Source: Trissonchulus latispiculum
Taxonomy: Eukaryota; Nematoda; Enoplea; Enoplida; Ironidae
Direction of reading: 5' to 3'
DNA: 64,000 nucleotides
NCBI GenBank assembly: GCA_030248195.1
Contig: JASAND010020355.1
Coordinates: forward strand, 62,001 to 126,000
Positions 1 to 64,000 of the stretch are shown here, piece after piece (position 1 is the stretch's first letter; the number at the start of each line of letters is the position of its first letter). The translations under genes and the position numbers were made by a program. The notes beneath the pieces are model-generated. The model saw only the letters and a program-made list of their open reading frames with translations, was not told the DNA's origin and did no database searches.

Positions 1-1249
1 AGGTTTGTTACTTGTAACAGATGGTGAACTCTCCACCAATTCTACTAACTCTTTCATTTGTTTTTGAAAAGATACCGAAAACAAAGAAACAAAAGCACAG
101 TAATCAGTTGCTAGTGGTACTTTAATCTTGATTACCACACGTAGTTCCTAAAGCTTATAAAATGAAGACGCCTTAAGAATGTGAACGATGGAACCTTTGT
201 ATTATTTCAATGTGTCCTAAAATATACACGAAACTACACATACAAATTAATAGAATGTACACAGCCCTGAACGAACAATTGCTGAGAAAACAAACTTCCT
301 TGGAAGAATAGCGAGATTTGCTACAGGATCTGCTACGCTGAAATTGAAACGATGCGAAGAATGATCATGAAAAGTAACTTCAAATCATCATCCAATTCAT
401 AGAATAAAACACGGCCGCAGGCTGATTAAAGTTCAATGCATTTAAACGACATGCTTATCAGAACACTTAAAACACTGCAAAGCAAAGAAGGTAAAGATGA
501 AGAAATTAGCAGCAATAAATTACATTAAACGTTTTACAACATGCTTTTGGTTTTAGTTTTCAGAAGAAGGATAATTTAACACTACGAAACTGATTGAAAT
601 ATAATTTGAAGCATAGTTACACATTCTACAACAACCTGTAGACTAAAGTATGAAGAAAAACTAGTGTATGTGTGTGCGTAACGAATAGTCCAGGTAGATT
701 TCCTGGATACAAAAATTATTGGGTCATTAGAGAACGTAGATTATTATGAATGACTTTTGAGTTGGGTCCTCTCCAGTTAACAGCTGGAGGAGCCCAAATG
801 CTCCTGACATGAAAAATCCACCGCTTTCTAAAATTAAATATGTAAAATTAATAGCGCTATTATTATTATTATTATTACCTTCAGCTCCGTTATCCACCTA
901 TCCTATTTTTAGGACTACTAAGTTTGTTTTTTTTTGAAATCTGTAATTGCACATTAATAGACGTAAAGATAATTTGAAAACAATCCAAAATCAGTTTTTC
1001 AAAAACCAACGCTAAATTAAGAGATCCGACATCAGTTAGAAGTGCAGATAGTACAGTATTCAATAGTCCACAGAAAATCCAGCGCAATCCCTTAAAACCC
1101 TTGAATTTGATTAGGTTACTAAAGCTCATAAATCTGTTTATAAATACTAAAGTCTCACCAAAAAATCTGGAACCAAACTGTGAGCGCCTGTCCTGAGTTA
1201 ACTTTTGAAGGTAAACCACAGAAACTATATACCTTTAGAATCCTCCGCA
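1..1249. other. AT-rich stretch, no gene seen
   Basis: Only an (ATT)n microsatellite at 857-880 stands out. The open frame at 890-1219 has no recognisable feature or splice support. Confidence 0.5.
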
Positions 1250-2960
1250 GAGGACAATCCCCTAACCCTATAATATTCGGTCTGTATCCGGTTACCGGGC
1301 ACTAAATCAATAAAAACTTTTAATATTCAGAACGAAAATGCTAATTAATCCATACTTAAGTATGTTTGTCCTTGGCCCAAAACATTCCCGAAAATCGGAT
1401 CACATCCGGTCCATGTCCGATAAGGGGATGTCTAGGTTGCAAAAACCGCGCAGCAAGAAGCGTTGGTTGTACAGGTTCGCTGATTAGATTTTTTAATTCC
1501 TCGGGTCGAAATTAGTCTCTATAAAAAATTTAATCTGGTTAGGGCCAAAACTGCGTCATCTATGGTCGTATCCGGTTCTAAGAAAAATGGTAAAATTGGT
1601 TTTTCCGATTTGATCCTCGGAATCGCGGATACAAATGTCAATTTTCTGGCACAACGAATGTTTGGAAGGTGCGGAAATATTTCCAATAGTTCCGTTCGTT
1701 TTTATTCAAATTAAAGAAATTTCGTGCAACCACTAAATGCAAGCTTCTGTGTAAAGTCACAGGCTTGCTAGCGAATTGCGTACTATAAAAGGCGCGCATG
1801 CAAAATTTTCAGAATTTAGTATTGAATGAGTATTGTTATGAGTCAGCCGGGTGGGTGCTATTTTGTTATGCTTGATTGAGTTATTGAGTTGGACGGGAGC
1901 CATTGCTGCTTAATTGCTTTTAGTTGGGAACTTCTGCAAGGGGTTAGTTTAATTTCTTTGTCTAATTGTTGCTTCCTTTGTCGAGTAATGTGGGTCTGGT
2001 GCCTTTAAAAGCTGTAAATAATTTATTTCATGATTTAAGTGTGCGCAAATAAATCCATAGAACTTGTTAGCTTTTGCTTCTGTCGATAATAGTTGGTTGG
2101 ATCATCGGATGAGTTAAGTCGGTCATACACACACCCTAGAACTCCAATCTTCTATTTTATTTTATTTTGAAATAACTCAGTCAAATCTCCACGGAGGCTA
2201 CGTTCATGTAACTGGTGTCAAAGTAATCGAATATCCGGTCCATTTCCTGTTCCGAGCTTTGAAGTTTGAGATTTAATGGGTTAGTATCCGGTTGGTGCCT
2301 AAATCAGATTATTTATTGAAATGATATTTGGTCTATCCTTACCAAGCCTAAACCTCAGTTTACTTCGTATCTGATGTACGTTTTGAATCCAAGTGTTTTA
2401 AAGATGTTTCAAAAATAAGTTATCTAGTATGCGACAAGATAAGCGTATGGGGCCAAATCCACATATCCTGAGTAGCAATTAGCCAAAACATGCAAAAATC
2501 ACCTATTTGTAGAACGCTACCATTCAAACATTACAGCAGATATGAAGTAAATTGATGTTTATGCTTGGTAGGGATGGACCAAATATCATCTAAATTAAAT
2601 AAATTTACTTCCAGACCAACCCTATACTGAGATAATAGCCCATGAAATCTCAGATTTCAAAGCTCAGAACTATAAATGAACCGGATATTCGATTGCTTTG
2701 ACACCGGCAAAATGAAAGTAGCCTCCCAAACATCCATTGTGCATAAAACTAACATTTCTTAACCGCGGTTCCGACCAGTCGAACGGAAACGGTCCAATCC
2801 TGTCGAAATCTTATATACAGACTAATTTCGACCCAATAAATTCAAGCATCCGATCAGCAAACCTGTACGACCAACCCAGCTTGCTGCGTGGTTACCTGAC
2901 CTGGACTGGTTGTGATTCGATTTTCGGGAATGTATTGGGCCCAGGGCCAGCATACTAGAC
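1250..2960. mobile_element. Long palindromic element with an inserted LT-like segment
   Basis: Two nested pairs of inverted arms. The outer pair is about 1370-1670 and 2735-2955 (ACATTCCCGAAAATCG and its complement; GGGTCGAAATTAGTCT and its complement). The inner pair is about 2186-2352 and 2563-2729 (GGTGTCAAAG, AATCGAATATCCGG, ATGATATTTGGTC). On the right the two arms touch, but on the left they are separated by about 515 bases, listed separately. Confidence 0.7.
1672..2188 (+). mobile_element. Solo-LTR-like insertion
   Basis: This segment interrupts the left arm of the palindromic element and has no counterpart in the right arm. It has promoter and 3'-end signals in LTR order: TATAAAAGG at 1784-1792 and AATAAA at 2048-2053. 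It begins near TGCGG and ends near TCTCCA, close to a TG...CA form. No protein-coding part is seen, so a solo LTR is the simplest reading. Confidence 0.4.
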
Positions 2961-3764
2961 TATGGATTATTTAGCATTTTCCTTCTGAATCTTAAACGTT
3001 TATAGGTTATTATATTTCTAGGTTATTCTATTTCTTATTATAGGTTCTCCTCCTCCTTCTAAATATATAGTTCTAAAAATTCTAAAAATATATACTTTAT
3101 AGGGACTAACTTCAAGTTTTAACTCAAGACAGGCGCACGCTGGGCGATTCCAAAATTTTGTAGTGAGACTTTAGTATCTAAAACAGTACTTGACCGAAAA
3201 CAACCCAGTCAAACAACAACAAAATAATCAAAATGCATTATTACCATCAACAATAATCAGAATCAAACAAATTTTTACTATAAAAGTAAGAACGCAGAAA
3301 AATACCTCTCGCCCCTAGCATCCCTCACAGCTTCAAAACATCCAGTCCAAAACTAAATTTTACCAATTGCACAACTTCCTTAGTAAATTAGTAAAAATTG
3401 TATACCAGTAAGTTATTGGAATAGCATAATCATAATAGCATAAGATATCGTCTCAATATTCCACTAAACACAACATTCTTTAAAGGTCCCCTACTCACCA
3501 CTGTATTTTTAATACGTTTCATGTTTAACCCCACCCCATTTAACCCCAACGCCAGGATTAACCCCGTTTAAACATCAGTGAACAGGCATAACTGCTACTG
3601 GATAGCCATAGTGGGAATCTGCTGTTATCAGGCAGATAACGTCCGGTGATAAATAATTGTTAACGTGCTGGAGTGTTACATCATCAGTTATTACGGGCCT
3701 TTGTTGGCTCAGTAGTCTTTTGGCACAGGATGTATTGCAAATGCCATTTATAACCGTTGCTTAC
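2961..3764. other. No exon recognised; left edge of second channel gene
   Basis: By analogy with the first gene, the next finger exon should lie 0.8-1 kb beyond 3765. No sequence resembling AIFYEQMNDLI is present. The stretch is plain AT-rich DNA. Confidence 0.5.
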
Positions 3765-3860
3765 CAGCTTTTTTCCGTAGTCGCTTTCCAGCAGGCCGGT
3801 TTTATAGAAAGGATTCAACCTGCAAACTGTTGTCGCAGGAAATTCTTGTCTTTGACTTAT
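3765..3860 (-). CDS. Second DEG/ENaC gene: post-M1 FPATTVC exon
   Basis: 96 bases, phase 0-0, acceptor TTGCTTACAG, donor GTAAGC. It encodes EFPATTVCRLNPFYKTGLLE and ends SDYGKKL. Length, phase and sequence match the exon at 37720-37815. The gene must continue leftward; no equivalent of the following finger exon is visible in 1-3764, so it is either beyond the window or lost. Confidence 0.92.
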
Positions 3861-4171
3861 CTGTAAGCAATGAATGAGAAACTGATTATCTCGTCTAAAC
3901 GTTTCAGTAAGCTCGCTACATTATGTGCGCTCGCATGAGTAAGTCGCAAAGTTTAGTGTTTACCGTTGAGTTAGCTTTTATGATACTTTATAATGCAATG
4001 ATTAGAACTTTCAGCATTTAGTTTTGAATTTGTTCCCAATATTATTCTTATTGTGTGCATTCAGCGAGCTGTGAAAGCATGAAATTCTGGTTTCTCATAC
4101 ATTTTTCGATCAATGTCAACAACAACTACAGATGGTGAACACATTATTAAAGGAGCTGACAAAATCCTTAC

Positions 4172-4318
4172 CTGAGTTGCTACTGATACTGGGTAGCGGC
4201 AGTATAACGAAATCTGTCGAATAACATGTATTGATAGAACTACACTTGCGGTTAAGAAAGTTACCACACCAAGCCACTTGACGCTGCTATGAGCAGAAAG
4301 GAAATGTGCAGGATGTAG
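4172..4318 (-). CDS. Second DEG/ENaC gene: M1 exon
   Basis: 147 bases, phase 0-0, acceptor TGCTTTTACAG, donor GTAAGG, exactly parallel to 40374-40520. It encodes LHPAHFLSAHSSVKWLGVV, the M1 stretch TFLTASVVLSIHVI, then RYPVSVATQ. It shares the His-Pro replacement of the His-Gly gating motif. No convincing N-terminal exons were found between here and 12.4 kb. Confidence 0.88.
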
Positions 4319-7300
4319 CTGTAAAAGCAGAACAAAGACTTCTTAAAGTTCTCCTGCGGAGGAAAGTCCTTTCTTCTTACCAAAATAATCGCACTTAAAA
4401 CCCAGCAGCTTTTTAACGGATTTGCTACTTAAAGCTGCAGTTTTTGATTGGGCCACTATAGATACAGATACAGATATGGCCACTCAAATATAATAAATAC
4501 ACCTAACTAACCGCTGACATTTTTAGCAGTGCTTTACTGAATTTGGTGGGTTTGAACCCGAGCAACTGGCTTGATCTCGAACTCTAATATTTAGTCTTGT
4601 CTTTGAGAACATGCCTATACTGTGTGTGAAAATATGAGAAATCCGTGACTATCGAGTTTGGACCAACGTCACCAATTAAACGTCTAAATATCTAAGAGGG
4701 CTACAAGTAAAACACGCTTAGGCACCACATTCACTTTCCTACTTGACAATAATTGTCGAATAATGAAAGCGTCGGCTTTGATTACTGAAATGGTTACTGT
4801 TTTCTGGTTACTGAAATGCAAGAAGTTATGGCACAAACCTAACCTTAGTTAAATTTCTTATTCGTAAGATGAGACTGTAAACTAATGCCATCTAAATTAG
4901 TGGTTATTACTACCTTACAGTTGTGGCATTTGAATCATCTCCTCTAAATATCTTTTTCTCATAAATTTTGAATTAAATCACGCGTGAAAAACCAACAACT
5001 ACTAGCACTCCAACACCAGTTACTACTGTTTTGCGCTTTTAAAATGAACGTAGATGTTGATAGATTGATTGTCTACGTTTCTGACCACATTCCACTCTTA
5101 AAAGCAAGCTCTAAACATGTTTGAAAATGTGAGTACCGGTAAAGCTGGCATAGCTTTCAAGTATTGGCTCATTGACATGGGTGACATTCTCTTTCTAATT
5201 GTAATATGGCCGATATGCCTAATTGTCAAGTTTGTCCGAATGCTATAGTTCACAGGGAAACTATAGTACGACCCAAAATGAGTGTACAAACTTCGGTTGT
5301 ACCCATCCAACTAACAAACATATTAATCCTTAGAGCAAACCCCAACAATTAACTTATTTTAGAATCGTAAGGAACTGGACATTTTAGAAATCCGATAAAT
5401 CTAATGTTCCAGCTTTCATTCCCAGAAAATGTGAAGTACACATTCTGTATTGATCAGCTTATTAAACCTCATAATAGAATCAAAATTTGAAAATGCATCA
5501 AATTCTCGAAATTCACCAACACTGGATTAATAGCTATTAATCATAGCTGGGAAGATTTTCGTGAATTGCGGGAACTGTCTCTATTTATCTTAATTCGTTC
5601 TGTTACAAAAGTTGTTGCACTCGCAAAAGCTCTCAAATAATTCCGGGAAGCGATTGCATTTTGATGCTAGAAAGAACAAAAATGTGGTCAAGTCAGGCTC
5701 TATTCGATAATAGGAATACAATTTTGAATACGCAAAGATTTTGTGCAAATATTAAAAATTTTCGGTTTTCACTAACATTCGGGATTCCAAAGTTTTCCGA
5801 TTTTCATTCTAGCTCCGGCAAATCTAAAACTATACGCGTTGTTGGATTTGTTGAAAAGGTTAGTTTGCAATAAACAAAGAGTAGGTGCAGAAATGTTTTG
5901 ATATTAGGTACTGTTTCTCTTACCTTTGTAACCAAGAGTACATAATTATAAGAGTATGACACTAACCCTGGACTGCACCAACCTAAGTTTAAGAATTGCT
6001 GCGGGATAGATAAGACCAAATCCCAGTTTTTTAATAGAAAATTGGCAGTTAGTCTTCTACTATTCCGCAGCTGTTCTTAAGCTTTTTCGTGCAGTCCACG
6101 GTAAGACTTTTTTCGCATTTTTGCAAAAACTACATTGTCAAACATTACAGCCTATGCAAGTGTTGGTGTGTATTGTAAGTTGCTTTGCGTTAGACAATTC
6201 AACATTTGGATTAACCAAGATTCACTAGGATTAAACACTTGGAATTACAGTATTGATGAAAACACAGATCACAGAGCAAAACTAATTTAAACCTTACATC
6301 TTCCGCATTAATGAATTGGTGAACACCTGAATAGTATTATTTTAATAGCTGAAATGTATCATCATACTCCAGAAAGGTGACTTTTTATTGTTTTTGATAA
6401 CAACGTTCTAGATGCTGCTGCTGATGGGGAAATAAATTTGATCGAATTGCTTCGAGTAATTGTGAAGACAATTAGTCGTTGTCAGCACCTCTTCCACCCA
6501 ATAAAAAGTCATTACTTCGCTGCCAACTACTAATGACCTATATGATAAAGTGTGTGTTGTTCTGCTGTCAATGTGGTATAATAGGAACCAGTGCAGATGA
6601 ATGCAGTGTACATCAAGACTGTAACTCAGTAACCGCTTAACAATATCACCATTGTCAGAAACCATGCTCCTTATCACTTAATCGAATGTTTAGTGGCCAC
6701 TTAAATTGTGATAAATTATCATAAATGTCATACCGATAGAACGGAGTTCTGCATTGTCCGTTTCACATTCACGCAGTTCGTTTAGCTCACTACATCAGCT
6801 GTAGCAAACCATACGAGTCAGCATTTGTAGAAGAGCCTAACTTCAGCACACCGATGGATTCGAACGTCAACAGTAGAATTGAAGCTTCCTCAGAGCCATT
6901 TTATGTCTATACCTGAGACTGGGAACAAAAAGGCGGACAGATTCATACTAGTTTTCTAATACTAGTATGCTCCTAGTTTTAGTATCGTCGCATACTGTAC
7001 TGTGATTCACAAATTTCATGCTACACCTGTTCACGCAATGTTAACTTTTTCCCAATTAAGCTAATGTCTTTCATTAGGATTATGTCACTGATTATGGCAC
7101 ATTATGTCATGTATGTGCAGTACTGAGTTGTGATTATTTTAATACTACGCCGGTACAGAATCATAAAACAAAGCACTATTGTATGAACCTTTGAGAAAGA
7201 TAATGATGAAAGTGGCAAAGTATTTGCAAATATTATGTATCATCATAAGTGTCGCCTCAACTGTTCAAAACATGAGTCAAATGAGCAGTATAAGTATATA

Positions 7301-9045
7301 GTAAAGTATAATATAAATATAATAGACAGCAACAAAGTGCATCAGATCTTGTGCACTAGTTGAACCCATCTAGAGTGTGTATGCATGCAAAGTATGGTTG
7401 TTCTAGAATTTATCGGTTGAAAGTTGCTCCACCTAATGTTACTTTCAGTATGCAGTGACACCCGATGTCATTTTCAGTGTCTCACTTTTTATACATCTTA
7501 TGTTATATTACTCCCTTTCACAAGAGCTTTCACAAGAGCAGACAAGTATTGGGGTACGTATATATGTCCTACTGTTCTCAAAGTTGGCACAAAAAGGTGG
7601 AAAACTCTGGGATTAACTTCTTTCTCATTGCTGTTAGTACACAAACAGTACTACACAAATACTACGAGTGGCACAACGATTTAGGCGACATATAACATTC
7701 AGCTACTGACTGGATATAGGCCATGTGGGTGATTTGTGCATGTTTAACTGCAACTCATTGATCTCACTTCAAAACAAATAATGTCAATGGCTAAATGTCA
7801 CTGCTGTCAAGTGTTGCGACGCAACAGAAATTTAAAAAAGCTAAAAATGAGTCTTGTGCATAATGTGCCGTTACTTTGGGATATCACATGTTGAGAGTAC
7901 ATACATAGTCGCTACTTCATTTTGGCGACGAGGGATGTCTAAGCCGTTGCAGATAAAGTGTATTAAGGAACTCTCGTTATATTTGGGCACAATGGGCAAA
8001 TTTGGAATGCACCATTGCTTACTGGCTGGAAACCCATCAACCTCGAAGATGGACAATTTAAAACCATCGAAGATTTCTACATCCCACTGACGGAAACCCC
8101 AGATGAGACAGAGCCTGAATATGAAGCAGTTTTACCACCCCCGCATGATGTGGCAAGCCCTCGAGGGACACCCCTTTCGTCAACAAAGATATAACTTGAG
8201 GAATAGAAACGCCATCCCTCGTGGAAATGCTATTGGTTTTAGACTGTACAACTCCAAGTGAAAATCCTTACAGGAACAAGGAAAATGTTGTGACGTAATA
8301 AAAATTGAAAAATGAGTTTTAAAAAAGTTAAAAATGAGTTTTGTGTTTAATGTGCCGATTCTTTAGGATACCACATGTCGAGAGTAAATATACAGCCGAT
8401 TCTTCATCAAGCATCTGATTGATGTGTTTATTAGAACATGTGTTCAATAAACTGTCTCAAAAATTAGTTTTTTTACGACATGAAAACAGGAGTTCTTTTG
8501 CCATGCACTCATATTGCTGCAACGTTGTCTGTTATCTTTTGAAGTATACCGGACCTAATTTGACTTACCGGCGGCAATATCTCGAATTTTACAGGTTCAG
8601 TTTCTGTCTTAACTCATATTTTGTTTTTTTCTGACGGGACACTTTGCCTAAATTTAGGGATTGGTGAAGATATATATGGGATGCATAAGTTGTAATTGTT
8701 AAACTTTAGTTTTGTGAGTTTGTCTTTTGTGAGTTTTTAACCACTGCAGAAAACCTCTACGCATTTTTACACTCTGCTTATAAGATATGTAGGCGTATTC
8801 AATGATCATTCTCTACCGTTTATCAGTCTCAGCTGCTTGTCAGAATCTTTTTCAGTTTTCTACTGATCATGTCAAATCCAGTGAAGTGAAAGCAAACCCA
8901 CTAAGCTACACCTAAATCTAAAGCTGAAAGAGAACGGTCCTACGATGCCCGGTTAATGAAAATTACATCAACTAATTATTAGTTGACCATGAAAGACTAA
9001 GAACTTCTACTGCAGTTTGGTTCAATGAGTTTTCTTTTTCATTGT
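4319..9045. other. Presumed 5' intron of second channel gene
   Basis: No exon could be supported. The part 5250-5900 shares pieces (ACGACCCAAAATGAGTGTAC, AATCCC/CAACAAT) with 56000-56100 and belongs to the same repeat family. The open frames at 7424-8090 have no splice or domain support. Confidence 0.45.
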
Positions 9046-9269
9046 TCAGTGTATACAGTTTTCATTGACTTTATGCTCTTTCCAAGAAGAGTTATCAACG
9101 GTATCAGCAGAATTTGAATGCGTGGGTTTTCTTATTTTAAAATGGCGACAGTGCAGTAAGGCTAAACTGTTTACTTGAAGCCAGAGAAGGAATAACGCAA
9201 TTTCAACAATGCTTATGTATGACAGAATCTCCAACCAGCGCTCCAAACTCTGCCAAATTCTTGGTAAAT
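9046..9269 (-). pseudogene. Decayed copy of the channel M2/C-tail exon
   Basis: The sequence is clearly similar to the M2 exon at 13983-14273: EIALFLLWLQVNSLALLHCR and the tail NSADTVDNSSWKEHKVNEN parallel EIVLFLLLLHLNCLVLVHCR and NSVDANDHSSWKEHEVNKN. About 12 bases are missing just before the GxS filter, an extra 4 bases after it shift the frame, and the acceptor AG has been lost. It is a relic of a tandem duplication rather than a usable exon. Confidence 0.75.
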
Positions 9270-12200
9270 GACATGAAGTTTTGATTACAAAAATAAAAGA
9301 CTGCTTGCACGGAACAGAGAAAACTGGTACACCACTCGGCGAGAAGCTAAAGAGAAGCTAAAACGGCAGATTATCAACGACAAGGGGAAAAGGTAGATTC
9401 CTCAGCGAGTTTTCCAAAAATGAACATTTTTAACAAATGTTTTGTAAGGTTTTTAGCTAGTGTTTTCCAAAACTTTCTTAAAAATTGGTAAAACTTTTAA
9501 TTGTTGATTAGTTTTGGCAAAGCTGCAAAACATTTGCAATGTTTGCTAGTTTTAGGGTAGATTTCTAGTCGGAATCGGGATGACCCTCAGGATTGGTCCC
9601 GTGCTAATGCATGGCGTGCGACATATTGATAAATTTTGATAAATGTAAATTTTGATGCGGGATCAGAGAATTTATAAAAATGGTAAAGACAACACCATAC
9701 TCAGAGTATACCTATTATCGCTAACTTTTGGTTAGAAGTAACGCTGCATTCGGAGTGTATGATCCTGTATTCGTTTTAACATATAACGTTTAACGTTTTA
9801 ACGTTTAAACGAAAAATGAAAGAAGTGACCCTGCGACTTCGTCAAGTAATGGATCAGGTATTTTGGTACACATTCAGCCAAGTACACAGTCTTTTTGACA
9901 CATTCGTTTGTAATTGAAACTCACTCGTTTCTGCTTTCTGTAAGATGAAATCAACTTTACCAAATTATTTCATGTTTTTCAAATTTGAAACCGGTTGCCT
10001 GTTTTAGGTCACCAATACTAGAAACTAATTGAAGCAAAAAAGAGTCAAGCATTGATGATTCCTCAAAATCGAATGGAACGTTCTGTATCTAGAGTAAATG
10101 GGCACAGGCTCAGGATTGTGTTGTTGAGAGGCCACCGTTTGCTCAGCCCAGCAGTACCGGAAGAGCACCCAATCCTTTTCAATAAAAACACTGTTCTAGC
10201 AGGATTTTGTTTCAGTAAATTGTAAACATAAATCACTGGTGAAATGCAACCTGTCATATTTCCGGCTTCTTGTGAACTATTCTCAAAATCTGCATATCTC
10301 ATTTGCATAATCACAGACTCCCTTTAAAACTGTTCTCCTATTCGAAGCTTGAGGGGGGCAATGAAAATATATCTGCAACAAACATTTTGCAAGGAGGAAA
10401 TGTGAGAAGACGAACAAAACTATCATAAATACCACACATGCTATACGGAGAAGCACAATTTTATGGGGCATCGTACAAAAATCATAAAATAAAATTAAAA
10501 TATCTAAATTAGTCAATACTTGAGATTGCGGGTCTGCCCCCCTCGGTTGAAAAAAATTAGCTCGACAATATATTAGACCAACGTTGAAGATAGGGGATAT
10601 TTGAATTGAGAAGCCTTCCATAGTGCATTTCTTATCTATTTTCTGTGTAAATAGTTCTGCCGCCAGCCAGAACAAAAAGCCGTTCAGAGTTTAGCTGTAA
10701 GTTTCACTAAAACAGAAACCTGTAGGCAGAAACTATAAACCAAGTTGCATTTGTAGTGTTTGTGCAGAATATATGGCCAAAATGGAGTTCGGGCCAAAAT
10801 TATCTTCATAAACTCTGTCTCTCTGGATGTGGAGTTCTCAAGCAGAGGCAGCTTCTGTGCTCCATCTCAATAAACAAACCATTTGACAGTAATCACGAAG
10901 ACTTATAGTTAAATAGATATAAGACTCCTGTTGTCAGTAAACAAATAATACAAAAACACAAATGGACGAATGACACTTTTGCTGAAAATGTAGACAGCGT
11001 TATATAGATTACTGAGCTCTAGTGTCATTTGTAACCAGTGCTAATATAAAAACTTAATTATAGTAAATAAAAACTATTTTTTAATTTGAAAATCGTGAAT
11101 CGGAGTAAATACACGACGATTTCTCAATTCGAAGCTACTTCTTAAGTATTTATCAGCCGCTACAATTATAAAACCAACGCCATTAGATTCCCCACATTGG
11201 GAGCTTCATTTTAAAATAAATATTATTGACGTACTCCAAATATTAAGAAAGTAACGGAAGTCTAAAAATGACTACTACCACAGTTTAAGCCGTTCAAGCG
11301 CGTAATTTGACGAGGGTTAAAAAGCAGTCATATTGAATTGAACTTAAGCCACCGGCTTAAACTGCTTAAGCTAGAACTATTTACGAAAAGGAAGCTTTAT
11401 TTTAGGTGCTACAGTTTTAAGCCGATGTGCTTTTTATGACAAAGATTCGGCTTAAAATTTAAATCGATGGTTACTTATGAATTTCTTATGATTTTCTACG
11501 AATTTTCAAATTTGGGGGAAATCGGTTTTGCTCAAAATCGCTCTACATATGTGTAGGTCATTGAACGTTTTTTCTCTGTCCTGAACTAACCCTTCGGTGT
11601 AGAAACTGCGCGTTTAGATATTAGCACAGTATATTGGTTCTTCATTTTGTATTTAATTACATTCTTGATGAATCTCTATCTGGACTTTTCAGTAGCTCAC
11701 AGGTTTGGTAGCAGAAATTTCATTTTTCTTCGAAAATCATCATTTTTGGAAAATTTCGTGCTTGATGCTTTCTAGGTCAGCCAAAACTTACGGTAACTCA
11801 ATATAATTTGGCATGCTAATTGGCAAGTATAATGCCACTATGTAAGATTTCATGCCAAGAACCTATGTTTTGCGTTGGCTAAAACAACGAAAGGATGGTG
11901 GACAGCTATGAACAAAAATGTCAAATTTTCAATTTTTTTTTCAAACATAGCCACATTTTATATCAAATTGAAGCTCGCAATGTCCCAAACATTTTTATCT
12001 TTTTGCACCAAGTCTCTAGGAAGCAGTATTTTAAAGTTAGAGCGAGTTAAACTTTGAAGTGAATAACAGTCGGAATGAACTTGACCAAATGGTTCAAGCG
12101 CAGTTTCTCTCTCGTTGTTTGGATTGTCATTGTTACTTATGCAGTGACAAATACATACAGCTAAAGGGTTTAAATTGATGATTTGGCATGACGTAGTTTT

Positions 12201-12410
12201 TTGTGTACCTGATTTCTTAGCCCTAAAATATTATTTAAATTGGAAGGATTTAAACTACAATATCTCTTAGCTTGATTGACACTGGAGCCTAAACATTTGT
12301 CTTGTTTTTGGAGACATATGGGGGTATGTAATATCTGAAAATGAGCGAAATCTGTTACTATAAAATTTGGTACTCAGCGACCCCCCCCTAAGCCGTTTAA
12401 GCCTAGGTAC
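9270..12410. other. Between relic M2 exon and CTLD half; no secure gene
   Basis: A 130-codon minus-strand frame (10675-10283) has a hydrophobic stretch (IACVVFMIVLFVFSHFLLAK) but no matching splice sites or homology I recognise. Weak palindromic words TTAAGCCG/CGGCTTAA lie at 11280-11460. Confidence 0.4.
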
Positions 12411-12639
12411 CTTGTCGTAAATGAATGCAAATATAAGCTCTTTTTGCGTAATGGCCCATAGTTAGCAATGTACTGCAATCTATGTAGAGTATATTTTGAC
12501 TTCCCAAATAAATTAGGATTGTTAGGAAAGCACAGTGTTCATTAAAATCAATTGCTGGACGTTTGTTTGTAATAGGACTATTTTTCGCTGCCACAAATGC
12601 AAGATAGTAGCTGTCCAAACTAGTTCCACAGTGAAATTG
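12411..12639 (-). CDS. CTLD C-terminal half of the downstream tandem copy
   Basis: An open frame ending in phase 1 at a GTACCT donor. It encodes NEHCAFLTILIYLG, then ILYIDCSTLLTM and AYICIHL, the closing cysteine pattern of a CTLD (C...C.....YIC). The acceptor (ACGGAG) is poor, so the left edge is uncertain. It lies between the channel gene above and the M1 exon at 4318 on the same strand, matching the order CTLD then channel at 52-40 kb. The first half of this lectin domain was not found. Confidence 0.5.
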
Positions 12640-13982
12640 CTCCGTATTAGTAGACGACGAAAGTGCCACAAATCAGTGCATTCCAATGTTATTAATCTGT
12701 TCTTGGATGGATAACAAAATCCCCTTGACTTTTATAGGATTGCAGTGACAATCAATGCCTGATTCCGGTGCTGGAGTTTGATGATTATACGGTAGTGATA
12801 CTGCTGACTGGCTAATGTCCGTTGATGCGAAAATTCAGTTGCGTTATGAACAACACAATATAGAGAAGGCCCAGGAATGGATTACCTTTTTTTGAAGAGC
12901 TCACATATTCATAGCGTTTTAGGCAAAGTTATTCGTGCTCAAGCTCTTTCAAGCTTAGAATTAGAAAACAGAGCAATCTAAATAGACATTTGTCTTTGTA
13001 CTGAGTAAGAATATTTGCTTTGTATCAGTTGTCAAGTCAAAATGAAGCGTATATTTACAATAATGACATTTTGAAAAATGAAGTTATGAAATGTAAATGT
13101 ACTCCTAGATACCAATGGCTTGGAGTTCTCCTCTGGTAAACTTAAGGCTTGAAATAAGCTCAGCTTTTCTAGAATTCATTGTGTGACGCGATTGCAATAT
13201 CTTTTGACTTCACCCCCGCAAAATTTTGACCGCAAGATTGAGTTCGGTGGTTGCAGTGCAGGCTATAGTCAAGTTCATTGCTCACGTATGGTTGGAATTA
13301 TTATCGACCCTGTGATTCTGCAAAGCAGCGTCATTACTCAGGTGAACCTAATGCCTATATTTAGGCTTTCGTGCAAGATTAAGTCGGCATCTTAAAATTC
13401 TAAATTTTAAGGTTTGTAGGAATTTTTAATTTTGCAATCTTTATACTTTTTCACTTTATGTTATCCATAGCCGTGTTCTTAAGTTTACTTTTCGAAAGTC
13501 AACTATATAATGCAAGCAAAACATACCTAGTCTAAATAATAAGCGTTTTTAAGTCGTGATTAGAATTTGGCGTAAAATATCATGAGCGAGTTAAGAACCG
13601 TTAAATTTAACCCATTCATAAAAATGGTAGAGCCAAATTTACCTCTGTAGCTTTTAAATTATGCGTGTCTTCAAGAAAAACTAGAATTAAAGGAGTAAAT
13701 TATTAACTGTTTTCGGGAATGACCGCAGAGTGAAAAATTGTAACCCTGCTTAACTCGACTGGTTAAATTTGGAAAGAATAGGGTTGATTTTGACTGGTTG
13801 AACGCATTCGCCGAAAGGCCCAAGATTATCAGTAGCTGTCAGAAACGTTACAAGTTTTCGGTTGATCGTTTCGAAATCCAGTCGACAGAAGGCAAGCGCT
13901 AAAGCTAAATCAGAAAGGCTAAGGCTGAAAGAATACAGTTCTATTATGCCATGTTTAAGGATGTTTACTAACTTTAGCTGGA

Positions 13983-14273
13983 TTATGACAGTCTTAGAAC
14001 TTCTGTAGCAGTTGGGTTTATTGAATTTCCTTCTTCATTGTTCGTTGAACAGAAATTTTTGTTGACTTCATGTTCTTTCCAGGAAGAGTGATCATTGGCA
14101 TCAACAGAATTTGATTGCCTGGGTTTCGTTGATTTCCAATGTCGGCAGTGTACTAGTACTAAACAGTTTAAATGGAGCAGCAGAAGGAATAGTACTATCT
14201 CAAAAATGCTGATGACGGAACCTCCAACCAACACTCCAAAAATTCCTCCAAACTCAGCCATCATCTGTGGAAT
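13983..14273 (-). CDS. DEG/ENaC second transmembrane helix (M2) and C-terminal tail
   Basis: Last exon, acceptor TATTTCAG, phase 0, stop TAA at 13985-13983. It encodes IPQMMAEFGGIFGVLVGGSV, then ISIFEIVLFLLLLHL. FGG and the G-x-S selectivity filter (GGS) are intact, followed by the S-x-x-E pattern in M2. The cytoplasmic tail of about 60 residues (from HCRHWKSTK to the end LRLS) contains two NxxxE-like acidic stretches but no PPxY motif, so the Nedd4 type of control known for ENaC is not indicated. Confidence 0.93.
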   Translation of the reverse strand: MPQMMAEFGGIFGVLVGGSVISIFEIVLFLLLLHLNCLVLVHCRHWKSTKPRQSNSVDANDHSSWKEHEVNKNFCSTNNEEGNSINPTATEVLRLS

Positions 14274-14634
14274 CTGAAATAGAATTAAATTATAAAAACA
14301 AAAAACTACATGTGCCATATTACGTTAAAACTATTTCTCCAGACTCCAGAGATCTCGGGAAAGGGGTTGCATTCATTCATGTAATTTTGACATGAGGTAA
14401 GCGATTAGTCAATCAAATGCAGTTTAGTTTCAAACGCATATAAAAACTTGGCTACCAGGATTAACCGTGACCACCCATTCCCCGTGATTTCGCCCTTACT
14501 GTGTCTTGCATTCTATTTGCAATTAGGAAACATGCGGCATCCATAAAACAAACCAAGTTTAATTTTGTAGCCGTTCTGTAAACAGTATGCCGAACACCAG
14601 TCATCACTATCTTTTATGGCTAAGACAACTTTAC

Positions 14635-14707
14635 CTCGTGAATAGGATATTCTTTTAGCTGAATGTAATAAGACTTCTGCATGTATACATTGACTGCAGC
14701 TTCACGA
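14635..14707 (-). CDS. DEG/ENaC exon before M2
   Basis: Acceptor GTATGTTTTTAG, donor GTAAAG, phase 2 in and 0 out. It encodes REAAVNVYMQKSYYIQLKEY and ends PIHE. It matches the family's N-x-x-x-L-x-V-Y-F-x-x-L-x-Y strand; from here to the GG before M2 the spacing is the same as in ASIC1 with no gap. Confidence 0.88.
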
Positions 14708-14925
14708 CTAAAAACATACATACAGGTGGCATATATGTACAGGTCCATGCGGTAATGTATCTGTAAACCTGCGTACCAGTTACTGTAAAGCAAGTCAACG
14801 CTAATTTTGACGTACACTTTCCTTATACACTATCAGTTACTAGTGCTAGCTCAGAAGCAGTAGCAGTCTGATATCTTTCTTACAGCCGTCTCATCCCAGT
14901 CTGTACTCCAGTTGAGGTAGTGCCT

Positions 14926-16199
14926 TGGCATGGGCACGGGTAATCGGGTACTCGGGTACCCGAAAATTTTCGGGCACTCGGGTCCTGCGTCCTGCTTACT
15001 GACATGATCCTCTACCTACAGCGCAGTAGAAACCAATGAGGCTCAGGCGCAGAGGCTCAGTTTGATATTAAGCACTGAAAACTGAAAATCTTGCATTTTC
15101 TCTTTACCTACAACTTGATTCACAATTTTAAACAGCACAAATGTAGCAACTCCGAAGGCTTAGTCTTGATTCAGAGACTACACAAACTACGACAAAACCG
15201 TAGGAAGGAAATAATAAATACATTAAGCATAAGCTATCTGTTGCAAACGCCAGGTTGTTGTGAATAAAGTTTCTGTTCTTTTTCGAAAACTTCATGATAA
15301 CAGCACGCAAATATGCATAAAATCTACCAGTTGCAAGCTAAAACCCTACTAGTGCAAGTGAAAGCGGCTGGTCAACTGTCGCTAGACGATTGTCATAAAA
15401 CCGTTGCTAGCTTTTAGAGATTTTACAATTTTTAGAAGAAACTCTCACAGTACCTTGGGTTATCAATTTTAAAGCTACAAAAAATTGTGAAGTTTTGGGA
15501 ACGTTGTGAGTTTTTTGAAGATTTATGGTCATTCCACATTCTTCCTCACTTACAATGCAACTACTCACACTAGTTTCCCAAGTCCAGCAGTTTGTTTAGC
15601 TACTTTCAACTAAGGTTTCATGCAATACTAAAAATCCGCACTAGTAACTAGCAGCTAGTACTAGCAAATCCGCACTAGTAAATCAGCAGATGTTAATGCA
15701 ATTGGCTCCAGGTCCCCCCTTGGGAAAATTATTTTGACGACGACGCGACAATGAGCTGACCAAGTTGGAATGCTTTGTAACAGAATTGCCAAATGGAGGA
15801 TGTGACTAACTAACTAAAGAGTTGACTAATTGCCACCAGACACTATTCGCGCCTCTAATTACCATCCAGTGGTAATAGGCATTGTTGCTGACAGTTAGTT
15901 CAAAGAACAATGGAAGCTGTGTCAAAGGCCTCAAATTTAGTGCGCGCATCTTTATTTGGCCACAATAAATCGCTCCTACAGAAACTGAACGATTCAAAAT
16001 AATCGCAGCAAGATAATCAAAAGTTTTGAAAACAGATTTTTCTCATCAATTTATTATTACGTTTTTCTGTTGCAGTATCTGAAAAAATTTCGGTGGTTAA
16101 CAATTTCTGAGCTTAAATCCAGTTTTATCTGGTTTTTCCCGGTTTTAACTAGATATCGGGTAAAATTTCGTCAGGTGGGGTACAACCCGCACCCATGCC
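14926..16199. mobile_element. TIR element in the intron before M2
   Basis: Left end GGCATGGGCACGGGTAATCG, right end CAACCCGCACCCATGCC, its rough complement. The GCATGGGCA core is like the end of the 21885-24341 element, so it may be another hAT relative. It contains a smaller palindrome at about 15330-15690 built from ACTAGTGCGGA and CTAGTACTAGC words. No transposase frame is seen. Confidence 0.5.
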
Positions 16200-16253
16200 T
16201 ACTAATTAGTGCACCAGTGACATTAATGAAAAACAACATCACTACTAACTTAC

Positions 16254-16270
16254 CCTTCAAAGTTCCATGT
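16254..16270 (-). CDS. Possible 17-base microexon
   Basis: Acceptor TTTCGTGCAG, donor GTAAGT. In phase 0 it encodes TWNFE plus two bases, and it is the only small piece found that carries the frame from phase 0 to the phase 2 required by the next exon. The resulting wrist linker is about 10 residues shorter than in ASICs. A longer exon may have been missed. Confidence 0.4.
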
Positions 16271-16434
16271 CTGCACGAAAGGTACTAAGATTTTTACATT
16301 GAGATGTTAAACAGCGTTGTCATCAGGAGAGATAACAAAATATGAGAATGTCATATGAGTGTGGATATCTATTGTAATGTTTAGTTTATGCAATTATAGC
16401 AACCAATCATCGCTAACACGAAGGATACACTTAC

Positions 16435-16483
16435 AATGTTCTTCATTTTGTACAATGTCGTAGTCACTTCATAATAGTACTCC
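16435..16483 (-). CDS. DEG/ENaC pre-M2 strand exon
   Basis: Acceptor TGTTCTAG, donor GTAAGT, phase 2 in and 0 out. With the previous exon it reads CPMPC-R-EYYYEVTTTLYKMKNI, matching the family's CPLPC-x4-Y-x-x-x-x-S pattern. Confidence 0.8.
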
Positions 16484-16688
16484 CTAGAACAGTTAATTTT
16501 TCTAAAAGTTTCTAGCTGTAGTTTTAGACCATGATTGAAAATTTAAACATGTGGATAATGGAGATTTTAATAAATTTTTCGCGTCAGTTTCCTTTCTAAG
16601 ATTTGTGTGCTCTACGTTCTAAGATCTAAGTTGTGGACGCTCCTAGTGGTCAAACTTAATTCATCAGATATAAAAATCCTGAACGTAC

Positions 16689-16734
16689 CGACAAGGCATC
16701 GGGCATTTGCACGGTAGACTGCTCATGTTAATAT
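16689..16734 (-). CDS. DEG/ENaC CxCPxPC exon
   Basis: A 46-base exon, phase 1 in and 2 out, donor GTACGT. It encodes INMSSLPCKCPMPC, the C-x-C-P-x-P-C signature at the end of the thumb. This short motif is nearly unique to the family. Acceptor is TATGCAG, without a long pyrimidine tract. Confidence 0.88.
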
Positions 16735-17133
16735 CTGCATAGTTCTTGTAATCAAGCAAGCAAGCCACTAAATAATTAATGATTAAATTACATTACATTA
16801 AAACCACATTAAAACTGCTATCGTGCACGAAAGAATAATTGTAAATGCGATGGTTTAACTGAAGTAGACCGCCATCAAGGAAAGCCGCTGTGTATCGCTC
16901 TACATCATACCATCCGCAATATTACACCTATATCCTCAAAATATCTAGAATGTAGTTTTGTGTGTTAGAAAAGTTGCGGATCGGTAGACACAATTTAAAA
17001 ATTTTGAGACAATCGATATTGAGACGTTTATATTTTAAAAACCTATAAAAGGTCATGCTAAGTCAAGTCGTAATGCTTTACTGGTCTAATGCTAAACTTC
17101 ATAGAGGCCTGTTTTTATAAACGAAGTTCTTAC

Positions 17134-17248
17134 GTTTTTGAAAACTAGAAATGCACGAAGGACTATCAGCACTGACAGCCTCAACTCTTGGATCTGAACA
17201 GTTACAACGAGCATACAGTTGACGCTGATAGCATGACAAATAACAAAT
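17134..17248 (-). CDS. DEG/ENaC thumb-domain cysteine exon
   Basis: Acceptor ATAATTTCAG, donor GTAAGA, phase 0 in and 1 out. It encodes ICYLSCYQRQLYARCNCSDP, the C-x3-C-x8-C-x-C thumb signature (CRIDCETRYIVENCNC in ASIC1), then a further cysteine in SPSCISSFQK. These cysteines form the ladder of disulfides in the thumb. Confidence 0.9.
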
Positions 17249-17295
17249 CTGAAATTATTTTGAATAATTAGTACAAAATACCTGTGCATTTCTAC

Positions 17296-17394
17296 CTTCA
17301 TTTGAACCTGGCTAACTCGATGAGTTTTAGCAAGCTTAGAGCAGTTCTGTAAGTCACTCTGTCCATGGCGTAAAACATAGAAGTGCTGATTCAC
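17296..17394 (-). CDS. DEG/ENaC palm-to-thumb exon
   Basis: Encodes VNQHFYVLRHGQSDLQNCSK, the region where family members have the RLP-x-PYG-x-C loop; the cysteine is kept but the proline-rich loop is not. Phase 0-0 with a GTAGAA donor. Another phase-0 donor lies at 17307 (after ...VSQ). The exon is called mainly because it fits between two secure exons. Confidence 0.65.
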
Positions 17395-18252
17395 CTTCGT
17401 TGGTTAGAAAATAAGAAAAATGGACCAACCACAAAGTGTTTTCAGTATCAACAATTACTCAAATAATATTGACCTTCAACCTACCGTTAAACTGTAAACA
17501 GATTTTCCATACAAACTGTCCGTTTCGGATTCATAATTGTCAGTGCATGAGTCAAATGGTGGCCCTTTTCTGAATTCTGCTTTCTGCAAGAATGTTAAGG
17601 CACATTCCAAGAGGTGTTGTATGTCTGCACTAACTTAACCAATTAATTTCAATTATTATAATAAATTATTCATAGCTCCACCAAATTTAGGCGACCATAA
17701 CCATAACAACCTAAACCCAACCAGATATGACTTTATTATGATTGATTCGAACTAAGAATTTTCTTTCACCTCTATAACTCAGCCTTATAGTGTAGAGAGT
17801 TCTGGAGGTGCACGTAGTATTTTGAATTGTATTTAATGAACGCTTCGGAGGTTTTGACTTGAAAGCACGACCTCGTTCTCTTTAACGCAACACCCCAGTC
17901 GATTTCAAATGAGTGATAGTGACAGATCCAAATTTTCTATCTCTACGGATTTTGTGCCCAGATCGGGCACTGAATAATTGTCACGTGGAATTAACCGAGG
18001 CGTCATCAGGGCCGGGGCCAAACTGGCTACGCTGCTTTCGTCTCTTTGAGTACACGCATTGCCTCCATCCAGTAGGCAGAAAGACGGCCAACTCTTCGCA
18101 AGTTTCGGAATTAGCAGAATCACAATTAGCAATTATTTTCTGAGCGTGCAATGAAGTTATAGCACAACTGCACCGATTTATTCCTAGTTTATTTTGTGTT
18201 GTGGACACAGACAATGTTTGTTTCGACGCCAAGGCACAAACATTAACCGTAC

Positions 18253-18416
18253 CAATAAAACTTGCAGATTAACTGTGTATCCCTCTGGAACTGCAAATCC
18301 TTCTAATAACGGGAACGGCTGTTTGCTTTGATGGTGGACTACCACTGTCGTGCTACTTTTATAAGATCCGCTGAAAATATTATGTTCCTTTGGAGATTTC
18401 AGTTTCACATGTAGTC
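18253..18416 (-). CDS. DEG/ENaC palm/beta-ball exon
   Basis: Acceptor TGGATTTTAG, donor GTACGG, phase 1 in and 0 out. It encodes GLHVKLKSP, then STTVVVHHQSKQPFPLLEGF and AVPEGYTVNL. These match the family's GL.L.L, V.IH....PFP and PG....I.L strands closely. Confidence 0.92.
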
Positions 18417-19432
18417 CTAAAATCCAGCAAGAATCTGAGCATAGGCTGCAAACAATTGAGTCAGGATAGAATATAAATCCAACAGTTCAGGTACAATTTC
18501 CATACTTGGCATGAAACTGGCAGGTAAAGTTAATAGCTTTAAAAGGCGCGGGTGTATCATTTTAAGGAACTTAACAAACTTGCCCTATGCAACAATATCG
18601 TGGGATAGGGATCAATGCACCTAGGGGGGAATTCGAATTCCATTTTATGTAAAAATTTGATATGATATGCTCAACTAGTCGACTGGAGTTAAAATTTTCC
18701 ACTTTTGAAAATTTGTTAGACGATGTTTTCATCTTTATGTGTTAAAGAGCCAAAAAGCTAAGCCTTAAAGCCTCAGCTTAAACGAAGCCTAAGAATAAAC
18801 TAATATATTAAACATAGGCCTGCCTTTACATGTGAAACATGCCTTAACTCATAATGTGTGGTATTTATGAACACGCAAAATAAAATAAAACTTTTATTTA
18901 TAGCGACTACTCTATTTATCAGAAGAAAGAAAGAAGCAATAATGCAGCTGAAGCCAAACGAAAAAGCAACTTCATTCATTCAGCGAAGTTTGATGTACAC
19001 TGTCTTAACAAGTAGCAGCAAGGGTTCATAATATCTAAGAGTTCTCCAAGCGTCACACTCTTAGCGAGTGAACGAACTCAATTGTGTAATTTGAACTCAG
19101 TTTGGGGGAGGGTCAGCCGCAACTGTAAAGACGATGTCTGAAGCACACTAGAAGCATACGTGTGCTTTAAAGGCGGCACCAACCAGACCTGGCCTGAAAC
19201 CCCTCAGAATCCTCGTTTTCCGATTTTTGGGCAAAACAACAGAAAAGGCCGGTTTTGTCCGGCGGCCATATGTACATTTTCCGGCAGTTCACCCTTACCC
19301 CAAGTTTTCGTCCTGCACACGCCTGACTAAAACTATGGCGCTTGCCAGACTCTTGGTTATTTTGTACTCTTGACAGTATTAAAATAATGTCAGTTGTTGT
19401 AGTCACAGCACATAAACACAACAATAATTCAC

Positions 19433-19518
19433 CGTTTAGCTCTCCTGGCTGATTATGCGCTGACTCGCTGGATATGGTTACACAGTCCCCATAACTTGGA
19501 TCTTGGTAATAAAACTGT
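19433..19518 (-). CDS. DEG/ENaC exon with the YGDC motif
   Basis: Acceptor ATTTTGCTACAG, donor GTGAAT, phase 2 in and 1 out. It encodes QFYYQDPSYGDCVTISS, the family's Y-G-x-C-x-T/x motif (YGNCYTFN in most members), and ends GELN before the next exon's GLHVKL, giving the expected N-G-L...L strand. Confidence 0.88.
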
Positions 19519-21033
19519 CTGTAGCAAAATATATAGTTGTCATGATCGAACCAACACTTCAGGTGGAGGAGTGAACCATGCAAAGTTGATTGAGTCCACC
19601 ATAAAAAAGATTTTGCTCATTTTTAAGCTAAATTTTGTCACATGCATTCACAACTAGTTGAGATATTGAGCATTTTAGTTCAGTGTTTGACGAGTAACCA
19701 GTATTACCTGCAGAGAATTTCAAAACAAATGAAAGCTGGGTGCTGCAGCAAAAGAAGGAAATTTACACAAAAGTCCAAGTTAATCTTGACAAAAACGATT
19801 GACTTGCACAGCTATACAGCTGTGACATATAATATCATTGTGCGCTGTGATCGCATATACGGACCGCCTTGTTATGCCCGACTGACCTGATGGTGGGACT
19901 CGTTATAGGCTTACAATCAGGTTATTTTGCTTTGAAATTGACAACCCATTCTTAATAAAGAAACGTCGTTTCGTCCCCTAGCGATCAGCTCCATTCAACG
20001 TGTTGTTAAGCACATATAATATGCGCTTTACAAAGAATTAATGCCCACACATAAAACGGTAAAATGTCCCCGAACGCCAAAAAACGACGGCTATTCATAT
20101 ATTAGGTTCCGTCATCCATTATGAATGACAGCAGTATTAATCTCCTTCAAATGAAGGTTTTTCATATGAAAACCACATATACGTACGTACAAACTCATAA
20201 GTAACTACCGTAAGAACAAACACCTTTCAATGTATATATTACAGAAAAACTACTAATAAGATGCGCATCCGCACCGGCCCAGGGCAACCTGATGGGACAA
20301 AGTTTGCACCGGAACATCATTGATATGAAGCTTCATTCAACTGTTTGTTTATAAAGGCGATAAACAAAGGATTTTAGGCAGTTTTTCATGCCAACGTCTG
20401 ATGCAGAACTGTATTTAGTGACTTTAAGGAAGTTACCATAATAACGTTTCCGTCAATGGAAAGACCACAAAAATCTTTTAACAGCCGTTACGTTGAGGCT
20501 ATTTCCCGGCAATGGCCGACAAAGGACAATGTTTCCCAGTTCGAGAGCTTTCGGTTTCGACTGATATAACTTACCATAACTTGTCATATTACACAAGCTT
20601 TGACTGTTATTACAACCCATCCACCATTCGATCCACTTATTCGAATATTTCATCACAGCAATCACAGTGGTGTACATTATTGCAACAGTTGTGCCAAAAA
20701 TTAGCACCTAATGTCATCAATAACAGTGCGACATGATTGAAATATTTTGACATGTGGTGGATATTTATTGTCATGCATCTATCATTTGAAAAATTTTAAA
20801 TTTTGCTAAATATTCAGATTTCTACAAACAAGAAGTCTCGGAAACGCAGCCAACTAGTTGGTATTGCACTATGGACTAATTTTATGCAACGATCCGTAGG
20901 AGTTAAAATTTTTAATTAGACCTCCCAATTTTCAAACTATACTATGATATTAAAAATCTGCTTCCTACAGATCAACACTCTAGATAGTGTTTATAAAATA
21001 AAATTATGCCTTTCCCTGTAACACTACATTTAC

Positions 21034-21242
21034 CTGCGACATTCTGCTGACTGTATTTCGCAAAAAGGGATGAAATCATTTATGGTAGTTTGATTAAACC
21101 TTTCGTCCAGCGGTCCATCATCAGTCGCCATTAAACTGTGGTTAAGCACGTTGACAGCAAACTTCCACATAATTGTTGCGTATCTAAGTCTAGCTGCGTT
21201 ATCCTCAGAGTAAACATTCAGTGAATTCATTATAAGGTATCT
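21034..21242 (-). CDS. DEG/ENaC ectodomain exon with conserved C-x6-C
   Basis: Acceptor TGTCTTCTTGTAG, donor GTAAAT, phase 0 in and 2 out. The end, INDFIPFCEIQSAECR, gives the cysteine pair that in ASIC1 is C-x6-C in the sequence before the YGKCYTF motif, with identical spacing. The upstream part (AARLRYATIMWKFAVNVL) fits the helix that precedes it. Confidence 0.85.
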
Positions 21243-21464
21243 CTACAAGAAGACAAAGTCACAAGTTGCTTTAAATTGTAGCCAAAAACTAACTTCCGCA
21301 GGCTAATAAATCGCCAGGGTTAAGAAATTAGCTCTTGGACAGATAATATGCAGTCAGAATTTACGTGTTGAACATGCCGACCATTATAATTTACACGCTT
21401 TATACCTTAGCTACATGCCTTTTGAAGTTCCAATTATATTTTATACTTTATTGTAAATACTTCT

Positions 21465-21884
21465 CTAATGTATAAGCCGCAATCTAAAATCAAATCGTAA
21501 TTTTGATTGCTTAATAATAAGGTGGCTGATTGGCCGGTCTATTGAAAGCTTGCTCTCCACTGAAGGAAGGGCACTCAACAATGGCAGTACCCAGGCGCCC
21601 GCAGCTGGGCTAAGGTCTTCTGAATAAGCGGGTTTCCAGGTTTGGGAGAGTGCGGTCGTACAGTCTTTCCTCAGTGGGGTGAGAGAGGGATTCGCGCCAT
21701 TTGTGCCTGGAGTTTCTGATAATGAGTGCCTTGGTCGTAGACAGGTCAGTGGCCACCTCCTGCAGATCAGAGGAGGAAACGAAACCTCTTTCGCCAGTCC
21801 GTCCGCCTCTTCTTTTCCATCTGTACCACGATGGCCATGATGGCCATGGCAGCAAGCTGGAATGAGAAAGGATAATGTCTGGAG
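21465..21884 (-). mobile_element. Degenerate LINE: end of endonuclease and RNase H piece
   Basis: Frames read APDIILSHSSLL (end of the endonuclease) and GHHGHRGTDGKEEADGLAKE, which matches the RNase H GH-x-G-x-x-GNE-x-AD-x-LAK signature. It is the other half of the LINE at 24245-25090, separated from it by the hAT-like element. Joining the flanks of that insertion brings GNSGSPD next to IILSHSSLL, so the reverse transcriptase must already have been missing from this copy. Confidence 0.7.
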
Positions 21885-24341
21885 CACGCATGGGCAATGC
21901 CTGCACAACTCCTGCACATGTGCAGGCTAGGAAAAATTTAACCCCGCGCAGTGCGCAGCAGAAATTTTACCCCCGCGCAGTAAAATTTTTACCCCGCGCA
22001 GGAAAGCGCGTCAAGATTTTATCCCGTGCAGCAAATTTTTATCGCCGCGCAACAAACTTTTTACCCGCGCACAGCAAAACGCATAACAATTTTATCCCGC
22101 GCAGCAAAATTTACCCTCGCGCAACAAAATGCGTCAGAAGTTTATCCCGTGCAACAAACTTTTTACCAAAGCGTAACAACAGAGTATTACAAATTTATCC
22201 CGTGCAACAACATTTCTAACTCGATCAGCGAATTTCACCCCCGCGCAACAAAGCGCATCAAAATTTTGACCCGCGCAACAAACTTTTTACCACCGCGTAA
22301 CAACAGAGTATTACAAATTTATCCCGTGCAACAACATTTCTAACTCGATCAGCGAATTTTACCCCCGCTCAGCAAAATTTTCACCCCCGCTCAGCAAAAT
22401 TTTCACCCCCGCGCAACAAAGCGCATCAAAATTTTGACCCGCGCAACAAACTTTTTACCACCGCGTAACAACAGAGTATTACAAATTTATCCCGTGCAAC
22501 AACATTTCTAACTCGATCAGCGAATTTTACCCCCGCTCAGCAAAATTTTTACCCCCGCGCAACAAAGCGCATCAAAATTTTGACCCGCGCAACAAACTTT
22601 TTACCACCGCGTAAGAACAGAGTATTAGAAATTTATCCCGTGCAACAACATTTCTAACTCGATCAGCGAATTTTACCCCCGCTCAGCTAAATTTTGACCC
22701 GCGCAACAAACTTTTTACCACCGCGCAACAAGAGTTAGACATTTATCCCGTGCAACAAAATTTCTAACTCGAGCAGCAAATTCGCTCAGTACAATTTTTA
22801 TCCCCGCGCAACAAAGCGCACCAAAATTTTGTCCGAGCAACAAAATTTTCATCCCTGCGCAACAAATTTTTTATCCAGACGCAGCAAAGCGGATAGAGAT
22901 TTTATCCAGCGCAACAAAATTTTTACCCCCGCGCATCAAAGTGCCTTAAAATATTTTCCTGCACAATCAAATTTTTACCCCCCCGCACAACAAAGTGTAT
23001 TAATGTTTTAAGCCGCGCATCTAAATTTTCATTACGGTGCGTTTTCCATTACATTTATTCAGATGTGTGTGTTTTCTTTTTCACTACCTCTGAAACTTTT
23101 CGAGCCGTCTTCTCTTTTTGTTTTATATACATTTCTTTCAAAAAATGTTGCGCCCTCGGCGCATTCTCCTGTAGCTTAAAAGTTGAGTTGAGTTCGGAGT
23201 CGAATACTTAAAGGTACGCAGTCAAAAAATACGCAATCGGCAATTGGCATCAGCGTTGAGCGAAACCGAGACCTTACCGAGACCGAGAATGAGACCGAGA
23301 AAAGGGTACCGAGACCGAGACTGGCCAAGACCAAAACCAACAATTTCAGGCTGTTTAGTTTCTTCCAGTTTTTGAGGCATACGCCTCTATTAGCGGTATT
23401 AGCTACTTTAACACATAAAAATACGGTTTTCGTGAAGCTTTCGTTAGTTTTCATAACATTGATTAAAAATTTTCGCTGGAAAATGGTTTCAAAAAATTTC
23501 CGGTCTCGGTTAATTTTAATTTAATGTTAATTAATTTTATTAATCGACTCAGAAAAATCTAATTTGCACATCAAATTACACGGTTAAATTTTCCCAAATT
23601 TTAGCAACATGTGCTCTAAAAATAGGTTTCAATTATGCCATATTCTAAAAGGGTCTGTCTTTTAACTGGGGGCTGCCGCCCGCGCCCCCGGACCCCCGCC
23701 TATTTTATCCAAAGATATAACCTTTTGCACTTATAATCTAACAAGTTTATAGAAATTGTTGTCTAAAAATGAGAAAACAGAAAGACATAGTTTTAGCAAG
23801 CGAATTTTACAGGAATTTGAAATAGCACTATCCTTAACTATATATGCGATTTGAATGTCTATATAATCTTTTTAAATGTTTTCATTATGACTTTCATTAT
23901 ATGTTTCAAAAATTCACCCCCCGAAATTTTCTTCTGGCTACGCCACTGATATAATCATAGCTATGCAGCTACTGCTCAACTGTCAGAAATTAGCAAAAAC
24001 TGTCCTAAACGGAAATCTCGAAATTTTGAAGCGGGATTGTTCGGAGGGTGTTAGAATGCTAAAAGAACTTATTTTGGAAAGTTTCGTCAAATTTCATCTT
24101 GATTTGTACCGTCAACCAACAATATGTACTCAAGAGGAATCACCACCAGAGAATAAAAAAAGAAGAGAATTGCGTTAAAGTTAGCAAATCTTTCCGAGAA
24201 AGGAACTTGAAAATGCGTGACTAAAACAGAGCATTGTAAAAATTACAGTCGACACATATCGTGAAAAATTAAAAATTTGACCCCCCGCGCAGTGAGCTCG
24301 AAGGCTGTGCAGGCTAGAGCCAAGTTCATTGCCCATGTATG
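21885..24341. mobile_element. hAT-like non-autonomous DNA transposon carrying a satellite array
   Basis: The ends are 15-base inverted repeats agreeing at 13 positions (CACGCATGGGCAATG at 21885, and the complement of CATACATGGGCAATG at 24327-24341). They are flanked by a perfect 8-base direct repeat GTCTGGAG (21877-21884 and 24342-24349). An 8-base duplication is typical of hAT transposases. The 2,457-base interior has no transposase frame but holds the array at 21930-23050, a GAGACC-rich stretch near 23260-23330, and a G/C-capped repeat at 23660-23950. Confidence 0.75.
21930..23050. repeat. Complex tandem repeat (CCCGCGCAACAAA... units)
   Basis: Units of roughly 30-40 bases of the form CCCGCGCAACAAA + AATTTTTACC recur throughout. 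From about 22190 to 22760 they form a higher-order repeat of about 150-190 bases containing GTAACAACAGAGTATTAC and CAACATTTCTAACTCGATC. Copies diverge toward both ends. The open frames over it are products of the repeat. Confidence 0.9.
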
Positions 24342-25090
24342 GTCTGGAGATCCACTGTTTCCAATTCTGTAGTCACATCTGGTGGTAGAATCGTCATTGG
24401 CTACGAGCAGGTCTCTTGTTTGGATCCAGTCTTCCAAAATTTCTCCCATCTGGTTGGGTGGAAAAATTGTTGTCCCACAGAAGCGAATAACCGTTGAGGT
24501 CACCACTGATCACATAGTTGCCAGGGGTTGAGAGAAATGCCGGGTTGAAGTTCAGAACTCGATTGTCATCAGCGGCAGCTCGAATGGGCGGAATGTAGAT
24601 GTTGGTCAGCCGTTTTTGCTGACGCTGGTCACGCCAGGGGCAGACGACGACGGACTGCAGTTCAGCGACATCATCCTTTGGGTTCAGATACTGATCTTCA
24701 AGGACTGAAAATTTGATGGCGTGCCTGATTGCGACGAGCAGACCGCCGCCTCGGACACCATCTACACCCATGCGGCCGCTCTTAGCCTTGTTTCGAACCC
24801 CTGGATTTTTAATTCTGCAGGCTGAGGTAGGTGATATTCTTACAGAAATGGGAGGTCAGCCTTGGAGTTAGCAAGCAGCTTCTGCAGTTCAATTTTCTTG
24901 CGCTAGATCCCGCCTGCATTCTACTGGATCAGACGGAGATGGTTGTTTGGTTTGGCGGGGTGAATGGGCAGTGTAGTTTGACTGGGGGAGGAGATAGGGA
25001 GGGTTCGCGTTGAGATTTTGGTTGGCTGCAGCGCAGCACTGGGAACACATCCAGCTGGGGCTGTGAAGGGAGGACATCCATTTAAAATCG
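24245..25090 (-). mobile_element. Degenerate LINE: ORF1 end and AP endonuclease domain
   Basis: Frameshifted remains of a non-LTR retrotransposon endonuclease: KIELQKLLANSKADLPFL, then GGGLLVAIRHAIKFSVLE, LTNIYIPP, NYVISGDLNGYSLLWDN (the GDFNAHHPLWG motif) and RCDYRIGNSGSPD. The right part (about 24890-25090) has cysteines that could be the end of ORF1. Stops and shifts show it is dead. It is on the same strand as the host gene, inside the intron between exons 25462 and 21242. Confidence 0.75.
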
Positions 25091-25461
25091 TGAGGTTAGC
25101 GCACCGATGGTGAACCTGTGGTTGCATTCACCCCACAGAAAAGTCCAACATTCCAAGTCCAACCGACATTTTTGGAGCATCCGCCAAAAGGGAAAACCTG
25201 GATTGGACCCGGCTTCCGATGCATATCGCCGCGATCAGTAAAAGCAGAAAATGAGAGCCTTACCCGCCGGCCTCTTCCCGAAAACTTGGCAGGACAAAAG
25301 GGAAGAGTTGCTTCAAATTCGCTCAGTGCCTGCTGCGTGTTGCTTTACTTTTGCTTCTTCTTTGTCTTCTTTTTTCCTCTTGCCGGTTTTCCCTCTAACT
25401 TCTAGATTTATATCAGCGGGCCTAGCCTTTCTAAGTGTTTTGGTTGAGAAAGAAAACTCAC

Positions 25462-25622
25462 TGTTGAGTCAAAGTAGGTTGTAAAAACCGAAATGGGTGT
25501 TTCCTTAATAAGCCGCAGTACTTTCCGAACTACGTTATCACTACTGCTGCTTAATATCACGTCAGACAGCTTTTTGTGGAACGATTCTGGAGCCTTGTTA
25601 AAATCGTAGATCCATGAGTTAT
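25462..25622 (-). CDS. DEG/ENaC finger domain after the inserted modules
   Basis: Acceptor TTTTTTGCAG, donor GTGAGT, phase 1 in and 0 out. It encodes NSWIYDFNKAPESFHKKLSD and continues VRKVLRLIKETPISVF. It has no module signature and looks helical and charged, as expected for the remaining finger helices. It returns the frame from module phase 1 to channel phase 0. Confidence 0.8.
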
Positions 25623-26318
25623 CTGCAAAAAACATTTAGTATATATATCCTTCTTTTGAACTGTAGGCCCATCCTGACATGTGCAGGAGGGATTTTTGGT
25701 TTTGGTGGTTTGGTGGGATCTTTTTAGATTTTCAGGATTTTTCCGGATTTTTAGCCAAAAACGGAAAACCAGATTCAGGAGGGTGAGATATTACACTGGA
25801 CGGGTGAGCTCTTTGTCTGGGAAGAACGGAACCCCCCCCCCTCAGGCACATGCATGGGTCCATCATGAAGAGCACCTATGAAAATTACAACTGATCTGTA
25901 GAAATGTTATTCAAATTCTGTCCCCTGTGTTACATGATTTAGTGATTTTTAAAATACTACAGCCATTCATACAAAGACAAGTAGCCTATGAAGGCATGCC
26001 ACAGCTACACACAAGAACAACTTTGCCATTTGGTAAGAAGAAAAAGCCATTACCACATCAAGAAAAATGTGCAATACGTTCAAAAGTGTTACTGCCATGA
26101 TTAACTCAAAATCAAAAATGGTAATTTGACAAAATAATATTGGGCCTGTTGTACAGCTTTGTTATGTCGCTGTCGTTCACGACACCACAGCATGGTCCCT
26201 CACTGAACCTCGTCAATTGCTGCAATTGGCTTACTAGGCTTATTACGTATTCCTTGATTCGTACTACTTTTGCGAATTATTGTATTCCTTCAACATTATA
26301 CTACCCTCAATTACTAAC

Positions 26319-26479
26319 TTTCCGCTTTGCATGTCGCTTGAATGTTATCTTGAATTTGACAAATCACAACTGAGCTCCACACACATGGATAAATTCCGAC
26401 CATCGGATGTTTTTCGAATACATTGGCCGTTAAGCAGTACTTTTCAGAGTAAGGTTTGTATTTCCAATCCCCATGATAT
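26319..26479 (-). CDS. Inserted CTLD, closing exon
   Basis: Acceptor TCAATTATAG, donor GTTAGT, phase 2 in and 1 out. It encodes KYCLTANVFEK, then IYPCVWSSVVICQI, the final cysteine pattern of a CTLD, and a short tail NIQATCKAE. No WND-type calcium ligand is seen. Its 1-phase end joins the channel exon at 25622. Confidence 0.85.
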
Positions 26480-28448
26480 CTATAATTGATATATTTACAA
26501 TGAAATTGCATAAACGCTAAGTTTATATCATTATATTCTGACAAAATAAAAGAAATTTGAAAAAGGTTTGACAGGGTGGATAAAAGTCAAGCGTGCTCTA
26601 AGATATAGGGCGCCAATCAAAGGATATTGAGCGCAGAAACCAGGCAAGAAAGAATATTGATAGCAGGGACCAACCTTTGGTACAATTCCATTGGGCGACA
26701 GATTTTTGGTGAATTATCAAAGTAAGAAGATTTTGAGAAATTTTGGAATGATGAAACACAGGACTTCAGTCTCAATCTCTAATTCTGTACAATTAGCAAA
26801 AATTACAGAAAGGCGTAAAGATAGCTCCACTCTACCGGTACCAGTGAACTCTTAAACATACGTTTGGTACCACTTATGTCTTGATTTTACAGTTCTTTCG
26901 ATAATTGACAGTAACTATCAAGCCGCAATGTTCCTAATTTGGCTGAGTGATTGCATTAAATCTACCAAGTAGGATGGGAAAAACAGGTGGTTCAAAATTG
27001 TGCTGCACTGATGTGCCAATGTCTTTGATCTTCTATTGGTGAAAGGTCCAATACAGTCAAATTGGTTATCAATTGATAGTGGAACGGTGAACAACGTTTG
27101 CAGTAGAATTAAGGGGCTAAATGTGCACAGGGGGCGATAGCCTGGCAAACCTCGAGCAACTGTTGCAGTTGAATATTGGCCTTGTAAATACTTTAATTTG
27201 GTATGCTGGTCTTTCCTACTTTTCTGGGCTTGCATTCAGTCAAAACAGACCTTGAAGGGTTGATCATCGAAATGGAAGTTTGTGGGTTGAGCCTTAATAA
27301 CTCTAGCTCAGCTTGATTCCTTTTGAACTGAAATTATTTCCTTGTTTTTGTTTGAGAACCTATAAAATAAGGACCTATAAAATTGAATTGAAATTGAAAG
27401 CCTTACGCTAGTTCCGTTCCTTCCGGGTAGTGCTCAATTTTAAATATTTTTATTTTAATTAATTCTTAATCCTTTGCAAAGCAGCTCTAACTTTACGAAA
27501 TATCACATTTTCATGCTCTTGTAGAAATTTAAACTAAACTTTATCAAAACAAACGATTTAATTAAGCGAAGCTAGAAGATTGTAGAGGCTCGTTTCATTG
27601 TGCGCATGTCCAAGCCCCACCGTCGGATTACCAACTGCAAGGTAAAACGGGCGAAAACTAACACAAGAACAAACGTCCTCTCAAAGAATACGAAAAGAAA
27701 ACAGACTTTCTACCAATAACATCAATATGAGGTCCACCCCGAAAGTCCAGCTTCAGCGTGACGAATTGAAAGGAGGACTAATCTCCCGCGAACTCTTAGT
27801 AACAACAAATTGTCCCCGCCCAATTTTGAGACGAAAGCATTATTAGCTGAGTCCGGACTTTGACCGTACACATCAGTATAATTTTAGTTTGACCTTTCAT
27901 GAAGCTAACATCACTAACCTTTTAGGGACTGGTTCAAAAATTAAAGCGTATATACGTAATAGGCGTAATTCCGTGTATAGGCTTTAGGATACGCTTTCAC
28001 AGCTATCACAGCACGAAAAACGTTTGGTTGATTCTGCAGTATTGAGAAATCTGAGGTTTTGAAAGATTTCTCGATTCATTTTTAACAGGAATCCCCAAAA
28101 GCTATTTTGTTGGTTCCATGTAGCGAATGAAATGTGGCCATTCTAAGTATCAAATTTATATATAGATATAATACGATGTATAAAGCTCTTTGCAGCTGCA
28201 CATATTGAGCAGGCTTTGCGTTTCAACGATAACCACCGCACAAAACGATACCACCTCCTCAATCCAAGTTGTTTGTATCTAAGGCTAAGCATAGCTTAGG
28301 GCGTTAAACGCTTTGGAACTATGCTTAGCTTCGACAGCATCAAACTCATTATAAGGTATTACGCTGTTAAAAATCCTGCTACCAAAAATTAGCCTGAAAT
28401 CCAGGATATTAAGCTGGATTGGATGGAATGCTTAAGCACATGCCTGTC

Positions 28449-29459
28449 TTAAGGTGCTGGTTCGGATATTTGCAGCAAATTTTGAAAGACTGTAATTTGC
28501 TCAATTTTTGGAGTTCGACGATAATTTTTATATCATCTTAAAGCTTAGAATGTGCTTGTTACAACTAGGTTCAGTATAGCTGTCTCATTTCAATTCTTCG
28601 GCTTGGACAACATGAAATTTGAAGTACAACTTGCAATAATATGAAAACAATTTTTGAACATGGATTTCTCGAAGTGTAGGAAAGCTAACGAAAAACGACC
28701 AGTTCAGGCTTCAAAAGAAACGTCTTCTCGAGGGCTATTTTTTCTGAAATTGTTTAACGAGTAAAGATGCTCAAGATTTTGAGAAAAACGTAAATTTTGT
28801 CCGACTTTTTCAAAATTTTCAAGTTTGGACGCTTATTTTTCTCGAACTGACAGACAAAACGCGAAACCATGAAAAATAGCCCTCGGCAATTGTCTCAAAA
28901 ATACGTGTGTAAAGCGGTTTGTTAAATTTATTGCATGAGTTGAGAGAAATCCGTGTTCAAAACAATCTAGTTGCGATTTTCAAAATTTCACATTTTCGCT
29001 GCTGTGCCAAGGCTGAGAAGCCGCAGAGAGCTCTCCATTGGACATAGCATGTCCTTTAGGACTACAAATATGGACAATACTTGACCGACGGACCAGCGCT
29101 GTTGAAGCTGTCGAAATCTTGCAATATTTGATTTTTCGAAAAATGGCCGGTTTTGGACCTCGAAAATCATTTTTCGCTGTTATCTTTTAAACCTTAAGAA
29201 ATCAAAGAATACTCTCAAGAGCAAAGTTGTAGGTCTTGGTGAGAGGGTTCGAATGGTTATAATTTCATCCATGTAGGGTGGCCACAGTGCAAGTTATGGC
29301 GGATTAAATCTAATTTCTCCAAAACTCAAATTTTCAAGCCGCGACTTTGCTAAAATGTTTTATAGGCTAAATAATGTAATTGTAGCAAATTTGAATGAAT
29401 TTCAACGATAATTGTGCTTTTAAGGCCCAAAAATACACGAACCCGAACCAGCACCTTAA
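28449..29459. mobile_element. TTAA-flanked non-autonomous element, copy 1
   Basis: TTAA at both ends with inverted repeats GGTGCTGGTTCGG and CCGAACCAGCACC. The 1,011-base interior has no transposase frame. TTAA target duplication is characteristic of piggyBac-type transposition, so this is probably a non-autonomous member of such a family. Confidence 0.65.
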
Positions 29460-29889
29460 GCACCTACCATATTCCGTGAAATTAAGCAAATACAATTTTG
29501 ATCCGCCCTATCTGCGGAGTCTTGCTTGGTTTGTATACTCAACTTATTTTGATAGACGCATATTTCGTTTTTACAAGGTTACATTTGTTTCTAAGCTAGG
29601 AATAAACCAGCTTTCGCTTTAGTGGTATAATTACAACAAGGCTAGCAACTCGTTGATCGGATAGGTCAGCCTTTGATCGATAAGTTAATTTTTAGCTCTT
29701 GAAGCACATACATAGGCCTTTTGTCACATACAGCGCAGTTGATTTGCTATTAATTTTTAGTTATGAGTAAAAGGCTGGGGTAGCTACAGTTCGCCTGCGT
29801 TCACCTGCAGGTCAGCCGAGCTCGAGGCGAGGTAGTAGCACAGTCAGGCCTCAAATGCAAACACGAGGACAAGTAAACTCAGCATGTGC

Positions 29890-30905
29890 TTAAGGTGGTG
29901 GCATCCTTTTGTGCAGTGCTTTTGTGGTGATTTTTTTGAAACGCTATAACTTTCGCAATTTTGGGAGTTGCAAAGAGCTTTATACATCGTATTAAAGCTT
30001 ATTATCTGTACATTCACATGAGCTTACAGAACTGGCAAAATTAGCAAAAAAATAGCAGAAATTTTCTGACGAGTTGACATCTAACAGGATGAATATAGAC
30101 CAAAAGGTTTTGAACATCGATTTCTCAAAACTGAAGAATCGGCCAACAGTTCTTTTTGTGCCGCGATATGAAGGACATATAGGCCGAGGGACGTTTTTTG
30201 GATTTGGCTCAGCAGGTCTTAACGTTTTAGAAAGTCGGCCAAATGCACAGTAACACGACATTTCGCAACTTCGCATTGAGTTTTCTTGCTACTCAATATG
30301 TTTTAGCCCAAACCAAGAAAAACGTCCCTCCGCAGAAGTGCGAATTTCGATTCTGCCGAAAATCTCCGGAATCCGTCGAGTAGTTTTTGAGAAATCGATG
30401 TTCGAAACAAAATAATCGCAGTTTTGCGAAAATGGTTTTTCGGCCAAATCTCTAGCTGAAAGCAATAAAGTCCGGCTAATAGGCATTCATAAAATGTGCA
30501 TTTTGACGATGTATTGATTGAGTATAACTAAGCCAATTTTGTCCTTAACATGTGGCATTAATTTTGGAAAAACTGATTTCCTCGAAAATGGCCATTTTTT
30601 GACCCTAAAAACAGATTTTTGCGTATACTGACTTAACCACTGGAGATAGCTCAAGGGTAGTAAGAGCAAAAATGTTCCTTTTTGAGTCCTCTTTCCAGCC
30701 ATATCAACCAATCCCGTGTCTTGTCTACCTACTGTGAGCTTAAGGCCAAAAACCAAAACTTTCTTATCTTTTGGCCTAAGAATACGGGACTGGTCCTAAA
30801 ATGTTAAGGAGCACGGAAATAGGTTATTTCGTAAGTTTTAGCCCTTTGCGTAAAGGATTAAAGCCGTAGGAGTCAAAAATACCCGAAAGGAAACCAGCAC
30901 CTTAA
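29890..30905. mobile_element. TTAA-flanked non-autonomous element, copy 2
   Basis: TTAA + GGTGGTGGCATCC on the left and CCAGCACC + TTAA on the right, 1,016 bases, almost the same length as copy 1 and about 430 bases from it. The interior shares AT-rich stretches such as CGAAAATGGCC. The right end lies 17 bases from the CTLD exon ending at 30923. A similar left end (TTAAGGTGGTGG) without a matching right end occurs at 41226. Confidence 0.6.
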
Positions 30906-30922
30906 GTATGGCTTAGACTTAC

Positions 30923-31057
30923 TTCATACTACAGCTATTTTCAGAAACATTCCACGGAGCTTCCCAGGTCCCGTTTATATGTTTTCCTGCCAAAGGTATA
31001 TAGCTTTTGAAGCCGTGGACAAGAAAGCTACGCCGCCCGTAAAATGAGTTATCCATG
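30923..31057 (-). CDS. Inserted CTLD, middle exon
   Basis: Acceptor CGCTCATTACAG, donor GTAAGTC, phase 2-2 and 135 bases. It encodes SFYGRRSFLVHGFKSY, then HINGTWEAPWNVSENSC, which fits the weakly conserved centre of a CTLD (aromatic start, a W and a P-W pair). The end of a TTAA-flanked element lies only 17 bases beyond its donor side. The main support is the exact phase and strong sites. Confidence 0.7.
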
Positions 31058-31818
31058 CTGTAATGAGCGAACGTAGACAGAAGAAAGTCAGCTGTATTAA
31101 GTTACCATCAATTCACTGTTTTCAATTTAACTAATATTTTTAAATGGTGACAGACAGGAAATCCCTCTAACTTATCTTGCTCTGAGTGCTTTTACTCAAA
31201 AAAGCGTGCTTATATTCGAAAGCTAATGATGATCTCAATAACTTTTCTAATAGAATTGTTTTTCTGGTATGTAGTACTTGCAAGTGGTTCAGCTCACAAA
31301 TGAAGCTTACTTAGCAACGACCATCTGGCTATTCTGGAGTCTTCATACCATCGAAATGTTGCGTTGCGGGAATGTGCTATTCTTTTGAAGGATGTAAAAG
31401 TTTGTTGTCGGCGCCTCGCGTAGAACATGAGAAGATTTGTATACTAAGTCGGCGTCTCTACTACAGGTGCAGAAAAGCAAACTAATCTGGGCTTTTGCAT
31501 CAGCTTTTCAGCCTAACGTTACCCTCGTAATAATAAAAAAGGCATCCAAAAATACAGATAAAAATAAAAGCTAACGAATGAAGACTCAACCATGCAAAGC
31601 CAGACTAGGTAAAAGGACAAAAATGACAGCTCAGTCGAAAAACATAAACCTACAAAAAAATAAAAACTTGGATTAAACATTTTTAGAAGGACGTACGGAA
31701 GTACCCCGTAAAGGTTTCGATTACCTAATATAGGTAATTGGGTTGGTTCTGGTACCCTAAGTGCAAATTTTTGGACACCCGCCCAAATCGATACAGTGTA
31801 TCCTTAATCTCGACATAC

Positions 31819-31932
31819 ACAAAATTGTTAATAAAATCCTCTGCTTGCTCCCAATCCACAAATGACGGAAGATGTGCTCCTTCGTCCATGCTCTGGCAGA
31901 TTGCATCACTTGGAAATGATTCAGAATCCAAA
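31819..31932 (-). CDS. Inserted CTLD, first-helix exon
   Basis: Acceptor ACTGCTTTTAG, donor GTATGT, phase 2 in and 2 out. It encodes DAICQSMDEGAHLPSFVDW and EQAEDFINNF, the A-x-x-C...GA.L.S....EE..F pattern of CTLDs. The frame stays open past the donor for about 30 codons, but those residues do not fit a lectin and the next exon at 31057 does. Confidence 0.85.
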
Positions 31933-32485
31933 CTAAAAGCAGTATCGCTTGTTGTTATAACAATAAATGTTATGAATTGGACAATAAAATAATTACAGCA
32001 TTAGTAAGTAATCATATTTGGATTCGATTGTTTGCTTTAATAATTTGAATAAGACTGGATTAGTGCAGCAACTTTTGATTAGAGTGCAGATTGTCTGTCT
32101 TTTGGAATTCTTCCAATAATAGCCATATATTATTGATATGAGATGCCAGATGTGGGGTGCCAAATTCATACAATTTTCGAAAAATTTCGGCATATATGTG
32201 GTAATCCTCTATTCCTTGCTGGTGCGGTGGTATGATCAGACCGTTTCCAGTTTTGTGACGCAGCGCTAATAAGTTTGTCATAACCAGTAAATAGTTAAAT
32301 TACACTACAACAATTAATAATTGCTAAATTCAAATGACTATGATGAAACCTAAATTTCACACACTAACAACACAACTACACAAGAATACGCACATTTACT
32401 TGTAGTATTCGTCGTCAAAAGTTAGTATTTACTTCGTACCAGATAATAATTTGCTACTTGATAACGTTGATGATCATAAATTAAC

Positions 32486-32900
32486 ATGGGTCGGGTCCCG
32501 GGGGGCTTGTCCCCAAAACATTTTGAGGGCGCTTGTACCTTGAACAAAAATTTTCAGGGGGCTTGTACCTCAAGGATAAATTTGTAAAATCTTTCGAAAA
32601 CTTAACGCTAATTTTACTAAAATTGGCAATTTTTTATCAACAATTGCAAAAAAATTTTTAGAAAAAATGTCAAAATTTTGCCCGATTTTCTCGAAAAATT
32701 AATCATTTTAGCTAAAAGATTACCGCGAGGCCGGAAATTTTTTGAAATTTTAGTATAAAAACTAATTTTTCCGGCTATTTTTGCTTACCCCTTGGCCATT
32801 TTTTCGTTACCCTTTGTCCCCGACGGCGGAAAGGGCTGGTACCTTGTCCGGGTTGGGGGGCTTGGACCCCCAGACCCCCTCGCGTTAACCTATGTTGATG
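32486..32900 (+). repeat. 410-base dispersed repeat, copy 1
   Basis: Shares its whole length with 45435-45855 in opposite orientation. Landmarks: GGGTCGGGTCCCGGGGGGCT at one end, GGGGGCTTGTACCTC, an AT-rich core with GCCCGATTTTCTCG, and CCGGGTTGGGGGGCTTGGAC before GCGTTAACCTATG at the other end. No coding content. Confidence 0.8.
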
Positions 32901-33671
32901 ATGGTCACTAACTTGATTACATAAATACTCTTTTACAGACATGGTATTTTTAAGCTAAATCGAACAGCAAACTGTTGGCAATTGATCTCGTAATATTTCT
33001 GAATGGGATATTAGTAAATTTCCAGAAACATGAAAGATGAACCGGTTATGGTTGTTAAGGTTGCGAGGTTGCTAAAACTGACTGGTCTAAAAATTTTTAG
33101 ACATAGAATCCAGGCTTAAGGGGGAGCTACCAATGGTTTGCCCCACCTTTGTCCGATTGGCCTACTTTTTGGCAAGGATATAGAGCATGGGTATGGTCAA
33201 AAAATATCGGGTACTGAGATCTCATCTGCCTTCCAGCCATGTGCAGCCATCGCGTTTATGTGCCCGACCCCCTCCCCACTTTTCACAACTACCGACATAA
33301 TTAATTAAAAATTTTTACTGACTGCTGGGCCTAAGCTTCTAAGCTGCTATTTGCCAATATGATTTGGCACATATACCCCTACCTCCAGAAAAATACTAGA
33401 CGTCTGTATCTTATCTGCATCTAAGGAAACTACTCTTCAAAGTTGAAGTTTCGGCAAAAATTAATTTTTGGCTAACGAAAGGAAACTTTTATTACTGGTG
33501 CGAGCTATAAGGATGTAATTTGGCTTTTACAGAGGCCCTGTAGGAGTACTCATTTGTGCCAAATGGCAAGAAATTCTGTCGCGTGAAAAAGCTTTTATGT
33601 CAACTTTAATCTTCAAATATTGCCAAACACACAGGCTTCATGTTTAATATTTCAGATTAGTCCTTGCCTAG

Positions 33672-34300
33672 TTTTGCAACCTCACCAGGGGCCTTGCGAG
33701 TACTAGACTCGACAACTAGATTCATGCTAGTTGTCGAGTCTAGTGCCTCAAGTGTATCATAAAACCCTCGCAGTCGAGTAGCTACTAGCACTCGACTTGC
33801 GAGTCTAGTTTCTCACAAGTTTGAGCACTAGTAGACCAATCGGGTTCCATAAAACTTTAGTCTTGCCTTGCTAGTACGCTACTAGCATCCGTCTACTTCT
33901 CTAGTCTATTTCGACTAGAGAAGTGATAATTAAAGTTTGATGACTTTTTTATCTTTTATCAAAATTGTCTCAAACTCAAAAGACGCACGTTTTTGAATCT
34001 TTTTTCGAATGTCTGCAATTTTTACCAAGTTTCATTGAGATTTGAATTTTATGCGATTTTTCACATGATTATGGTTATCTATTTTCTGGCGAACTCGCAC
34101 TCGCAGTGCTAGTCCTCGCACTAGCAGTTCTAGTTTGTCGAGTCGCCGCACTGGCTTAGCTAATTTCGTCGAGTCAAGCGAAAAGTTTTACGGTACACTT
34201 GACTCGACGACTAGCACTAGCATTGCGAGTTCTCGCATGCTAGTACCAGCATGCGAGTCAAAGTTTTATGGACTCTTAAAGACTTCAAAGACTCTTATTA
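33672..34300. repeat. Foldback element built from ACTCGAC/CTAG words
   Basis: Both halves are packed with short words (GACTCGAC, CTAGTACTAG, GCGAGT) in opposite orientations, around a centre of plain AT-rich DNA near 33930-34080. CATAAAACTT-like strings recur between the words. The layout matches the element at 39185-39795 although the words differ. Confidence 0.65.
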
Positions 34301-34304
34301 ATTC

Positions 34305-35040
34305 CTATGGTTATGGTTGTGCCACTAAGAAATATCTCGGGCCGGGCTCGTGCTCGGGACGGGCTGATTTCTCGATTCGGGCTCGGTTCGTGCTGAGACC
34401 GGCCCGAAGTCCGAGGCCCGAGTCAAGGCCCGAGCGGCCCGAATCGATTCACTGCAGCAGCAGCCCGAAAAGCTTAATTAATTATTAAAATAAGCTGACG
34501 AGTATTTGAAAAATAAAAGAAGCTATTTTAAGCATGCACAAATAATTACATGTTCAGAAATATAAATATATACTTTGAACATAAATATATATTTTTCGAA
34601 AATGAATTTGAATTTTTTAAAATATGTAATGAACGCGATGTTTTATTTTTCAAAAATTTGTAGTTGTAATAATAATTGTATGTAATAACCTTTGTAACAA
34701 GTAATAACAATAAGCAGGAATCAAAGGCGACGTATTTAGCTACCTGATACCTGTAGTCGCACAAAAAGGCATGACAAAGATGAACTCGCAATAGCTTTGA
34801 TGTCTTCTATGTAGTGTCAAAATTTCTGCTCCAGAATCAACCCTGACATTTTGGGCTGATGGAATGGCCCGAGCAGCCCGAGCGGCCCGACTAGGTTCGG
34901 GCCTGTGGACCTTCTCGGTTCGGGCCGCATGAATTGTTGCTCAGGCCGGGCTGGCCCGGGGCCGGCCCAACCTGAGCCCGAGCCTGAACCGAGCCCGAGG
35001 CCCGATTTCGGCTCGAGCAAAACCATACCTATGGTCACCA
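34305..35040. mobile_element. GGCCCGAGC foldback element
   Basis: Left arm about 34335-34475 and right arm about 34865-35010 consist of GGCCCGAGC/GCTCGGGCC words in inverted arrangement, around 390 bases of AT-rich DNA. The outermost parts carry CCTATGGTTATGG and CCATACCTATGG, also inverted. Related GC-rich word clusters without a partner arm lie at 48155-48290 and 57430-57600. Confidence 0.65.
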
Positions 35041-35258
35041 AGAGCATCTAATAATCTCTTGTTGAACGTTCAAAATTCATATATGCATTGCATTACGTAA
35101 GAAAGGAAAGGAGTGCTACTGAACAAGGGAGTGCTACGAAAAAATCCCAGCATAAGCAAAAGTGCTAAACGAAACTCAGCCGGTGTAATCAACAATGAAT
35201 TACCTTAAATCGAAATCGAATAACATATCTTTCACACTTGACACTTTCAAGCACTTAC

Positions 35259-35325
35259 CGAATCTCGCTTGACAGTTTGTAACAAGCTCTGTCTCCTCGT
35301 TCCCATCCGTGTGGACAGTGAAGAT
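35259..35325 (-). CDS. Inserted CTLD, opening exon
   Basis: Acceptor CTTGCTTCAG, donor GTAAGT, phase 1 in and 2 out. It encodes LHCPHGWERGDRACYKLSSE, the C-P-x-GW......CY start of a C-type lectin domain. It follows the kringle exon in phase and continues in the exon at 31932. Confidence 0.88.
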
Positions 35326-35818
35326 CTGAAGCAAGCAAGATTGGAAAAAACACCAGACGGTAATGGCCAGCCGACGAAAATTTCAACCGGTCAACAACAC
35401 TAGCGATAACATAACGTAGCATAACCAACTATCATTTCGAGGAAAAACTTTACTGATATCAGAATGTTGCAGAGCACCAAAATGGTATGTTTGGAAAGTA
35501 TTTGCCTGAGGTATTGCTTGAAATACAAGCACCAGAGGGCTGAGCACGTTTTGAAGACGAGATTTCGTTTTGATATTTCTAGCAAACAATGATTCCTAAG
35601 AAAAAATCATATTTTTTCATGACATCCAAACAACCTCATTTGATGAAATCCATCTACTAGCGAAAATTCACAAGCATGGAAAGTAGTCTGGACAGCGAAA
35701 TTTGTTCTTCAAAACAAGCACATAATGTTAAACGACCCCGGAACACTGATAAATTTTCGCCGACAATTTTGCTTGTTTGTCACCCAAGTTATCAGCACTT
35801 CATTGAGCTTCACGATAC

Positions 35819-36070
35819 CTGCATAACGTCTAAGCCTATCGCAGGGAAGGAAGCAGTAGTCAAAGCCGTCATCAGTGTAACACCAGGGTGCAGGTCGACC
35901 GTTCTGGTTTGCACACCCATGGGCCGTGGTGTCATTGTCATGCAACATATTGCCAATACAAGCTCTCCCAAGAAATGTAATGTTAGCAGAAATAGTTTTG
36001 ACTTGAAAGCATGCAGAGTCTGATTTCCAGCATTTGTTAATCCTGTCGATGCAGTCTTCTGCGTTTATAT
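35819..36070 (-). CDS. Kringle-type module inserted in the channel finger
   Basis: A 252-base 1-1 exon (acceptor TGCTTGTAG, donor GTATCG). The C-terminal half is a clear kringle: AHGCANQNGRPAPWCYTDDG then DYCFLPC, matching the NPDG..PWCYT....YC.LPC signature. The N-terminal half is shorter than usual (CFQVKTIS...GRACIGN) and is preceded by two extra cysteines (EDCIDRINKC), giving eight cysteines rather than six. Kringles are extracellular protein- or ligand-binding folds known from plasminogen, HGF and ROR kinases. Flanking exons are channel finger (0-1) and CTLD (1-2), so the module is in frame. Confidence 0.85.
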
Positions 36071-36419
36071 CTACAAGCAATACTTAACATTTAACACTTA
36101 ACACTAAACAACTTAACACTTACTTAACACAAATAAATTGTGAACACTAATTGCAAATTTTTCTTTATTTTATTTAAAGGTACTCTAGTTTTAGACAAAT
36201 AATTAATTACTTTGAGACATATCACACTGGAGAAGATACACTCGAGTACACCCAACAACACGGGTTTTCCTTGTGCCTTCGAGGATCTACTTTTACACTT
36301 ATTTTTAATGAGAATAATGTTGGAACAAAATAATTGGCGCACATTAAATCTAATAAACACAGAATTAGCACACATTTTAGCAAGTCCCTTGTCCAGATAT
36401 ACTTTTAACCAGGAAACCG

Positions 36420-36713
36420 TTGCTGAACATTAGCAATGTGCGAGCTTTTGATAATTCGAAGATGATTGACAGAGTTCGAGATTTCGACAAACGAATTTTT
36501 GAAAATCTAATTGATGGTAGCGGAACATCTGATTCCTGTTTGCGCAAGATAAACAAAGTTTGTGTCGGATTGAAATTGATCAATGTCTTTTCTAAGGTTT
36601 TAAATGAAGGCGTAAATTGGATTATGAAATTTTTCGCTGTGTGCACAACGGTGCCTACGGTTTATGGTTACATCTTAGGAAAAATCTTGTGGTTGCTAAT
36701 CGACAGTCAATAA
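36420..36713 (+). other. Unassigned 97-codon open frame on the plus strand
   Basis: The frame continues open upstream of its first ATG and ends at TAA. It has a charged first half (DRVRDFDKRIFENLIDG), three cysteines and two hydrophobic stretches (WIMKFFAVCTTVPTVYGYIL, GKILWLLI). It sits in the channel intron between 36842 and 36070, on the opposite strand. It might be a relic of a mobile element. I do not recognise it. Confidence 0.2.
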
Positions 36714-36841
36714 ATGGCATCTGTACCTAGTCTTTTGATTTGTTTACGTTGAGTTAGATCTGGTCTGACCTGAGCTTCCATCATAATCGGGAGTAATATT
36801 GACTGGTGTAAGGTGCCATTTTATAAACAAGCTGTAATTAC

Positions 36842-36929
36842 CTATTGGCTGCGCCATCAAGCTGATATTTACTTCAGATGACGAGGTTGCAAGCTGAATC
36901 AAGTCATTCATTTGTTCATAGAATATCGC
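36842..36929 (-). CDS. DEG/ENaC finger domain, first helix
   Basis: Acceptor ATTTTTAG, donor GTAATT, phase 0 in and 1 out. It encodes AIFYEQMNDLIQLATSSSEV and ends MAQPI. In position and pattern it corresponds to the first finger helix of ASIC-type channels. It is the exon that converts the channel phase (0) into module phase (1), joining straight into the kringle exon. That junction is the key evidence that the kringle is inside the channel. Confidence 0.8.
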
Positions 36930-37719
36930 CTAAAAATCCACCTAATTGGACTTGATTGGATACATACAACAATATTAAACATATAGATCTAAGCAAACAT
37001 TTCTTCAGCTAACGTTTCAGAGAGCTCTTTTGTAAAGCACAAAAGATAAACTTTGGCATGAAGTATGGATACACTGCACAGCATTCGGACAGTTGCAAAC
37101 TTCCTTGGCACTGACTTGCAAATTGAAAATTAGTGAATGAAACTTACTTGAGGAAATTACAACTGTAACTAGAGCTCACCGTCAGGTGCAAGAGTTATGT
37201 TCCTTACCATTCCATTTTTGTTATTATTTTGTGGTCAGAATTTCTACAATAGTGTTGTGCGAAGAACATGGGCCGTTGATTTGACAGTAAACTGGCTGTA
37301 AATGACAGTAAACTGGCCGTTTGTCGAATGGCGCTTGCGGAACATTGGCCGTTGGCTGTTCGCACACGTCAACTACCGTGGAAAAAGTTGGTGAAAGTCC
37401 GCACTTTTGTTCTTATTGATGGTTCAAAACTGATGGCAGACAAACAAAGGCAGACGCACACCTGTACGTAAGTTTCACAAAACTTATCTGATTTAGTTCA
37501 AATTTGGCATGGGTGTATTTGAATACATTTCTGATCGATCTGGAGCAAAATTTTAAAATCTTAAAACGTAAAGCACAGGTGAGCGTCTGCCTTAGAATTG
37601 CTCTGATGCATGAGCAAAAGGACAGTGTCTACTTATGAAGGCATTGCACATTGGTACTACATTTGTACCAGCTGTTCTAATGTGACATCACAGTAAGCAT
37701 CGCAACCATAAACACTTAC

Positions 37720-37815
37720 CAGTTTCTTGCCAAAGTTACTTTCCAGCAAACCAGTTTTCCAATAAGGATTCAAACTGCACACCGTTGTTGCAGGAAACTC
37801 ATTATCGTAAATCAT
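37720..37815 (-). CDS. DEG/ENaC post-M1 exon (FPATTVC motif)
   Basis: A 96-base, phase 0-0 exon ending at a GTAAGT donor. It encodes EFPATTVCSLNPYWKTGLLE, the hallmark FPAVTICNLNPF motif of the family that forms the first palm strand after M1. The tandem gene has the same exon (3765-3860) with about 22 of 32 residues identical. This motif alone makes the family assignment secure. Confidence 0.95.
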
Positions 37816-39184
37816 CTATCCATAAAGAATCGCCAATTAAGGGGGGGGGGGCTACGAATTTCACTAAAAGTTTGATGTTGGAAAAGCTAGCTAGTTTTTT
37901 GCCACATAATAGTATTAGACTTAGGGTAAACTAGTTTAAAGTTTGAAAGAATTCCATGCAGCGTAGCGTCCTGTGGAGCCATCGGAAGTTGGTGTTGTCG
38001 GTCCAAAGCTGTCTATGACACGTATACAAACTTCGCCTCGCCCTGATCGCTATGCGCAAGGTACGGTACCCAAATTTTCCAGAAATAGTTCTGACATATA
38101 GTGCCTTGATATCGTGTAAAATAATCCCTAGACCATTATTTTCTGTGCGATACAATAAAAGTGCGAAAAATTGGGTGTTGTAGGTAAATAGGGGTGGAGG
38201 TTAACTAATGTCTAATGAGCTGTGGTTTACCAAATGAACCCAACTTTGCTCTAATTAATACTCCAAGTATCTGTCTTAACTTATGTAAAAATGACCTGAT
38301 TTCGTTAATCCCTGCGTTCGCAGTGCTAGATTACATTATCGATATTGTCGCTGTTATTTGCTGCCCTTTCGAATATGTGAGCCAATTACTCTAAATTACT
38401 GTGGCAGAATCGGCTGAAACTTTGCGCATTACAGGACAGTGAGCGTACCAAGATGTGCAGAAAGCTAGGTCACTAAATCTCGCTTCAATGTTTAGAAATG
38501 CTAGATTGATTTCTCGAAGCATGGGTGGCGATCGCTCTAAAAATCTCTAAGACAGTTGTAAGCGCACACTGAACGAAAGAAGCTTCATATCGAAAAACAA
38601 ATTTCATATTCGGATTCAGCAGGACAAATAACCCCTATACGCAGGTTTTCGGCAAAATCGAAGAAAAAATTCTTTGACCCCATTTTTACTGCGCTTAGCT
38701 AGCTTTTCAAGCCTGAAAATAAGGGTTATTTCTTAACAAAGGTTTGCTATCACACTAACCAGAAAGCCAAAGCCCTCGAAACTTACAGACAGTTTGCCCC
38801 TATTAGAGCCTAATATTTGGTAAAAAAGCTGGGGTAGGCTAGGGGCTGTCAATTTTGTTTAGATCGAAAACGGCGCACGGTCACATCGCAACTTTTTGGT
38901 AATTTTCAAAATTTGAGCTGTCATAGCTGACGAAGGAAGCAACGCTCGAAAGCCGGAATACATATAATATTATGCAATAGTAACAGTTAACATTTATGGC
39001 TGAAAGTTTCAGAATTGGTCAAACCGTTAATCCACCAGAGCGGAAAAAACCTTATTGAGAAATCCCATTTTTCGTACCAAAATTTGTAGTTTGGCGTCCT
39101 GCCAAAAACAGTGTAGGTGAGATATATTATTGCCCACTCTAAACTTTTTTACTTGATATGTTGGCTAACGTTTGGGGAAAAGCA

Positions 39185-39800
39185 GGGGCCAATTTCATAA
39201 AAATTCGCAAGTTGCGGATTCCGCAACTCGCAGCTGCAAGTTGCGGATTTGCAAGTTGCATGTGTTTCATAAAGTGTCAAGTGCGGAATCCGCACTTGCA
39301 CTTGAATTGCGAGTCCAGCGGGTTGCAAGCTGCAAGTTCGCTTGAACACAAGCAGCAAGTAAGTGTTTCATAAAACCCGCTGGAACACGCACTTGCAACT
39401 TGCAACTGCGAGTAAAGTCGTCTAGTAGATTTTAACTAGACGATTTTCAAAAAATTCACATATCTCCTTTAGTTTTCGGCAGTTTTTAACAAAATTTAAT
39501 AAGTAACTGCATTGACATGTTTTGCATACTTCGTTAAAATTCCATTAAATTTGAAGTCATTTTGAAAAAGTTATGATTTTTTAAATAATTATAGTCAATT
39601 TTGGTTCTACTCGCACTTGCAATGCAAGTACTCGCACTTGCGTTGCAAGTGGGTCAAGTTCCGCAACTTGCTTAGCTAATTTCCGCAAGTTTGCGGAAAA
39701 GTTTTATGAAACACTTGTAATCCGCACTTGCGTTTCAAGTGCGAGTACTCGCAAACTCGCACTTGCAAATCCGCAAGTTTATATGAAATTGGCCCCAGGT
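39185..39800. repeat. Foldback element built from CGCAACTTGCAAG words
   Basis: Left end GGCCAATTTCATAAAAATTC and right end TATATGAAATTGGCCCC are inverted copies. The arms are filled with CACTTGCAAG, GTTGCGGA and TGCGAGTA words, each also followed by TTTCATAAA. The centre (about 39420-39600) is AT-rich. It lies in the intron between the M1 and post-M1 exons. Confidence 0.75.
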
Positions 39801-40373
39801 CTCTTCGACGATGTCGTGCCAACCCGTTCGTAGCCCCCCCCCTCAATAACTCAATCGTACTGACATTAGAGACTCTGCCATGAATTATGATTTGATTCAA
39901 CACCTTGTGCTGGATGTAAGTGGAACTGCGTCTGGGTACTTTTGAGAGGTTGAATGCGCTACACGGGGATTTTGAACAGCTGAGAAAGCGTAGCATGAAC
40001 ACTAATAGTAAACTGGCACTTGCATATAAGTACGAATAATTCAAATATTTGTTTACCGAATTATTTTTAACTACTAATAATAAACTTTTATAGATCATCA
40101 TTTCGTTCATAATCCCTTTTGTTCCTTCATAATCCTTTCATAATCCTATAAATAGTATTTCTTAATTTATCAACTACTAAACAAAAAAGCAGAAAAATAG
40201 ATATATAGATATTCATAGTGGCAATAGCGGAAATTTGGCTATGTAACCTATATCTCGAAGACGAATACAGGAATAGTTGCATGTCTATTTAAAGCTTAAT
40301 TTTTATTTCCATGTCAAGATCAAGAAACTGTCGAATTTTTACAGTGGGAAGTCTACAGTTGACATAAACGTAC

Positions 40374-40520
40374 CTCTGTTTCTACTGTAACAGGAAATTT
40401 GAAGTAGGATGAAATTTCCCAGCTTACACAAAAACATATAACTGCGGTGGTAATGCACAAAGACAATACTCCAATCCATTTCATAAAGTGGTGTGAGGCA
40501 ACAAGATGTACAGGATGAAG
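40374..40520 (-). CDS. DEG/ENaC first transmembrane helix (M1) exon
   Basis: A 147-base, phase 0-0 exon between TTATTATTGCAG and GTACGT. It begins LHPVHLVASHHFMKWIGV, continues through the hydrophobic M1 stretch (LSLCITTAVICFCVSW) and ends EISSYFKFPVTVETE, the usual Y-x-x-Y/FP-V-T end of M1. The His-Gly gating motif expected just before M1 is His-Pro here. The tandem gene has an exon of identical length and phase at 4172-4318, with His-Pro as well. Confidence 0.9.
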
Positions 40521-40630
40521 CTGCAATAATAAAACACAGTGTAAACAGTATGCGAGTTTTGTCTAAGGTCGTATAGATTCAGTTCAGTCATATCTTCGTT
40601 CGGAAACATTGAAGCTGTGCTAGATCTTAC

Positions 40631-40743
40631 GCAAATGAGAGTTTGTTTTTCTTCATTGAATAATGTTCTGCTTGGCATTAGTTCTTGAAAAGCCCTGAGT
40701 TCTTGAGTTCTGCAGATGTTCTTGATATTGCAACCCAGAGATT
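40631..40743 (-). CDS. Channel N-terminal cytoplasmic exon (c)
   Basis: Acceptor TTGGCAG, donor GTAAGA, phase 1 in and 0 out. It encodes SLGCNIKNICRTQELRAF and ends NEEKQTLIC, directly before the M1 exon. In DEG/ENaC proteins the segment here forms the short re-entrant and gating region. The acceptor has a weak pyrimidine tract, so the exact left edge may differ. Confidence 0.6.
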
Positions 40744-40847
40744 CTGCCAACTATTGTCGATTTGGATCTCTGCATATGGCCTAGTTATATATAGATATAT
40801 CTAGACATAAAAAATATGTAGGCATATCGAAAAAAGATAGAACCTAC

Positions 40848-40951
40848 CGACAGGACGGATATTCCATCTGGCTTGATGTTTAGCATTCTTAAGATGCAAT
40901 TTCAGTCGATAGTCCCGTTGGCTACAGGCACATTCGTTTTCATCTAACTCC
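40848..40951 (-). CDS. Channel N-terminal cytoplasmic exon (b)
   Basis: Acceptor AATGTTGCAG, donor GTAGGT, phase 2 in and 1 out. It encodes ELDENECACSQRDYRLKLHL and ends KHQARWNIRPV. The composition is charged, with no membrane stretch, as expected for the intracellular N-terminus of a DEG/ENaC subunit. I recognise no motif in it. Confidence 0.65.
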
Positions 40952-41448
40952 CTGCAACATTATAAACTTTCATTACTAACAAGTAGTTAAAGATGGATGG
41001 ACTAGTTTAAGCAACATGGTTGTTTAAGCAAGACCAGAACAGCTAAGCGAAACGTCTGTATTGTTATTGTTGCTTAAAGATTGTGCTACTGACTGAGCAA
41101 GCTTGATATAGCTTCAAAGTAATTAATTAGAGATATGTTCAGTCTAATTAATTAGGTAAGGGACATTGTAAGAGGCATTAGGGAATAGACATAATTTCGG
41201 AGTAAATGATATTAGCAAAAGCTTTTTAAGGTGGTGGTATCGGTTTCGTTTTTTGGTTGGTAACTTCCGAGAAAAGTACTCCAAGCTGTAAGAAACTTTC
41301 AGCATACACCTCTTCGGTGTTTCTGAACACATTAGAACCAATCCCGGCAACTTTGTCTGAAAATTCGAAAATTTTTGACTTAAGCCGAAAAAGCCTCACA
41401 GAGTTATATTGTCAATCGTAGAGCTCGTCAAACTGTACAACTTGGCTC

Positions 41449-41757
41449 TTGGATCATTTTTCTATTTTCAAATTTCCGACAGAACAGGAGATTCAAGATC
41501 TTTTAAGTAAAAACCAGTTGATTTCCGAACTTCCCGATTTTTGCCAACTGCTGCAGCATACAGCAAAAACATTCGGGAAAGCTGTATCCAAATTAGAAAC
41601 TGTCATGAAGCACATGTTTTGTACAAAGGATCGTTTGAACCAGCCACGTTTATTTCAAAAGGTCCAATTTTTCAGAATTTGCTTGCAGTTTGCTTTGAAC
41701 AAGGATTTCTCCGAACTACCTCAATCAAACGTCAACCTGTTTCACATAAGCTTATGA
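41449..41757 (+). other. Unassigned 102-codon open frame on the plus strand
   Basis: Encodes an acidic, helical-looking peptide (FPTEQEIQDLLSKNQLISEL, then KTFGKAVSKLETVMKH). It lies in the intron between 41826 and 40951, next to the left end of a TTAA-type element at 41226, so it may be transposon-derived. No family recognised. Confidence 0.2.
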
Positions 41758-41825
41758 TGCACTGTTGCGTTGAAACATTAAAGCGTGTCTTATTATGAAA
41801 TGTCTAAAATAATGAAAATACTTAC

Positions 41826-41931
41826 TTTTTGATAAATTTCTCTGTTGGTTGGTAACTTCTGGTCAAGAGCAGAGTTTGATCAATTTGCACAGATTTGTTT
41901 AAAAGCAGAACGTAGTCATCTGTGTAAGTCT
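41826..41931 (-). CDS. Channel N-terminal cytoplasmic exon (a)
   Basis: Acceptor CTTTCTACAG, donor GTAAGT, phase 1 in and 2 out. It encodes TYTDDYVLLLNKSVQIDQ and continues to KFIKK. There is no recognisable domain and no membrane segment. Its phase matches the next exon, and by position it is the cytoplasmic region before M1. It has no ATG in frame at its start, so at least one exon lies upstream. Confidence 0.6.
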
Positions 41932-42638
41932 CTGTAGAAAGTGATTACACAATGATTGAATGCGTCACTAGAATGTCCTCATTTCAAGCTGAGCCTTGAG
42001 CAAATTTAAAAATAACGGCGGTAAACGTTACCACCATTTTACAGCAGTTTGGTCAAAAATCAATAGGCACGAATCACATACATAATCTCCCATATGTTCT
42101 AAAAAATAGTGTATTTCAGAGTTCGGAATCAATTCATGACATGTATTCTTGTTCAAAAGTTGGATTACTTTGAAAGTACAATGGACCATGTTCAATGATC
42201 ATCATCAAGTTCAAGGTCATGTGGACACTGGAAACCCTGACACAAGTCGGATACTCCAAACGAAAGCCTATGCTAATGTATTATTTTAGTGCACAATAGG
42301 CTCAAGACTAGCCACCCAGTTTTTCACAAAACTTTAGTGATACACCGTCCACAGTTTACAGCACTGCTCTGTATAAAGTTTACACCGTACACTTATACAG
42401 ACAGCATTTTAAACGTTCTGCTAGAAAACGTGTTTGCGATCTCAGTAGTATTAACTACCGGCAAACTGTCCGGTATTTACCGGTAATTAAAAGGCGAAAC
42501 GACTGCAGGTAAAGACCTAGGGTGCAACCTACAGTGAAAATAGAACCCTACCTAAATATCCAAACCTGTCCTAATTAAAGGAAGTAGACATCATTGATTT
42601 AATGTAGTAACTTACAGATGATTTATTGTAGAATTTAC

Positions 42639-42683
42639 CAATAAAGGACACACAGCAAATGCAGGTAATAATACACAGAAATA
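42639..42683 (-). CDS. Candidate membrane-segment exon between TSP1 and the channel
   Basis: After a GGGCTTAG acceptor the phase-1 frame reads FLCIITCICCVSFI, a hydrophobic run that could be a short transmembrane helix. With donor GTAAAT at 42638 the exon is 1-1 and would join TSP1 to the next channel exon in frame. A better-looking donor (GTAAGT, exon to 42616) leaves phase 0 and does not fit. Such a segment is needed if the signal-peptide module and the channel are one protein. It is a speculative call. Confidence 0.25.
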
Positions 42684-42845
42684 CTAAGCCCGCAGGCGAC
42701 CACTCACGTCGTAAGAACAATACACACTGATTACATAAGACAAATCACTGTCTAGACAGGTTTGATGACTCATCAGCGAAGCCAAAGTTAACACACAGTA
42801 GGATTGAAGAAATCACTAAAAAGGATTGTGAAATACACTTCGCGT

Positions 42846-45332
42846 AGCGAGTATTTAACATTATCCCCTGGCGAAAGATTTTAGCGCCTGATAAAATTTC
42901 CAAGGTAAAAGAGAGATGCTACCATAAATGCTGATAATTTTAAGATGGTAAAATTTAAGAGAAAGGTACTTTCAAGACAAAAAGACAACATGGGCGACCA
43001 GTAAGCAACCATAGGAAGTCCTGGCGCATTTACTACCCATGATAACAAAAAGAACTTCAAATAGTAAACCAAGTAGTTTACCAAAGAATAAAAGTTTTCA
43101 GAAAAGAGATAATAGAAAAGTGGTAGTTAATAGTAATTCAGTAGTAGAGACTAAGAACCAAAAATAGGGGATTGTACTTCAATATTAAGACAAAGTTGAT
43201 AGCATTTTAAAGCGAAGTAGTATTTCAATTTAGAGAATAGAGAAAAGAGAAAGAATCGAAAGAAAATAATCGAGTAACGAACCCACAAATGAAAAAAAGT
43301 ACCCTTTAGCCACTATGAATAAAAAACCACAACAATCACACAAAATCCCACAGTTACACACAAAACCAAACACACTTACAATTACAAGTATAGAGCGCGC
43401 GCAATACAGTAAATAACTGACTTTACAGTGAGTAAATACTACATTTATAACTATACAGCTGTTCAAAAGAATAACATATTACAAAAGTACTACAGTTCAA
43501 CAAAATTATCCTATACATCAGTAGCAAAAGATTATCATACTACAGCTATTCTTTACAACAGTACAAAAAGAATAAGATATAACACATACAACATACTGTT
43601 AAATGGATTTTACACATGGCATTAAACTGCACATTTATAAAATAACATATAGCTTAAAGCTAACAGTTCAAAAGATTAATATAGGACATAAAGAATACAG
43701 GATTAGACTAAGAACAACAAAAGTACAGACTAAGAGTCAATGCTCAGGAATAACAGAAATACAGTGAAAATATAGAGAAATATAGAGAAGGAGCAGAAAC
43801 TACCATGTACAGTGCTTTCCGTCCTAACTCAACTCTTGGGCCTAACTTAAATATCAGAAAGCAAAGAAGTAAATGGTAATTTAAAAAGAACAATAGAAAC
43901 AAGAAATAAATTTCACAAAAGTCCTAAACTAAACCAAACCTAACTCAAAAACGAAAAGCAAACCAATTTTCTTTACGCGAAAAATAAAGAATTTTCAAAA
44001 GTTCCTAACTCAAACCACACAAAAGATAACACACAAACAACTATCTATCTATACTATGACATCCTATCCCCCGGCGAAAAGAATGAGTGCCTACGAATTC
44101 CAACAAACCAACAAATAACCCGACTGAAACAAAGTAATTAAAAAAATACTAGTACAGAAAAATCACAACAAAATTCACAACAAAGAAAATCCCTAGCTAA
44201 ACACAACAAACAAACAATGGAATGACAGAAAAGAGAAATAATTAATATAAGGCAAAAATTAAAGACACATATTTAAAGACAAAAATTAAAGTACATATAA
44301 AAAGACTAACAAACAGACTAAATTCAAAATTCTAAGTTCAAAAGTTCAGATTGGTCTTCATTATATATGGCAGTTACAGGGTAGAGGCACTAATTTTATG
44401 GCAGGGGACTCATCGGTAGGATGTTGATTGAGCAATAAAGCACCGTTGAAAGCACCAAAAGAGAGCTGTTAAGCTGAAAAAGAAAGGGAATTAGACATAC
44501 AAAGATAGCCTAAAAAATTTTCAAAATTGAGCTTCATTAAAGAATAAGCTAATAGCAAAAGTGAAAAGATAGAAAGATAGAAAAGAGAAAGATAGGAAAG
44601 AGTTTTCAAAGGATTTACAAAAATCATCTTTTTACAAAATGACTAAAGCTTCACTCCAAAGATTAAAAAAGTCTACTTAAGTACAAAACACATAATTACA
44701 CTCAGTATACCATGCTTCTCCGAGCCTTAAAGTCTAAGTTCAAAATTGAAAAAGAAAAGAAATGTACACAGATAAGAGCTAAGATGTATAGTAGCACACC
44801 CTTGAAATGGCAAATCAGCTGAATTTAAGATAAAGATTAAAGAATAAAATATAAGAAACTACAACTAGATACTAAGTGACTAAATAGCGAAAATACAAAG
44901 CAATATAACTAACTATCTGTACACAAAAAAACCACAAAAACAAAAACAAAAGTAACGATATAGTTCCAAGATTTCAAACTAGATAAATTCACCAAAACGA
45001 ATAGCTTCCGATTAGCTTGCCCTTCAAAATAAACAATAGAACATAATCAATAAAGCTGTTCTATCTAAACCCTAAACTACTAAGTGCTGGCATCACATAT
45101 TTTACGGTCTTTCGTTTATCATTAATAGACCTCTTTTGCCTCTTTTCGATGCCCTTTATGTTTTGCACTTTTACAGCTTTCAGGATATGGGCTAAGCTGT
45201 CACACATAATAATGAGATTCACAAAACAACAAACAAAAATACAAAAATGAAGTAGATTATGCATAGAATGCCTTAAGATTAATGCAAGAAAAATACCAGT
45301 TAACGAACAAAATAAAAAGCGAGTATTTAACA
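42846..45332. repeat. A-rich block between 15-base direct repeats
   Basis: AGCGAGTATTTAACA occurs perfectly at 42846-42860 and 45318-45332. Between them is about 2.46 kb of DNA unusually rich in A on this strand and poor in G, with an internal repeat ATCCCCTGGCGAAAG (42862) and ATCCCCCGGCGAAAA (44068). No reading frame of note. It could be an old retroelement insertion with its target duplication, but no domain confirms it. Confidence 0.4.
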
Positions 45333-45434
45333 GTAGCCATCGATTTGACTATATTTCGAATAATTCTAATACTGGCATCTTCAAGCATAGCCATCAACGG
45401 AATCGCCACAACTGACGTCCTCAATCATGAACAT

Positions 45435-45855
45435 AGGTTAACGCGGGGGGGTCTGGAGGGTCCAAGCCCCCCCCCCAACCCGGACAAGGTACAAGCCCTG
45501 TCGCCGTAGGGGACAAGGGGTAACGAAAAAATGGCCAAGGGATAACCAAACATAACCGGAAAAAAGTTTTTACAGTAAAATTTTCAAAAATCTCCGGCTT
45601 CGCCGGAATTTTTTAGATAAAATGCTTAATTTTTCGGGAAAATCGGGCAAACTTTTGAAATTTTTTCCAAAAAATGAAGATTTTTTGCAAATTTTGATAA
45701 AAAATTGCAAATTTTAATAAAATTAGCGTTAATTTTTCTAAAAATTTTACAAATTTATTCTTGAGGTACAAGCCCCCCTGAAAATTTTTGTTCGAGGTAC
45801 AAGCCCCCTCAAAATTTTTTGAGGACAAGCCCCCCCCAGGACCCGACCCTATGTT
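45435..45855 (-). repeat. 410-base dispersed repeat, copy 2
   Basis: Inverted copy of 32486-32900, starting CATAGGTTAACGCGGGGGGG and ending CCCAGGACCCGACCC. The G/C-rich ends and AT-rich middle are the same in both. Confidence 0.8.
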
Positions 45856-46309
45856 ACTGTATGATCATGAAGCATTAGCTTTGACCAAATTATGAGTCGA
45901 ACGTGGATATATAAGTCTGTTAATTTTGGAGATGTTGAGAAAATCAGCAAAAGAGTGTGAGAGACTTGTGTGGAATGGTGTAAAATTGCAAAATATTTAA
46001 CTGTCGACACTCTCACAGGAGAATCTTTAGTCGACCAATATCCCATTCTGATTTCAACTATATTGGGTAGCATCAAGGGACTTCGAAATCGAATTCAGCT
46101 TAAATCAAATACTAGCGACTGCGAGAGAGTGTTGCCCACCTGCATTTTCTGTTTAAGCCAGAACTTTATTTCCTGAAGCTTTGTTAGACATTAGTTTCTA
46201 AAATAGGTTCCTCTGCAAGTCGCTTTGTTTCATTTGAATACAATAATGACAGCCAGGATCCAGCAATTTTTCTTTTTTAGACCCATTTTGCTGCATCAAC
46301 GCATATCGA

Positions 46310-46990
46310 GTACTTTTATAGCAAACACCGGGTCAAAACACAATTCCCGTGCATTTTCAAGCCTTGTTTCTATAACAACTTTTTATTAACTCGTTGACAC
46401 CTTTCAATTGATACCGGTGCGAGGTCGATCCAAAAACTTTCAATTTCGACCCATTTTTACCGATTTTGGACATTGTTGGCATTTTTGTGGCCCCGTCACT
46501 CATTTCTGCTACACTTTGACGCTTTGGACTTATTACAACGTTTTATCTACGTAACTAGAGCTTTCAAATGATACCCATATTGGGGGGTTTCCGTTACTTT
46601 TAATTTTGATCATTTGCAGCATCACCGTATCGAGTAATTGTAAATAGCGCAGCACTATGGTACCCAGGTGTTTGGAGGGTCTTCCCACATTGGGTGCCAC
46701 CATACATGCAAAATTTCAGGTAAGCTAGTTGACTGCACCTTGAGATATAAGCGGAAAATCCCTTCAAATGGCCGTTTAGGCCGTTTTTGGCCATTTTTGA
46801 CCGTTGACCTTGTAACTCAAAATGAGTGCATTTTCAGACCTAGGTTCTATTACAACTTTTTCATTTCTCATCAAGAGCTATCGAATGATACCAAATTTAG
46901 GCCATTTGAACAACTTTTTCATTTTTGGGTTTGCAGCATCAGCGTATCGAGTACTTTTACCCTGAGTCGTACGGGGTCACCCATCACGCA
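46310..46990. repeat. Tandem ATGATACC-type units
   Basis: Three units of about 220-270 bases, each with TCTAT-ACAACTTTT, AAGAGCTATCGAATGATACC (or a close variant) and GCAGCATCACCGTATCGAGT. The GAATGATACC core and spacing resemble the array at 56170-56960, but the unit ends differ. Confidence 0.5.
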
Positions 46991-48584
46991 TGCAAACCTC
47001 CCATAACCTTGTACAAAAGTCTACTGAATACGAGTAACGATGAGCAAATATCAGAATAATAAACAAAGAACCCAACAATAAAAACTAGACAACCCACTGC
47101 CAAGAACCTACCCAAAACCGGGCCCCCAACCGACGTCACCCAAAGAGAAACTATACACTTCCACCAACCTAAAGGAAAAATCAACAACTGACCACGCTTT
47201 CGACTAAAACAATATTCAATGAGAATTATGCAAATTATGTTATACAAATGAGTTTGTTGCGCTGACGCGCATTTCATCTAAAATGTATCAGCCATTAGAT
47301 AATATCCCACAACACCTTTTAAGCATTAGGAATGGTAACTGTTTTCAGTAACGCTGGCCGACGGCCGCATAACCAAAAGTAATTGTATCATTAAGTCCGA
47401 CAAACTTCCTTAAATTCTCCAAAAAATGGCAAAACTTTTCCGAGCTCGGCCGGCTAGGCCTGGTCGGCTGAGCCCCAAAAGTGGTCTGGCAACAACTCTA
47501 GTTCGAAGCACCTCACCCCAACACAAACCCGCATACAAAATCTTAGCTAAGGTTTGAGATAGAGTGGGGCATTAATCTGGAGAAGAGTAAAGAAAGAAAA
47601 AAACAGGGATGACCAAATGAAAGGGCTGCCTCTTTTGGCAAAAAGGCGGCAACACAAAGTTGTATTATGCACTCTTGGTATCAAATAGTCCGTAGACCCG
47701 TTTTGACCGCACCTTTTGATTTTGTGATCGAATTCGGTTGAAAGCGACAGTTGATCTCGATGAGTGAGAATCCGAACTATTTCAAATTTGCGATTCCGTT
47801 CTCAATCAAGATTAACAAGTTACCCCTTTAAAAGGGAATGATACCACCATATTGCTTGAAAATTAGTTTGCTTAATTTTAGTTTGTTCTTCATATTGCGT
47901 ACTTTTTGTTTTTCTGTTTATTCTTTACCATCTGAGAACCCTTTGCAGATTGAGAAAACATACAGGCTAGTATTGTGCAACATTACAGCAATTTGGATAG
48001 ATGTGATTCATTTGGATGTGATTCATTTGGATAGATGTGATAAACTTCTTCACATACATTTCGCTTCAGATGCATCGCTTCTTAGACAAAAGTGTGTCGA
48101 CAAAAGAAGCGACAACGAAAAAATCAATATTTTTCACCAAAGGCAATCTCAAGAGACCCCACGGCTCGAGTCGGGCTAAAAATAAAGCTCGGGCCAGGCT
48201 CGGGCCGTCCGCTTCGTTCAAAACTCGGGCCGAGCCGATGTCGGGCCGGTCCGAGCCCGAAGCCCGCTTCACGGCCCTGTCACACCTACCACAGGATGCC
48301 ATGTCACACACAATTTTATACCAAATATGTAAATTATAGCAAAGACTAAGACATGAAAGTATCATTCTTAAATGTAGCTACACTTTAGTAATGATCAAAT
48401 GTTTTCTTCTTTCTCCAAGACAACTTAGGATTCTTGCGTCCGCATGCTAAAAATAAAAACTGCCGTTTTTGCGTGCGCTCGGGAATCTGCACATTTTTCT
48501 GATTTAATTTCATTTCATTTTCGTTTCATTTCATTTGATAAAATTTCCGAACATATAATAGTCTCCTATCACTGTCAGAAAGTT

Positions 48585-48775
48585 GTTAACTCTCTGAGGG
48601 CATTTCCGCGCGCGAGCTAACAGAGTAGTGTTAAAATTTTTAACTCGTTTATTACCCTGCTAGCGAGTTAAAATGAACTGTTTAACTCCTTTAACCTTCT
48701 GTGTGAAAAGGATTGAGTTAATTTTAAGTCTTTTAACTCGTTTAACTAGCTGCACGAAAAGGCCCTAAGATTCTA
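48585..48775. repeat. Short foldback built from TTTAACTCG words
   Basis: AACTCTCTGAGGGC on the left and GCACGAAAAGGCCCT on the right, with words TTAACTCGTTTA, GAGTTAAAA and GCGAGTT between. Similar in design to the other word-repeat foldbacks, but only about 190 bases. Confidence 0.5.
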
Positions 48776-49384
48776 AACTCTGATGGAACCAAACAACATA
48801 AATTTTTGTCAGATTTGTGGATACGATTCTGAAATTCTCAACTAAAGTCTTCAAACTTATTGCATCAAGCGAAACTTAAACTTGGTTAGAATACGTCAGT
48901 ATTCTAAATAAACGTTAATGATGTCATGAAAAATTTGGTCTCTCCTGAAATATTTGTTTCCCTGATAGCTAACATTTTGTAGAAATTACCGACCTTGTTT
49001 TAGTTTCGGCAAAAGCAAACTCTCAATGTCGATTAATTTGATGTATGATAACGTGGTAATTATGGTAACGTAAGAGGTAGTTACCACCTTCTTACCTTTA
49101 TCATGGAATTACAAATTGTCGGCAAAATAAGTCATGCGACATATCAAAAGCTTTTGATGAGTAGAATTTGATGATGCTAAAATTATGACAACTCGTTACA
49201 TTTTTGGAATCGGGAACAACAAATCATTTTTCGGCAAATAACATTAACCAGTTTAATGTTTGGCATAACTTTAATAGCTATACGTACACGATCGAATTCA
49301 TTTCATGAAGCGCTTTCAGCTGATATGCCACTGCCACATGATAATTTTGGTTTAAACTTTAAAATTTTTTATATTAACTTCAAG

Positions 49385-49682
49385 GGCCAGTGTTATTAAA
49401 ATTGGGTTGAGTTCAACCCGAGTTGAACCTATTCTTGAGTTCAACGCTAAAATTTTAGGGTTGACAAAACCCCAGAGCTCAACTCAATGTTATCAAATAT
49501 TTCGGGGTTGATGTTTCTTTTCCAGCGTTAATTCCGTTTTAACTCACCCAAATTTCAAACCCAACCCTGCTTTACAAACTGGTTTTGATAACACTGGGGT
49601 CAAAATTTTTAACCCGGTCTCAACCCGGGTTGGGGTTTCAACCCGGGTTGAGATGCTTGATAACATGGCCCATGATGGTAAT
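49385..49682. repeat. Foldback element built from GGGTTGAG words
   Basis: Ends GGGCCAGTGTTATTAAAATT and GATAACATGGCCC are inverted. The arms hold TTGAGTTCAACCCG and CAACCCGGGTTGAG words. It lies just beyond the TSP1 exon and the alternative stop exon. Confidence 0.7.
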
Positions 49683-49726
49683 TGCCACATGCCGTTACCA
49701 TAATTAACAAGGTATCTGATATTAAG

Positions 49727-49755
49727 CTAATGGAGTTCGCGAGATGACTCTATTA
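49727..49755 (-). CDS. Alternative terminal exon after TSP1 (would make a secreted protein)
   Basis: A strong acceptor (GTTTATTTTCCAG) lies 160 bases below the TSP1 exon. In the phase left by TSP1 it reads IESSRELH then TAG. If used, the CTLD-CCP-TSP1 module ends here as a secreted protein of about 285 residues and the channel is a separate gene. No domain supports it, only the splice site and a short open frame, so chance is a real possibility. Confidence 0.3.
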
Positions 49756-49914
49756 CTGGAAAATAAACCAAATTAGCTTTTATCCATGGGGGAGCAAATA
49801 CTTAAAGGGGAATTAACTTTTACTAACTTAACATTAACTTAAATGGGAACCAAATATTTCAAGATACCAACAAATGAATTACTCTGCAACGCTAATAGAG
49901 AAAATTTTCATTAC

Positions 49915-50064
49915 CGCAAGCTTTCTTCTGACATAGGATTTCCTCCGTTTGATGAGCCTTGCATTCGAAACTGCCCGAAAGAACAGCTCGATAGCGTCGC
50001 ATTGTTCCCGTTCCGCAAGTCACCGTACAACTGGTGAATTCGGACCAGTCGCCAAATTTGCAGT
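49915..50064 (-). CDS. Exon 7: thrombospondin type 1 repeat
   Basis: A 1-1 exon (acceptor TTTACAG, donor GTAATG) coding one TSP1 repeat of about 50 residues. GDWSEFTSCTVTCGTGTMRR gives the WSxFxxC and CxxTCGxGxxxR signature; three later cysteines end in LCQKKAC. TSP1 repeats bind matrix and cell-surface proteins; the W and TCG sites are often C-mannosylated and O-fucosylated. This is the last secure exon of the N-terminal module. Confidence 0.93.
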
Positions 50065-50276
50065 CTGTAAACAAGATTGCATTTTTGATTGTGTTGTGCA
50101 ATATTTCTTAATGTGAAGAATAATACAAGATTTTTTGCAATTTCAACAAACTACGTGTATTATTCAACCACCACCATACTAATCTGTGATTACAGATTGC
50201 TATTTTGATCGATATGATTTCATTGATTCTCAACTAGGAGAATTTTGATTAGATTGAAAATAAATTTTTAACTAAT

Positions 50277-50425
50277 CAGAACGTCCACTACGTTCACCGC
50301 AATGGAGGTGCTGTGGTAGCTCCGCTTGACGCGGTCACCCCTTGACAATCTCGGTAAATTGCCCAAGGTAGGAAATCCAAGGTTTCCCCAGAGGGAAGCT
50401 ATTTGCGGCTCCGTGCTGAAGCCGA
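50277..50425 (-). mobile_element. SINE fragment, inverted
   Basis: The complement carries GGGCAATTTACCGAGATTGT, CAAGGGGTGACCGCG and GGAGCTACCACAGCACCTCC, as in the 54975 and 60009 copies. Both ends are truncated. It lies in the intron between the sushi and TSP1 exons. Confidence 0.6.
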
Positions 50426-50806
50426 ACCTGAGCAAAGATCAGAGTTGATCAATCGGACCGACGGATCCAAAACTAATTTCGATTAGACGTAAATGAAGTA
50501 AATACTACATACGACAACTATTTGCAATTTCGCTAAAGATTGAATGTCTCTCTGCAAACCAGTGAAAACATTGCGAAATTCTAATTTTTAAACATAATAT
50601 GTAGAATTCTAAAACATATTTGACTTCAAACCTAGTTAATATAGTTTCCCTGTTAGATATATACAAATTTGTTTATTCCAGAGAGAGAGGACATACCAGG
50701 CTCACAATTTTAAGTATATTAAACTTTGAAAATATATTTGAATTTAAAATTATTTGTGCAATTTCTCTATTTGAATATGCAAATTAGGTTATTCCAGAGG
50801 CCATAC

Positions 50807-50983
50807 CAGGCTCACAGAACGGTGTATGCGACCAGTTGCCATTGATGCAAACAGCCCGCGCCCCGTCTGCCGGCACCAACTTGTAGCCATGATTGCACTG
50901 AAACGACTGGCTTCCACCGTGCGACACTATTTCGGCCCCGGATACGACACCATTTTCCATGCTCCTGGTTCCGGCACAGCCAC
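50807..50983 (-). CDS. Exon 6: sushi (CCP) domain
   Basis: A single 1-1 exon (acceptor TTTTATAG, donor GTATGG) coding one full sushi domain of about 58 residues. The four cysteines and landmarks are all present: GCAGTRSMENGVVSG, SFQCNHGYKLV, RAVCINGNWSHTPFCEP. Sushi domains are extracellular protein-binding modules found in complement regulators and adhesion proteins. It sits directly between the CTLD and TSP1 exons in the same phase. Confidence 0.93.
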
Positions 50984-51154
50984 CTATAAAAGTAACAAAA
51001 TCCTGAGATCAACAGAAGGTCGTGGGAGAGAAAAGCTAGAATGAGTTAACTATTGCTAAGAACTATTAACGTGGATATATATTTTCAGAAAATAGGATAG
51101 CTATGAATCTACAGTTGAACTTCAGTGTGTTCACTGAAAAAGGAGTATTTCATG

Positions 51155-51420
51155 GCTGGGTAGCTGTTAGCTGAACAATATAGCTGTTGGACTGCAGGAA
51201 CGCTAGATTAACGGTTCGATTCCCACCACTGCCACAAAAGACATATAGACTACAGCTCCGTCGGTCAAACGAGGCACCAAGTTGACGGGGCCACTGCAAC
51301 AATTTGTAAGTGCAGGATCCCTGCTATGGGAAGAAACTAGCTGTAGCAGGATCAAGCGCTCAAAAGTTGGCACTTACTCGGATTTGCTCCTAAGTCTCAA
51401 CGGCCCTAAAAAAACAAAAT
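51155..51420 (+). mobile_element. Second tRNA-like SINE
   Basis: Contains GGTTCGATTCCCACC, a good B-box, after TTGGACTGCAGGAACGCTAG, and ends in CGGCCCTAAAAAAACAAAA. A related head (GGTCAGTAGTCAGAGTGC with GGTTCGATTAACG) lies inverted at 53450-53520. Neither folds as a plausible functional tRNA by eye. Confidence 0.5.
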
Positions 51421-51436
51421 AGGGGTGGTGACTAAC

Positions 51437-51637
51437 CACAGAGTGAGATTTCGATATTGTAGTTGGGTATGAAACAGAAGAAAGTCTGATTGGTGACTTC
51501 CTCGCATGGACGCCAGGCTTGAATCTGGGGTCCGCTTTGGAGAATGGGACAATTTCGGGCCCCGATTAGGGCCAAATCAGGGCCCAGATAGAAGAGACAG
51601 TTTTTGGGCAACTCGAACAACAAACCTTCCACGATGC
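51437..51637 (-). CDS. Exon 5: CTLD C-terminal half
   Basis: Acceptor TGTTTCAG, donor GTTAGT, phase 1 in and 1 out. It encodes ARNCPILQ...WRPCEEVTNQTFFCF, the closing cysteine pattern of a CTLD (C...W..C......F.C). A short tail (NYNIEISLC) follows before the junction. The same GTTAGT donor form and the same short cysteine tail occur at the end of the second CTLD at 26319, which suggests the two lectin modules share ancestry. Confidence 0.8.
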
Positions 51638-51846
51638 CTGAAACAGAAAAACAAAAAAGACAAAATGAATAATCACGGAAAATAAAATAATAAATAATAA
51701 AATAATAAATACATAAATAAAAAAATCACAGATGTAAATAAATAATAAGATAAGCATATCCTTATTTTTTCATGTGATTGGTGCTTTCTTAACACTGACC
51801 CACAAAGCAAGCTTGTATGCAATGCTTCCTTTAGTCTGACACTTAC

Positions 51847-51905
51847 TTTGGTCCTCTAGCACGGTTTCCGGGGCAAGACCCCAAGTTGACGATATACCAT
51901 GTTGC
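51847..51905 (-). CDS. Exon 4: CTLD middle segment
   Basis: A 59-base exon with a TTTTAG acceptor and GTAAGT donor, phase 2 in and 1 out, exactly bridging the two CTLD halves. It encodes HGISSTWGLAPETVLEDQ. Little can be said of it alone; the support is the splice sites and the phase fit. Confidence 0.65.
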
Positions 51906-52445
51906 CTAAAATTCAAAACGTCAACTGCAGCTCAAGCAAGGACAAGTGACGCATGCCGTCCTCCCGGTTCCTTGCTTAATACAAAATTTATAGCACTAAA
52001 TTATGCACCGGTTTAATAAATTGCCGATCTTTTTTCCAAAAATCAATTTTATGATGTTTTCAGAAAATGTGCCAAAATTCCATCCCACGTCCGAGTAACG
52101 CTTAGCCCCGATATAGTCATAGTATTAACTTCTAGGTGGGGTGTAAGATAAGATTATGTATACTAGCCTTCTTCCAGGCAGTTTAAAACCCCTGGAGAGA
52201 ACTCCAGCCTACAGAAGGTTATAGGGTACCGGTGATTGATTATTATCGGATTCACAGCCCGAAGCCAGGAGCGACAACTCAAATGATGACTACATCTGTG
52301 GAAGGGGGCAAGTCCTTTATCAGGCATTACGCCAGAACACAGACTCCTGTTACCTTCCCACCACAGTGCTCAAGTGCTAAACAAAACTACTACGCGTAAA
52401 CTCAAGCGAAAATATAGCAGAAGTTGACTGTAAAAGTTTACGTAC

Positions 52446-52623
52446 GTCAAAAGAGCCTGAATTTCCTGATATTCATTGTCGTTTCTAACAATTGGAAACA
52501 TCGCATCTGCGTGCAGATCGCGGCATGCCTCCGAATCCAAAGCCAATGTCATACTGGCATCTTGAATTGGCTTTATGCAGCCGAAGCTTACATCTGTCCA
52601 GCCGCTTTCACAGGACGCTGATT
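52446..52623 (-). CDS. Exon 3: C-type lectin domain, N-terminal half
   Basis: Acceptor TTTAGCAG, donor GTACGT, phase 1 in and 2 out. It encodes the opening of a CTLD: CESGWTDVSFGCIK matches the C-x-x-GW...C start, and EACRDLHADAMFPIV with NEYQEIQALL matches the first-helix and second-helix pattern (A-x-x-C then an acidic-rich helix). CTLDs bind sugars, proteins or lipids outside the cell. No calcium-site motif (EPN/QPD with WND) is visible in this domain, so sugar binding is not supported. Confidence 0.85.
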
Positions 52624-53223
52624 CTGCTAAACACTAGCGCCATCAAGAGTACATAATAGATAAGAGTGTGACAAGCTTCAAGTTCTCTGTTGTAAAATCT
52701 TTATATTGGTTTATTTCACCACCTATTGGCTACTTTGATACTCATTTATTTGTGGAGAGGGTCAGGCGTTAGCGGCTGAAGCATGCTACTGCGGACTGCC
52801 ACGGGGGCACCAAGTATCACAGACCGACGACTGTCGTATTTCGTCAACTATTCCTTTCCTGCAGGTGCTCCTGACCCATCAAATGTAACTGGCTGCATGT
52901 TAAATTGCCTTTGAACGAATCGGCAGGATCCCTTTGAGGCTTTTTTGCGGCAACTCGGAACTTTAGCTTTGCAGTCAACAGTTTTGAGCTAGATTGTTAC
53001 ACTGATTTCAATCTCTCGCAGATCCATAAATTTAAGCAAAGGTATGTAATTTGAATTTCAACAACTGTACAACTCATGCATTTTGATGATGTGATGTGGG
53101 TAGCCTGGGAGGATTTTTGGATATGTGGTTTTCGCCTTGCCGCTTGATACCTACGAAAGCAGTCGTATAAGTTTTAAATGAACAAGTTTTTTAGAATAAA
53201 TGTTACATTAACAATATTCTTAC

Positions 53224-53262
53224 CTCCTACGAACCAAGAACACCACAGTAGGAAAAGGAGCC
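53224..53262 (-). CDS. Exon 2: signal-peptide hydrophobic core
   Basis: A 39-base exon between a TGTTGCAG acceptor and a GTAAGA donor. It encodes LLFLLWCSWFVG, a hydrophobic core suited to a signal peptide. Phase is 1 in, 1 out, so it joins exon 1 and the CTLD exon without a shift. The likely cleavage region is just after it, around ESAS. It shows that the following lectin module faces the secretory lumen. Confidence 0.6.
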
Positions 53263-53645
53263 CTGCAACAAATATAATTTATGAAATCAAGAAATAAAGT
53301 AAAGAAATAATGATTTGACTTATAAACGCAGGATCTTAAAATTTTTTGTCAGACATTAGACTGTCAGATCGAATGTCAGATGCAAGTTTTTTGTTGTTCA
53401 AAATCATGTACAGGGTTTAGATCCCAGGATTTGAAAGATGTGAAGAAAAGTGTCCAGAGCGTTAATCGAACCTGAGTGGTCTGACCTCCAGTCAAGCACT
53501 CTGACTACTGACCAACTCCCAAAGAAGTATGGGGGTGTTTCAAGAGCTTTGGAGCGCTCCTAATAGCTGGAAGGGCAGCTAACTAGGAGGAGCATACATT
53601 TTGCCTGCGTGAGTTTCACAGCATGCTCTTAGGAGTGGGTACTAC

Positions 53646-53667
53646 CTTTCCTCCTAAGGATTACCAT
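53646..53667 (-). CDS. Exon 1: start codon and signal-peptide n-region
   Basis: ATG at 53667-53665 encodes MVILRRK plus one base, followed by a GTAGTA donor, so it ends in phase 1. Joined to the next exon it gives a textbook signal peptide: basic n-region, then a hydrophobic stretch. I chose this start because it is the nearest ATG exon whose phase fits exon 2. The donor is not the strongest form, so another 5' exon is possible. Confidence 0.5.
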
Positions 53668-54974
53668 GTGATCGATCAACTGTTCGTAATCAAATGAAGC
53701 AAGGATAATCCACTTCTGTTGAAAGAAGCAGGTACCTAATTATAGCCGACGGAAAACTGTTAAAATATCTATATACTATATAATAGGGATAATATATATA
53801 ATACTATAATATATAATACTATAATAGTAAACAGTAATGGAACCGGGTCATTTAGGCTTGACCCGATGACCCGGTTTTTTTGGAAATCCAAAAACATTGA
53901 TTTTGGCGAAGAATTCTAATTCTCATCTTCTTCCCGAAAAGAATGACTATCAAGTAGTTTTTTAAACATATTTACTAAGACCATTTTGTAAATTGTAAAT
54001 GGAGAGATGTGATCTGCTACGTGATGGTGCGCTTGATCAACTAAAAGTTAAGTTAAACTTTATTTAGAATATTAACTTAGATTTTATGTCCAGCCAAAAA
54101 TTTATACTCATGACCGCGTTTGAGATACAAGAATCAGGTTTTGGCAACAGATCAATTAAGTAGTTTAAAATATCTTTTGTTCCATATCCTTTTGGTTTAG
54201 TTTACCGTTTAGCAGAACGTGCTACCAATACCTTTGATACGATGTTATACGTAAAACCGTAATCTTTCCAGTGTCTTCAAAATACACTTGACTCAGACTA
54301 GCCATTTAGCCCTGTCGTCCACTTAGAATGACCGATATATAAAATATATAATTAGCATAAGCGTAAAACTGATTGTGAGGTTGCTGGGCACCATGTACTT
54401 TATTTTAAGCCAAAAAGAAAGACTACATAAGCATGGAAAGTAACAAAGTTGGAATACTATTTCTGGCTGATTTGGACCTGATTTATTGCTATATCTTGGA
54501 AAATCTTTTTCATGGAAAATCTTTCAAATGGATATAACTGGGAAAGGAGAGTGGAGCGGAAGCGTGGAGCGATAGATATCTAACCACAAGCTGACTAAAG
54601 GCTTTGGAATGCTAAAACGAGCTAAGTCGATCCACTCGTTGTGACTAGACTCGGTTACAAAAATAATTTGTATTGACTATAGATCAATATAAATCAAGAT
54701 TAATTGAGTTAGAGTGCACTAATGTGCTTCAGGACTTATTACAAACATGAATCTTATCTTCAGAGACCTTATTATAAACTAACACAAAGCTATTGAGCTT
54801 ATTTAGCAGCGTTGTATGCCGTCTTCAAATGACAGTTCTTTTACGCTGAGCACAGGTCGATCAGAGAGGAATGCTGATTGTACTCTCTGCACACATCGAC
54901 CACAAACACGAAAGTCTAGATCCGAAGGATCTGAAATTGAACAATCGATCTACTCTGATCATTGTTCACTCCGG

Positions 54975-55257
54975 CTTCAAACTGGAGCCGCACTCTAGTC
55001 CTCTAGGGGAAACCCTGGACTTCCCACCTTTGGCAATTTACCGAGAATGTCAAGGGGTGGCCGCCTGCGAGGTGGAGCTACCACAGGACCTCCATTACGG
55101 TGAAAGTAATGGACGTACTGACAGCCTTGTAGAACACCTCGGATAATTGCTACTGCAGTTATTCAGTGTCAGCTACCCCACCACCCAGACAAAATTCAAA
55201 AACTGCTGACACTACCCCTAACCGGCGTACCGACTGGGGTGAGGTGGCTGTAAAAAA
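54975..55257 (+). mobile_element. SINE copy, same family as 60009-60353
   Basis: Shares CAATTTACCGAGAATGTCAA, GGAGCTACCACAGGACCTCC, GCCTTGTAGAACACCTCGG and the 3' end GACTGGGGTGAGGTGGCTGT plus A tail, followed by (TGTAAA)n. Its 5' part (54820-54975) differs from the 60-kb copy, so it is either chimeric or another subfamily. Confidence 0.65.
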
Positions 55258-55371
55258 AAATTGTAAATGTAAATGTAAATGTAAATGCAGAAATGAGTTG
55301 GCAAAACCAATAATTTATCAGTCTGTGAAATTTTACATTGTCATCTGTGATGTCGAAAAACACTGAGTACC

Positions 55372-55738
55372 TTAAAGCCTGGTTCACACTGGTGTCTTAT
55401 GTCTTATGTCTTATGTCTTTTGTCTTATGTCTTATGTCTTAAGGCGTTCACACTGATGTTTTATATCTTATGTCTTATGTCTTTTTGTCTTAAGACAGAC
55501 TTGGGCCAGGCTCAACTTTTGTCTTATGTCTTAAGAGATAAACCAATCACATTGCAGCTAATGTAGTCAAGTCATTGTCAAGTTCATTGGCTGAAAGATT
55601 CAAATGTGCCGCCTACGACAAGAGACATAAGACAGCAGTATGAACGGTTCTGTCTTAAGACATAAAACATAAGACATACGACATAGCACAAAAGACAAAA
55701 GACATAAGACATAAGACAGCAGTGTGAACCAGGCTTAA
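55372..55738. repeat. Foldback element built from GTCTTAT words
   Basis: TTAA + AGCCTGGTTCACACTG on the left, CAGTGTGAACCAGGC + TTAA on the right. The left arm is GTCTTATGTCTTATGTCTTA, the right arm its complement GACATAAGACATAAGACA, with GTTCACACTG as an inner spacer word. The element is 367 bases with no coding frame. Confidence 0.85.
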
Positions 55739-56169
55739 GAATTTGGTTTCTTGTTTTGTATTGAGTATAATTTGTTCAGTATCTTCAAAAATTGCCTTGG
55801 TGGCAAAAATAATCTGTGAACTATATATACTTCTACGTAGGTTCATATACTTCTACATACAATAGTCATTGAACTGATAAAACTAAACTGTAATCTGCTG
55901 GATACTAGATTTAAATTAACCGCAAGCTGCAAAAATACGCAAGAGCAAAATATATATTTAAAAAAATGAGCATATCAATATAGCACACTGAATAAAAGTT
56001 AAACCTATAGTACGACCAAAAATGTGTGTACAAACTTCGACCGTTTATAGCAGATTAACCTTTGGAGTAAATCCCAACAATGTATATATTTTAAAATCCT
56101 CAGAAACCAGAGATTTCGACAATTCTGAAAAATCCGGAAATCCGGGTTTCATTCACAAAAAATCTAAAA

Positions 56170-56960
56170 TTTTTAGTGTTTCGCCCAATTTGTCTCTCAA
56201 TCAAAATTTTGTTTTTACGATCGAATAGAGCTGGTCCCGCTGCATATTTTTGCTCCCAGATATTTTTTACGAAAATGTACTTAATTTCCGGGATTCCGGG
56301 TTTTCAAAATTTCCGGATTTTAAAAATTTTCTCCAATACCCACAAGATGGGCATCATTCGAAAGCTCTTATCGGGCTGAACAACTTTTGTAATAGAATGA
56401 ACTCTTGAAAACGCACGCAATTCCCGGAATTCGAGAAAACCGGATATTCCGGATTTTAAAAACTTTCTCCAATACCCCACAATATGGATATCATTCGAAT
56501 GCTCTCAATGAGCTGAACAAATCTTGTAATAGAACTAATGTCTGAAAGCGCACCCAATTCCCGAAATTCACGAATTCCGGATTTCAATCTAGCTTAGAAG
56601 GTATTAGCGAAATCCGAGAACTGGGCTCATTTCTGCAAGTTGGTTCTATTACAAGATTTGTTCAGCTCATCAAGAGCTTTCGAATGATACCCATAATGTG
56701 GGGCATTGGAGAAAATTTTTAAAATCCGGAAAATCCGGTTTTCTCGAATTCCGGGAATTGTGTGCATTTTCAAGAGTTCATCCCATTACAAAAGTTGTAC
56801 AGCTCGATAAGAGCTTTCGAATGATACCCTTCTTGTGGGTATTGGAGAAAATTTTTTAAATCCGGAAATTTTGAAAACCCGTTATTCCGGAAACTTGCTG
56901 CATTTTCGTTTTAGTTTCGATATCCAGAAAGTTCTAAAATTTGTGGTAAATTCAGAAAAC
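56170..56960. repeat. Inverted array of CCGGAATTCCGG / GAATGATACC units
   Basis: Units of about 190-220 bases containing TTCTCCAATACCC, then GGGCATCATTCGAAAGCTCT and AATTCCGGATTTT recur at 56270 and 56460, and in inverted form at 56640 and 56790, around a centre near 56610. It is a palindrome of tandem units. Confidence 0.65.
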
Positions 56961-59900
56961 CGGGGTCGAAGTTCTTGACCCGATGATCCGGTCCGAAAAG
57001 TTACACGAACTGACACGGTTACATCGCTGGTGTTAACTTAGCATTACTTAAGAAAATTTTAAAAAACGATTTGCTAACTTGAAACTTGAAAGCTCTCAAC
57101 TTACACATTCTCTGAGAGTCAAATGTAAAGCAAGCCATATATTTTCAAGTCAAAACATTCTATAACAGACGAAATATCTGTTGAGCCACTATACACGATT
57201 AAAGGTTAAATATTTTAGATTTGAGAAAGATAAGCGAAATGATTCTAAAGTTTTGCAGCAGGGAGACTAACTTTACATCGAATTATGACTTTCAACGAGA
57301 GGAAACTAAACTTTTCGAAATAACGGAAACTCCTAAAAAAGGTACACTTAACAATACCAAATCCACTTCCCAAGTTTTCTACCTCTGGCAAAGCCTGCCC
57401 ATTCAGTAGGGTCGTACCCAGGCTACCCAGGAAAATTTGGTGCTGAGCCCGCCGCGGCTCAGGCTGAAAGCCCGGCCAGCTACCAGGACCGGTTTTGGAG
57501 GCCTGGCCCACCGGGCCTACCGGCCCCGGCCAGGGCTTTAGGCCGGGCCTAGAAGTCGGATCTTTGCTCCGGACCCTGGCCCGGGCCCGGCAATTTTTTA
57601 TGAAAACAACCCTACCAGACAAAACCTAGAAGAGTAGCCAACTACCGGCACAACGACACACAATAATTTATTTAAAACACAATGGAAGTTTTACTTCAAT
57701 AAAGTTACGTGTATACTTTTTTCAAACACTGACTGGAACACTACGTACACAGAAAGCCACTTCACAAAAACTGATGAGAGAGATGCGCAAAAGAGGACAC
57801 CAAAAACGACAAAACGAAGACAAAAGACGACAGAAAAAAACAGCAAAATGGAGAAAAACAACACTCAACAACAGCACTGTAGTAGTCAATTAAATATCCA
57901 GCACGAGAAGGAACAGATAGTGTAGTGTAAATAATAGTAGTATAGTCAATCGTAGCACAATACACGCACGTCAATATATCTTGTGTGGTATATAGCAGCA
58001 GCAAAAGTACGTCTGTAATGTAAAGTATGTAACAATGACCATAGAAAACAAAAAACCCCAGAAATGCCACAAATGCAAAAAAATACTGCAACTCGCAGGC
58101 AAACTGCTAGGAAATTGCTCCAGATATTGACAATTAAATTCAATTAAAATTTATTTAAATTATTATTACTAATGATGGGTACCGGATATTTTTCATAACC
58201 GGTTATCCGCCTATTAAAAACTTCAGTTCAAGAAAATTATTCGATTTCTATTAAAATTTAAATTCATTTCAATTTTGATTTTTCGCTGCGCTGTTAATTT
58301 CTATCATCAAGCCAAGCTACAATCTTGGCTTCTGAAACACTTTCAAGAGAACGTTTTGAAAATACATTTTTAAAGTTTTCAAATTTTGGTGAAAAATTTA
58401 CCAGTTTTTCACTACTTAATTTGAAATGTAAAAGGATATTCGGATATTTTTCTCAAATCCGAAATATATATTATGTGAAGATTAAAACTAATTATCCGGA
58501 TACCCAGTGCCCATCGATAAGATATCACAATTTGTCAAAGTCATCAAATTTGATCAAAATGTCTAAATTAACACTGAGCAATTTACAAAACAATCCACTA
58601 CTTATTTCCGACTAAAGACAGGACAGCACGAAAAACGATAAAACGTATTAAAGACGACAATAAACTCAAACTCAAAAGAGATGAAGAGTTTGAAAAGCTA
58701 AAACTTGTCACGTGGCGAGGTTCAACCCGCCATATAGTGTTGGAAATCGGTGTTGCAGTAAGTAAAACTCAAAAATAAGTTCGACTAAATAACCAGCAGC
58801 TGCCACCTCCAATTAGGCAATTCAGTCCAAAACATGCGCTTAGCAGGCCAGCAAAGACAAACGTAGAAAACACCCCTTCCCCCCATATAGTGCTCAAGAA
58901 ACACACGTACTATTGAAATAAAGCAAGATCTATCAAGGACGATTTAACCAAATATTAACCAAATCAACTATAGTAGAGATATATTTCTAGATGCATTTCT
59001 ATAAGAAACACTGAGAAACAAAAAAGATAGTAGACGGATTAACATACCATACAGTGGACGGGGTGGGAAGGGATAGGGGGAAATTTTAAGTTTACAAAAA
59101 GTGATGCACCAAAATTTTCCATTTTTCAAAAGTTCAAAAGAGACACAATAATATAGAAAAATAAATGTCACAGCTAAATTTTCGGCTTTAAACAACAGAT
59201 AAAAGCATATAAAATAAGAAAACCCGGGTAAGCATCAAATTGTTCTAAAAATACTTCTTCTAGAAACAAGGGGGATGAAAGCTAAAACTGGACGTTAAAA
59301 TTAGAAATAGTGGACCGAACGCAACGAAACAAGAAAGTAAGAAGAAAACCACGTGCAGTCAAACTTCATGCAGTGGACAGGGGAGCCAGTTGTTTTGTAC
59401 TACTGGATTAAAGCTTTCCCGGAATAACATATTATGTAATAGGTCAATTAGTTAAGTTAAGAAAACAATGCTCATATTTAATTTTTGTTGGAAAAATCAA
59501 GAAAGTTATATCACTTTATGTAATATCGCTTTCGAAATGAAAATGTCTATGTATATGCGTACAACACGTTGGTGCAAAACTCATTTACACATAATGTTTT
59601 ACCAGCAGATGTAAAGCTGGAAAAGAAATCCCAAATTTCTATTTTTCAATTTTCAAATTTTCAAATTCCTCACCCACCGGTACAAAATGACACTCTAAGA
59701 GTAAGAATTTCAGCACCTGAAAACTGGACACATTCAATTTCTGTTAAATTAAACTTAAGATTTTTAAGTTAAATTTAAATTAATTTAAGTTAAATCAGTT
59801 AGAATTTGACATACTTTTCATCCGACAAACACTGCCCATTGCTCCCAACCCCAAATCATTGCCGATTTTAATTTGATCATAAACAATTTAGCTGCCAAAT

Positions 59901-60008
59901 AATTTAGAAAACACTGAACTTGAAACATGCAAAACCTAGAAGCAATTTTGACTGACGAAAAAATTAAATTAGAATTGAAGTAGATGAAAGTAGAATTAAA
60001 TAAAGGAA

Positions 60009-60353
60009 GCGAACCTCCCGTAGCGCAGTGGTTTCTTGCTGCGCTACAAGTGGAGAATCATGTCAAGTCTAGAGCTTGAACAAAAAATAAGCCCTAGCAC
60101 CGTATTTCAAATATCCCTCCTGGGCAATTTACCGATGTCAAGGGGTGGCCGCCTGCTTGGTGGAGCTACCACAGCATCTCCATTACGGTGGACGTAATGG
60201 ACGTACTGATAGCCTTGTAGAACACCTCGGGTAATTGCTATGACAATTTTATTCAGTGTCAGCATCCCCCTTCCCTCAAAAATGCATACGTTCTTACGCT
60301 TGCACTACCCCTAACCGGAGCACCGACTGGGGTGAGGTGGCTGTAAAAAAATA
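60009..60353 (+). mobile_element. tRNA-headed SINE
   Basis: Begins with CCTCCCGTAGCGCAGTGG, an A-box-like tRNA head, and ends in GGGGTGAGGTGGCTGTAAAA with a short A tail. The body (CAAGGGGTGGCCGCCTGC, GGAGCTACCACAG, TCCATTACGGTG) is shared with copies at 54975-55257 and, inverted, 50277-50425. No coding frame. Confidence 0.7.
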
Positions 60354-61376
60354 AAGGAAGCAAAATATGAAACGGAATTTACTAGACTAGACTGAATTGA
60401 AATTGTTGTAAACTTTTCCTTCCAAGAATTTTGGGGCCCTAAATTTAATTTATACAATTCAGTTTTGACTTTGAGTTTTAAGTTTTTTCGGACAAAACTG
60501 CCAAAAATAAAAGAAAAGAAAGCAGAGAAAGTGAACAATAGAAATAGGTTTGGACACCACGGAATAAAAACATAAATCTAATCTAGATAGAAATAAATTT
60601 TCTCCTTTAAAATGGGTTTCCTAAATGCAGTACAAGGGTGGGGCGGGCAAAAGTTCCTTAGAATTATGATCTATCTTTTCTTTTCTACATTTCTGTTCAC
60701 GATTTACAATTTCTACATCAAAATCCCAAGTCAAATCAAGCTCACAAATTTGTTTCCCAATTTTGGTCAAAAAAGTAGACTTCTTTGGTCTTTTACACAA
60801 TTTTTCTGCCCCAACCTTTAACTCAAGAAAACCACAGCATAGTACAAGCTCCAGAAACATGTTACCGGTTAAAAACGGAACGTCATAGTAGACGATACGA
60901 CATTTTTCCTTAATATCAATCCCTGGTAATACTGTTAAGTTTTAGGTAAATCATGTTATTAATGGTTTGGCTAAACTTTCTGATACTTAAGCTGAACATC
61001 CTAAAAGAAGAAATTACTGGAGCTTTGTAAATTTAGATATGGTACGTCAAAATAACCGATATTATATACTTTTTCTCAACGAAAAAGAAAACGTTAGCGA
61101 CAAAAAGCTATTACAGAAGGCTGAAAAAATTCCCACATTTGCCAACAAATCAAAGATTTTTTACAATTTTCAAAAATTGTCTCAAATCAGAAAACACTAT
61201 ATACTTTCTGTCCTAAGCACATATAGTAGACAAACGCAGCCCCAAAGAAAAAACACGCACAATAATACCCTTTAAAGACCCCCCAACCCCAAACCCACCC
61301 CCCCCAATTTTTCAAAATTTTCAAATTCCAATCATTCTTCAAAATTCCAAACTTCATCTTTCTTCACAAATTACGT

Positions 61377-61638
61377 TCACATGGAACCAGCATGCGAGGG
61401 AGAGAATCGACTGAGACCACCAGCTGCTACTTGAGGACCACCCACATAGCCGGCGGCATCCACACAAGATAAATCGCTCCCGGTGGTCGGATCGGTGCCA
61501 GTTGCCGACAAAACTGACGGACTGTTGGAGGAGCAGCCGCCAGAGATTGCGGCCACGGCAACAGCCGTGGCTACGGGGGCGCCGGCATCACTTTCCCCCA
61601 CACCACCGGCACCACTGTCATACATGAGACCCTGGGGC
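61377..61638 (-). CDS. MACO1: Macoilin, last exon
   Basis: Acceptor TATTTGTTGCAG, phase 2 in, stop TGA at 61379-61377. It encodes PQGLMYDSGAGGVGES, an Ala/Ser/Gly-rich low-complexity stretch, and ends RFSPSHAGSM. Vertebrate macoilin also ends in a Ser/Pro-rich disordered tail, but no residues align clearly. GC content is far above the surroundings, which supports coding. Confidence 0.82.
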
Positions 61639-62066
61639 CTGCAACAAATACAGACAACAGAAGATAAATACGTACGTACCTATGTTAAGAAACAAAGATT
61701 AAATTAAAGAGTTACATATATACCTAAAAATTTGCACTGCGACATGAATTTATGAATGCAGAAAATACAGAAAAGAGTAGGAAAAAGCGATGAAAAATGT
61801 AACATCCTTCGTTTTGTCTGCATAGGGAGGACAAAAAAAACAGCACCTTGACGTGGTGAGGTTTATTTGTTAACCCCATAATGTTTAGTACTGAGCAAAG
61901 ATACCGGTGATACAAGATACCTAAGATAGTGACATGACAACATCATCAAAGGAAAGATATACCTTAAATGCTTAAATTAATTAAAATTAAAATTAAATTA
62001 TAATCATCTTGTAGAAAACTCCACCAGAAAAGCTAGCCCCCCCCCCAAAACACAGGACTGACTTAC

Positions 62067-62253
62067 AGATATGCCCCAGCACCAGCCGTCACTACATCAT
62101 CATCGGCGGCGCAGGTGGTGTTGGTGCTGTGCGGTGCTGCACCGTGCTGCTGCTGTTGTTGCTGTTGCTGTTGCTGCTGCTGATGATAGTGCAAAGCTTC
62201 CTGCAACTGTCGACGTAGCTCTTCCAGTTCCATCGTCTTGGCGTGTAGCTGAT
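62067..62253 (-). CDS. MACO1: Macoilin, penultimate exon with poly-Q
   Basis: Acceptor TGTTTTCAG, donor GTAAGT, phase 1 in and 2 out. It continues the coiled coil: QLHAKTMELEELRRQLQEAL, where vertebrate macoilin has a similar KDQEI-x-LK-x-KI helix. It is followed by 12 glutamines coded by mixed CAG/CAA and a Ser/Thr/Ala/Asp-rich stretch to GAGAYL. The poly-Q and low-complexity tail are not part of the vertebrate protein as I know it. Confidence 0.88.
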
Positions 62254-62914
62254 CTGAAAACACAGAAAATGTATATAATACGCAAAGATTCCCCAGGGAT
62301 AGCAAAAAAACAAACTGACGCACATCTACGGTGGCAGTACACAACTGTAGAACAAAACGAAGGTCCACATTAATTATTAAAGCAATTCATTTATTAAAGT
62401 CCAGCATACTACATATGTAAGTTGAATAGTTTAGCTGTAAATCTACTCCATAAACAAGTCAAAAAAATCATGCTGCTGTTACGAAATTGACAATGACAAA
62501 AATATGCTCAGCAACCCCTAGTCACTATAAAGTTTAAAGTTAAAGTAATATACTAAAGCTGTTTACTAATCTTGACGACTATCCCCCCCCCCAGTTTGGA
62601 CTTTTATCATGGCGTCAATTTATGTGGAATAAGAGTAGGTTCAACCTTTACAGTCTACCCTTCAGTAGAACTGTCAAGAAAATGAGGTAAACACGGGCCA
62701 GCAGGCGGATCCACGAAGGATACAAGGCATTAATCATAAAGAAATAATGAAAAACGTCAGCCGGCAGTCACTAAGGCCGAAGCCTTTGTCCGAAACAGGA
62801 GAGAGAGCCAATGGGCGCGGTGAGCGCTCTTGCCCAGGTAGGGAGAACTATTCGCTGGAGCTCCTGGCTGGCCTTCAGTAGAACTGTGACACTCCTCAAC
62901 AGCACCCCTCTTAC

Positions 62915-63050
62915 TCTGTGAGATTTCCAACTGTCGCCTGGCATCGCCCAGGGCCGAGAATAGATCCAGCTTAATTCGTGTCTCGGCGGAGAGAGAGTTT
63001 TCCAGCTGCAGTTTCTGCGTCTGCAGGGTCGTTAGGGCGGACATTAGCAT
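62915..63050 (-). CDS. MACO1: Macoilin, conserved C-terminal coiled-coil exon
   Basis: Acceptor TTTCTTTCTGCAG, donor GTAAGA, phase 0 in and 1 out. It encodes MLMSALTTLQTQ, then LENSLSAETRIKLDLFSALG and DARRQLEISQ. The LENSLSAETR-KLDLFSALGDA-RQLEI string is the most conserved part of macoilin (TMEM57), an endoplasmic-reticulum membrane protein of neurons with multiple N-terminal membrane helices and a C-terminal coiled coil. The N-terminal exons lie beyond the right edge. A GTGAAG donor at 63985 could end the preceding exon in phase 0. Confidence 0.95.
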
Positions 63051-63334
63051 CTGCAGAAAGAAAGAAAAAAAGGGACAAGAATAGGAAAAAGAAAAAATTA
63101 GAAAAAACAAAGGAAACAATAAATTGCAATGTAGAAAGCGAAAAAGAACAATTTTCACGAGCTGCTAACAAATTGTCATGAGAATAAACAGGTAATCAAA
63201 TACGTATACGTGCAAAAACAATAAAGTTTAGAATAATTCGTATGTCGACCTCCCCAGAATTTGATCTTGGGTTACACCGAAAATCCAACACAATAGGTTT
63301 GGGTGATCGGGTAGTGCGGGTATGTATATACAGT

Positions 63335-63865
63335 ATTGCTCAAAACAAAGTTAATTTTTGGCGAAGTTTGCAAACTCTGCGAACTTTGCGAGGCAAGAGT
63401 CATTTCGCTAAATTCAGAGAAGTTCGCGAAACAGTTAGCGAACTTCGCGAAATTGTTAGCTAGCTAATCTGAGGGGTTTTCTCCATATCTACCAAAATTT
63501 GGCAGAAAAATTCTAAAATCTAATTTGGACTCAAGATTTGGTGTCTTCGCGAAGTTCGCAAAATATAATTTAGATTTTAGCTATTTTCAAGATTTTAGCT
63601 ATTTTCGCGAGGATTTTAGCGAAGTTTAAAGGAATTGCGCTAAAGTCTTGCGAACTTCGCGAAGGCACCAAATCTTGAGTCCAAATTACATTTTAAAATT
63701 TTTCTGCCAATTTTTGGTAGACATGGAGAAAACCCCCTCAGATTAGCTAGCTAACAATTTCGCGAACTTCTCTGAATTTAGTGAAATGACTCTTGCCTCG
63801 CAAAGTTCGCAGAGTTTGCGAACTTCGCAAAAAATTAACTTTGTTTTGAGCTATACTGTATAAGA
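63335..63865. repeat. Foldback element built from CGAACTTCGCG words
   Basis: A palindrome of about 530 bases with arms of more than 200 bases. The left arm begins CAAAGTTAATTTTTGGCGA and the right arm ends TCGCAAAAAATTAACTTTG. Words CGAACTTCGCGAA and GCGAAGTT are scattered through it, and the sequence CTCAGATTAGCTAGCTAAC occurs as an inverted pair. It lies in a macoilin intron. Confidence 0.85.
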
Positions 63866-64000
63866 CTCTAACACAGATGGTGTGCTAAACATTGTTTACT
63901 GAACAATCAGAACGAAAGCACGTATTTCTAAGGTTTTGGTGCGCATTTTTCTTCAAAGCAACTGTAAAACAGCCTGGCCTTCACCTGTAGGTGGTAGGAG

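Follow-up and report, generated by a model that had tools for sequence, protein, structure and literature searches.

Gene A, on the minus strand of the 64,000-nucleotide stretch of Trissonchulus latispiculum DNA analyzed here (the window, whose numbering is used throughout), encodes a predicted DEG/ENaC-type channel subunit. Its finger carries a block of about 243 residues, symmetric in phase (1-1), in which a predicted kringle is joined through an R-x-x-R linker to a predicted C-type-lectin-like fold. The gene belongs to a small family of predicted DEG/ENaC-type channels that carry both modules in the outer domain. We propose that this kringle-lectin head would bind extracellular protein and so control gating, a proposal whose chances we judge to be about even.

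Gene A runs from its TM1 exon at 40520 to a stop at 13983 in 19 phase-consistent GT-AG exons (Table 1). Five in-frame exons, one kringle and four C-type-lectin-like, lie between the finger exons at 36842 and 25622 (hereafter f1 and f2). The seven exons from f1 through f2 (36929-25462) have the places and phases given in a preliminary description of this DNA; each is preceded by AG and followed by GT, and they join without a stop. Measured against introns of the same region, the chance that all seven stretches would be open in the required frames is ~10^-6.9, with splice sites and homology left out of the calculation. Chance open frames were rejected as the origin of these exons on the frame statistics, the tandem paralogue gene B and a second copy of gene A. 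The flanking channel motifs named earlier (EFPATTVC, C-x6-C, YGDC, C-x-C-P-x-P-C and GGS) are all present, and the block sits after FPATTVC and before C-x6-C. A 99-base candidate at 17394-17296 has a weak acceptor and is probably not an exon, since it is absent from gene B and the ENaC/ASIC alignments run straight across it. We did not locate the N-terminal exon or exons that supply the start codon, and no N-terminal exon shared by genes A and B was found upstream. Rfam returned zero matches at gathering scores across the whole window.

Table 1. Exons of gene A and of the part of gene B that lies in the window.
Gene	Feature	Positions	Strand	Phase	Remarks
A	Pre-TM1 end and TM1	40374..40520	-	0>0	AG/GT; aligns with alpha-ENaC TM1 and gene B
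A	EFPATTVC	37720..37815	-	0>0	5' end fixed by in-frame stop and gene B
A	f1, finger start, probably helix 1	36842..36929	-	0>1	
A	Kringle, ends C-D-R-L-R-R-Y	35819..36070	-	1>1	Gene B 42% identical
A	Lectin-like exon 1 (CPHGWERGDRACYK)	35259..35325	-	1>2	
A	Lectin-like exon 2	31819..31932	-	2>2	
A	Lectin-like exon 3	30923..31057	-	2>2	
A	Lectin-like exon 4, C-x7-C end	26319..26479	-	2>1	
A	f2, further finger part	25462..25622	-	1>0	
A	C-x6-C motif	21034..21242	-	0>2	Later part aligned to ENaC/ASIC
A	YGDC	19433..19518	-	2>1	
A	Channel exon	18253..18416	-	1>0	
A	Channel exon	17485..17583	-	0>0	
A	Thumb exon with CYLSCYQRQLYARCNC	17134..17248	-	0>1	
A	CKCPMPC	16689..16767	-	1>2	
A	Channel exon	16435..16483	-	2>0	
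A	Micro-exon, 17 bases, tentative	16254..16270	-		Fits neighbours' 0>2 step; no gene B counterpart found
A	Channel exon preceding TM2	14635..14707	-	2>0	
A	Last exon, TM2 with GGS, C-terminus, TAA stop	13983..14273	-		TM2 aligned to ENaC
B	TM1	4172..4318	-		Comparison with gene A
B	EFPATTVC	3765..3860	-		Comparison with gene A
B	f1, part; continues left of window	1..75	-		Expected acceptor without AG

With the insert left out and TM1 included, Pfam ASC gives one continuous match (E 1.7e-52, profile positions 16-455 of 455); with the insert kept and TM1 left out, the match falls into two stretches (E 8.8e-37). In the PDB, the channel part matches ENaC delta best (E 3e-23). By sequence and ENaC/ASIC alignment the DEG/ENaC hallmarks are in place: two TM helices, FPATTxC after TM1, GxS in TM2 and a cysteine-rich thumb. 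DEG/ENaC channels also have a His-Gly motif before TM1, and the class is trimeric and carries an amiloride-sensitive cation current. Alignment with alpha-ENaC reaches query residue 70 and resumes from 214, leaving the finger helices themselves unaligned; for ENaC and ASIC alike, the PDB alignments shown leave out f1, f2 and the opening part of the exon that follows, so the finger helices are numbered by order only. Together, the ASC profile, the paralogues and the second copy bear out the earlier reading of a single DEG/ENaC channel whose finger contains both modules.

We regard the predicted kringle as divergent but real. A profile of five kringle exons gave 56 PDB matches at E<=1, the best to plasminogen (1.7e-15), and it matched the kringles of plasminogen, HGF, ROR and Kremen. 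Eight cysteines are invariant in all five copies, and we take the last six to follow kringle order. Against Pfam PF00051 (curated cut-off 34.3 bits), the single copies L040 and L039 score 29.2 bits (E 1.2e-6) and 28.1 bits (E 2.5e-6), and the gene A kringle scores 12.6 bits inside the whole protein; no match was obtained for copy L041, or for the gene A or gene B kringle exon alone. Two AlphaFold2 models of the kringle exon were of low confidence (mean pLDDT 52.4 and 50.7), and a Foldseek search with the former, low-confidence model returned nothing at E<=0.001. Unlike its counterparts in plasminogen, HGF, ROR and Kremen, this kringle lies inside an ion channel, has shortened loops and is preceded by two extra cysteines; it carries NPD-x-R or a similar sequence where the lysine site would have its acidic pair.

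Assignment of the second module to the lectins is weak, and comes from the cysteine pattern and PDB ranking, not from Pfam: Lectin_C (PF00059) had no match in four copies at E<=10. In the PDB, 14 of the 16 matches to a lectin-like profile have lectin-like names (best E 1.1e-4 across ~20 residues). This similarity is confined to the N-terminal half, though the module ends in C-x7-C and eight cysteines are invariant in 4/4 copies. The N-terminal half and the cysteine spacing resemble the long-form C-type-lectin-like domains of the PLA2 receptor family and snaclecs; unlike these, the module goes unmatched by Pfam and lacks EPN/QPD and WND. EPN/QPD and WND are the calcium-sugar motifs of C-type lectins, and their absence from all four copies makes a sugar ligand unlikely. 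The suggestion in the preliminary description that a bound sugar might gate the channel is thus disfavoured, and sugar binding would not be the expected mode of the head.

Module order and reading frame recur in related copies. Gene B, about 53% identical to gene A, agrees with it in module content, order and phase, and extends left of the window to contig position 44470 with its kringle and four lectin-like exons. Entry phase agrees in 16/16 exons shared by the two genes, and pS of 0.75-0.80 (saturated) compares with pN of 0.24-0.36, kringle and lectin parts included. A near-identical second copy of gene A, probably the other haplotype, has 0 indels and 0 stops in the 11 exons compared (dN/dS 0.25), whereas intron pieces show 77-99% aligned identity with many gaps; its f1 differs at 5 positions with no stop across 86 of 88 bases aligned. 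Lectin exons come next in order after the kringle at all nine kringle loci examined, out of 17 seen, and three distant copies for which channel exons were also read repeat the module order. Decay may be under way in some copies: in gene B the f1 acceptor has no AG, the donor that follows exon b is weak and a micro-exon was not found, and in L039 the frame breaks within lectin exon 3.

Two short motifs mark the head. All eight copies carry a C-x-R-x-x-R-[YF] linker, although the near-identity of L039 and L040 means that they are not all independent; RGD occurs in the first lectin loop in seven of eight, the remaining copy having RGN. The R-x-x-R may be structural instead of a cleavage site. We nevertheless favour a protein or protease as the putative stimulus, to which the conserved linker and the GRIP-like position of the block point. 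According to the available text of PMC6197857, the ENaC GRIP domain is placed between the first two finger helices and has a beta-strand core with inhibitory tracts, where gene A has a kringle and a lectin-like fold. All four ENaC subunits (alpha, beta, gamma and delta) resemble gene A in having an extra finger domain, between helices 1 and 2 by position, and share with it G-x-S in TM2 and an R-x-x-R motif within the insert; in ENaC, cleavage of GRIP relieves inhibition. In FaNaC, ligand control also passes through finger helices 1-3, and the finger corner binds FMRFamide; this is a small-peptide pocket within the helices themselves, and the accessible portion of that paper mentions no inserted module (PMC11026163). 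MEC-4 and UNC-8 are like gene A in having fingertip stretches missing from ASIC1; unlike those of gene A, the MEC-4 blocks are partly glutamate-rich, with no kringle or lectin fold mentioned in the text available (PMC2943245).

We infer that exons inserted into a phase-1 intron gave rise to the block. On this model it would occupy the gap between the first and second finger helices, at the trimer rim, the position of the ENaC GRIP domain and the FaNaC neuropeptide pocket. There the head would bind a secreted ligand, a protease or a matrix component, and either this binding or cleavage of the R-x-x-R linker would displace the finger helices and shift opening.

It is very improbable that the kringle and lectin exons are instead a separate gene nested in an intron of an ordinary channel. 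In favour of a nested gene, f1 and f2 would splice in frame even with the block skipped, which also makes a block-free isoform possible; tandem duplication could copy such a gene as well, and an in-frame ATG stands at 35422, upstream of lectin exon 1, with the next upstream stop at 35431. However, the frame upstream of the kringle exon hits a stop at the sixth codon with no ATG, and another stop falls at the second codon past lectin exon 4, so that a nested gene would require further exons. The block, moreover, starts and ends in phase 1, gene B repeats both its order and its phases, and the recurrence of that order in the three distant copies likewise speaks against a nested gene.

Two other readings accept the channel and dispute what the head does. 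It might be a passive spacer or shield, or serve only subunit assembly or secretion, with no ligand or protease control of gating. We consider this unlikely. In its favour, DEG/ENaC finger helices diverge in sequence and structure among channels (PMC11026163), and the fingertip stretches of MEC-4 and UNC-8 also lack an ASIC1 counterpart (PMC2943245), as far as the available text of these papers goes. Constraint on the modules is nonetheless similar in order to that on the channel (dN/dS 0.30 versus 0.23 in the second copy, on few changes, 4 synonymous and 5 non-synonymous in the modules), and eight invariant cysteines per module plus a linker motif in every copy exceed what a spacer needs. A rather doubtful alternative is that the block serves touch sensing by anchoring the channel to integrins or to extracellular matrix, in line with the RGD motif, with the finger corner as a proposed matrix-tethering site (PMC11026163) and with the matrix components that MEC-4 localisation requires (PMC10148893), both from the accessible portions of these sources. 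RGD can, however, occur by chance, one copy reads RGN, and the residues may be structural.

Within the limits of our searches, the earlier claim that a channel with this combination is undescribed holds up. In the literature outside subscription papers and preprints, no DEG/ENaC channel with a kringle and a lectin domain was found among the matches listed. A protein database that includes animal channels yielded 3711 candidates for gene A alone, none at E<=0.001, and 2942 for genes A and B, none at E<=1. The same gene A sequence matches ENaC delta in the PDB at E 4.5e-16, yet the protein search returned no ENaC; as its word step misses known ENaCs at that distance, its result speaks only against closer relatives.

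How DEG/ENaC channels gain new stimuli is an open question, and the finger takes part in gating by peptides, by protons, by proteases and, as has been proposed, by force. The channels described here form a natural family with two foldable modules at that site, offering a clean test of sensing by module deletion, swap or cleavage. They also present probable exon shuffling in which a symmetric 1-1 block enters the middle of a channel's extracellular domain, and is not added onto its end. A more speculative extension, which we think improbable, is that these are lineage-restricted receptor channels in which a furin-type cut at R-x-x-R would prime the head and a specific captured extracellular protein would gate a sodium-type pore, the tandemly duplicated, diverging heads constituting a panel of cue detectors. 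If so, the family would supply channels for different protein cues, whether from contact, a wound protease or a microbe.

Gene A, the minus-strand DEG/ENaC gene, carries a block of one kringle exon and four lectin-like exons between two finger exons, f1 and f2. On reading the sequence, all of its internal exon boundaries are preceded by AG and trailed by GT, the spliced frame is open, and the seven exons from f1 to f2 have the coordinates and phases assigned in the preliminary description; seven stretches of these lengths would be open in the required frames with a chance of about 10^-6.9, judged against local introns. No protein start was located. By eye, two exon-like open stretches, flanked by AG and GT and agreeing in phase 2, lie upstream of TM1; their frame does not join TM1, upstream of gene B (the tandem paralogue) no equivalent turned up, and they may be part of the N-terminus or the tail of another gene. 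The intron between f2 and the C-x6-C exon holds two open stretches resembling non-LTR retroelement pieces, neither with a Pfam match, and degenerate repeats.

Features placed in the window
Feature	Position	Strand	Remark
Gene A	TM1 40520 to stop 13983	minus	19 exons placed
Exon-like stretches	~41941-41820; ~40968-40850	minus	upstream of TM1
f1	36929-36842	minus
RGD loop	35325-35259	minus	first lectin loop, gene A
f2	25622-25462	minus
Retroelement-like stretches	24855-24397; 21926-21468	minus	f2-C6C intron
Degenerate repeats	~22980-21950		f2-C6C intron; TTTGTTGCGCGGG type, by eye
Micro-exon, gene A	16270-16254	minus	17 bases; tentative
Detached last-exon copy	9222-8990	minus	64-68% identical
TM1 exon, gene B	4318-4172		gene extends to position 44470 of contig C13833, whose bases 62001-126000 are the window

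Without the block, the channel gives a single match to Pfam ASC, over positions 16-455 of 455 (179.5 bits). The block-containing query gave 127.6 bits in two stretches, a difference not due to the block alone, since that query also lacked TM1 and included a rejected stretch. Among PDB sequences the block-free channel ranks ENaC delta first (3e-23), then ENaC alpha and ASIC2.

Gene B repeats the order of gene A: FPATTVC and a finger stretch come first, the kringle and four lectin-like exons next, and f2 with the rest of the channel exons last. Entry phase is equal in all 16 exons common to both genes, the boundaries of gene B having been picked with the phases of A known; AG is missing at its f1 acceptor, the donor after exon b is weak, and no micro-exon counterpart was found. 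The two are 42% identical in the kringle and 53% in the lectin part. With pS at 0.75-0.80 and pN at 0.24-0.36, synonymous sites are saturated and dN/dS is thus not reliable; set against saturated pS, pN plainly points to modules under constraint. A detached copy of the family's last exon, with other channel exons unmatched between it and gene B TM1, is a gene fragment.

A near-identical copy of gene A on contig C10300 is probably the other haplotype. Its 11 compared exons contain 0 indels and 0 stops, with AG/GT at 20 of 22 exon ends (the remaining two lie beyond the alignment) and dN/dS of 0.25 overall and 0.23 for channel exons. The kringle and lectin exons give 0.30 from few changes (4 synonymous, 5 non-synonymous), the kringle exon being identical; introns align in pieces at 77-99%, with many gaps.

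Searching the species' own assembly (733.8 Mb, 21,732 contigs) with gene A returned at least 61 matches, at least 17 of them on the kringle exon, over 13 contigs, haplotype copies counted. Kringle and then lectin exons occur in order in all nine loci read out of the 17 kringle matches listed, and channel exons also follow the block in six (A, B, C10300, L039, L040, L041). L044 and L046 show lectin exons 1 and 2, the stretch stopping 1.2-1.6 kb beyond; L045 shows lectin exons 1 to 3, with no more matches at E 0.05 in the 3.1 kb past the third. The L039 lectin exon 3 (3266-3410) is frame-broken relative to the near-identical L040 copy. Gene B, the C10300 copy, the other kringle loci and the ASC match together support the earlier placement of kringle and lectin-like exons in one channel gene. 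Elsewhere in the genome there are at least 104 ASC matches, many of them intronless open frames of 400-600 residues and some clustered (C19852, C856, C400); the closest sequences to one, L001, are unnamed assembled sequences (40-43%), then nematode proteins (38%).

The gene A kringle alone scores 12.6 bits, under the Pfam cut-off, and the kringle exons of A, B and L041 searched singly had no Pfam match; the longer forms of L039 (E 2.5e-6) and L040 (E 1.2e-6) are also under the curated cut-off. A five-copy profile recovered 56 PDB sequences at E <=1, plasminogen being best (1.7e-15); 55 bear names that we take to be those of kringle-carrying proteins, the exception being a factor XII fragment. 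Eight cysteines are invariant in the five-copy alignment. Structure models of the kringle exon were of low confidence and added nothing to this.

The four lectin-like copies had no Pfam match. Their profile matched 16 PDB sequences, 14 lectin-like by name, the best at E 1.1e-4 over a short stretch. Eight cysteines are invariant; C-x10-C opens the module and C-x7-C closes it, as in long-form domains. EPN, QPD and WND are absent from all four copies. On this evidence we call the module C-type-lectin-like by fold, not a lectin. An RGD in the first lectin loop, present in 7/8 copies (RGN in L041), is a possible integrin motif.

The block lies between FPATTVC and C-x6-C. Alpha-ENaC aligns to query residues 6-70 and 214-507, and because the PDB alignments leave the finger stretch between unaligned, we infer from exon order only that f1 is finger helix 1 and that f2 and the next exon are later helices. 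The ENaC GRIP domain, also a finger insert, sits between helices 1 and 2, and its authors consider it unique to that channel (PMC6197857); the FaNaC peptide binds at helices 1-3, a corner described as important for gating across the superfamily, proposed matrix tethering included (PMC11026163); and MEC-4 and UNC-8 likewise carry extra fingertip stretches (PMC2943245). Inserts in the finger are thus already known; kringle and lectin-like modules at this place are not described in the sources searched.

No kringle-lectin DEG/ENaC channel was found in the literature searched, nor did 5.8 billion proteins yield matches to gene A or to A plus B, which agrees with the first impression of an undescribed combination. 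The protein search missed known ENaCs too, although gene A matches them in PDB, and is thus blind to relatives at ENaC distance; another channel of the genome did return animal DEG/ENaC proteins from that database. Gene models dropping the modules would hide the architecture there as well.

Past the last kringle cysteine, the linker to the lectin-like part reads C-x-R-[LV]-x-R-[YF] in all eight copies read at this site (A, B, L039, L040, L041, L044, L045, L046), L039 and L040 being nearly the same; the minimal furin pattern is R-x-x-R. Cuts at extracellular polybasic sites activate ENaC, according to excerpts of two papers (PMC8791634, PMC9163703). A single linker cut would free no tract; it would detach kringle and lectin-like part from each other. 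A putative role in tethering the channel to the matrix is a close rival. We favour the block as a putative protein-binding head that would shift gating, with cutting at the linker as a second, priming step.
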